Part shown: positions 1-31,381 of the stretch, piece after piece
How positions within the stretch are numbered: the first letter of the stretch is position 1
Layout of the letters: each line of letters begins with the position of its first letter
Virus record (IMG/VR): IMGVR_UViG_3300046750_000394
Coordinates: 1-31,381 of that record
Strand: one strand, 5' to 3'
Source: a virus
DNA: 31,381 nt
Notes under the pieces: generated by a model
Databases searched by the model: none
Told to the model about the DNA's origin: nothing
What the model saw: only the letters and a program-made list of their open reading frames with translations
Made by a program: the position numbers and the translations under genes

Positions 1-127
1 TGTATTGCTAGTTACCTTTGTATTAACTTTAGCAAAGTGTTTTGAAATCCATTTTGAAACTCTCTTTTTAGGGTTTAGCTTTACGACAGCTTTAGCAAAT
101 GTAGCCTTAGCTATCCCCAAGTCCTCT
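1..127. repeat. Left copy of a 127-bp exact terminal direct repeat
   Basis: Bases 1-127 are identical to bases 31255-31381, the last bases of the window. An exact repeat confined to the two ends is what an assembler leaves when a circular or terminally redundant molecule is cut open, and 127 is a common maximum k-mer size. Merging the copies gives a 31,254-bp circular map and restores the gene that crosses the join. I read this as an assembly overlap rather than a biological repeat, although a genuine short terminal redundancy cannot be excluded. Confidence 0.95.
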
Positions 128-636
128 ACCTTTTCCTTTACCAAGGTATCAAACATCTTTTTAGTTACAAAGGCTTGCCCTTGCCATCTGTTACTAGATG
201 TGTTTCGGCTGGGTCGCCCATTAGCCAAGCGTTTTGATTCATAAAACTTTTTAGCTCTGGTTAGGTTTGTTGTAACTAATGGTGACTTTACCCTATATTC
301 TTTACGAGTTCTTTTGCTTCTAAAAGTACGATCTATGTTAGTTTCACTCCTACATACTCTGCGTAAAAAATTTATATAGCCTTCTTCTCTAATACTAAAG
401 ACTCTATCTAAGTCACCAACAACTGCTGATATACCTTGCTTCCTATCTTTTAAGCTACCCATGCTACCACTATAAGGCTTGTAGGTAACAAATGGTGGCG
501 TAGCTCTGGCTACAACTTCACACAGTAATGCAGTCTGCTCTTTAACAAATTCTTTTTCTGACTTCTTAGTAAGGCTTAAAAGTTTGCCTATTTTCTGCCT
601 AGCTAAGTGATCATCGACAGTAACTTTTACAGACAT
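1..636 (-). CDS. Tail completion protein (lambda gpZ-like), N-terminal 212 codons; continues at 31254
   Basis: Reading the minus strand from the ATG at 636 gives an open frame that runs off the left end of the window and, after the 127-bp overlap is merged, continues in frame to a stop at 31099. The whole protein is 263 aa and starts MSVKVTVDDHLARQKIGKLL. It is basic, with a Lys/Arg-rich C-terminal third. Its place right after the FII-like joiner and right before the gpU-like terminator is the lambda Z position, and gpZ-type (HK97 gp10-like) tail completion proteins have this size and charge. The role is inferred from position and general character; no catalytic motif is expected. It starts 1 nt after the stop of the 638-952 gene, so translation is probably coupled. 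Confidence 0.75.
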   Translation of the reverse strand, partial: MSVKVTVDDHLARQKIGKLLSLTKKSEKEFVKEQTALLCEVVARATPPFVTYKPYSGSMGSLKDRKQGISAVVGDLDRVFSIREEGYINFLRRVCRSETNIDRTFRSKRTRKEYRVKSPLVTTNLTRAKKFYESKRLANGRPSRNTSSNRWQGQAFVTKKMFDTLVKEKVEDLGIAKATFAKAVVKLNPKKRVSKWISKHFAKVNTKVTSNT

Positions 637-637
637 C

Positions 638-952
638 TTAGCTTTCTTTTTTATTTAATGTATAGTCGTAGTTTGCTTGGTCTGCCGTAGTAGATTCTAC
701 GATAACCCATACGCTATCGTCTGCTCTGGTTACTGTTGTATTTATAGTAAACTCAGTAGCTATAACTTCTTTAGATACTGTTAGCCCACAAGTCTCTGTT
801 GTATCGTATCCAGATAAAGATTCGTAATCTACACTAGAATCTATGGCACTAAACACTCCACTATATGATTCATCATTTACTGTAAATGTTTCACCCATGG
901 CGTTTGTCGCTACATCTAAGCCTCGTGTAATTATATCCAGAAAGTCGCTCAC
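638..952 (-). CDS. Head-tail joining protein (lambda gpFII-like)
   Basis: 104 aa, starting with GTG at 952 (MSDFLDIITRGLDVATNAMG). It has an N-terminal helix followed by alternating short beta-type segments with many Thr/Val/Ser, ending in a charged tail. Size (gpFII is 117 aa), composition and position between the major capsid gene and the Z-like gene match the FII joiner, which sits at the portal-connector end where the tail attaches. A TTGACAC motif lies exactly 13 nt before the GTG. Upstream, 953-1156 holds a terminator, a promoter candidate and two hairpins, so this gene probably begins the connector/tail transcript. The family assignment rests mostly on position. Confidence 0.6.
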   Translation of the reverse strand: MSDFLDIITRGLDVATNAMGETFTVNDESYSGVFSAIDSSVDYESLSGYDTTETCGLTVSKEVIATEFTINTTVTRADDSVWVIVESTTADQANYDYTLNKKES

Positions 953-965
953 AAAAACTATTGGC

Positions 966-972
966 GTGTCAA
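966..972 (-). promoter_or_regulatory. TTGACAC motif 13 nt before the FII-like gene
   Basis: The minus strand reads TTGACACGCC here, followed by 11 further bases before the GTG start at 952, so 13 nt separate TTGACAC from the start codon. The same motif lies at the same distance before the genes starting at 31074 and 27319. It resembles a -35 box, but a transcript from such a promoter would start inside the gene, so its role is open. Confidence 0.5.
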
Positions 973-976
973 AATA

Positions 977-1010
977 AGCAAGCCACCTAAGATAACCTAG
1001 ATGGCTTGCT
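977..1010 (-). other. Long stem-loop in the capsid/tail intergenic region
   Basis: The arms AGCAAGCCA and TGGCTTGCT, extended by six more pairs (two of them G-T), form a stem of about 15 bp around a TTAT loop. On the minus strand it is followed by TATTTTGACAC. There is no proper T-run, so it is either a weak terminator or attenuator, or an mRNA-stabilising 5' or 3' structure. Confidence 0.7.
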
Positions 1011-1027
1011 AACTTATTATTACACTA

Positions 1028-1046
1028 TTCGTGCCACACACACGAA
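1028..1046 (-). other. Short stem-loop
   Basis: TTCGTG and CACGAA form a 6-bp stem around a 7-nt CA-repeat loop (GT-repeat on the minus strand). It lies between the promoter candidate at 1057-1084 and the long stem-loop at 977-1010. No function is assigned. Confidence 0.5.
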
Positions 1047-1056
1047 ATATAATTAC

Positions 1057-1084
1057 ACAATACTTATTATGCCCTAGTGGTCAA
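1057..1084 (-). promoter_or_regulatory. Candidate promoter for the connector/tail genes
   Basis: Minus-strand TTGACC (1079-1084), a 16-nt spacer, then TATTGT (1057-1062). It sits just past the terminator that follows the capsid gene and ahead of the FII-like gene, where a new transcript would be needed. The -10 match is weak. Confidence 0.4.
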
Positions 1085-1105
1085 TTTACCTACGCATTAT
1101 TACAC

Positions 1106-1132
1106 AAAAAACCCCACTCCGAAAAGTGGGGC
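1106..1132 (-). terminator. Rho-independent terminator after the major capsid gene
   Basis: On the minus strand CCCCAC (from 1131-1126), an 8-nt loop and GTGGGG (1117-1112) form a 6-bp GC-rich stem, followed by six Ts (1111-1106). It lies 25 nt past the capsid stop codon and would end the head-gene transcript. Confidence 0.88.
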
Positions 1133-1156
1133 TTTTAGTAAATGTTAATCTAACAA

Positions 1157-2038
1157 TTAAGCAGATATAACTCTTACACCCATACCAGTACCAACTGATA
1201 CGCCATAGAGTATGCCCATTGAGTAGTTCAATGTTCCCTCTGCTGGGTTATAGAAGCGTCTGAATTGAATTGGTAATCCAATCTCTGGGATTACTACATT
1301 TTCAACTTCAACACCAGCTTGCTCTGCACCAGTTGAATCAACTGCACGACCAGCAAACAATAGAGAAGATTTATGACCAGCGAAAGCCTCTAGGTTTTCA
1401 CCATTACCATCAGCAAGGTTTGTTTCATAAGAATCAAAACCAGCAACCTTAGGTACTAAGCCCTCTGCTTTGTCTTGTGTAATACCAACAACATCAGCTG
1501 AGTTAAGAGACTTAACAAGTGAGCCATAGTAAGTTGGGTTAGCAAGTAAGAAGCGATTGCCTTTAGGTGCTTTAAGATCACTAGAAAGTGTAGCCCCTAA
1601 GTCAGCCAAGTCATCACGCCCAAAGTTAGCAGATGTGATAGTAGAGCTTTCTGAAAAGTTAGAAGCTGTTACTAAGTTCCAGATGTCTCCAAAAACTTTA
1701 TCAGCTACTGCTTGACCAGCTGGCTCTAAGAATAGATCGCCAAGGTTGATCGCACTTTTTGAACGCTCTGCATCAGAGAATTTATAAACAAACCCTTGGA
1801 AGCTGTCCAAGTTAATTGTTTTAGATGTCATTGCTACATCAGTCGCAGAATATCCACCAGACAAATCTTGTGCTGTTGGTTTAGTTGCGAATCGTGTAGT
1901 AACAGATTCTCCAGACTGAGCGATGTCAGATGAAAAATCTGTGAGAATAGAGCCAAGTGGTGCGAACAAGCTTTGTAATGCTGGTAAGCTCTCTTGTGCT
2001 ACTTCTGCTAGGTTTACCCCAGATATTGTATTAGCCAT
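1157..2038 (-). CDS. Major capsid protein (HK97 fold, P22 coat-like)
   Basis: 293 aa, ATG at 2038. Coat subunit that would assemble the icosahedral head around the scaffold. The N-terminal helix (GVNLAEVAQESLPALQSLF), followed by a stretch about getting the Ser/Thr-rich E-loop region and then a VYKFSDAERSKSAINLGDL helix, is the pattern of P22-like and related HK97-fold coats. The C-terminal PEIGLPIQFRRFYNPAEGTL and final hydrophobic, Gly-rich strands fit the A-domain. It directly follows the ClpP-type protease/scaffold gene and is followed by a strong terminator, as expected for the most abundant late product. No Shine-Dalgarno is visible; the leader is almost pure A/T. There is no sign of an N-terminal delta domain long enough for proteolytic processing, so the protease probably acts on the scaffold. 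Confidence 0.88.
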   Translation of the reverse strand: MANTISGVNLAEVAQESLPALQSLFAPLGSILTDFSSDIAQSGESVTTRFATKPTAQDLSGGYSATDVAMTSKTINLDSFQGFVYKFSDAERSKSAINLGDLFLEPAGQAVADKVFGDIWNLVTASNFSESSTITSANFGRDDLADLGATLSSDLKAPKGNRFLLANPTYYGSLVKSLNSADVVGITQDKAEGLVPKVAGFDSYETNLADGNGENLEAFAGHKSSLLFAGRAVDSTGAEQAGVEVENVVIPEIGLPIQFRRFYNPAEGTLNYSMGILYGVSVGTGMGVRVISA

Positions 2039-2082
2039 AATATTTTATGTATTTAATTTAATTAATTTTTTTTTTGAATTGG

Positions 2083-3552
2083 TTACTTACCTATTCTATG
2101 CTTGTTCTGTGCATACCACTCGTTCTTATCCTCAATAGATAAGCTCTTGTATTCTGCCCAAAAGTCTTCTGGTGTATCAGCTTTGGCTTCTACTGTTTCT
2201 TTTACTTCTTCAGTAGCTTGAACGCCAATAGATGCTAATACTTCAGCACTAGCTTTAGAAACTTCAGCCTCTTTAATTGCCTTAGCTTCAGCTAAGTCTA
2301 GCTCATGTTTTTCTTCTAGTGCTTTTACGCTTAATTCAAACTGAGCTTCTTTATTTTCAATCTCAGTTTCTAAAAGTTCTACTTTTGCCTTGTAGTCACT
2401 TACAAGTGCTTGGGTGGCTTCTAGTGAGTCTTTAACATCTGTTAAAGATTCCTCTACTTCTGCAACCTCTGCAACTTCAGCGACTGGCTCTAGTACAACA
2501 TTGTCTTTTACTTCTGTTTCGACAGATGCCACTACCTCAGTTTCAGCTGATTCAGTTGCTTCTACCTCAACTTCAGTATCTTTTAATACTTCATTTATAC
2601 TTTCCATAATTTTATTGTATGTTGAGTTGTCAATTTGTTTGAGCTTGCTTATAGCCCACTCTACGCCACTTGTACCACCCCAAGCGTCCCACATAATTCC
2701 ACCACAGCCCTCAGAGTAAGGTACATCTTTATGCTGTTGGTGTCTTTTAAATGAAGCCATTCTAGCGATGGTATCTCGTGAAATTTTCTCTTTATTGGCT
2801 AACTGATTGGCTCTAGTCCAGCCAACATTTGTGCCACAGCTACTGCCATTTTCTGCCTTATACTTTAATGCTCTCTTAGCGTTGTTAGTAGCTGACTCTG
2901 GATAGTCGTTATAAGTCTCAGCGTTTTCTACTGCTACTAGTTCTTGCTTAGGCTCTGGTAAATCATAGTCTTTAATTCGTGACCATGCTACCTTTTCAGT
3001 AGCACCATCAATAACATCAATAAAACCAGCCTCTAAGGCTTCTTTAGCAGTAAACCATGTCTCTGCATTCATAAGCTCGCTTAGCTCGTCCTCGCTGTAA
3101 TTTGAACGCTTGTACGCTGTTAATAAAGTCTCTTTAATCTTATCTAATAAGTCTGCCTCTTTTCTTAGATCGTCAGCCTCACCTTGGCTCTGTGTCCAAG
3201 GGTTGTGAATCATGAGCAATGCGTTTTCAGCCATACGCACCTCGTCACCTACCATAGAGATAACACTAGCCATAGATGCTGATAAGCCATCTATATGAGT
3301 AATCACTTTACCCTTATGGCGTTTTAAAGCGTTGTATATAACTGAGCCAGCGATAACACTACCACCACCAGAGTTAATGCGTACATTAATAGTATCTGCG
3401 TCTTTATATTCATTTAGTGCTTTTACAAATGCGTTAGCTTGTACGCCATACCCACCAATCTCATCATAGATATACAAGTCGATAGAATTATAAGTTTTCT
3501 TTTCCTTATCTCCACCATCGGTGTAAGCCTTTATATCAAACCATTTAGCCAT
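2083..3552 (-). CDS. ClpP-type prohead protease fused to a scaffold domain
   Basis: 489 aa from ATG at 3552; a TTG 9 nt upstream is the alternative start. Residues 20-185 are a ClpP/S49-like serine protease: GGG after the first strand (residues 62-64), catalytic Ser93 in SASMAS and His116 in MIHNPW, then the ETWFTAKEALEAGFID signature (164-179). Residues about 215-310 form a separate module with conserved-looking CGTNVGWTRANQLA, TIARMASFKRH and EGCGGIMWDAWGG, which I recall from head proteins of other phages but cannot name. Residues about 325-470 are Glu/Val-rich coiled coil (scaffold-like), ending in a short Trp/Tyr-rich tail. It combines the lambda C and Nu3 roles: assembling the procapsid, then cleaving the scaffold. 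It lies directly before the capsid gene, as expected. Confidence 0.88.
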   Translation of the reverse strand: MAKWFDIKAYTDGGDKEKKTYNSIDLYIYDEIGGYGVQANAFVKALNEYKDADTINVRINSGGGSVIAGSVIYNALKRHKGKVITHIDGLSASMASVISMVGDEVRMAENALLMIHNPWTQSQGEADDLRKEADLLDKIKETLLTAYKRSNYSEDELSELMNAETWFTAKEALEAGFIDVIDGATEKVAWSRIKDYDLPEPKQELVAVENAETYNDYPESATNNAKRALKYKAENGSSCGTNVGWTRANQLANKEKISRDTIARMASFKRHQQHKDVPYSEGCGGIMWDAWGGTSGVEWAISKLKQIDNSTYNKIMESINEVLKDTEVEVEATESAETEVVASVETEVKDNVVLEPVAEVAEVAEVEESLTDVKDSLEATQALVSDYKAKVELLETEIENKEAQFELSVKALEEKHELDLAEAKAIKEAEVSKASAEVLASIGVQATEEVKETVEAKADTPEDFWAEYKSLSIEDKNEWYAQNKHRIGK

Positions 3553-3570
3553 ATTATACAATACTTATGC

Positions 3571-3577
3571 GTGTCAA
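3571..3577 (-). promoter_or_regulatory. TTGACAC motif overlapping the stop of the 347-aa gene
   Basis: The minus strand reads TTGACACGCATAAG. Its TGA is the stop codon of the gene at 3574-4617, and the ATG of the protease gene lies 18 nt after TTGACAC, preceded by TATAAT. It is one of the recurrent TTGACACGC sites of this genome. Confidence 0.45.
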
Positions 3578-4617
3578 TTTAACTTCTCTACAAAAGGCTC
3601 TATAAATCTAATTGAACCAGTTAAGTCAGAATTTTGGTTATTAGTATGGTGTGTGCTTTCAGCAAAATACAAACCAAACCAAAAATTAGTAGCTGTGGTA
3701 GGTATATTGCTTACAGTCATCTCTACTCTTTTATATTGCCTAAAATCAGAGCTAGAATAATAAGCACCATTTTCAACCACTCTATTGTATACATTTTGTG
3801 GTATATAAGTACCAGTATAATCAGCAGACCAACCCAAGCCACTCCAGTTAAAAACATCGGTAAGGTTATTGTCATCTAAGTTTGTATTTTCATACAGCTT
3901 ACCATTCATTCTATTATCTTTGCTGACAGTAATAAAATTAACAGTTTCCCTTTGCCCACCAGAGCCATCGTAGTCAGAATCTAAGTATTTAAAATATATA
4001 CCACCAAAGTTACAGCGTGTATCTATTGTTGGGTGGCTTAAAAACTCATCGTCATCTGCTACTTTAATATAAGCACCAAACTTTAATGATGAAAGTGTAT
4101 TGCCACTACTAGTGTTTAGCTGACCTATCTGGCAATAATCATACCTATTATAATATTCCTCAGCACTTGTGCTTGTAGAATTATTTGGCATACTTACTGT
4201 ATCAGTTGTTAAACCTACTGCCGAATAAGGTGACTGCCTATCCATGTCATTGTTAGGGTAATCAGTCTGCTCTGGGAAATAAGTACCAGCCCCATGTAAT
4301 GCTACACCACGCTTTATTACATCAGTAGATTCTGGATCGTAATAGAATCTATCTTTAGAATTTTGGGTAGTCATATAAGTACCACCAAAAGACTTCCAGC
4401 TATCAGTTTCTAACAGCATAGGGCTAAACGCTGTCCACTTATATGGTGGCGAACCTCTATTGCTAGAGCTATGTTGCCCACCATTCCACCAGTCGTTTAG
4501 CTTGTAATTGTTATCGTTATCAAAGCTAGGATTATCTAGTAAATCGTTCCCAGAGTCTGGGTTAAAATCTACTGGTCTATAATTACCAGCTTGATTGCCT
4601 ATCGCACCACCGAACAT
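3574..4617 (-). CDS. Unknown 347-aa protein in the head module; possible head fibre
   Basis: I do not recognise a family. The protein is rich in Asn, Asp, Ser, Thr, Tyr and Trp, has no membrane segment or signal peptide, and begins MFGGAIGNQAGNYRPVDFNP followed by a NPSFDNDNNYKLNDWW segment typical of carbohydrate-binding-like beta-sandwich modules. The C-terminal third (VEMTVSNIPTTATNFWFGLYF) also looks like the edge strands of a jelly roll. It lies between a 100-aa decoration-like gene and the head protease, inside the packaging/head block, so it is probably virion-associated, for example a surface fibre on the capsid. Start ATG at 4617 overlaps the preceding stop, suggesting coupled translation. 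Confidence 0.45.
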   Translation of the reverse strand: MFGGAIGNQAGNYRPVDFNPDSGNDLLDNPSFDNDNNYKLNDWWNGGQHSSSNRGSPPYKWTAFSPMLLETDSWKSFGGTYMTTQNSKDRFYYDPESTDVIKRGVALHGAGTYFPEQTDYPNNDMDRQSPYSAVGLTTDTVSMPNNSTSTSAEEYYNRYDYCQIGQLNTSSGNTLSSLKFGAYIKVADDDEFLSHPTIDTRCNFGGIYFKYLDSDYDGSGGQRETVNFITVSKDNRMNGKLYENTNLDDNNLTDVFNWSGLGWSADYTGTYIPQNVYNRVVENGAYYSSSDFRQYKRVEMTVSNIPTTATNFWFGLYFAESTHHTNNQNSDLTGSIRFIEPFVEKLN

Positions 4618-4919
4618 TACTGCGAAAAGAATCTAGTTACATATACTTGTGCAGAGCCAGTAGTTTCTACTTTAATATCTGTGCCTTGTAATTGTAGGCT
4701 AACAAAACTACTACTATTACTCTCTCCAGAGTAATACTGAGGTACTAATAGTAACTTATCGCCAGAAGCATTACAGACCCATACTCTGTCTGTATCTAGT
4801 GCAGTTATAGTTATATACTCTGTATTGTTAGGTATTGTAATTGCTGAGCTAAGACCATCAATAGTAGAATTGAAAAGCACTTCGCTTGCGTTAATTATTT
4901 CGCCCTCGTATCTTGCCAT
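4617..4919 (-). CDS. Small beta-rich head protein (possible decoration protein or fibre base)
   Basis: 100 aa, starting MARYEGEIINASEVLFNSTI. It alternates hydrophobic and polar residues as in a compact beta-sandwich (ITIPNNTEYITITALDTDRV, VSLQLQGTDIKVETTGSAQV), with no helix-rich part and no cysteine cluster. In size and composition it resembles decoration proteins such as lambda gpD, but here it comes before the protease gene rather than after it. It overlaps the next gene (347 aa) by one base, so the two may form a base-plus-fibre pair on the capsid. Function is inferred from composition and position only. Confidence 0.45.
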   Translation of the reverse strand: MARYEGEIINASEVLFNSTIDGLSSAITIPNNTEYITITALDTDRVWVCNASGDKLLLVPQYYSGESNSSSFVSLQLQGTDIKVETTGSAQVYVTRFFSQ

Positions 4920-4921
4920 TT

Positions 4922-5023
4922 TTATTTATTTTTATTTTTTGTTTTTTTACGAAATATAGAATCATAGTTATCAGCGTACTTCTTATTATCGTAACCCTTT
5001 TTGGGTGTCATACCTTTACCCAT
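4922..5023 (-). CDS. Tiny basic 33-aa protein between portal and decoration-like gene
   Basis: The frame starts at ATG 5023, overlapping the portal stop by 8 nt, and ends 2 nt before the next ATG (4919), so it fills the gap exactly. The product begins MGKGMTPKKGYDNKKYADNY and ends in a Lys/Asn-rich tail. Such exact packing, plus the non-random Lys/Gly/Tyr composition, argues for a real gene. Function unknown; a role in head assembly or nucleic-acid contact is only a guess. Confidence 0.6.
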   Translation of the reverse strand: MGKGMTPKKGYDNKKYADNYDSIFRKKTKNKNK

Positions 5024-6497
5024 CGCTTTGCGTTTCCTCTGGTTGGTCTGGCTCTATCTCTAGTGTTCCAAGTTCTCTTATGTCTAAATCAAACTCGTCT
5101 GCTACATTCTTTTTAAGTATCAAACCCTCTGCACGCTTTCTGTAAAATTCTTCTGGGTCTAAACCTCGTCTGGATAAAATCTCTACCTCACTCATTAGAC
5201 CAGCCTTTAAGTCGTTTAGATCAGCTTTGCGTATATTGCCCTCATCTACCAGAAACTCTCTAGGCTTAGTGAATCCAAAGTTTAGCCAGTCCTCTGGTAG
5301 CTTGTACATACCTTGCTTAGCTCTCTTAGCGATAACATAAGCCATTATCTTTTTACGATGCTTGGCTAATATTTCGCATCTATCGGTAATACAATCATTA
5401 ATATCTCTAACAAATGCACGAACACCAGCACCACCTACATCAGAGCTATCTAACATCTCTCTACGCCAGCCAAGACCATAGAAAGCACCTTGCTCTACTT
5501 GCTTGGTGAATTTAAGCCAGCCATCACTTGGGCGTGCTGAGTCATGGGTTTTTAAATTGTTACCATTCTTTATATAGCGAATCATGCCACCCTCAAATAA
5601 CTGAGTCTGGAAATTCTTACCAGCTAAGCCCTTTGGATTAATTAAAGCATTACCAGCGTCAAAGCGTCCAGAGTCATTTGTTTCAATAAGACTGATAGAG
5701 CTGTTTATTTTCTGTGCTAGTTTTTCGCTATCTCTAGTCTCAGCTAAGTCGTACCAGTCTAATATAGCATTAGCTACACAAGGTGTACCACGACCTTGGC
5801 TAAACCATGATGGGTCGTAAATATGGCAGACATCTCTAGCTGAAATATCACGATAACCTACTTGGCTAGAGCCATCTTTAAACCTATACGCAACTGGTCG
5901 CATAAATTCATTGTATATGATCCCACTTTTTATTTTTAAATCTTTATAAGTGCCATAGCTAACAAAGCCAGTAGCTTTGTCTGATTCCTTACAAGTATCT
6001 ACATTGTGTGCCTCTACATATTGTAGCTGTGGCGTACCATTCCTACTTTCTGTAAGTATTACGAAAAACTCGCCATCTACATCTATGGTTTTTGATTCTA
6101 GCTTAATGTTTCTTCTAAAGCCATAAGCACCACCTCTAATGTCTAAGATGCTATCTAGGTTTTCTATATCCTTTTCTACTGCTCTGGCAAAATCTTTATC
6201 AGCTGAGTAGTGCTGTAATCGCCAACTACCACCATATACCTTGCTCGCCTTTTGCATTACTGCACCAGAAACAACTGAATTACTCTGGTAGATATATCGG
6301 CTGTCGCTAATCATCATGCGATGCTTATGCTCGCTTATTAAATCAATTATATCTTTATTTAAATTTTTATTACCCACTCTAGACTGCGATTGGCTTGCCC
6401 CTACATAAAAATCGTTAGAGCTTCCCATGAGTCCAGCGTAAGACATTAACTTAGTGCCAATCTTTTTGGCTAGTGTTGTTAAAGGTTTAGTTGCCAT
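5016..6497 (-). CDS. Portal protein (lambda gpB family)
   Basis: 493 aa, ATG at 6497. Forms the dodecameric channel at the head vertex through which DNA is packaged and released. The N-terminal region contains DIIDLISEHKHRMMISDSRY and a wing region, followed by GAYGFRRNIKLESKTIDVDGEFFVIL and the VEAHNVDT strand typical of lambda-type portals. The run RDVCHIYDPSWFSQGRGTPC (residues about 222-241) and the later helical stem region are also family hallmarks. Length is near the usual 500-530 aa. The gene overlaps the gpW-like gene by 11 nt upstream and a tiny gene by 8 nt downstream, in lambda order W-B. The acidic tail ends in QPEETQSDG. Confidence 0.9.
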   Translation of the reverse strand: MATKPLTTLAKKIGTKLMSYAGLMGSSNDFYVGASQSQSRVGNKNLNKDIIDLISEHKHRMMISDSRYIYQSNSVVSGAVMQKASKVYGGSWRLQHYSADKDFARAVEKDIENLDSILDIRGGAYGFRRNIKLESKTIDVDGEFFVILTESRNGTPQLQYVEAHNVDTCKESDKATGFVSYGTYKDLKIKSGIIYNEFMRPVAYRFKDGSSQVGYRDISARDVCHIYDPSWFSQGRGTPCVANAILDWYDLAETRDSEKLAQKINSSISLIETNDSGRFDAGNALINPKGLAGKNFQTQLFEGGMIRYIKNGNNLKTHDSARPSDGWLKFTKQVEQGAFYGLGWRREMLDSSDVGGAGVRAFVRDINDCITDRCEILAKHRKKIMAYVIAKRAKQGMYKLPEDWLNFGFTKPREFLVDEGNIRKADLNDLKAGLMSEVEILSRRGLDPEEFYRKRAEGLILKKNVADEFDLDIRELGTLEIEPDQPEETQSDG

Positions 6498-6804
6498 TTG
6501 GTGAGTAATAATTGCTGTTACTGTTGTTGCTGAATCTAGCCCTAGCTACACTCGTTACTTCTTTATCTTTATCAATAGCATAATTTGTCATCTCTGTATC
6601 AGTCATTTGACCACCAGAAGCACCACCAGTAAGTAAGAAGCTGTAACTCTCTTGAAGCATCTGCTGAAAATCAGACACCGAATACCCATCTGGTATATCG
6701 TAAGTAAATTGTTTACCTTGTACACTAGCTGAAACAATCTGGCGACCATTCTGGCTAACTATCTCGTAATTAGCTTTAGTTAAGTTTTCTAAAGTCGTAA
6801 CCAT
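6487..6804 (-). CDS. Head-tail connector, gpW-like
   Basis: 105 aa from ATG at 6804 (MVTTLENLTKANYEIVSQNG). A longer frame opens at 6858, but its first 18 residues (hydrophobic start) overlap a TTGACAC-linked leader, and an AGG lies a few bases before 6804, so I prefer the inner start. Residues 14-55 (IVSASVQGKQFTYDIPDGYS, then VSDFQQMLQE) follow the layout of lambda gpW: a two-strand hairpin, then SVSDL and a helix. gpW is only 68 aa; here about 40 Ser/Gly/Asn-rich residues follow. Position between terminase and portal is exactly the W slot. gpW seals the filled head beneath the portal. Confidence 0.65.
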   Translation of the reverse strand: MVTTLENLTKANYEIVSQNGRQIVSASVQGKQFTYDIPDGYSVSDFQQMLQESYSFLLTGGASGGQMTDTEMTNYAIDKDKEVTSVARARFSNNSNSNYYSPNGN

Positions 6805-6863
6805 ATGAGACACCTGCTTATTGCTATGTATCCAGATAATAAATAAAAATGCACGCATATAAT

Positions 6864-7289
6864 TTAATCTAGCGTGTCAATTTGGGCTTTTACTTTCTTC
6901 CAGTAGCGTTCTAGGTTGCGTTGTTTTTGATCGTCTTGGGGATTATTTACACGCTTTCTGGCGTTGCCTCCACCATTCCAGATAAAAGCTAAGTGCTTTG
7001 CAGTAGGGTTATCTGTGTATTTCATGTAGTGTTTAAACACAGCCTTAGCCACCTTATACGAGTTATCACGATCCCATAAGTCAGCCATTACCATAGAATC
7101 GCCAGTTATTCTATTGTAGTCAGCCAACATAACTGGGCGTATCTGTAAGCACCCTACTGCTTCTTCAGAAGCGTTATAGGCTTTCTCGTTATAGCTAGAT
7201 TCAACAAACTCAATACATCTAGTGAGTTCAGTGAGTGTAATAGCTGGCAATGAGCCAGCTATGAATAGTAGTAATATTAGTTTTTTCAT
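6864..7289 (-). CDS. Secreted lysozyme-like transglycosylase (endolysin candidate)
   Basis: 141 aa. The N-terminus (MKKLILLLFIAGSLPAIT) is a signal peptide or signal-anchor. The catalytic Glu is probably Glu30 in CIEFVESSYNEKAYN, followed by the AVGCLQIRPVMLADYNR signature (residues 44-60) and a FIWNGGGNAR segment (about 107-116), which together are the SLT/lysozyme-like pattern of peptidoglycan-cleaving phage enzymes. It would be exported by the host Sec system, so it may not need a holin for release. It lies among the head genes between TerL and the gpW-like gene, far from the holin candidates at 22232-22797. A virion-associated role is the alternative to host lysis. Confidence 0.78.
   Translation of the reverse strand: MKKLILLLFIAGSLPAITLTELTRCIEFVESSYNEKAYNASEEAVGCLQIRPVMLADYNRITGDSMVMADLWDRDNSYKVAKAVFKHYMKYTDNPTAKHLAFIWNGGGNARKRVNNPQDDQKQRNLERYWKKVKAQIDTLD
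6874..6880 (-). promoter_or_regulatory. TTGACAC motif inside the end of the lysozyme gene
   Basis: The minus strand reads TTGACACGC within the last codons (Ile-Asp-Thr) of the lysozyme-like gene, 15 nt before an ATG at 6858. This is one of the recurrent sites; here it is inside coding sequence, so chance must be considered. Confidence 0.35.
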
Positions 7290-7366
7290 TATTTATTATT
7301 TTCCTCAGTAGGTTTAGGTAGGTTTATAAGAATCTCGTCTAGTAGTTCTGATATATGCTTAGCCAT
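7289..7366 (-). CDS. Tiny 25-aa ORF between the 80-aa and lysozyme genes
   Basis: ATG at 7366, 4 nt after the stop of the gene at 7371-7613. Its TAA overlaps the ATG of the lysozyme-like gene (TAATG). The product, MAKHISELLDEILINLPKPT plus an acidic/Asn end, would be one amphipathic helix and a tail. The exact packing between neighbours suggests it is translated and perhaps couples expression of the lysozyme gene. Function unknown. Confidence 0.45.
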   Translation of the reverse strand: MAKHISELLDEILINLPKPTEENNK

Positions 7367-7370
7367 AGTG

Positions 7371-7613
7371 TTAATCGTTGTAAATGTCGTGTACTTGTTC
7401 AGCTTGCTTTATAACCGACTGAGACCATTCGCACTCATAGAGACCTTGTCTCTGATCGTGCTTCTGACCTCTGACCATTGATACTACCACAGCATCTACA
7501 ACTTTCTCTAAGTCTTGCGTGAAGCGTGGTGAAAAACGCACTTTGTGTGGTGCGTAGTGCTGGGCTATTTCTAAAGCCCTCTTTTTGATATTTTGTTTAT
7601 TTAATAGTGACAT
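7371..7613 (-). CDS. Small unknown protein (80 aa)
   Basis: Begins MSLLNKQNIKKRALEIAQHY and is mainly helical and basic, with a RFSPRFTQDLEKVVDAVVVS segment. I recognise no family. A promoter candidate (7633-7662) and an A/T-rich leader with AACTTATTATT lie directly upstream, so this gene appears to begin the transcript for the lysozyme and portal genes downstream of the terminator at 7925-7947. A DNA-binding or assembly role is possible from charge and helix content, but nothing decides it. Confidence 0.7.
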   Translation of the reverse strand: MSLLNKQNIKKRALEIAQHYAPHKVRFSPRFTQDLEKVVDAVVVSMVRGQKHDQRQGLYECEWSQSVIKQAEQVHDIYND

Positions 7614-7632
7614 AATAATAAGTTTATAATTA

Positions 7633-7662
7633 CCAGTATGGCTATTTTGCTAAATGAGTCAA
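7633..7662 (-). promoter_or_regulatory. Promoter candidate for the lysozyme-portal-capsid transcript
   Basis: Minus-strand TTGACT (7657-7662), an 18-nt spacer, then TACTGG (7633-7638); with a 17-nt spacer the -10 would be ATACTG. It starts in the gap between terminase and the 80-aa gene, beyond the terminator at 7925-7947, and faces away from a plus-strand TTGACC at 7698. The -10 is poor, so confidence is moderate. Confidence 0.4.
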
Positions 7663-7697
7663 CTATATTTTTTTTTAGTTTTTTTAATTTAGGCATT

Positions 7698-7720
7698 GAC
7701 CTTGGGGTAATAATCCCATT
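7698..7720 (+). promoter_or_regulatory. Plus-strand control region of the antisense coiled-coil gene
   Basis: Plus-strand TTGACC (7698-7703) is followed by TTGGGGTAATAATCCCA (7704-7720), in which TGGG and CCCA are inverted around GTAATAAT, then six Ts. This could be an operator overlapping a promoter, or a weak attenuator hairpin. No good -10 stands 16-18 nt after TTGACC. Confidence 0.3.
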
Positions 7721-7761
7721 TTTTAGTTATATTAACTTAAATTATTAACACTATAAAAATT

Positions 7762-7917
7762 ATGACACACTTACAAATTCAACTCGAAAACGCTAATCAA
7801 AGAATACTTAGCCTAATGCAGAGAGAAGAAGAGCTAAAAAGAAAGCTCGCAGAAAACAAAGCTCAAATGCGAGAAGCCAGAAAGATCGAGAAAGCCTTAT
7901 ATAAAATAGCAAATTAA
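7762..7917 (+). CDS. 51-aa coiled-coil protein, the only plus-strand gene
   Basis: ATG at 7762, TAA at 7915-7917. The product (MTHLQIQLENANQRILSLMQ, then REEELKRKLAENKAQMREAR and KIEKALYKIAN) is almost wholly charged helix with Leu/Ile/Met in a heptad-like rhythm, so a short coiled coil is likely. The leader AAATTATTAACACTATAAAA resembles leaders of early genes on the other strand. A perfect terminator follows 7 nt after the stop. Leader, periodic sequence and terminator support a real gene, transcribed against every other gene and towards the 3' end of TerL. I recognise no family; a dimerising regulator or an accessory 'moron' are guesses. Confidence 0.7.
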   Translation: MTHLQIQLENANQRILSLMQREEELKRKLAENKAQMREARKIEKALYKIAN

Positions 7918-7924
7918 AAACCAA

Positions 7925-7947
7925 GCCCCAGAGATGGGGCTTTTTTT
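7925..7947 (+). terminator. Rho-independent terminator of the coiled-coil gene, probably bidirectional
   Basis: GCCCC (7925-7929), loop AGAGAT, GGGGC (7936-7940) and seven Ts (7941-7947). On the minus strand the same stem is followed by TTGGTTTTT, so it would also stop transcription arriving from TerL, whose stop codon overlaps the T-run. Confidence 0.88.
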
Positions 7948-9700
7948 ATGCCCCTTGCTGACCAACTAACCCAGCCATACTAGCCACGACTATCTGCATC
8001 TTTTCGCAGTCGCCATAGTGGTCATGTCTGTACCTTTGTACAAAGTCGTAGTAAGTGCTGTTATCTTTAGCTCTCTTTTTAGCTATTCGTACCCAAGCAT
8101 TTATTTGTTTCTCATAATCCTCGCCAGCATTATCTGCGTAAGTCCAAATTTTATTTGGTTCTGTGATCCCACGAATAGTAGAGAGCCTAAGCATAGCCTC
8201 GTTATTACTAAACCAAAACTGACTAGCAAACTTACTACCAGCTTGCCCAGTTCCCTCAAATACATCTACAAACTGTTGCTTACTATAAATTCTATGTACA
8301 CCATCGTCATGGCGATAAGGCTTACTGTTATCACCTCGTAACATCGTCCAACCATTTTTAGCACACAGCCTAGCTACCTCACTTGTGTTATAATTACCAT
8401 CAATAAAAACTCTACACCCTATCTCTGGGTCTAGCCCACCTTGTGGTATTCCCCATCTCGTACACGCATCTACTATCTGGTTATCATTTACAACTTTCCC
8501 ACGCTCTATAAGTCTGCTCTCTACATCGTCAGACCACGCCCTAATAATATAATACCAATGGTCTTTCTGCGTATCAATCGTACAAAAATAATACTTAGCT
8601 TTCTGCCAAGGGTCGCCTAGCTCGTAACCACCACTAGCCCTTGGTGTATCTGACTGGCTGATATATTTGCCAGTATCCCAAGGCGATGCCAAACGCTTAC
8701 GCACAAAGTTTTCGAGTAAGTCTAAGTCGCCACGATTCTTAGCATCGGTTGCATCTACAAACTGCTCTACTAATTCTTCCCAGCTAAAGTGGGCTAACGC
8801 ATTATAACTATAAAAGTCTAATCGCTTTTCACCATCTGGGTTCATACTAATATACTTACCTTTTAAGTTTCTGGCGTGCTGGGTGCTTGTGCTATACTTA
8901 TGTAAATGCCCACACTTACTACACTCGTATCGTATGGTCTTTTTTAACTCTGGATAATTCCAACTACCATCTGGTAGCTTAACATTATCGCTGGTATCAA
9001 ATCGCATACCACCACTTGGTATATTTCCAGCCTCATCTTTTTCATGAGTCCATACGAGTGGCTGATATTCACCACAAGCATCGCAAGGTATATGCCATAC
9101 TTTTTGAGTCGAGCGTTCCCATAGCTTATCTAAGTCGCTACCTTTTGTTGCACCAGAGCTAGGTATAAATACTTGCTGACTCCAACCATAGCTGGTAAGC
9201 CTATCCAGAATCTGACCAATGTAACCAGCCTCATACGCCCAAGCCTCGTCCAAACTCACACGCTCCAGAGTCTTACTGTTTCTGTTACTAAGTACATTAG
9301 CTGATAGCAAACGAATAGAGCCATAGACTGGTTTCATGTAATGCGTTTGAATTGCATACCTTGTCTCTGGTATTGTTTTCATGACTGCATCACACCCAGT
9401 AAGTAATGGCGTAAATTTATCAGCACTAAACTCATTCAAAGTCTCACCAGTTAAATCGTAGTGTGCCGATCTACTTGGCGTATGTTTCATACAGTACAGA
9501 TGCCATAGCTGAGCAGTCAGCGTTTTAATACATTGCACCGACCCTACCAGACCGACCATACCACCACGCATTTTAGCACTAGCCCTTAGTGGCTCAGTCA
9601 TTAATGGGTGGCGTTCCCTCTGGTATAAGCCATAGTCTAGTGTTACATTTTCCTCACACCAGCTAACAATATCTCTAGTCTGCAAGTCTAAGAGTCCCAT
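7946..9700 (-). CDS. Terminase large subunit (GpA family)
   Basis: 584 aa. ATPase and nuclease that cuts and pumps DNA into the head. The N-terminal DIVSWCEENVTLDYGLYQRE and RHPLMTEPLR stretch is the GpA entry motif. A divergent P-loop GSVQCIKT (about residues 52-59) leads the ATPase, and VSLDEAWAYE (about 148-157) is the Walker B region. Two CxxC pairs (CDACG, CSKCG; about 208 and 259) form the zinc ribbon typical of GpA. The C-terminal RNase H-like nuclease shows CTIDTQKDHWYYIIRAW and VFIDGNYNTSEV. Length is slightly below lambda gpA (641). It overlaps the small subunit by 13 nt. GpA-type terminases are usually linked to cohesive ends or to headful packaging in other relatives; which applies here is not visible. 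Confidence 0.92.
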   Translation of the reverse strand: MGLLDLQTRDIVSWCEENVTLDYGLYQRERHPLMTEPLRASAKMRGGMVGLVGSVQCIKTLTAQLWHLYCMKHTPSRSAHYDLTGETLNEFSADKFTPLLTGCDAVMKTIPETRYAIQTHYMKPVYGSIRLLSANVLSNRNSKTLERVSLDEAWAYEAGYIGQILDRLTSYGWSQQVFIPSSGATKGSDLDKLWERSTQKVWHIPCDACGEYQPLVWTHEKDEAGNIPSGGMRFDTSDNVKLPDGSWNYPELKKTIRYECSKCGHLHKYSTSTQHARNLKGKYISMNPDGEKRLDFYSYNALAHFSWEELVEQFVDATDAKNRGDLDLLENFVRKRLASPWDTGKYISQSDTPRASGGYELGDPWQKAKYYFCTIDTQKDHWYYIIRAWSDDVESRLIERGKVVNDNQIVDACTRWGIPQGGLDPEIGCRVFIDGNYNTSEVARLCAKNGWTMLRGDNSKPYRHDDGVHRIYSKQQFVDVFEGTGQAGSKFASQFWFSNNEAMLRLSTIRGITEPNKIWTYADNAGEDYEKQINAWVRIAKKRAKDNSTYYDFVQRYRHDHYGDCEKMQIVVASMAGLVGQQGA

Positions 9701-10356
9701 ATAAGCTCTGGGTTATCTAGGTACTCTTTAGATGAAAGTTTAGCGACATCGACAATAAATGGTGGTATAGCGATTGCTGTTTTAACCTTTGCCATTTTGT
9801 CGATGCCACTAAACAAATACCCACCAGTCAAAACTGGCTTTAGAAAATGGTATATGTCTTGGGGCGATTCCATGTCTGCGAGCTTGTCGCATATCTGCTG
9901 TAAGTGGGAATCAATACACGCATTACCAGCGTAAAAGACATATTCTAAAATCTGCTCGCACTTCTCTCTGGTTATAGTCTCGCCATTATCTAACCCTAGC
10001 TTTTTAGCGTGTGCTTCTGATCGCCTTATACTTTCATCTATCTTTACCAGAAGCTCAGTTAGTATTTTCGCCTCAGCTACATTGTGAGTACGCAACGCCT
10101 CATCTAGCATTTTATCTAGTTCCTCTCTGCGTTCCTCTAAAGTCTTGTTATCTTGTAATACTGGGCTATCTAGTATGGCTTTCTCAGCTGTCACCTTTGT
10201 CAGCCATTGCCTAACGCTAGGTGGTAGGTTTGGTCGCCCAGAAAACCACCTTATCATTGCCTCGTCATTATCTAAGGGTGCGTTGTCAGCCAACCACCTA
10301 GAGATGGTTCTAGTGCTTACTCCAAACTTCTGGGCGTGCTGTTCCCTATTATCCAT
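9688..10356 (-). CDS. Terminase small subunit (HTH DNA-binding)
   Basis: 222 aa. Residues 3-25 (NREQHAQKFGVSTRTISRWL) form a helix-turn-helix like lambda Nu1, which recognises the packaging site. Residues about 75-110 (TLEERREELDKMLDEALRTH, AEAKILTELL) are the helical oligomerisation region. It lies immediately upstream of TerL, overlapping it by 13 nt. CCAAGG just before the ATG is one of the few SD-like sequences in the window. A TTGACAC palindrome lies 12 nt before the start. The C-terminal 90 residues resemble nothing I can name. Confidence 0.75.
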   Translation of the reverse strand: MDNREQHAQKFGVSTRTISRWLADNAPLDNDEAMIRWFSGRPNLPPSVRQWLTKVTAEKAILDSPVLQDNKTLEERREELDKMLDEALRTHNVAEAKILTELLVKIDESIRRSEAHAKKLGLDNGETITREKCEQILEYVFYAGNACIDSHLQQICDKLADMESPQDIYHFLKPVLTGGYLFSGIDKMAKVKTAIAIPPFIVDVAKLSSKEYLDNPELIWDS

Positions 10357-10368
10357 ACCTTGGGCTTA

Positions 10369-10383
10369 GTGTCAATTTGACAC
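10369..10383. promoter_or_regulatory. Perfect 15-bp palindrome GTGTCAATTTGACAC before terminase
   Basis: Two copies of the TTGACAC motif lie back to back, giving a perfect 7+1+7 inverted repeat 12 nt before the TerS start. A dimeric regulator would bind such a site. It stands at the entrance of the packaging/head module, so it is a good candidate operator for the switch to late transcription. Confidence 0.55.
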
Positions 10384-10500
10384 CTTATTTGAAAAACTTT
10401 TTTTGCGTAAAAAAATGCACGAAGGCGATGAACCCACAGAGCTTTGCAATTCAATAGATTCCTTTTTTATTTTTAAACTCATATAACACAGCTGAGATGC

Positions 10501-10584
10501 TCATAATGCAACAAAAGATAGGCATATAAGCCCTATTAACATAAAAGAGATAGATAAGACTAATAAGGTGGTCTGAGCTTTCAT
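10501..10584 (-). CDS. Possible 27-aa single-span membrane peptide
   Basis: ATG at 10584 opens MKAQTTLLVLSISFMLIGLI followed by CLSFVAL and TGA, a single hydrophobic span. It lies 8 nt after the stop of the gene at 10592-11062. A second 17-codon ORF overlaps its stop (ATGA). There is no SD. It may be a small membrane effector or lysis accessory, or a chance frame in a 235-bp gap. The rest of 10385-10500 shows no supported feature. Confidence 0.3.
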   Translation of the reverse strand: MKAQTTLLVLSISFMLIGLICLSFVAL

Positions 10585-10591
10585 GGGGCAT

Positions 10592-11062
10592 TTAAACAAG
10601 TCCTAACCTTTTCAGATCATTAACAATAGGTGTGAGTGCCACCTTATCTACATCATTTAACTGCTTAGTATTGCGTAGGTACGCCCCCAGCTTGTTAGTA
10701 TATACTAAGTGTGTGGCTGGTTTTGCCTTTATGGTTTTACTACCACCCCCAGTATTATCTATGCCCCCCCTACTCGATGTAACGACACCTAATGCTAATG
10801 CCATTTGTTTAGGGTCGTCAGCGACACGCCTATACTTTACTGAACGCTTTGCAAAGTCCTCACCAAAGTTTTCCATTAACCAGCCCTTATAGTTGTTACG
10901 CCCAGTATGGTTTTGTGCTTCTTTAAGTAGCTCGCCAATCTGTACGCCAACCTTACAAGCCTCGCTGATGTTTTGCTTAGCTGTGTTAGCTTTCTGCAAA
11001 GCCTCTACATCTAATGCCTTTATATTATTTTCTATTGTGGTTAGTATGCTTAATTCATTCAT
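10592..11062 (-). CDS. Unknown early protein, DUF3102-like (156 aa)
   Basis: Start at ATG 11062 (MNELSILTTIENNIKALDVE), whose ATGA overlaps the stop of the preceding gene; the frame is open for 6 codons further upstream. Residues 28-75 (ISEACKVGVQIGELLKEAQN, NNYKGWLMENFGEDFAKRSVKYRRVA) have the 'helix, Gly-Trp-Leu, helix' layout of DUF3102-like phage proteins, which precede or follow replication genes and are thought to bind DNA. The rest has Gly/Lys/Thr-rich linkers and a helical C-terminal end. No catalytic motif is visible. It is coupled to the HTH gene upstream. Confidence 0.6.
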   Translation of the reverse strand: MNELSILTTIENNIKALDVEALQKANTAKQNISEACKVGVQIGELLKEAQNHTGRNNYKGWLMENFGEDFAKRSVKYRRVADDPKQMALALGVVTSSRGGIDNTGGGSKTIKAKPATHLVYTNKLGAYLRNTKQLNDVDKVALTPIVNDLKRLGLV

Positions 11063-11421
11063 GATTGTGCCTTTCTGCAATTATCTCTGTTCGCTTCTGA
11101 TCTATTATTTGCTGACTGTAAGCCAAAGGTATCACGCAACTCATTAGCTACTGCTGATACTGCTGAGCGTGTTAGACCAGACGCTTTAGCTATGTCCTCA
11201 AATGTTTTTATATTATCGCCTAGCTCTATGTTAAGGGCTTGGGCTAATACCATCGTTCTAGCACCTATGCTGTTAGCTGTGCCACCAGATATTAGAAACA
11301 CCATGAGACGAGCTATTACTATCGCCAGCTCTCTGGTGTGTTCAGTTACTGGCTCTATAATATCTACGACATCTTCATTTACTGCGATGTCTGTATTTTC
11401 TAGTAGCTGGTATGTTCTCAT
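11059..11421 (-). CDS. Small HTH protein, probable regulator (120 aa)
   Basis: Residues about 72-100 (TFEDIAKASGLTRSAVSAVANEL) form a clear helix-turn-helix, preceded by a hydrophobic helical core (ELAIVIARLMVFLISGGTAN). The basic C-terminal end, rich in Asn and Arg, may contact DNA. It overlaps the DUF3102-like gene by 4 nt (ATGA), so the two are translated together. An HTH protein in the accessory block near terminase could be the late-gene regulator of this phage, for example by binding the TTGACAC sites, but that is inference. Confidence 0.65.
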   Translation of the reverse strand: MRTYQLLENTDIAVNEDVVDIIEPVTEHTRELAIVIARLMVFLISGGTANSIGARTMVLAQALNIELGDNIKTFEDIAKASGLTRSAVSAVANELRDTFGLQSANNRSEANRDNCRKAQS

Positions 11422-11460
11422 TTTTAGTTTTAATTCTTTTTAATAATAGGCGTGTAGTAT

Positions 11461-11847
11461 TCATATTAATTTGGTTAATAAAATCTCTACTCTGGGGTTA
11501 TCCTTATCTATATCTAATTTAGTAGGTAGGTGCGAAAGTATATAGTGGTTATCGTCAGCCATTAGCCCAGCCTCTACAAAGCCATCATAGTAAGCCTTAC
11601 AAAGTGCCTCAGCGTTCCTAATGTCTCGCCTGCGATTAGTTTTAAAATAGTAAGTCTCTTGGGTCTCTACTTTCTCCCAAGGTGTGTTAGGTATGTTAAG
11701 CTGGTCGATTGCATCAATCGCCAATATCTTATGCTTCTTAATTAAGTTACGCACCATGCCCACGCCTTGCTTGCTGACTGGTGTGTAATTCCTAGACAGC
11801 TTTGGGCTAGGTATGGGTAAGGTAACAAGTATAGTATGCTGGCTCAT
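11461..11847 (-). CDS. RusA-like Holliday junction resolvase
   Basis: 128 aa from ATG at 11847 (MSQHTILVTLPIPSPKLSRN); the start overlaps the upstream stop by 4 nt (ATGA). The order beta-hairpin, then RRDIRNAEALCKAYYDGFVEA, then GLMADDNHYI, then IDKDNPRVEILL follows the RusA family, with acidic residues in DIRN and ADDN positioned as the metal-binding Asp residues. RusA cuts four-way DNA junctions during recombination-dependent replication and packaging. Length agrees with RusA (120-140 aa). It fits with the Sak4/exonuclease set elsewhere in the genome. Confidence 0.72.
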   Translation of the reverse strand: MSQHTILVTLPIPSPKLSRNYTPVSKQGVGMVRNLIKKHKILAIDAIDQLNIPNTPWEKVETQETYYFKTNRRRDIRNAEALCKAYYDGFVEAGLMADDNHYILSHLPTKLDIDKDNPRVEILLTKLI

Positions 11848-12080
11848 TCTTCTGGTTCGCCTCTGTCGATTATAAAAGTACCCATACACTCCAAGCCAAC
11901 TATGTTGTGATCTACCCAGCTGACTGCTTCTATGTAGCTCAAACCTTTCATGATAAAGTGGGCTACCATTTTGTCGTAAGAATAGACAAGGTAGCCATTA
12001 CGAATACCAACTATAGCTTTATCCAGATCGTCCAAAGCTACTGAGTCTTTTCTTAATTTAGCTCTATCAAAATATGCCAT
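11844..12080 (-). CDS. Small unknown early protein (78 aa)
   Basis: Preferred start ATG 12080 (MAYFDRAKLRKDSVALDDLD). A frame opening with TTG at 12116 would read through the promoter (12088-12116), so it is unlikely. Predicted start-up sequence is leaderless or nearly so: the -10 TATAAA ends 7 nt before the ATG. The protein is mixed helix/strand with a YDKMVAHFIMKGLSYIEAVS middle part. No family recognised. It is coupled to the RusA-like gene by ATGA overlap. Confidence 0.6.
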   Translation of the reverse strand: MAYFDRAKLRKDSVALDDLDKAIVGIRNGYLVYSYDKMVAHFIMKGLSYIEAVSWVDHNIVGLECMGTFIIDRGEPEE

Positions 12081-12087
12081 ACTTGTT

Positions 12088-12116
12088 TTTATAAAGCCAT
12101 GCTGGCGTTGTGTCAA
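12088..12116 (-). promoter_or_regulatory. Sigma70-like promoter before the 78-aa/RusA genes
   Basis: Minus-strand TTGACA (12111-12116), exactly 17 nt, then TATAAA (12088-12093). It is the best canonical promoter in the window, standing 7 nt before the ATG at 12080 and directly after a terminator (12129-12157). Confidence 0.7.
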
Positions 12117-12128
12117 ACTGGGTACACT

Positions 12129-12157
12129 AAAAAGCCCCAGAGGGTTAGTCTGGAGCT
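12129..12157 (-). terminator. Terminator after the 71-aa gene
   Basis: Minus-strand AGCTCCAG and CTGGGGCT (one G-T pair) form an 8-bp stem around ACTAACCCT, followed by TTTTT (12129-12133). It ends the transcript of the gene at 12182 and lies just before the promoter at 12088-12116. Confidence 0.82.
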
Positions 12158-12181
12158 TTGTGGTATTAACTTTATTATTAC

Positions 12182-12397
12182 TTATGATTGTAAAGTATGT
12201 TTCACTTCCTCTTCAAACTCTGAGTGTAGTATTCTTAGCTCTTCCTCGTGGTCGTAAACATAGCTGGCTATGTCGTTTGGGTTTGAGTAATCGTCTCCAA
12301 CTATGTAGCCATATTTGCCAGTAACTCTTAGCGTGTGGTTTTTAAGCTCATACTTAGTGCCATTGTCTGAGGTATATCTTTTAATTTTGTGTGCCAT
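12182..12397 (-). CDS. Small unknown early protein (71 aa)
   Basis: Begins MAHKIKRYTSDNGTKYELKN, with a likely small beta-sheet (HTLRVTGKYGYIVGDDYSNP) and an acidic helical end (HEEELRILHSEFEEEVKHTL). No family recognised. It has an A/T-rich leader AATTATTATTACT in place of an SD, and its own terminator, so it is probably expressed early together with the two genes upstream. Confidence 0.65.
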   Translation of the reverse strand: MAHKIKRYTSDNGTKYELKNHTLRVTGKYGYIVGDDYSNPNDIASYVYDHEEELRILHSEFEEEVKHTLQS

Positions 12398-12427
12398 AGT
12401 AATAATAATTGGTGGTTAATGTTAGTG

Positions 12428-12739
12428 TTAAAAATTTGCGACTTCAGCAAGTGTAGCTCTAGTCTCGTCATCGTGTTCTACTCTGAAAGAATTATTGAAG
12501 CCATCGTAGAATAAAACAAAGGGTGAGTTTTCTACTTTCTCAGAGTATGTTACTGATAACTTGTAAGCGTTCAATTTGCTTGCGTACTCTGGGTCAGATT
12601 TAAGTAGCTTGCTGTGAGCGTATGGGTCGCTCATTAGTCTAACCTCCATATTGTACTCGTCCATAATTCTTTTGCGTGGTGTTACAACCTCGTCACGATA
12701 TTGCTTACGAATTTTTTGTTTTAGTGGTTCAATATTCAT
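12428..12739 (-). CDS. Unknown early protein (103 aa)
   Basis: Begins MNIEPLKQKIRKQYRDEVVT and is mostly charged helix, with a hydrophobic/aromatic segment near the C-terminus (NSPFVLFYDGFNNSFRVEHD). No family recognised. A promoter candidate (12765-12792) lies upstream and the leader carries AACTTATTATTAACACT. A spacer of 30 nt separates it from the next gene, so it probably shares a transcript with the 71-aa gene. Confidence 0.65.
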   Translation of the reverse strand: MNIEPLKQKIRKQYRDEVVTPRKRIMDEYNMEVRLMSDPYAHSKLLKSDPEYASKLNAYKLSVTYSEKVENSPFVLFYDGFNNSFRVEHDDETRATLAEVANF

Positions 12740-12764
12740 AGTGTTAATAATAAGTTATAAGACA

Positions 12765-12792
12765 AAACTAGCATCTGGGTTGTGCGAGTCAA
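12765..12792 (-). promoter_or_regulatory. Promoter candidate before the 103-aa gene
   Basis: Minus-strand TTGACT (12787-12792), 16 nt, then TAGTTT (12765-12770), extending to TAGTTTTG. The latter also matches the Bacteroidota -7 pattern TAnnTTTG. Either reading supports a promoter in this A/T-rich gap. Confidence 0.5.
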
Positions 12793-12828
12793 TAGTAAAT
12801 ACACAAAAAAGTGATTTTTTTTATTTTT

Positions 12829-13143
12829 TTAATATGTCTTATTTACGACCCACTCGCCATTGATTCTCTTGATCGAAATATAGGTGGTTTCTTCTAAGCC
12901 ATGTTCGTGGTGATAAGTGTAACAGTCTAACGCCCCATCTTCATCTACTATGTCCTCGTAGGTGTGTTGGTGTAGGTCTGCTACTCTGATGTTATCCAAT
13001 ACTGTGTTGTATGGTTCGTTAGGGCTTTCTGGTTGTAACCATAGGTTACATTCGTAAGTAACTCCATATTGCTTGCCAACTATCCCAGTTATTAGCTTGG
13101 ATATTTCCCTAGTGTCTTTTCGTGTGATTTTGTATTTTTTCAT
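12829..13143 (-). CDS. Unknown early protein (104 aa)
   Basis: Begins MKKYKITRKDTREISKLITG. It has a helical, basic N-terminal third and a His/Glu/Asp-rich middle (ADLHQHTYEDIVDEDGALDC, YTYHHEHGLEETTY), which could bind a metal, though no known motif is formed. It is the first gene after the iteron-like region, with a promoter candidate at 13167-13197 and leader AACTTATTATTATAACT. Host-takeover or anti-defence functions are common in this position, but there is no direct evidence here. Confidence 0.65.
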   Translation of the reverse strand: MKKYKITRKDTREISKLITGIVGKQYGVTYECNLWLQPESPNEPYNTVLDNIRVADLHQHTYEDIVDEDGALDCYTYHHEHGLEETTYISIKRINGEWVVNKTY

Positions 13144-13166
13144 AGTTATAATAATAAGTTTAAAAA

Positions 13167-13197
13167 TCTATACTAGTGATTTAGCCTAAAAGGTCAA
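13167..13197 (-). promoter_or_regulatory. Early promoter candidate before the 104-aa gene
   Basis: Minus-strand TTGACC (13192-13197), 19 nt, then TATAGA (13167-13172); shifting the -10 to GTATAG gives 18 nt. It leads into the small early genes and lies just downstream of the repeat-rich region. Confidence 0.5.
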
Positions 13198-13238
13198 GCT
13201 CCAAATTTTTACGCTCATGATCGTGAACACACCACCTA

Positions 13239-13273
13239 CCTAAATATTCCAGTCCTTTAGACTGGATATTAGG
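13239..13273. other. Long stem-loop next to the iteron array
   Basis: CCAGTC (13249-13254) and GACTGG (13260-13265) pair around a 5-nt loop. The outer arms CCTAA(A)TAT and ATATTAGG extend the stem with a small mismatch. No T-run follows on either strand, so it is more like an origin or regulatory structure than a terminator, although it could end the transcript of the gene at 13434. Confidence 0.6.
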
Positions 13274-13286
13274 GTAGTGTTGGGCT

Positions 13287-13433
13287 GGCTCTGCACGCAA
13301 ATATATATATTAAGGGCTGTGCATAGCCAGAATATTGGCGTAAGTCCTTTATACATAAGGGTTTTGGGTCTGCACGCACCTAAAAGCGATTTGCGTAGCC
13401 AAATGGCTCTGCATAGCTCTGCATGGCTCTGCA
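13287..13433. repeat. Iteron-like array of GGCTCTGCA repeats; candidate replication origin
   Basis: Six copies of a 9-bp motif (consensus GGCTCTGCA, plus strand) start at 13287, 13315 (GGCTGTGCA), 13366 (GGGTCTGCA), 13405, 13415 (AGCTCTGCA) and 13425. The last three are exactly 10 bp apart, one helical turn, so a protein could bind them on one face. Two copies run on into CACGCA. An ATATATATATT stretch (13301-13311) lies between copies and a stem-loop sits beside the array. No convincing gene covers 13144-13433. The layout matches iteron origins bound by a Rep/O-type initiator. The nearby primase-helicase supports this, but the function is inferred. Confidence 0.55.
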
Positions 13434-14294
13434 TTATACCCCACACATTCCCTCACACTCAGCCTTAAAATCCCAAGTAAGTTGCCCCTTTTCTTCATCG
13501 GTATCAAAGTCTACTTGGTCTAAAGGTTTAGCAGATTGGTGTAAAAAAACTGGCATATTGAGCTTATCATATTTTATGAATTTTTCTCTAATTTGCTTAT
13601 CAAATTCAATAGCTTTTTTAAATTCGTTAGGCTCATTATCTCTTAAATGTCGCCAGTCCTCATTATTATGAAATGGGCAATAGTAGCACGCTGACCTTGG
13701 TGGTTCTTTATAACCATTATCTAATAGCCATTTTTTACAGTCATTGCGTGTTATTTTTTGCTCAATCAAAGGGTGTCTTTTAACACACCAAGCGTTTCTA
13801 CTGTCTTTCATTCGCTGTATTTCGTCCCAGCTAATACCTATCCACTCAGTTATGGTTGCGTGCTTTTGACCTCTTTTTACATTAAACTTATTCCTAAGAT
13901 ACTTGTGGATAGGTTTAATTTTAAAGCCAGCAGTACATTGCCTACCTAAAGCACCTATTACAGAGCCATCTTTTTTAAGCCCATATACTGGTATCTCTTT
14001 TGGCATATACATAACGCCATCTCTCTTTCTTTTATATGGCGTTAATGACTTTTCTGTAAGGCTACCAGCTGTAACTTTTACAACTGGATAAGGTAAGACA
14101 GACTCTAGCCACTCTAAATGCTCGTAAACAGATTGTGGCTCAGCTTGGGTATCTGCAAAAATAGCTAAATCTGGCATTGGCTTAATTAAACCTTTAACAG
14201 CCATTAAAGCCATCGCTGTGGATTGTACACCAGCACCTAAGCTGAGTACATTATACTTAGTTGGTTCTGGTGGTTGTAAAAAAGAATACTCCAT
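13434..14294 (-). CDS. PAPS reductase-like protein (PP-loop, adenine nucleotide alpha hydrolase family)
   Basis: 286 aa from ATG 14294, two bases after the stop of the primase-helicase. The PP-loop SLGAGVQST (residues 18-26) would bind ATP pyrophosphate. FADTQAEPQSVYEHLEWLES follows, then GRQCTAGFKIKPIHKYLRNK and WIGISWDEIQRMK, then RSACYYCPFHNNEDW with a CxxC pair, and Cys residues again at the C-terminus (CEGMCGV). This is the common phage 'PAPS reductase/sulfotransferase' family. True sulfate reduction is unlikely; relatives such as DndC and tRNA-thiolation enzymes move sulfur onto nucleic acid. An Fe-S or zinc site built from the Cys residues is plausible. The exact substrate is unknown. 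Confidence 0.85.
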   Translation of the reverse strand: MEYSFLQPPEPTKYNVLSLGAGVQSTAMALMAVKGLIKPMPDLAIFADTQAEPQSVYEHLEWLESVLPYPVVKVTAGSLTEKSLTPYKRKRDGVMYMPKEIPVYGLKKDGSVIGALGRQCTAGFKIKPIHKYLRNKFNVKRGQKHATITEWIGISWDEIQRMKDSRNAWCVKRHPLIEQKITRNDCKKWLLDNGYKEPPRSACYYCPFHNNEDWRHLRDNEPNEFKKAIEFDKQIREKFIKYDKLNMPVFLHQSAKPLDQVDFDTDEEKGQLTWDFKAECEGMCGV

Positions 14295-14295
14295 A

Positions 14296-16275
14296 TTATA
14301 GTAGGGTTTGATAATAATATTTCTTACCATTAGACTGCTTCTTAAAGGCTATAATAGCCCCAGAATCCTCTAAAACTTTTACTAAGTTATCTACCTTTCG
14401 TCTGCCCCATTCTGAGCTTTCTACTAGGAAATCTTTACTTACAGCGTCCTCTTTAGATAGTGGTACTAGCTTCTGAATCTCTCCAGCCTCACTATGTTGC
14501 CTTATGGCTTGCTCTACTTCTTTATCGTAAAACGATAGGCTAAACTCTGTGTGCTTGTTACCATTAGTGCATTCCTTAACCTCAGCATTAAACTTAGCGA
14601 CTTTCTGACCGACATAGCCTACGCCACCCTCGTTATCTTTATCCAGAATAAGAGTAGAGTACCCAGAGTTTTCACGACTAAAAGGTACTGTAGGATCAAT
14701 AAGATAGCTCGCACCTTTGTAAGCACCTCTCTTACTACTAGCACCTCTAGCACCTCTAGTACCATCTGTGTTTTTACTAGTGTGGTCAATTATCAGCACA
14801 CACTTACCAGCCATAGCGAAAGGCTTACATAGATCGTTAATTATCTGCAAAGCACCCATGTTATCGTTTTCATCGTAACCAGAGTTAGCCATATAGTTGG
14901 CTATCCCATCAATCACGACTAAGCTAAACTCGTCATCTCGCACGCCAGCTTGTAGAATCTTAATCTCTTTATTATCTTTATCGTTTGGGTCGAACATATC
15001 AGACCTATACAGAAACTTAGCACCAGAATCTTTAGCTATTAGCTTTAGCTCACCTATTGGTGCTTCTAAATATTCTAAGCGTTTAGTGATATTGTTTTTA
15101 CTCGATTCTGGGTCTAAATAAAGCACGCTGTTGCCTCGTCTTAGCTCTTGCATGGAAATATAAAGGGCTATCCAGCTTTTAGAGATTCCAGCTTGTCCAT
15201 GTATCTCGTTCATCTCGCCACGATAAAATAAAAATTTATCCTTATCGTACTCGCCAACGCTAGGCGTAGCTATTTTGCGTTCTGATTCTAGCCACTCTAG
15301 GTTTAAGATATTTTCTGTCAGTTGCTCCCAGCTAGATAAAGTCTCTGTGCTTTCTATCTGCTGTTTGTTTTTGTTAAAGACTTTGTTGGTAAAGTCGTCC
15401 AGCATCTTTTGTGCTTCAGCTGTTAGCTCTACCGACTGACTATACTGGTCGTTTACTAAATAACCTAGTGGCATATTAGACTTCTCAGTAGCTTCTTTTA
15501 CTTTGCGTTCAAAGTCTCTTACATCGTTATTATTTGCCCTATCCCAAGGTGGGTTACATCTAGGGTTAAAATCTGACCATAAGATACTGCACGCCTCGCC
15601 CTCTGGTAGTGCGAAACCTCTGACAAGTACAGATGCAGTTTTAAAGAGTGTGCTATGCCCACCCATGCCTTGTACAGCTTCTGGCATTTGACTAATGTAG
15701 TTTCTGGCTCGCTCTACGATGTTACTATTTACACTAAATGATTTAGGTAGTGTACCAGCTGTTGTATTTACTACAACCTTGGGGCTTGCTAGTTCTCGTA
15801 TATGCTGTGGCAACGCTACTGGTTCTAGCCCAGCTGTCTCCCACTTGTACTCGTTACCATCTACAACGCTGTTAGGTGCGACTATGTAGCCATTAGATAG
15901 TAAGTCGATACCTTTAACTAGATTGGTTTTTCTAGGTGGTGGGTTTCCATCTGTGCTATATACATAGTGACAGCCACCAGAGCCAGTACGACTGGTCGCA
16001 GTTAATGGTAGATCGCCAAGCTCATGTATGCTTTCAAAGCCATTTACATCGCCATGTATATCTACATCTATAACACAGATACCAGATGCGTCTAAAGCTA
16101 TACCAATATTAGCATCTGGGCTTTTAGTCCACCACTCTCTGATAGTTTTAAAATCAGTCGTAGCGTCCTTAAATCCATTTGCTGTTAGTGGCTTTTTAGA
16201 GTTAGGAATAAGTGGGAATATGTGAAGCCCTACCTTTGCATTAGATAGAGCATAGTGTAATTTAGTTTTTTGCAT
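14296..16275 (-). CDS. Primase-polymerase / helicase replication protein
   Basis: 659 aa. Residues 1-160 are an archaeo-eukaryotic type prim-pol domain: FPLIPNSKKPL, GFKDATTD, NIGIALD, the catalytic CVIDVDIHGD (Asp70, Asp72) and SRTGSGGCHYVY (His103). Residues about 345-560 are a RecA-fold RepA/DnaB-like helicase with Walker A GQAGISKS (360-367) and VLYLDPESSK, then Walker B LVVIDGI. The C-terminal 80 residues look like a winged helix (SSEWGRRKVDNLVKVLEDSG), which could dock on the origin. The protein would make primers and unwind DNA; a separate phage DNA polymerase is not seen, so the host enzyme is likely used. It overlaps the dNMP kinase gene by one base. Confidence 0.88.
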   Translation of the reverse strand: MQKTKLHYALSNAKVGLHIFPLIPNSKKPLTANGFKDATTDFKTIREWWTKSPDANIGIALDASGICVIDVDIHGDVNGFESIHELGDLPLTATSRTGSGGCHYVYSTDGNPPPRKTNLVKGIDLLSNGYIVAPNSVVDGNEYKWETAGLEPVALPQHIRELASPKVVVNTTAGTLPKSFSVNSNIVERARNYISQMPEAVQGMGGHSTLFKTASVLVRGFALPEGEACSILWSDFNPRCNPPWDRANNNDVRDFERKVKEATEKSNMPLGYLVNDQYSQSVELTAEAQKMLDDFTNKVFNKNKQQIESTETLSSWEQLTENILNLEWLESERKIATPSVGEYDKDKFLFYRGEMNEIHGQAGISKSWIALYISMQELRRGNSVLYLDPESSKNNITKRLEYLEAPIGELKLIAKDSGAKFLYRSDMFDPNDKDNKEIKILQAGVRDDEFSLVVIDGIANYMANSGYDENDNMGALQIINDLCKPFAMAGKCVLIIDHTSKNTDGTRGARGASSKRGAYKGASYLIDPTVPFSRENSGYSTLILDKDNEGGVGYVGQKVAKFNAEVKECTNGNKHTEFSLSFYDKEVEQAIRQHSEAGEIQKLVPLSKEDAVSKDFLVESSEWGRRKVDNLVKVLEDSGAIIAFKKQSNGKKYYYQTLL

Positions 16276-16826
16276 TAGTTAATAAGTGTTTCTATAATCT
16301 CGCTGGCTCGCTTTATGTCGCCAACATCAATACTATCATTAAATGATAAATATTCTGAGCTTATAGGTGTTTCAGTTTTGTGTTCGTTAGTGTAATTAAT
16401 ACCATCTCTGGTAAGTGAAATAATGTAGCCACCTTGGCTTTGTATAAACTTAGCCTCATTATCAAATCGTAAGTCATCAATTAGAATAATTTTATCGGTG
16501 CTTATGTACTTTCTTAGTCGCTGGTTCATAGCCCTTAGCCATATATCGTCTAGTACAGTTTCACGACCCCAGCTAGTGCCAAGGGTCTGCATAAGCTCCC
16601 TACCAGATACGCCATCTAGCCAAGGTATTGGCTCTTGCTTTCCCTCTGGGTCATTCACAAAGTGTTCTGTAAGCCCCATAGCTTTAAGCATATCTTTAAT
16701 GGGTGTAGCAAAGCTTTCTATAGCGTAGTCGTTATAACCAGACTTAACTAGCTCATTAGCCACTACTGTCTTGCCTACGCCTCTTGCACCAGTAAATGCT
16801 ATGATTAGGTTACTTTCGTTTTTCAT
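16275..16826 (-). CDS. Deoxynucleoside monophosphate kinase (P-loop)
   Basis: 183 aa from ATG 16826. The P-loop GARGVGKT (residues 13-20) opens the fold, followed by FATPIKDMLKAMGLTEHF and then DGVSGRELMQTLGTSWGRE, which is the LID/substrate region of phage dNMP kinases (T4 gp1-like). IILIDDLRFDNEAKFI is the Walker B-like stretch. The enzyme phosphorylates dNMPs released from host DNA to dNDPs for phage replication, and in some phages handles modified nucleotides. A TTG nine bases upstream could add three residues but overlaps the preceding gene; I prefer the ATG. Confidence 0.82.
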   Translation of the reverse strand: MKNESNLIIAFTGARGVGKTVVANELVKSGYNDYAIESFATPIKDMLKAMGLTEHFVNDPEGKQEPIPWLDGVSGRELMQTLGTSWGRETVLDDIWLRAMNQRLRKYISTDKIILIDDLRFDNEAKFIQSQGGYIISLTRDGINYTNEHKTETPISSEYLSFNDSIDVGDIKRASEIIETLIN

Positions 16827-17016
16827 CGCTTTCAAAAGTTAGCTGTTCCATAGCTGAGTTCAACCATTGTACACAGCCCTTAAAATAAACTCTGTCACTC
16901 TCTTGTAATCTAGTATCTATTTTTAATACTAGCCTACGAGCTTGGCGTACCTTTTCGTATAGTCCTTGTGCGTGCATACGCATTGCATCTTCATCTTTAA
17001 AATCTTCTTTTAGCAT
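16810..17016 (-). CDS. Small helical protein (68 aa), unknown
   Basis: Begins MLKEDFKDEDAMRMHAQGLY and is almost entirely helical and charged, with RRLVLKIDTRLQESDRVYFK suggesting a small helical bundle. No family recognised. It lies between the methyltransferase and the kinase and overlaps the kinase by 17 nt, so it belongs to this metabolic operon. An adapter or regulator role is possible. Confidence 0.65.
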   Translation of the reverse strand: MLKEDFKDEDAMRMHAQGLYEKVRQARRLVLKIDTRLQESDRVYFKGCVQWLNSAMEQLTFESDEKRK

Positions 17017-17040
17017 TTATGTTTAATTGGTTATATGTTG

Positions 17041-17694
17041 TTAAAAAAGTGATTGCTGTGCAGTTTCTCTTTTTATTCTGGAAACTGATTCTTTAAAGTA
17101 ATCTTCATCTACTTCACAAGCTGTTAAGTGTAAGCCAGCATAATGTGAAGCTACTGCTATTGAGCCAGAGCCTAAGTGTGTGTCTAAGATTTTGTCGCCA
17201 TCGTTAGCGTAGTTTTGAAATATCCAATCATATAGTTTTACTGGCTTTTGAGTTGGGTGTATTTTATTCATTCCTGTTTCGTGTTTTGCTGAACTACCAC
17301 ACCAATGAACTTTTGAAATTCTTATAGGCTTATCAAAACTCGTGTAAGCTAATTCAGCATCTGCAAATAAACTTTTTCCATTGTTTTTATCCCAAACAAT
17401 CCAACAAGATTTATCTTTTTGAATTTTTGTAATAAAATAATTTCCACCCCAAATTATTTGATTTTTTGAGACTCTAAACAATTCATCGAAATATTCTTTA
17501 TTAGGAGTGTGTTTATCCCAATCCTTGCTTTTATGCTTAACGCCTCCTGTTATGGAATTGATTTTATTTCCCATATCAATCCCATAGGGTGGGTCAACTA
17601 CTGCTAAGTCAAAATGCTTATCTGGATACTTAGCCATTAAATCCATATTATCACAGCATCTTAAATCTAGTAAATCTGTTTTGTATGTTTCCAT
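17041..17694 (-). CDS. DNA adenine methyltransferase (DPPY type)
   Basis: 217 aa. The catalytic motif VVDPPYGI (DPPY at residues 34-37) comes before the SAM-binding motif LDTHLGSGSIAVASHYAG (about 173-190), so the order is motif IV then I, the beta arrangement. HPTQKPVKLYDWIFQNYA before it is the usual motif X region of phage and restriction N6-adenine (or N4-cytosine) methyltransferases. SAM is the methyl donor. With no restriction enzyme partner, the likely role is protecting phage DNA from host restriction or marking it for regulation. The recognition sequence cannot be read from the protein. The start is coupled to the upstream stop (TGATG). Confidence 0.88.
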   Translation of the reverse strand: METYKTDLLDLRCCDNMDLMAKYPDKHFDLAVVDPPYGIDMGNKINSITGGVKHKSKDWDKHTPNKEYFDELFRVSKNQIIWGGNYFITKIQKDKSCWIVWDKNNGKSLFADAELAYTSFDKPIRISKVHWCGSSAKHETGMNKIHPTQKPVKLYDWIFQNYANDGDKILDTHLGSGSIAVASHYAGLHLTACEVDEDYFKESVSRIKRETAQQSLF

Positions 17695-18854
17695 CAGCTA
17701 GTAATATGTTGGTAATATCTTGTGATTAGCCCAGCTTTCTTATCGTACTCAAATCCAGATGCACCTTTCATTGATCCGATAAACCCAGCACCAGAGTGCC
17801 AAGCATCAGTAGAGCATAAAGCTGGTAAATACTCTACTAACAACCCACGCTGTTCCTCCCAGCCATTGGCTGTCTCAGAAACTACACGCATAGGCTGGTT
17901 TTTTTTCTTATGATGTATATGACCCATCTTTAGATGCCTAAATTTGGTCGTACCCCATTCTTTAGCAAACTCTGTACTTATGATCGCTTGCCATTGATTC
18001 ATACGCACGCCATCGCCATGCGTCCAGACCAATAGATTGTTGCCATACACCAGATACTTTCTGCTACTAGGTTGCCTTAGTACATTTATATTTGGGCAAG
18101 CCTCATAAAACGCATCTAAGACCCTAGAAAGCCATACACAGCTATGCCAGTCGTGGTTACCCTCGACTACAACTATATCGACTACTGGGGCTAATTTTGA
18201 AGCAATCTGCACTACATCGTAACAAGCCTTAATAGCGTAATCAATACCACGATGAAAGCGAGTATCTACATCTAATACATTACCACTTTTTTCTGTGGTA
18301 TTACTTCTGGTATCAGTATGTAGAATATCGCCACCAAAGGTTACTATCATACGCTCTGGCTTGTTAAATCGACTAGCTAAACCCTCAGCTGATTCTACCA
18401 TACGCTTTACTGCTATGTCGCAGTTATAGTCAGTATCGTTAGTCTCAGCTTTCTCTGCGTACATTCTTATATGAGCATCGTATATACTTATCTCGCCCAG
18501 TACACTATTTTGGGTTTTGCTTGGGGCTTTAGTTTTAACTTTGGCTTTGCCTTTAACGGCATCACACAAGCCAGATACAAACTCTTGCATCTGCTCAGCT
18601 TCTGGTATTAATCTACGCCACTCTCTTACTGGTTTGCCTTGCTCATCATACTGCACAGTCGTTTTATGTAACTGTAAGTGTTCTGGCTTTTTAGCACTTG
18701 TAAGGTAAGGCACTAAGCCACGAGCTTCTAGCTTCTTAATTGTATCCCTTACATTTTCTCTTGGGATACCTAATTTTCTAGCTGTCTCTGACTTGTTACC
18801 AGTTTCTAAGTATAAATCTAATACTTGCTGTTGCTTGGGTGTTATTTTAGCCAT
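17694..18854 (-). CDS. Metallophosphoesterase with N-terminal winged HTH
   Basis: 386 aa from ATG 18854; a GTG at 18878 would add 8 residues over the preceding gene. Residues 4-50 (TPKQQQVLDLYLETGNKSET, ARKLGIPRENVRDTIKKLEA) are a sigma-like/LuxR-type HTH. Residues about 115-345 are a calcineurin-like phosphoesterase: DAH (126-128), GGD (174-176), GNHD (232-235), His279 in WTHGDG and GHIHH (311-315), which together coordinate two metal ions. Such proteins may cleave nucleic acid or a nucleotide; the HTH suggests action on DNA, like SbcD/Mre11 relatives, but there is no matching ATPase. The combination recurs in phages of aquatic bacteria as far as I recall; the substrate is unknown. Confidence 0.82.
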   Translation of the reverse strand: MAKITPKQQQVLDLYLETGNKSETARKLGIPRENVRDTIKKLEARGLVPYLTSAKKPEHLQLHKTTVQYDEQGKPVREWRRLIPEAEQMQEFVSGLCDAVKGKAKVKTKAPSKTQNSVLGEISIYDAHIRMYAEKAETNDTDYNCDIAVKRMVESAEGLASRFNKPERMIVTFGGDILHTDTRSNTTEKSGNVLDVDTRFHRGIDYAIKACYDVVQIASKLAPVVDIVVVEGNHDWHSCVWLSRVLDAFYEACPNINVLRQPSSRKYLVYGNNLLVWTHGDGVRMNQWQAIISTEFAKEWGTTKFRHLKMGHIHHKKKNQPMRVVSETANGWEEQRGLLVEYLPALCSTDAWHSGAGFIGSMKGASGFEYDKKAGLITRYYQHITS

Positions 18855-18867
18855 AGGTAAATATAGT

Positions 18868-19185
18868 TTAGATGTCACTTTGCTCTATCAGAGCATTAAT
18901 TGCTTGTAATTCTAGCTCGCCTTGTATCATTTTCGGCAAGCTATTAAAGGGTATAGTTTTGTCGGTTTCATCGTCACTTAAAATAGTGATTAGCCCAAAA
19001 TCCAAATCTTCTACATCGTATTCTGAGCAAGCATGAGTACCAAATGCGTGATCAAAACTCGCATCTAGTTTTACTACATCGCCAGAGCAGTTCACTATAT
19101 AAATATCAGTATCTTTATAGGTGTCGTTATTTATTTCAAACTCAACCTCTTTCAGCTGTACGCTTTGTCTATCTTGTACGCTCAT
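18868..19185 (-). CDS. Unknown acidic protein (105 aa)
   Basis: Begins MSVQDRQSVQLKEVEFEIND, then a probable beta-sheet (DIYIVNCSGDVVKLDASFDH) and many Asp/Glu, ending in a helix (MIQGELELQAINALIEQ). No family recognised. It overlaps the 104-aa gene upstream by 4 nt and the metallophosphoesterase frame downstream, so it is co-translated. A partner of the phosphoesterase is possible but unproven. Confidence 0.6.
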   Translation of the reverse strand: MSVQDRQSVQLKEVEFEINNDTYKDTDIYIVNCSGDVVKLDASFDHAFGTHACSEYDVEDLDFGLITILSDDETDKTIPFNSLPKMIQGELELQAINALIEQSDI

Positions 19186-19496
19186 TTGTTTATCTTTCTT
19201 TTAGCGTTATAAAAGTCGTCACGATTGTAGCCAAAGTGTTCACAAGCCACTCTTACTGAGCAGGCGTTATAATCAATATAAGTTAGTACAGCGTGTACAA
19301 AATCTATATCTGACTCAAACTCAGTAGCTCGTTTCATTGGCTTAGTTTCAATCATTCCAGCTTGCTGTAACTTGCTACTAGCCTCTCTGCATTTTTTAGC
19401 GAATTTATCAAATGAGTAGGCTTTTTCTAGTTTATCAGAAAGGTAATTAAGCATACCTTTGTCGTTGTTTGTGTGTGTGCTTTCGATAGCGTCCAT
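19182..19496 (-). CDS. Unknown helical protein with HTH-like end (104 aa)
   Basis: Begins MDAIESTHTNNDKGMLNYLS. It is basic and helical, and residues about 70-104 (AVLTYIDYNACSVRVACEHF, GYNRDDFYNAKRKIN) fit a helix-turn-helix, with the conserved-looking FGYNRDDFYNAKRK as recognition helix. It is the first gene after the terminator at 19527-19560, so it may open a separate transcript. A regulatory role in replication is possible; no family recognised. Confidence 0.6.
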   Translation of the reverse strand: MDAIESTHTNNDKGMLNYLSDKLEKAYSFDKFAKKCREASSKLQQAGMIETKPMKRATEFESDIDFVHAVLTYIDYNACSVRVACEHFGYNRDDFYNAKRKINK

Positions 19497-19526
19497 AATT
19501 TATTTATAATTTAATAGTTAATGTTT

Positions 19527-19560
19527 TAAAAAAAAGCACCCCTAGCTAACTAAGGGTGCT
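19527..19560 (-). terminator. Strong terminator after the SSB-like gene
   Basis: Minus-strand AGCACCCTTAG and CTAGGGGTGCT form an 11-bp stem around TTAG, followed by nine Ts (19527-19535). It separates the recombination genes from the methyltransferase/primase block and may act as an attenuator, because the downstream genes show no obvious promoter. Confidence 0.88.
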
Positions 19561-19568
19561 GTATATAA

Positions 19569-20012
19569 TTACCAAGGTGCGTCCACGCTACCAGAGTCAC
19601 TTGTAGTGGCTTCAGCTGGTTTAGTGGTTTCGCTTTCCTTATAGCCTCTTACTTCATTGCGTTCGTCTTTTTCTATGACATAAACACGCAAGTCACGACC
19701 AAGTAAATCGTCCTCGCTGTGTAGCTGAGTAACGCCAATAGCATCGCATAGGCTCTTTAGCTGTTGCTTAGCAATCTCTACTGTTTTCTCATTTTTGTTT
19801 CTGAGATTGTAGTTCTGCCAGACCTTGCGACCCTCGTACTCTCCAGATAGAGTAAACTCTACTGATAGGTATTCGCCATCACCAGCACGAGTAGTCTTAA
19901 CTGTGCTATTGGTAATGCTTACATTGTACTCACCTTTAGGTAGTGTACCATAAGTTTTTTTCTCTACTTCAACGCTGTTAGCGTCAAATCCATTTTCTCC
20001 GAATATAGACAT
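19569..20012 (-). CDS. Single-stranded DNA-binding protein, DUF669-like
   Basis: 147 aa. Residues about 18-75 (TYGTLPKGEYNVSITNSTVK, YLSVEFTLSGEYEGRKVWQN, YNLRN) have the strand pattern of the OB-like DUF669 proteins: GxYxxxI near the start and GR(K)xW in the middle. KTVEIAKQQLKSLCDAIGV is the typical helix after it. The C-terminus ends with an acidic, disordered stretch and SVDAPW, similar in style to SSB tails that recruit partners. It lies next to Sak4 and the nuclease, as in other phages. It would coat ssDNA during replication and annealing. Confidence 0.75.
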   Translation of the reverse strand: MSIFGENGFDANSVEVEKKTYGTLPKGEYNVSITNSTVKTTRAGDGEYLSVEFTLSGEYEGRKVWQNYNLRNKNEKTVEIAKQQLKSLCDAIGVTQLHSEDDLLGRDLRVYVIEKDERNEVRGYKESETTKPAEATTSDSGSVDAPW

Positions 20013-20037
20013 AATTTTATTTTAATTTAGTTGGTTA

Positions 20038-20814
20038 TTATTTGTTATTAGTTTCTTTTAATGCACTCATTAAAGACTTCCAGTCTAATGGTATCTCACT
20101 AGGTAAGTTACCAAAAGCACCACGCCCACCAGCTGGATAGGCTGGGCTTTTTTGAGTGAATAAAAATCTCTGACCTCTGCCAGTATCTATGGCTCGTGAC
20201 TTTTCATTAAAGCCAGCACCCTCTTTTTTAACGACTGTCTTAGTGTTGGCAAATCCAACAAAGTCAGCCCATCTAAATAAAGCGTTAGATGCCTTATCGT
20301 TAATATCAAATATATACTTATCGTATGACTCAGTAAGTGGGTCGGTATATATTTTAACTTTTATATGACCAATAAGAATACTAGCCATGCTTTTTTGGTT
20401 TCTTAATACATCTAGCAAATCCATTAGCTCACGCCATCTGGATAAAGCCTCTGTGTATCCTTTGCCATACCCACCACCAACTTTTTCAATGCTGGTAGCG
20501 TTTTCTTTTTTGCAGACATCGTCATACACCAAAGGTTCTAACGCTGATGCTGAATCTATCACGACAGTTTTATATTCGTGATCGTCTTTTATTAAAACGC
20601 CAAGTGCTTCTTTTACTTCATCGAAACTATTTAGCGTTGGGAATTTTGCACAGTCCAAAGCATCTACGCCTTCTTCTTGCTTTATGGGTAAAACAATCGG
20701 TGCGTTACTACCACACGCAAATGTACTCTTACCTATTTTTTCTACACCCAGTATAATCATTCTAGGTGCTTTTTGTTGTGTACCTTTTGAGATACTTTTT
20801 AGATTTATAGCCAT
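20038..20814 (-). CDS. Sak4-like recombination ATPase (RecA-fold)
   Basis: 258 aa. The Walker A GVEKIGKST (residues 23-31) is followed by SNAPIVLPIKQEEGVDALDC and the Walker B TVVIDSAS (83-90). VGGGYGKGYTEALSRWRELM and SILIGHIKVK complete the Sak4/AAA_24 signature. Length is at the usual 220-260 aa. Sak4 proteins are single-strand annealing or strand-exchange ATPases that work with phage SSB. It stands between the SSB-like gene and the PD-(D/E)XK nuclease, forming a classic nuclease/annealase/SSB set, with overlaps or gaps below 30 nt. Confidence 0.85.
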   Translation of the reverse strand: MAINLKSISKGTQQKAPRMIILGVEKIGKSTFACGSNAPIVLPIKQEEGVDALDCAKFPTLNSFDEVKEALGVLIKDDHEYKTVVIDSASALEPLVYDDVCKKENATSIEKVGGGYGKGYTEALSRWRELMDLLDVLRNQKSMASILIGHIKVKIYTDPLTESYDKYIFDINDKASNALFRWADFVGFANTKTVVKKEGAGFNEKSRAIDTGRGQRFLFTQKSPAYPAGGRGAFGNLPSEIPLDWKSLMSALKETNNK

Positions 20815-20821
20815 TTAATTT

Positions 20822-21895
20822 TTAGTTATCTTGGTTAATATTTAGTTCGTCAGCTTCAGTTATCTGGCGTACACCAGTAACTTGTAAGCCCAAAGTTTCT
20901 TTTAGTTCTGAGATCGGTGCTTTGCCTATCATATCTTTTGGCAAGTGCATCAAGTCCTCTGTCTTGTATTGGTTGTCTTTATTGCCTTGGGTAAAGGTAA
21001 TGTCGCCAGCCTCGTAGGTTATAGATTCGCCATCTGAATCTATGGTAGTCGCCCAGTCGCCTAACAAGTGTGGGTTTAGTAAATGCTGGTCGCATGGTTT
21101 AGCAGTATCAGCTATATCTTTATTATGTAGCGAACAAGACCAGCGACCATCGCCATCTAGCTCAGCTGTACTATGCACACAGCTACGACAAGACTTAAAT
21201 GGCAATGGTGCTGGTTTCTCCGATGTTCCCCAACATATATCCTTAACACTACAAAAACGGCATATAAAAGCATTAGGTTTGTCCGTACAGCGTTCTGGTG
21301 GTGTGTCTGATGTTATCACACGCTTAGCACGCTCTAAGAGATTCTGGGCGTAAATCTCGTCCTTTTCTATAAACTCGCCATATAGCTCGTCATTATCTTT
21401 ACAGACCGACATATAGTAAGCCCTAGGTAGTTTAGACCATAACATATACACTTGCATCTGTGCGTAATGCTGTGGCTTGCTTTTCTTACAGCCCTCTTTT
21501 TTTAGCTTAGTAAAACTCTTTAAGCTATGAGTTTTAAATTCTAACAAGTGCCAAGTGTTTGGCTGTTCTGGTAAGCCCTTACACGCACCATCTAAATGAC
21601 CACCAGCGTGACCACCTATATCTTTATAAGCAAACTGGTTTCCATTTTTATCAAACTCATGTACCACAACGCCTATGCGTTTCAAGTCCTCTACAAATCT
21701 AAATTCTTCTAAGTGACCACGATTAAATAGCTTATACATTCTGCCACTAAACTCTTCAGCTACACAATGCCTAAAGCTATACCATAAATAACGCTCACAC
21801 TCGTGACCTAGCATAGAGCCACCTAAGTAGGATCGTGGGGCTTGTGTGGATTGCTCAGCTTCCCAAGCATCGTAGATTAGTGTAATGGTATCCAT
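20822..21895 (-). CDS. PD-(D/E)XK exonuclease (Cas4/RecB-like) with two Cys clusters
   Basis: 357 aa from ATG 21895 (MDTITLIYDAWEAEQ). A longer frame begins at 21961, but its first 22 residues overlap a TTGACA-containing leader. Catalytic residues: GHLDGA (Asp102), LEFKTH (Glu119, Lys121) and the QMQVYM helix (Gln147, the motif IV Gln/Tyr). Cys33 together with Cys203, Cys212, Cys215 and Cys221 matches the Cas4/AddB-type Fe-S arrangement. A second group (Cys236, 239, 254, 268) could bind zinc. The last 80 residues after this are unlike Cas4. The enzyme would resect DNA ends to make single strands for Sak4. Confidence 0.8.
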   Translation of the reverse strand: MDTITLIYDAWEAEQSTQAPRSYLGGSMLGHECERYLWYSFRHCVAEEFSGRMYKLFNRGHLEEFRFVEDLKRIGVVVHEFDKNGNQFAYKDIGGHAGGHLDGACKGLPEQPNTWHLLEFKTHSLKSFTKLKKEGCKKSKPQHYAQMQVYMLWSKLPRAYYMSVCKDNDELYGEFIEKDEIYAQNLLERAKRVITSDTPPERCTDKPNAFICRFCSVKDICWGTSEKPAPLPFKSCRSCVHSTAELDGDGRWSCSLHNKDIADTAKPCDQHLLNPHLLGDWATTIDSDGESITYEAGDITFTQGNKDNQYKTEDLMHLPKDMIGKAPISELKETLGLQVTGVRQITEADELNINQDN

Positions 21896-21930
21896 TTTGT
21901 GAATACCAATAAATATTACTGTGCGTTTTA

Positions 21931-21936
21931 TGTCAA
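21931..21936 (-). promoter_or_regulatory. TTGACA site before the nuclease gene
   Basis: Minus-strand TTGACATAAAACGCAC lies 35 nt before the preferred start at 21895. A weak AATATT or TTTATT lies 13 or 17 nt on. The downstream ACGCA resembles the motif before the tail chaperone gene. Confidence 0.4.
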
Positions 21937-21962
21937 TCCCCAAACACGCACTTTTACACAAA

Positions 21963-22208
21963 TCAAAATTCTGGCTCTTCTGATTCGTCTATTTCCTCTT
22001 CTTCCCAGATGGTTTCTATGCCCTCATCTATTACATCGTTTAAAATGTATTTATTGGCACAGACCATTAGACCTATTGCACCAACAAAGGTGCTATATTC
22101 ATAAGATATATCGCCACTTTCTGGGTCTTGGGCTATAATTACATAGTTATCACTATGCTCACTTAGTATAGCTTTGGCGTGTTCTACCTTATCTGTTAAG
22201 TCTGCCAT
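21963..22208 (-). CDS. Small acidic unknown protein (81 aa)
   Basis: Begins MADLTDKVEHAKAILSEHSD, followed by strands with DPESGDISYEYSTFVGAIGL and a long acidic tail (EGIETIWEEEEIDESEEPEF). No family recognised. It is the last gene after the holin candidates and the first before the recombination block, so it may belong to either. The acidic tail recalls DNA-mimic or SSB-tail-like proteins, which is speculation. Confidence 0.6.
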   Translation of the reverse strand: MADLTDKVEHAKAILSEHSDNYVIIAQDPESGDISYEYSTFVGAIGLMVCANKYILNDVIDEGIETIWEEEEIDESEEPEF

Positions 22209-22231
22209 ATACCTATGGCTTGTGTGTCGTT

Positions 22232-22624
22232 TTACTTAACTTGGCTAGACCCAAAATAAAAGCCCACGATGGCTAGTAAAGACTGCCTTACTTCTGGAAG
22301 CAGAGCCATGCCTTGTAGGGTCTCCCACTTAGCAGTAGGAAATATGCCAAGTATTTTGTACTCAGTAAATACAGTTACACCAGATTCGCTGTATGCTAAA
22401 ATATATGGTGCGACTACAACAGCGAACAATATGACCCCTACGATTGCTCGTCTTACCCATACGCCACCTCTAGATACTGCTCTATCGTGGCTGTCGTCTG
22501 CTACACCTTGTGCCTCTAACATCATCTTGAAATGACTAGCTTGGTTCTTAGCAAGGGTCGCCATGAATTTCATGATGAACCCAGATATACTACCACCAAA
22601 TAAAGCTATCAATTCGTTTTCCAT
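22232..22624 (-). CDS. Membrane protein, holin candidate (130 aa)
   Basis: Residues 1-20 (MENELIALFGGSISGFIMKF) form an amphipathic or membrane helix. A charged stretch with HFKMMLEAQGVADDSHDRAV follows, then a clear membrane span at about 60-80 (AIVGVILFAVVVAPYILAY), and the end (LLAIVGFYFGSSQVK) is a third span. The LFGGSISG start and GFYFGSS end match what I recall of three-span phage holins, such as the gene-transfer-agent holin family. It would permeabilise the inner membrane to release or activate the endolysin. It lies next to another small membrane protein (22627-22797). Confidence 0.7.
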   Translation of the reverse strand: MENELIALFGGSISGFIMKFMATLAKNQASHFKMMLEAQGVADDSHDRAVSRGGVWVRRAIVGVILFAVVVAPYILAYSESGVTVFTEYKILGIFPTAKWETLQGMALLPEVRQSLLAIVGFYFGSSQVK

Positions 22625-22626
22625 AT

Positions 22627-22797
22627 TTACATATTTTTGATGTTACGCACTATCATAGTGACCATATACACGATGGTGGAAAGTGCCACTATCATCGCTA
22701 AAATCTCGTTAATCTGTGAAAGCGTTATAGTTGCTGTTGTACCAGCCACGCCTATTGAACCATTAGTAATCAAATCTTTTAAAGTGTTTATTTCCAT
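22627..22797 (-). CDS. Small single-span membrane protein (56 aa), second lysis candidate
   Basis: ATG at 22797 (MEINTLKDLITNGSIGVAGT), TAA at 22627, 3 nt before the holin-like ATG. Residues about 27-48 (INEILAMIVALSTIVYMVTM) form one membrane helix, followed by a short basic end (RNIKNM), giving an N-out/C-in arrangement. The tight spacing with the three-span protein suggests a holin/antiholin pair. A TTGACAC motif lies 25 nt upstream. Function is inferred. Confidence 0.7.
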   Translation of the reverse strand: MEINTLKDLITNGSIGVAGTTATITLSQINEILAMIVALSTIVYMVTMIVRNIKNM

Positions 22798-22822
22798 AAC
22801 GCTGACATTATTATTTATTGCT

Positions 22823-22829
22823 GTGTCAA
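22823..22829 (-). promoter_or_regulatory. TTGACAC motif before the membrane-protein pair
   Basis: Minus-strand TTGACAC, followed 13 nt later by AATGTC and 25 nt later by the ATG at 22797. It follows the stop of the 149-aa tail gene by two bases. A promoter for late lysis genes is possible. Confidence 0.45.
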
Positions 22830-22830
22830 A

Positions 22831-23280
22831 TTAAGCCATCTCTGGTATTCCCCAGCCAGTAGGTTTTTTTATTACACCAGTTTGTACACCTAAAATATAG
22901 CCTACTCTAGCTATCGTTCTATCTGCACCGAACTCATCAAACTCAGTAAAGGTGTCGTTACTTCTAGGGTATCTAAAATTGTATATCAATTTTACTTTAG
23001 ATGAAAATGCTGGGTTTAATTTATCGCCATTACTAGCAAAGCATCTTATTCTATTTTCTAGTGGCTGGTATCTATAATCAGTATCGTTTAAATATGTAAA
23101 CTTAGCACATCTATAAAAGCCTCCATTAAATTCTAAAAACTTATTGGAAAACTGATAAGCTGTATGGCTTATATCTATTGATACATAGTATGGATAATTT
23201 ACAGCCCTTAAACACTTGGCTCTGTTAAACCCAGCCCTTATTAAAATATTAGCTAGCTTAGTTCTTAGTATTCCATTCAT
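22831..23280 (-). CDS. Tail-associated protein (149 aa), unknown
   Basis: Begins MNGILRTKLANILIRAGFNR, then a Tyr/Phe-rich, mostly beta region with AVNYPYYVSIDISHTAYQFS and a C-terminal VGYILGVQTGVIKKPTGWGI. No family recognised. It is coupled by TAATG to the 572-aa gene upstream, so the two form a unit at the end of the tail block. It may be a small tip or fibre-associated subunit. Confidence 0.6.
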   Translation of the reverse strand: MNGILRTKLANILIRAGFNRAKCLRAVNYPYYVSIDISHTAYQFSNKFLEFNGGFYRCAKFTYLNDTDYRYQPLENRIRCFASNGDKLNPAFSSKVKLIYNFRYPRSNDTFTEFDEFGADRTIARVGYILGVQTGVIKKPTGWGIPEMA

Positions 23281-24998
23281 TAAGTTACTGGGCTTTTTAT
23301 AGATGTTTTCTTATATATGTTACCCATATAACGCTCAATAAATTCGTTTTCAGATTGTATTTTTTGCTTACTTCTAGTTAAGGCTAGGTACTCCCCAATA
23401 CTAGGGTTGCTAAAAATATTAAGAGTCGTGGGTATTTGTAGTTTACTATTTAGCTCTATATTTTCTGGCTGATCTGTTTTAATAAATGTATAAGTAGCCT
23501 CTGCTGGTACATTTATCTCTGGCTCTGCATCAGTTCCAGCAGTACCACCAAACTCTATGCCAAGGTTATCAAAGCCTACTTTACTAAATCTAGCAGTATC
23601 AGTAAAAGCCTTATTCCCATCTACCTTTATGTCGCCAAAAGCCACAGTAGTTACTACGCTTTGTGATGTACTATTAGTATTGGCATTATATATACTTTTA
23701 TAAATACTTATTGGTTCACTAATAGCTTCTAATTTACCACCACCAAATTGTATTAGCCTTAAATCGTTTAAGCCACCAATATTGACCATATTGTATTTGC
23801 TATCTACTTGGCTTTGGTATTTAATGACAGCACCAGCTGGTATATCTCTACCTTTTCTAACTTGGCATATACTGCCAAGACCTACGCCATAATCTATTGC
23901 TGAAAAGTCTGTATCTTGATAATTGGTAGTAACTGTACCAATATGGTTAAAAGGAGCACAATATTTGCCTCTATACAGATCGTTGTATACATTAGTTGAT
24001 GTATAAAATGAATATGTCTTATAGCTATACCCCTCTAATTTATCTGCTGTAACTACAACTCTTAATTGGAGATCGTCAGTATTGGCTATTGTATTTGTTA
24101 CTGTTTTGTTATACCAGCTACTAGATGCAATATTATCTGTATAATTAGACCAACTAGCATTAATAACTGGCGTTAGACTAGATACATCATCGCCAACACT
24201 ATCCCAAGTAGCTTTATTTTCTGCGTATATTTTATATCTAGCGTTGCTTAGATAGCTGAAATCTTTATAGTGACCAAATGGGTGCGTATGTCTTATAAAG
24301 CTAGTATGAGTAGAATTACTTGGTGATGAATTTACATCCATAGGACTATATGCACTAACATCGCAATCACCAATAGTAGCATTAGGCTGACCCCATTTTA
24401 TATGGTAAAAGGGTTTGCCACCACCTAAAAAATAATCATCACCGACTGTATTAAAGCCACCACCATATTTATAATAATTAACACCATCAGCAGTTTGACC
24501 ACCATAGTCATAATAAGTATAATTAGTATTAACTTGGCTGAAAACAAATGGACTAGAATTGCCAGTATGGTAACTATCTTCAGTATAAAAGGAATTATAT
24601 TGATAATCTCTAGGCGAAAAAACTGGCGACTCAATCTGGGGCGTTGCTCTAGTTATTAAACCTATCTGGTCTGTGTATGATGCTGGTACTTGGCTAAAGG
24701 TTCTAGTAAATGTAACTAAACCATTACCAGAATCACTTGGCTCACTATCGCCAACAGAAAAAGCGTTAGCATCGTCAGCAAATGGCGAACCAGTTGGCTT
24801 ATTAGTTCCAGTCATGGGCAAATCTAAAGCTAGTGGCTGATACTCAGTTTTAGCTTGGGTCATAGTATGCTCATATATTACACCACTATTAGGTAAATCA
24901 TTTTTATCAAATGGGTGTACTTTTCTGCCACCAGTACAAGTCGCTGTATCAAAGCTTGTACCACCAAATGCTTTTGCTGTTGTTTCTAAATCACTCAT
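23280..24998 (-). CDS. Putative tail-tip / receptor-binding protein (572 aa)
   Basis: Follows the tape measure by one base. It is rich in Ser, Thr, Asn, Tyr and Gly with almost no charged helix before residue 480, as in tail-tip or fibre proteins. Features: FTRTFSQVPASYTDQIGLIT (about 100-120), a Gly/Tyr-rich stretch (YYDYGGQTADGVNYYKYGGG), SFIRHTHPFGHYKDFSYLSN and a C-terminal helical tail with IGEYLALTRSKQKIQ, ENEFIERYMGNIYKK. That ending resembles proteins I recall following tape measures in marine phages. It probably forms or decorates the tail tip. I recognise no enzyme domain. Another frame at 24425-24634 is a shadow. Confidence 0.6.
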   Translation of the reverse strand: MSDLETTAKAFGGTSFDTATCTGGRKVHPFDKNDLPNSGVIYEHTMTQAKTEYQPLALDLPMTGTNKPTGSPFADDANAFSVGDSEPSDSGNGLVTFTRTFSQVPASYTDQIGLITRATPQIESPVFSPRDYQYNSFYTEDSYHTGNSSPFVFSQVNTNYTYYDYGGQTADGVNYYKYGGGFNTVGDDYFLGGGKPFYHIKWGQPNATIGDCDVSAYSPMDVNSSPSNSTHTSFIRHTHPFGHYKDFSYLSNARYKIYAENKATWDSVGDDVSSLTPVINASWSNYTDNIASSSWYNKTVTNTIANTDDLQLRVVVTADKLEGYSYKTYSFYTSTNVYNDLYRGKYCAPFNHIGTVTTNYQDTDFSAIDYGVGLGSICQVRKGRDIPAGAVIKYQSQVDSKYNMVNIGGLNDLRLIQFGGGKLEAISEPISIYKSIYNANTNSTSQSVVTTVAFGDIKVDGNKAFTDTARFSKVGFDNLGIEFGGTAGTDAEPEINVPAEATYTFIKTDQPENIELNSKLQIPTTLNIFSNPSIGEYLALTRSKQKIQSENEFIERYMGNIYKKTSIKSPVT

Positions 24999-24999
24999 A

Positions 25000-26694
25000 T
25001 TAATTTAATGCGTTTTCTAATTGTGATAATCTATCGTCAATATTGGATATATGCTCTACTGATTCTTCTGAAAGTTCTATAAGGCTTTCTAGGTGTGAGC
25101 CAAGGCGTTCCCCAGACTCCATAGTAGCCTCAGATATGCCATCTAGTTGTTCTTCTAATACCTCTGTAATACCCTCTAGTATTTTAGCACTCTGCTTTAA
25201 TTCAGCTTTACGATCTATACTAGAAAATGCACCACCTCTGGCATCTCCAGCTTGTAAGTTACCAAGCTCTTGGAAAGCACCAATACGCCTACTTTCTTCA
25301 TCTACTGTTCTGGCATCTTTTGGTATTCGACTTAGCTCACTTAACTCTAGGCTTAGTTTCTTTTCTTTATCATCATCATCATCTCTATCGCCTCTATTAA
25401 ATCGTTCTAGCTCTAATAATTCCTTATGCCTTTTCTTATCTTTATCCTCTAAAGATTCTAAAATATCTTCCTCGTCTTCTTTAGCTTGGTTTAGCTTCTT
25501 AGTGCTATCAGTTAAGTCGTCAGTAGCTTTAGTCTTATCTTTAATAGATTTGGTTTCACTAGCATTAGCATCAATAGTGCTATTAACCATATCTGTTAAC
25601 TTAGCTAGTTCATCGTTATATTCTTTAGCAGATTCAGCTCTAATCTTGCTTTGCCTTTCAGCTTCTTTTTGAGCTTCTAATTCTTCAGCAGTTATCTCTA
25701 TATTACCCTCTTGGGCTTGTGTTAGTTTATCTATCTCAGCTTTAAGTAATTTATTAATTTTAATTCTATCTGCTGTCTGCTTAGCACCAATAGCAAACAT
25801 ATTGCCCTCTGTGTGTAAACTTCCTAAGAATTTCTTTAGTGTACCATCAGCCAATAGGTTAGCCTCAGCTTGCTCATACAATGCGTTAGTTTGTAATCTA
25901 GTATGCTCATTTGTAACACCTAGCCTATTTGTAAGCCCAGCTAATGATTCTACCAATGTATTAATCATTGGTATGATGTTCTCACCTAGTTGCTCTCCAA
26001 AGTTTTTTAGCTGTGAGTTTAGCCTTTTGTAAGCATTCATCGAGCTATCGGTAGTCGCCTCAGCGTCTCCAGTAGCTTGCCCCATCATTTTAATTATTAA
26101 CGACTGAGTGGCTAATGCTTTTTGGCTCTGGGTAAGTTTAGTAGTCCCATCGGTAATCCCCATATTAAATGCCTCTTGCTCGACCTTGGCTACATTTAAA
26201 ACGATACCTAATCGCTTCATGGGTTCAAACTCGCCAGAGATAGCAGATGAAATTTTAGTAAATGCTTCTTCAGAGTTTAAGTTATGAAAAGATGCTAAGT
26301 CACCTTGTATTTTAGCCATCTGCACAGAAAACATTGCACTAGCCTCTGTGGTCATTCCCATACCTTGTGCGATCGCACCATAGGTAGCTAAGCTATTTTT
26401 CATCTCAGTCGTGGTAGAGTGTATATGCTGTCTAAGGTTTTCGGCTTCCATAGCCATCTGCTTTGCAGAGTCGCCAAATACTGCATTAAACTTACTAGAA
26501 ACTTCTTCAGCTTCCATAGCCATTTTGCCAAGACTACCAAGCCCCTTAACGCCAGCTATAACTGCACCGATTTGCAAAAATCTACCAGCTGTTGAATTTG
26601 CAAACTTACTAATAGAATTTTTAGCCTTAGCTAGACCAGCCTTTAGCTTGCTGGTATTCAAATCGGTCTTTATCTCTACATCTGCTCTAGCCAT
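25000..26694 (-). CDS. Tape measure protein
   Basis: 564 aa. It sets tail length: at about 1.5 angstrom per residue the tail would be roughly 85 nm. The N-terminal DLNTSKLKAGLAKAKNSISK is the usual tape-measure start, followed by a hydrophobic Gly/Ala stretch (GRFLQIGAVIAGVKGLGSLG). A TMP-type conserved block covers VFGDSAKQMAMEAENLRQHI, then SSAISGEFEPMKRLG and KMMGQATGDAEATTDSS (residues about 70-220). The rest is charged coiled coil, including a DDDDD run near residue 437. It overlaps the chaperone candidate by 8 nt. Confidence 0.9.
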   Translation of the reverse strand: MARADVEIKTDLNTSKLKAGLAKAKNSISKFANSTAGRFLQIGAVIAGVKGLGSLGKMAMEAEEVSSKFNAVFGDSAKQMAMEAENLRQHIHSTTTEMKNSLATYGAIAQGMGMTTEASAMFSVQMAKIQGDLASFHNLNSEEAFTKISSAISGEFEPMKRLGIVLNVAKVEQEAFNMGITDGTTKLTQSQKALATQSLIIKMMGQATGDAEATTDSSMNAYKRLNSQLKNFGEQLGENIIPMINTLVESLAGLTNRLGVTNEHTRLQTNALYEQAEANLLADGTLKKFLGSLHTEGNMFAIGAKQTADRIKINKLLKAEIDKLTQAQEGNIEITAEELEAQKEAERQSKIRAESAKEYNDELAKLTDMVNSTIDANASETKSIKDKTKATDDLTDSTKKLNQAKEDEEDILESLEDKDKKRHKELLELERFNRGDRDDDDDKEKKLSLELSELSRIPKDARTVDEESRRIGAFQELGNLQAGDARGGAFSSIDRKAELKQSAKILEGITEVLEEQLDGISEATMESGERLGSHLESLIELSEESVEHISNIDDRLSQLENALN

Positions 26695-27319
26695 TATTTT
26701 TAGCGTTAAGTTCTTTTAATTGTCTTTTAATTACATCGGTAAGCTCTTTAGGTTCAGCGTAGCTTACTTTGCCACCACGACCCTCACCCATTTTTCTAAT
26801 ACGAATACATCTCATTAATTGAAATATTTTCTTTAGTGGGTACTCCATAGCTTCAGCTATTCTTAGGTTATACTCAGAGCATACCTCGTCTATAATATAC
26901 GCCACACTAGGGCTGGCACTCATGGTAAAGCTACCACCATATTTACTGGCTCTATATTTATTTACTGGGCTGTCGTCCATAGTGTACTCAAAGTGATCTT
27001 TACACTTTTCGGCAATATCTACTATGTCGTGATTCTTAGCAATCTCTTTTAATAGCTTATTTTTTCTTCTTTTATCAAACCAGTTTGGGTTATTTTTATA
27101 AAATACGCTGTGTCTCCAGAGATAAGCCAATACATCGCCTACTAGGTTTTCGTTAGGTTTGCCAGTTACTATAAAATTCTGCCCTATCTCCAAATCTACT
27201 AAACTAGATAGGCTCAGCTGACTAACTGGGAAGCCAGCAATTTTAGTCTGGATACAGCTTGCCCAAGGTAGCATACGCTCTCTCTGTATTCTAGCCTTGG
27301 TTTCTACATAGCTTTCCAT
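26687..27319 (-). CDS. Tail assembly chaperone candidate (lambda G position)
   Basis: 210 aa, ATG at 27319. It is helical and basic (WFDKRRKNKLLKEIAKNHDI, DVIKRQLKELNAKN) with a conserved-looking VGDVLAYLWRHSVFYKN and AEAMEYPLKKIFQLMRCIR. It lies between tail tube and tape measure, where tail chaperones always sit, and overlaps the tape measure by 8 nt. Lambda-type G/GT pairs use a -1 frameshift; no slippery heptamer or second frame is visible here. A TTGACAC motif lies exactly 13 nt before the ATG. The role is positional inference. Confidence 0.6.
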   Translation of the reverse strand: MESYVETKARIQRERMLPWASCIQTKIAGFPVSQLSLSSLVDLEIGQNFIVTGKPNENLVGDVLAYLWRHSVFYKNNPNWFDKRRKNKLLKEIAKNHDIVDIAEKCKDHFEYTMDDSPVNKYRASKYGGSFTMSASPSVAYIIDEVCSEYNLRIAEAMEYPLKKIFQLMRCIRIRKMGEGRGGKVSYAEPKELTDVIKRQLKELNAKNNG

Positions 27320-27332
27320 ATAGTTGCGTTTT

Positions 27333-27339
27333 GTGTCAA
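27333..27339 (-). promoter_or_regulatory. TTGACAC motif 13 nt before the tail chaperone gene
   Basis: Minus-strand TTGACACAAAACGCAAC, ending TAT before the ATG at 27319. The motif-to-start distance of 13 nt equals that at 966-972 and 31088-31094. Confidence 0.5.
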
Positions 27340-27348
27340 AATAAAATT

Positions 27349-27376
27349 AGGGTAGCCCCAGCTAAGAAGCTACCCT
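27349..27376 (-). terminator. Terminator or attenuator after the tail tube gene
   Basis: Minus-strand AGGGTAGC and GCTACCCT form a perfect 8-bp stem around a 12-nt loop, followed by AATTTTATTTTG. The T-run is broken, so partial read-through into the chaperone and tape measure genes is expected. This fits the much higher amount of tube needed. Confidence 0.72.
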
Positions 27377-27402
27377 ACAAAAACTAAAACAACTAAAATA
27401 AA

Positions 27403-27774
27403 TTAGCCTTGGTATGTATCTAAAAGCACGCCAATCTCAAAGATGTCTGCTGAGTCTTTAGAGCGTGTAGTTTTAGTATCGGTAACAACTAAAGTGCTTG
27501 CAGTACCAGACTGGTCAAAGTCATAGGTAAAAGATGTACCACTATCTGGCAAATCTACTGTGCGATCTGCTCTCTGTAAAGTCATAGTGCCAGTAATTTT
27601 TTCACCAGATGCACGAATTTGATAATCAGATGCGTCACCATTTTCGTCAGTTCGGTTAATAATACGAGTTGTTTCGGTTGATAAATCGACAGCATCTACT
27701 TTATAAGCAACTGTGTTGATTGTAACTGTTTCAAATCCCAATGGGAAATCTGTTGTACCAGTTGGTAATGACAT
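27403..27774 (-). CDS. Major tail tube protein
   Basis: 123 aa, starting MSLPTGTTDFPLGFETVTIN. It is a compact beta-rich protein (TETTRIINRTDENGDASDYQ, IRASGEKITGTMTLQRADRT) ending in a strand-helix (IFEIGVLLDTYQG), as expected for a small tail tube subunit (lambda V / HK97 gp6-like fold). It has the only strong Shine-Dalgarno in the tail block and is followed by a terminator/attenuator, consistent with the most abundant tail protein. Its whole length is related to the first 155 residues of the 911-aa protein encoded just upstream. Confidence 0.75.
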   Translation of the reverse strand: MSLPTGTTDFPLGFETVTINTVAYKVDAVDLSTETTRIINRTDENGDASDYQIRASGEKITGTMTLQRADRTVDLPDSGTSFTYDFDQSGTASTLVVTDTKTTRSKDSADIFEIGVLLDTYQG

Positions 27775-27784
27775 AATTAATATT

Positions 27785-27790
27785 CTCCTT
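27785..27790 (-). promoter_or_regulatory. Strong Shine-Dalgarno of the tail tube gene
   Basis: Minus-strand AAGGAG within AAAAAAGGAGAA, 10 nt before the ATG at 27774. Most other genes here have no such sequence, so this marks the tube gene as strongly translated. Confidence 0.75.
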
Positions 27791-27835
27791 TTTTAATGTT
27801 TTAGTTTAAGTTTAAAATGTATATATAAATCTTGC

Positions 27836-27842
27836 GTGTCAA
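27836..27842 (-). promoter_or_regulatory. TTGACAC motif before the tail tube gene, possible promoter
   Basis: Minus-strand TTGACACGCAAGATTTATATATACA lies across the end of the 911-aa gene, 61 nt before the tube ATG. TATACA stands 13 nt after TTGACA. Because this site alone has room for a leader and SD, a promoter is most plausible here. Confidence 0.5.
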
Positions 27843-27847
27843 ATGGT

Positions 27848-30583
27848 CTAGGTTTCACCTAAGTGCCTTGCGTCTGTCATTTTGTCGTCAGAATCAATAA
27901 TATAACCATTACTATCGTAAGATAGGCTAGTATCTGGGTCATGTATATGGCGTTTCATTCTGCTCTGTAATCCCATGCTTTTAGGATATACTGGGTTTGT
28001 GGTAGTTCCAGAATTATCTGCAAAGCCTTGCCCTATGATTAAATAAATAGGTGCTTCTACGATTTGTACCCTTAAATTAGATATTACTATATTTTCGCCC
28101 TCTTGTATCTTAAAGGTTATATCTTTTAAATAATTACCATTGTTAGGTAAATAAAACTCTTTAGAGAAGCTACCAAGCCTATCTATTACTGTCGTACCAT
28201 TTGTGGGTGTCCATCTGCCACCACCAGAGCTACTTTGTGCTGGTATTATCTCTATTGTATTATCGGTATATAATTTATACTCAGATAAATACCAAACATC
28301 GTTAGCCTCAGAAGATACTGTAACTGGCACGCCATCTGCCTTGTACTGATCTAATACAGTTATAAACCTAGTTATATTATTTGGCTTGTCTATAAGTTCA
28401 CCATATAACTTGCCATAAGTTAAGGTGGCAGTAGTCCAAGCCCCACCAACTATTTGCACGCCAGTACCAGAGTAAGATATTTCCTCACCTTGTGCAGTCC
28501 TTTGTGTACCAATATGGAAATAGTTGCCCACCAAAGGGTGACCAGTTGGTACATAGTAAGTAAATTCTATTTTACCACTTGTGCTTGTTTTATAAGCACT
28601 AACACTTAGCCCTATTTGTGGCGTACATTTTTGTAGGTTTTTTATTTCTACTACATTGCTTTTACCAAAGGCACTAGCTATCCTACCTACGCTTAATTTA
28701 GAGCTAGACTGGTTAGGAAATAATCCATCGTCATTTACAGTAAAATCACTTGTCTCTACTAATCTTTTCACAAAGGTTTCTAAGTTACCAGAAACTCTTA
28801 CTTTAGTTAATGCAGTTTCTTTAGCTTTTAAAGCACTAGGTAGCGAGCAAACTGCAACCACTTGCTTAGGGTTATACGAAACACTAGGATTTATCGCAGT
28901 AACAGTTGTGGCATCTACTGATAGGGTTCTAGTGCTACTATCCCAGTTAAAAGAATTAGCAGTAGATAATTTATTAAAAGTACCCTCGTAAAAATCTCCA
29001 AAGGTTGGTATATCTGTGTCACAATCAAAGGTATAATCTTCTATCTTAATACCCTTTGTGGTTAAATCCTTATCAGACCAGCCCTCGATAAATGAGCTAA
29101 AATATTTTTTTCCATTTTTGAAACTACTAGCGATTCTATCAAAGTTGCTAACTCTATTAACTTCAAAATTATTATCCTCTGGCTTCTTAGGCTCTGCATT
29201 AAGATTGTTTTTATCGCTAGTTGGTAAGCCAATGTTTATTGTGCCTTGGTCTGCTGGTATGTATCCTATCTTATGATAAGCATTATCTTTAGGTGGTGCT
29301 ACTTGCCAGTACCATTCGTTAAAATAATCCCTCATGTAGTTAGTCATAAATACTAACTGCTTTGGGAAAGTTAGCCACCAGTTCTTTAATGAGTTATCGC
29401 ACTCTCTTACCTCATACTTTTCTGGTTCTTCTATAATATCTAAAAATTCAAGCTCACAGCCAACCCAGCCAGTCGTAGGTGTTGGTGAATTTTGCTGGTA
29501 TCTGCTGGCTACCCTAAAAATAAGTGTATCTGCACTATAAAAGTTTAAACTCTTATCTATATTAGCCTCTAAGTAAGTAGAGCTATGGTTATATCTTACA
29601 GCACCACTATTTATATTGTTTTCCCCAGAAAATTGTATTTTAGCTGTACTATTAAAAGTGCCATAAGTTCTACCATCTCCATTATTAGAGCCATTTAAGC
29701 ACCTCATTCTAAATCTAATTTTATTTTTGATTGTAGGATTAATTGAGCTAGTCGTATATGCACCTTTTTTTAAGCCTTTTATAACTATACCTATGGAATA
29801 AGGTTGCTGGGTTGCGTTAGCTCTATATACGCCCATTCTTAAAACTCTTTTACCACCAATAGTAGTCCAGTCACAAAAGCTATCTGTAACATTGTTGCCA
29901 AGTACGGCTTTCTTTACTTGGTAGTCGTTTCTTACTTGGTCTCTATTGGTGTTATCAGCTAGGGTTAAAGTATTAGGTATAGTTTTGTAGCTAGATGTTA
30001 AATTTGGAAAATCTTTAAAGTGTGGTAATACATTCTTTTCATTGTAAGTCTGCAATGGGTTCATGAACATACTAGACTGATCGCCATAAGTTTTGGCGTG
30101 CATTGCTATAACGCCCTTACTGTACCTATCTATTAATATGCCACACTCTATTTTATCTGCCTCTGATTTGCTTTTAACTACCTTAACACTTGTGATATAT
30201 CCAAATAAATGCCCCTCTTGCCCAAAGTTACCTTGGGCGTATATTTTCATACCAGCACTAGGTATCTCTGGTGCTGATTCGCCATAGTTTCTTTTATTGG
30301 CTGTGATACCTTGGAAAACTAATCTAAACCAGATATTATTAAATACTGGTGGGTTAAATCTAAAAGTAATATCAGTTGGTCTTTTTAGTGTAATTGTCCC
30401 AGTCATTTTCTCACTAGCCAACCTTATCTGGAAATCGCTAGGGTCGCCAAACTCATCGTAACGCTGGATAAGCCTTGTAGCCTTTCTAGGTAAGTCTATT
30501 GATTCTGGCGTATATTCTTTACCCTCAATATTTACCTTATATAGACCTAAGGGGAAATCGTAACTGCCACTAGGTAAGCTCAT
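27848..30583 (-). CDS. Large tail protein with N-terminal tail-tube domain (911 aa)
   Basis: Residues 1-155 match the tail tube protein (27403-27774): both start MSLPxGxxDFPLG, then TRxIxRxDExGDxSDxQIR, xEKxTGTxTLxR and end in ExGxLxDxY, with a 30-residue insertion in this copy. The remaining 750 residues are Asn/Ser/Thr/Tyr-rich beta sequence with motifs such as VLRMGVYRANATQQPYSIGI, ending in MGLQSRMKRHIHDPDTSLSY. The gene lies between tail terminator and tube, where a tube-tip, distal ring or tube-displayed fibre gene could be. I infer that it copolymerises with, or caps, the tube and carries the large domain outwards; no enzyme motif is recognised. Confidence 0.65.
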   Translation of the reverse strand: MSLPSGSYDFPLGLYKVNIEGKEYTPESIDLPRKATRLIQRYDEFGDPSDFQIRLASEKMTGTITLKRPTDITFRFNPPVFNNIWFRLVFQGITANKRNYGESAPEIPSAGMKIYAQGNFGQEGHLFGYITSVKVVKSKSEADKIECGILIDRYSKGVIAMHAKTYGDQSSMFMNPLQTYNEKNVLPHFKDFPNLTSSYKTIPNTLTLADNTNRDQVRNDYQVKKAVLGNNVTDSFCDWTTIGGKRVLRMGVYRANATQQPYSIGIVIKGLKKGAYTTSSINPTIKNKIRFRMRCLNGSNNGDGRTYGTFNSTAKIQFSGENNINSGAVRYNHSSTYLEANIDKSLNFYSADTLIFRVASRYQQNSPTPTTGWVGCELEFLDIIEEPEKYEVRECDNSLKNWWLTFPKQLVFMTNYMRDYFNEWYWQVAPPKDNAYHKIGYIPADQGTINIGLPTSDKNNLNAEPKKPEDNNFEVNRVSNFDRIASSFKNGKKYFSSFIEGWSDKDLTTKGIKIEDYTFDCDTDIPTFGDFYEGTFNKLSTANSFNWDSSTRTLSVDATTVTAINPSVSYNPKQVVAVCSLPSALKAKETALTKVRVSGNLETFVKRLVETSDFTVNDDGLFPNQSSSKLSVGRIASAFGKSNVVEIKNLQKCTPQIGLSVSAYKTSTSGKIEFTYYVPTGHPLVGNYFHIGTQRTAQGEEISYSGTGVQIVGGAWTTATLTYGKLYGELIDKPNNITRFITVLDQYKADGVPVTVSSEANDVWYLSEYKLYTDNTIEIIPAQSSSGGGRWTPTNGTTVIDRLGSFSKEFYLPNNGNYLKDITFKIQEGENIVISNLRVQIVEAPIYLIIGQGFADNSGTTTNPVYPKSMGLQSRMKRHIHDPDTSLSYDSNGYIIDSDDKMTDARHLGET

Positions 30584-31074
30584 TAGTCAGCTAGTACAAT
30601 AAATTGTATAGAATAGTTCAATACTGTTACACGATCGTCCTCATCTTTTGAACGCTCAGTACCAGCTGGCATTATCTTAACAACTTTTACTGGCTCATCG
30701 TCAAAAGCATTAACCACAGCTGTGGCTGATCCATCTAATGTAGATCGCACAATAGTAAGCATATAATCATGAAAGCTAGATACTGTACTAGAAGCAGAGC
30801 TAGGGTCATTTGGTGGCGTTGTATCGTCTAATCTGCCAGTAGATACTTCAAATGATAAGTCAGCCTCATAGTGGTCATATTCGCCATCAGCGTTAGTACG
30901 CTCGTCACTAATTGGTGAGCCTATGGTAGCTTCTATATAAATATAATTAGCTGGAGTTTCAGCACTTGGCTGGTCAGATATTAAATAATTTATATTAGTT
31001 GAATCTACGCTATTTAAAGCCTCTTTAAAACCCTTTTCTATCTCATTCTCAAATGCGTATGTAACGAGTGCCAT
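30583..31074 (-). CDS. Tail terminator protein (lambda gpU-like)
   Basis: 163 aa, starting MALVTYAFENEIEKGFKEAL, then an alternating alpha/beta pattern (YIYIEATIGSPISDERTNAD, HYEADLSFEVSTGRL, FHDYMLTIVRSTLDG, VTVLNYSIQFIVLAD) typical of tail terminators, which cap the tube and fix tail length before joining to the head. Position between the Z-like and the tube-related genes equals lambda U. The stop overlaps the next start (TAATG). A TTGACAC motif lies exactly 13 nt before the ATG. Confidence 0.72.
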   Translation of the reverse strand: MALVTYAFENEIEKGFKEALNSVDSTNINYLISDQPSAETPANYIYIEATIGSPISDERTNADGEYDHYEADLSFEVSTGRLDDTTPPNDPSSASSTVSSFHDYMLTIVRSTLDGSATAVVNAFDDEPVKVVKIMPAGTERSKDEDDRVTVLNYSIQFIVLAD

Positions 31075-31087
31075 AGTAATTGTTATC

Positions 31088-31094
31088 GTGTCAA
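31088..31094 (-). promoter_or_regulatory. TTGACAC motif 13 nt before the tail terminator gene
   Basis: Minus-strand TTGACACGATAACAATTACT is followed directly by the ATG at 31074. It stands six bases after the TAA of the tail completion gene. Confidence 0.5.
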
Positions 31095-31098
31095 AACA

Positions 31099-31381
31099 TT
31101 ACCCCAGCTTAGCCTTTTTAATCATACGCCTATAATCGCTTCTTAGCTTCTTCTGAGCCATTTGCAATCGTCTGCGTGTAAAACCACCTATCTTATTCGT
31201 AACATACTGTAAGCCCTTAGCAGAAGCCTTTACAGTAATAGAGTAGCCTTTAGTTGTATTGCTAGTTACCTTTGTATTAACTTTAGCAAAGTGTTTTGAA
31301 ATCCATTTTGAAACTCTCTTTTTAGGGTTTAGCTTTACGACAGCTTTAGCAAATGTAGCCTTAGCTATCCCCAAGTCCTCT
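31099..31381 (-). CDS. Tail completion protein (gpZ-like), C-terminal part; continues from position 1-636
   Basis: This is the 3' end of the gene that starts at 636. The stretch 31255-31381 repeats bases 1-127, so only 31099-31254 (51 codons plus stop) adds new sequence. The added part is very basic (GFTRRRLQMAQKKLRSDYRR, MIKKAKLG). An internal ATG-like start at 31374 is not a real start: the frame is open upstream once the ends are joined. Confidence 0.75.
   Translation of the reverse strand, partial: EDLGIAKATFAKAVVKLNPKKRVSKWISKHFAKVNTKVTSNTTKGYSITVKASAKGLQYVTNKIGGFTRRRLQMAQKKLRSDYRRMIKKAKLG
31255..31381. repeat. Right copy of the 127-bp terminal direct repeat
   Basis: Identical to 1-127; it marks the closure of the circular map. 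See the left copy. Confidence 0.95.

Follow-up and report, generated by a model that had tools for sequence, protein, structure and literature searches.

The gene-free gap and its repeats

The window, as we call the whole stretch of DNA analysed here, is a 31,381-base record of a virus of bacteria, a tailed phage with portal, terminase, protease and tape-measure genes. Nearly all of its genes are carried on the minus strand. The replication block encodes a Cas4-type exonuclease, Sak4, SSB, a DNA repair exonuclease, a methyltransferase and a primase-helicase. Next to the primase-helicase gene lies a PAPS-reductase gene, whose stop at 13434 borders a gap that ends at the start of a 104-aa gene at 13143; two ORFs, of 68 aa and 63 aa, are predicted within it (Table 1).

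Allowing at most one mismatch, the motif GGCTCTGCA occurs six times on the plus strand of the gap, starting at 13287, 13315, 13366, 13405, 13415 and 13425 and spanning 147 bp (13287-13433), with the last three copies at exact 10-bp steps. On the gene strand (minus) the iteron unit reads TGCAGAGCC, and a minus-strand copy at 13320 overlaps that at 13315, giving a near-palindrome. The clustering of the repeats is far above chance. At most 7 sites on both strands fall within 150 bp, whereas none of 30 dinucleotide-shuffled versions of the window had more than 2. In a motif-free test the best 9-mer had 7 copies in the gap region, whereas no 9-mer exceeded 4 copies in any of 18 other 600-bp stretches of the window or 3 in any of 30 shuffles. 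The AT run ATATATATATT occupies 13301-13311, and the neighbouring hairpin folds as DNA with z = -4.0, a value that none of 200 shuffles reached. The sequence-only reading had described six repeats in 147 bp, three of them at exact 10-bp steps, with an A/T run and a stem-loop in a gene-free gap, and our motif search, shuffles and gene map bear out each of these features.

Other searches of the region were negative. GC skew was uninformative, being negative almost throughout the window because nearly all genes lie on the minus strand, and third-codon-position skew showed no switch at the gap. No Rfam family matched the window, a nucleotide search of 10000-17000 against phages gave no match, and a scan of both strands for intrinsic terminators in 12700-13600 found none. 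By eye, promoter-like TTGAC-N16-TAGTAT/TAGTTT sites (13170-13197 on the minus strand, and upstream of 12739) precede two neighbouring small genes; the promoter scan scored only one of the two TTGAC-N16 sites. The first of them resembles, again by eye, TTGACC..CACTAGATT in the relative L037 described below.

Table 1 Features of the proposed origin and its surroundings in the window.
Feature	Position	Strand	Remarks
Primase-helicase, 659 aa, proposed initiator	14296..16275	-	Prim-Pol, AAA_25 (RepA-type) and C-terminal winged helix
Variable winged-helix end, proposed iteron-binding domain	14296..14505	-	codons 591-659 and stop
PAPS-reductase-like gene	13434..14330	-	between initiator gene and proposed origin; absent from L037
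Gene-free gap, proposed origin	13144..13433	-	290 bp; same element in L037 without PAPS and 104-aa genes
Three direct iterons, TGCAGAGCC/TGCAGAGCT	13405..13433	-	exact 10-bp steps
Degenerate inverted copy, TGCGTAGCC	13392..13400	+	from motif-free repeat test
Iteron copy, TGCAGACCC	13366..13374	-	from motif search
Near-palindromic double iteron, GGCTGTGCATAGCC	13315..13328	.	
AT-rich run, AATATATATATT, proposed melting site	13300..13311	.	iterons flank both sides; L037 CTATATATATTTGCATAGCC aligned
Iteron past the AT run	13287..13295	-	context AGCCAGCC..A.ACTACC conserved with L037
Hairpin TCCAGTC-TAAAG-GACTGGA, proposed primase start signal	13248..13266	-	inside longer imperfect stem ~13230-13282
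Promoter-like TTGACC-16-TAGTAT	13170..13197	-	precedes 104-aa gene; 1 found, 3.2 expected in shuffles

A close relative and the C-terminal end of the primase-helicase

With the primase-helicase as query, 2.9 million viral contigs yielded one close relative, L037, at 88% identity; with the 103-aa neighbour protein as query, L037 was returned again together with a 450-base piece of another contig. A protein scan of genome contigs gave no relative. Because only one close relative was found, the comparison of the window with L037 is that of a single pair. The exact three-unit array of the window was sought in viral contigs and not found, and a search with the origin-core pattern returned the L037 contig and L096 and L097 only; the matches in the latter two lie inside coding sequence resembling a helicase gene and were judged to be chance. 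None of 36 PAPS relatives carried a two-unit 10-bp TGCNNAGC array, so array and PAPS gene do not move as a pair.

L037 is without the PAPS gene and the 104-aa gene, that is, both of the genes that border the gap in the window, and its element has the primase-helicase on one side and the shared 103-aa gene on the other. The element thus persists while the genes flanking it come and go, which is what one would expect of a site and not of a gene's own regulator. Its repeats are of the TGCATAGCC type rather than the TGCAGAGCC type, with three at 10-bp steps from 6357, 70 bp past the primase-helicase stop codon; an AT run, which runs into TTTGCATAGCCAGCC, and a stem-loop are also present, and the alignment shows that the flanking context of the repeats is common to both sequences. 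All 7 pairs of the stem are kept, 3 of the 7 by changes on both sides, and the TAAAG loop is unchanged; this compensation is seen in two sequences only, and 56 of 500 shuffles reach the same level. Taken alone, the L037 hairpin does not fold unusually well (z -1.1). By eye, a hairpin and T run resembling an intrinsic terminator lie at 6316-6350 in L037, right after the primase-helicase stop and upstream of the repeats.

The primase-helicases of the window and L037 differ most at their C-termini. Residues 591-659 are identical at 35 of 69 positions (51%), compared with 543 of 590 (92%) for residues 1-590 (Fisher p 2.8e-16), and codon-aligned nucleotide identity drops abruptly from about aa 580. 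The fourfold-site difference is similar in the two parts (5/14 in the C-terminal part, 66/219 over the rest; small numbers). The last ~70 residues were modelled as a helix-turn-helix with a wing, with block means of 77-93 pLDDT from residue 31 onwards in the 99-residue model; this was the best of five models, at 74 overall compared with 39-45 for the other four, from an alignment of two sequences only. The best Foldseek matches were to winged-helix regulators of the SmtB/CzrA/MepR kind, the best at E 1.6e-3 and none below 0.001, and a PDB sequence search with the whole primase-helicase gave none at E up to 1. The divergence of this region alongside the changed repeats suggests that the repeat unit and the domain that likely reads it have changed together. 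Thus the winged helix that had been placed at the C-terminus of the primase-helicase from sequence alone is supported by the structure model and by the divergence of the region, coupled with that of the iterons. Moreover, loss of the repeats from relatives that keep the replication genes, which would have spoken against an origin, was not seen: L037 keeps the array, the AT run and the stem-loop.

Arrays, hairpins and coupled change in other phages

We scored the stop codons of fused Prim-Pol/primase-helicase genes, found by protein similarity and with the window and L037 excluded, by the most copies of any 9-mer (at most one mismatch, both strands) in the 300 bp around the stop, and called an array at a score of at least 6. 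Arrays were present at 12 of 25 such stops, compared with 2 of 264 other stops in the same loci (p 7.7e-13), and the 12 genes are spread over 8 of 18 protein clusters (window-L037 cluster removed). The remaining 13 of 25 had no array by this score. Left out of the 25 were, among 27 distant viral loci (L043-L069), 7 without a closed ORF, L061, which reaches the locus end, and 3 with ORFs below 500 aa, and, among 12 phage loci, 3 with ORFs below 300 aa; the six short-ORF rows all scored 2-3, so that the count including them is 12/31. Both control stops scoring at least 6 come from L057, and L060 scores 3 though degenerate repeats are visible. One of the 12, P8625 (L124), has no Prim-Pol match over the Pfam threshold and is annotated as a DNA primase/helicase.

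The arrays are unlike each other in sequence (for example CGGTAAGG, TGTTCCA, ATGTCCGAAA, CGGACACTT and, in P8625, TATCGGCA), and the helicase types of the genes that bear them include AAA_25, VapE-like and D5_N. A second set, picked by similarity to the array-bearing protein of L114, gave 4 of 11 stops with arrays (Alteromonas PB15, Salicola CGphi29, Idiomarinaceae 1N2-2 and Roseobacter CRP-821) compared with 1 of 84 controls, and a third gave 3 of 5, with no controls (CRP-406, CRP-811 and MinS1, the last from the window's own search); both sets are biased, as they were chosen mostly by similarity to that protein. Vibrio phage 1.210.O resembles the window in order, its helicase being succeeded by a PAPS gene and then by six GTCCG units and a hairpin. 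L134 has a 9-mer score of only 3, both after its PAPS gene and after its helicase. Small phages repeatedly have PAPS-reductase-like genes close to those for RepA-type primase-helicases (window 13434-14330, L134, L132 and P8625), and in the window and Vibrio phage 1.210.O the PAPS gene stands between the helicase gene and the repeats.

A hairpin with an apex of the form CT(A/T)nAG recurs beside the arrays of RepA-type helicases. Requiring a perfect stem of at least 6 pairs within 400 bp downstream, we found it after 9 of 19 array-bearing stops and 0 of 175 control stops; the apex motif was chosen after most of the sequences had been seen, L114 was recognised only afterwards, one row depends on joined ends of the P8625 record and L134 was scored after the PAPS gene and not the helicase. 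The motif was found in none of the 7 VapE-like, D5_N-cluster and L053 rows, and among the other 12 rows L048, L068 and L127 fail its strict form. In the later set the strict motif occurs in 1 of 5 (CRP-811, a relative of CRP-821), while CRP-406 has a near variant and MinS1 a different hairpin.

Iterons and C-termini also vary together elsewhere. In a seven-phage D5_N-type cluster, iteron distance correlates with the distance between the last 70 residues (r 0.83; 0.84 as a partial correlation on the body), compared with r 0.16 for body distance, and 32 of 5040 permutations were as high as observed. L063 and L064 share 97% identity in the body and 68% in the C-terminus, and have the iterons AGGACACAT and CGGACACTT, respectively, whereas L059 and L064 have 100% identical C-termini and the same iteron. 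L061 offers just 79 bp of downstream sequence. The Roseobacter phages CRP-821 and CRP-811 are 88% identical in the body and 75% in the C-terminus; TGTATAAA/TTTATACA occurs 7 times in CRP-821 and 0 in CRP-811, CTACAAA/TTTGTAG 0 and 11 times. Their iterons thus wholly differ whereas the hairpin AAACCCTTTAGGGTTT is identical in both, which suggests that the C-terminus reads the iterons and that another part of the protein reads the hairpin. These comparisons suggest that the repeat sequence and the DNA-binding end of the copying enzyme change together, as a lock-and-key pair.

The array pattern alone is not specific, as it is also found in other viral contigs. Two sister contigs, L041 and L042, share the motif and each encode a protein of 817 aa, for which Prim-Pol and AAA_25 were matched in L041; there, however, the array lies ~870 bp upstream of the primase-helicase gene and not downstream. 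The pattern also occurs in 13 bacterial or archaeal contigs, with Prim-Pol in 3 of the 13 genomes and no evident proximity between the two, which counts against the specificity of the motif. One bacterial contig, L108 (Salinibacterium), has a long tandem TGCACAGCGC array in 10-bp steps, with no Prim-Pol match in that genome. A loose 18-base pattern found 30 viral contigs, many with GC-rich 5-bp arrays, and was set aside from the argument. The GC-rich arrays, in L079, L080, L084, L086, L088, L091 and others, repeat GCC at intervals of about 5 bp (TGCCAAGCCATGCCGAGCC...). Of the 30 contigs, 10 match AAA_25 above the cut-off, with some arrays at most 1-2 kb from the match (L074, L079).

A candidate iteron origin of replication

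The repeats are very probably the spot at which the virus starts copying its DNA. The candidate iteron origin put forward in the sequence-only reading draws support from the conservation of the element in L037 and from the coupled divergence, and we regard it as well supported, not proven. We consider it likely that the gap as a whole is the phage's replication origin, with iterons bound by the C-terminal winged helix of the primase-helicase. The winged helix would bind the TGCAGAGCC iterons, all on the same face of the DNA given their 10-bp steps; RepA-type helicase rings would assemble there and open the AT run; and the exposed stem-loop would serve as the start signal for the Prim-Pol domain, with a polymerase extending the primer. 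One polypeptide would then do the work of RepC, RepA and RepB' in plasmid RSF1010. The array, its persistence beside altered neighbours, the coupled divergence and the recurrence of arrays at primase-helicase stops are observed; binding, melting, hairpin priming and origin activity are inferred. Counting against the proposal, a 0.9-kb gene stands between the initiator gene and the array in the window.

The gap could also be an origin whose iterons are bound by another phage protein that recruits the primase-helicase, such as the small product of the gene at 11059-11421, which lies ~2 kb away and has weak MarR/Crp-type HTH matches that fall short of the Pfam cut-offs (MarR_2 E 0.0038). However, this protein is 87% identical in L037 and shows no sign of the change expected of one that reads altered repeats, whereas the C-terminus of the primase-helicase does, and in other phages the arrays follow primase-helicase genes. 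We therefore think a separate binding protein unlikely. It is quite improbable that the repeats are an operator, at which a repressor or activator controls the promoter-like site at 13197-13170 before the small genes. That site is ~90 bp from the last repeat and similar in L037, but promoter-like sequences are fewer than expected by chance, and an operator leaves unexplained the AT run, the compensated hairpin, the coupling with the C-terminus and the presence of arrays at the stops of primase-helicase genes elsewhere among phages. A packaging (pac) site, suggested by terminase genes 3-5 kb from the array, or a functionless repeat patch born of chance or slippage, suggested by tandem 10-bp repeats of this kind in unrelated bacterial contigs, is highly improbable, since window and L037 share 94% identity in the terminase small subunit though the repeats changed, and slippage would not give spaced, partly inverted copies with a flanking context common to L037.

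The proposed origin bound by the primase-helicase has its closest known counterparts in the PICI, SCCmec, RSF1010, pRN1 and PLE replicons, compared here as described in the papers cited. In the pri-rep-ori of PICI/SaPI elements, as in the window, iterons lie in two sets around an AT-rich region (PMC6092414); in the window these are a single copy at 13287-13295 on one side and 13315-13433 on the other. The PICI/SaPI origin is immediately 3' of the pri-rep gene (PMC6092414), as in L037 but not in the window, where the PAPS gene intervenes, and the conserved hairpin is a further difference. PICIs are satellites (PMC6092414), whereas the window has portal, terminase, protease and tape-measure genes of its own. 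In SCCmec, direct repeats that lie downstream of the initiator helicase operon are contacted by the C-terminal domain of the initiator, Cch2; the likeness is one of description, and SCCmec has separate primase and helicase proteins and 5-nt iterons (PMC7581432). RSF1010 oriV resembles the window in its iterons, RepA helicase and archaeo-eukaryotic primase with a hairpin, ssiA (PMC4234260, PMC4434180). RepB' primase recognises ssiA (PMC4434180), and for this reason we propose a priming role for the window hairpin. The likeness is of layout, in that the window has iterons and a hairpin whose recognition by the primase is putative, and RSF1010 uses three polypeptides (RepA, RepB', RepC) where the window has one 659-aa protein with Prim-Pol, AAA_25 and wHTH. 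Plasmid pRN1 likewise has its stem-loop origin after a gene for prim-pol, helicase and winged helix, an arrangement that the authors of that work also proposed for some phages (PMC4234260); the pRN1 stem-loop is about 100 nt, its helicase is of superfamily 3 and it has no iterons, in contrast to the 19-nt core hairpin, AAA_25 helicase and iterons of the window. The phage P4 alpha protein is a further likely parallel noted in the same paper (PMC4234260). In PLE satellites the DNA-binding domain of the RepA initiator and the origin iterons are exchanged together, although RepA is of the RepA_N family, the iterons are ~30 bp and the element is a satellite (RepA/Odn module swapping; PMC8263062). 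The window and L037 have clustered direct repeats near the initiator gene (at 0.9 kb and 70 bp, respectively) and an AT-rich region beside them (13300-13311 in the window), and from these comparisons we file the element as a probable iteron origin, not as a member of the PICI, RSF1010 or pRN1 groups. Our search of the open-licence literature, with most subscription journals outside its scope, found no description of the element or of a phage-wide rule.

We hypothesize that in many tailed phages a fused primase-helicase gene bears an origin cassette at its 3' end, in which the winged-helix coding end and the iterons next to it are swapped as one piece, while the CT(A/T)nAG hairpin is kept for the conserved primase/helicase part; we see the case for this generalisation as evenly balanced. 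Exchange as a unit would let origin specificity switch in a single recombination step, which bears on incompatibility, satellites and origin-directed nucleases. If true, CRP-821 and CRP-811 would represent alternative states of this switch, the PICI origin layout would extend to full phages, and there would be a ready test of how phages escape satellites or nucleases mimicking their origin specificity. The natural swaps between CRP-821 and CRP-811 and between the window and L037 are ready for testing which amino acids read which iteron. Among environmental phages, many origins would be located by a simple rule: inspect the primase-helicase stop codon or, where a PAPS gene comes next, the sequence just past that gene.

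Follow-up and report, generated by a model that had tools for sequence, protein, structure and literature searches.

In lactococcal phages of the 936 group, a fraction of the tail tube subunits, MTP-TpeX, ends in a long C-terminal extension, which is poorly conserved from phage to phage and binds host cells in tests (PMC6669499). TpeX arises by a programmed frameshift, its tube domain is identical to that of the normal subunit, and its extension is BppA-like (PMC6669499). The tail of SPP1 likewise contains a minor form of its tube protein with a C-terminal extension, gp17.1*; this too is a frameshift product rather than a paralogue, has a single FN3 domain and is present in a ratio of 1:3 (PMC8718954). 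In lambda gpV and T5 pb6, an Ig-like domain that follows the tube domain (residues 1-156 in lambda) is displayed outside the tube; here the C-terminal domain, ~90 residues in lambda, is present on every subunit (PMC8718954). T4 gp48 and gp54, on the other hand, assemble into hexameric end rings of the tube and serve as the hub for its polymerisation; they belong to the baseplate at the distal end of a contractile tail, and no large displayed extension is described for them (PMC8718954). A search of literature that included few subscription papers found no description of a paralogous major tail protein, which is weak evidence of absence.

The window analysed here, an IMG/VR virus record of 31,381 bp from a marine phage, encodes a 911-aa protein that is proposed to work as TpeX and gp17.1* do, but that falls outside their group because it originates in gene duplication and not in frameshifting: its tube domain is encoded by a separate, diverged gene, and its extension is longer than that of TpeX and unrecognised. 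(A frameshift extension of the 123-aa tube gene was considered and rejected; the 911-aa gene is separate and complete, with a diverged tube domain.) The window is very likely a complete circular genome, since an exact 127-bp repeat is found at both ends and the tail completion gene spans their junction. The nearest isolated relative, the Verrucomicrobia phage P8625, is a marine siphovirus whose tail measures 71-75 nm (PMC4642752). TerL of the two phages is 47% identical, the tube protein 52%, and tail gene order is alike; unlike the window phage, P8625 encodes the tube once and has tail fibres in genes of their own, gp22-gp24 (PMC4642752). The tail module and the extended copy lie on the minus strand of the window, in the order tail completion, terminator-like, extended copy, tube, 210-aa protein and tape measure. 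The 911-aa gene thus sits between the terminator and tape measure genes, in an order that matches P8625 and other relatives. A distal tail protein (Dit) was rejected as an identity for its product: the gene is upstream of the tube gene, not after the tape measure gene, which is followed by a tip protein of the gp20 family. Coordinates are collected in the table.

Features of the window (positions on the 31,381-bp stretch; energies for Shine-Dalgarno pairing)
Feature	Position	Strand	Basis or remark
347-aa protein overlapping the 100-aa gene	3574..4617	-	rival receptor-binding candidate; unrelated proteins in this slot in L003 and L009
100-aa protein, between portal and protease	4617..4919	-	conserved in the three-phage clade
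Tail-tip protein, 149 aa	22831..23280	-	matches a 182-aa protein of L003; positional equivalent of P8625 gp21; no fibre gene after it
Tail-tip protein, 572 aa, P8625 gp20 family	23280..24998	-	ends conserved, middle variable
Tape measure protein, 564 aa	25000..26694	-	PHROG 1535, E=6.8e-15
Putative tail assembly protein, 210 aa, between tube and tape measure	26687..27319	-	position conserved in relatives
Terminator-like hairpin directly after the tube gene	27348..27377	-	strong; 12 bp, T-rich tail
Major tail tube protein (P0002), 123 aa	27403..27774	-	identity with tubes of P8625 and the closest relatives 52-73%; nearly all relatives have one copy
GGAG Shine-Dalgarno of the tube gene	27785..27788	-	strongest in the window, -8.9 kcal/mol
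911-aa protein gene (P0001)	27848-30583	-	uninterrupted ORF
C-terminal extension, 755 residues (157-911 + stop)	27848..30115	-	no known homologue
Tail-tube-fold domain, residues 1-156 of the 911-aa protein	30116..30583	-	BLASTP, family HMM, AF2, Foldseek
Loop, residues 72-107 of the 911-aa protein	30263..30370	-	alignments; low pLDDT through residues 72-101
TAATG overlap, stop of 163-aa gene and start of 911-aa gene	30581..30585	-	no Shine-Dalgarno site
Putative tail terminator, 163 aa	30583..31074	-	position and homologues

The 911-aa protein had been predicted, from the DNA alone, to begin with a full tail-tube-like domain paralogous to the 123-aa tube protein encoded downstream, and this is borne out by pairwise and profile comparison, phylogeny and structural models. 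BLASTP aligns the two proteins at 85.5 bits (E=1e-24; 34% identity over 155 columns, and 52% in the first 69 residues), and residues 1-156 match a profile HMM made from relatives with E=3e-35. Structure prediction of both N-termini, the check originally suggested, yields folds that do not differ: in AlphaFold models (P8625 was left out of the input alignment) eight strands follow in the same order, at residues 16-19, 22-30, 36-42, 48-55, 60-67, 113-117, 126-136 and 144-154 of the 911-aa protein and 15-19, 22-30, 36-42, 48-55, 60-68, 81-84, 93-103 and 111-120 of the 123-aa protein. These strands of the 911-aa protein are modelled with pLDDT mostly 70-95; the low-confidence loop of 36 residues between the fifth and sixth is ~33 residues longer than its counterpart in the tube protein. 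The solved structures that Foldseek matches best to the 911-aa protein are nearly all phage or tailocin tail tubes, lambda gpV and that of roseophage R4C among them, in matches that are individually modest (probability 0.9-1.0, E 1e-3 to 3e-2); the 123-aa protein matches a wider group of tube and Hcp structures. VIA Z-scores of 6-8 are likewise modest singly, but the matches are coherent and gene order fits them. The N-terminal domain is therefore a paralogue of the adjacent tube protein with the same predicted fold; chance resemblance or an ORF created by faulty assembly has a negligible probability, being ruled out by the BLASTP paralogy, the uninterrupted reading frame and the equivalents in two independent contigs.

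Those equivalents were found among ~70 relatives with a tube gene, collected by scanning viral contigs. Two of these contigs, L003 and L009, carry an extended tube paralogue at the same position (384 and 255 aa, respectively, both lacking the long loop); the remaining relatives have a single tube gene of ~120-132 aa. Searches with the 911-aa protein and the 384-aa protein of L003 turned up no further relatives among the viral contigs scanned. (One locus, L115, was picked up by a profile of the extended copies and rejected, since it carries just an ordinary 128-aa tube.) A tree of 62 tube domains unites the three extended copies in one clade (100/99), which together with the tubes of their own three phages makes up a supported group of six sequences (98/82). 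The three extended copies also have in common a two-residue insertion (aligned GY/GI) and P32. The window copy lies on a long branch (1.67), which makes its exact placement less certain. The simplest reading of the tree is a single duplication in the common ancestor of the three phages, followed by turnover of the extension. Between L003 and L009, dN/dS is 0.34 for the tube domain of the extended copies, 0.16 for the tube gene and 0.38 for the C-terminal domain that the two extended copies share; these values indicate purifying selection on both parts of these copies.

The extension itself, put at 750 residues in the original prediction, is confirmed with a slightly refined boundary (755 residues). 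It matches no family in Pfam, PHROG or NCBIfam at loose limits, no sequence in phage records or the PDB, no ORF of the relatives, and nothing in 384 genomes of the host class (a search run without a positive control). No lectin, carbohydrate-binding or fibre family is recognisable in it, BLASTP self-comparison detects no internal repeats, and the AF2 model is mostly below pLDDT 50. The extended copies of L003 and L009 have a C-terminal domain in common (47% identity over ~125 residues), to which L003 adds an inserted domain of ~135 residues; the extension of the window protein matches neither. Unlike extensions on a common tube domain imply turnover of the extension, which is replaced between phages, with the tube domain retained.

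Insertions are also seen in other proteins of this clade. The terminator-like protein of L003 (L003:5896-6765) has an inserted domain of ~125 residues relative to its homologues in the window and L009, which makes it a second neck-region protein of the clade to gain domains. A protease/scaffold-like protein of L009 (L009:2510-4309) has an insertion of ~108 residues (213-320) that is absent in the window and L003. In the tail-tip family of P8625 gp20, the ends are conserved and the middle is different in each phage (window 23280-24998; L003:11068-12420).

Translation signals bear on copy number. Shine-Dalgarno energies of the tube genes of the window, L003 and L009 are -8.9, -7.3 and -7.3, those of the corresponding extended copies -1.4, 2.3 and 0.4, and in 11 relatives that lack the duplication the tube gene has no such site (this correlation with the duplication, and that of the missing fibre gene described below, rest on one evolutionary event). 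Because strong sites are found on the tube genes and none on the extended copies, many tube subunits and few extended subunits are predicted. The TAATG overlap of stop and start codons resembles translational coupling of the extended copy to the terminator-like gene. A TTTGACAC-like element is located ~9-20 nt before several starts that lack a Shine-Dalgarno site (952, 10356, 27319, 31074 and others, on the minus strand of the window) and is also found in L003 and L009; it could be a promoter or a translation signal. TTGACAC occurs 10 times in the window (~4 expected), 9 of these on the coding strand, and precedes an ORF start in 5 of 5 cases in L009 and 5 of 6 in L003. On the contigs L004 and L005, the peptide YPFYGY recurs in translations near gene starts (start codons near 1005 and 13193 of L004; ORF 4463-4813 of L005), which suggests that the phage concerned has an intergenic DNA motif in several copies.

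The tube domain of the extended copies has lost conserved residues in one place. Of 39 columns that are at least 90% conserved in normal tubes, 17 are kept and 5 lost in all three extended copies, and the five (D85, D87, S89, S93 and T94, each at least 92% conserved among 56 tubes) belong to a single hairpin. The ordinary tubes of the same three phages retain this hairpin, with the one exception of S for T94 in L009. Moreover, the net charge of the window tube domain is +3, vs -13 to -3 in the 56 tubes. Such changes favour a specialised position over free mixing with normal subunits. Together with the contrast in ribosome-binding sites, the lost hairpin lends indirect support to one of the two roles originally envisaged for the protein, that of a minor tube subunit.

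The other half of that suggestion makes the extension a fibre or receptor-binding part. Absence of the relatives' usual tail-fibre gene renders this plausible, but the extension matches no known family and its model is of low confidence. A P8625 gp22-like fibre gene comes after the tip genes in nearly all relatives for which at least 5.5 kb downstream of the tube gene could be compared. It is absent from the window, which is very likely a complete genome, and from L003; L009 is too short to judge. L010 and L011, apparently one virus, also lack the gp22-like gene, yet have no duplication; a pair of genes for proteins of 106 and 563 aa takes its place. A further candidate lies in the head module, where all three phages of the clade have a conserved gene of 97-100 aa followed by an unrelated protein of 304-347 aa (window 3574-4919; L003:706-1913; L009:1029-2308), an apparent exchangeable cassette. 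In L009, the protein in this portal/protease slot is a laminin-G-like lectin. Since unrelated proteins, one of them lectin-like, follow the conserved gene, the receptor-binding role may be shared with this slot or located there.

The 911-aa protein is probably a low-copy tube subunit that holds adhesin domains outside the tail, most plausibly as part of a dedicated end ring. After duplication of the tube gene in the ancestor of the three phages, the upstream copy would have become a minor tail-tube subunit present in the virion at few copies, its tube domain built into the tail and its extension pointing outwards with host-binding domains. Loss of one surface that is invariant in normal tubes suggests that it is placed in a ring of its own at one of the tube ends. 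On balance the extension is expected to bind the cell surface, and it would partly stand in for the missing fibre. Random replacement of normal subunits along the whole tail, producing many weak adhesins, is a further conceivable arrangement: the tube domain has the same start and fold as the tube protein, and SPP1 mixes its two forms at 3:1 (PMC8718954). The loss of the same hairpin in all three copies argues against such mixing, as do the charge of the window domain and the few copies that the translation signals predict, and this arrangement is judged unlikely.

As to which end, the head-proximal one, beside the terminator, is slightly but tentatively preferred on account of gene order and the possible coupling to the terminator gene. 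A distal or initiator ring at the tail tip, with the extension a part of the tip, would resemble T4 gp48/gp54, whose hexameric end rings are the hub for tube polymerisation (PMC8718954), or the tube paralogues of contractile injection systems, and the loss of one conserved surface would fit a ring with a single normal neighbour. However, ~60 close relatives make tails without a protein of this type, so that the gene is not a general requirement, the gene adjoins that of the terminator, and the usual tip genes are still present after the tape measure gene; a distal location is accordingly quite improbable. It is also doubtful that the protein merely decorates the tail and that attachment resides elsewhere, either in the 100/347-aa pair or in the 572-aa tip protein, which is enlarged. 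The conserved small gene with its changing partners, one a lectin, and the variable middle of the tip protein would fit such a division of labour, but an extension of 755 residues, exchanged from phage to phage, looks host-driven and not inert.

Because the known minor extended tube subunits are products of ribosomal frameshifting, a single tube domain has to serve both forms. With a gene copy of its own, the minor form can specialise; in these three phages it has a common surface change and a different extension each time. The further-reaching proposal that in this clade a dedicated ring of duplicated tube subunits, possibly at the neck, has replaced a tail-tip fibre as the site of the main adhesin, with the extension as an exchangeable cassette, is speculative and at present rather unlikely; if it is true, the side or top of the tail would be where the phage holds on to its host. 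The locus lends itself to the study of how a tail positions one distinct ring among others almost identical to it, and of how phages shift adhesins between parts of the tail.
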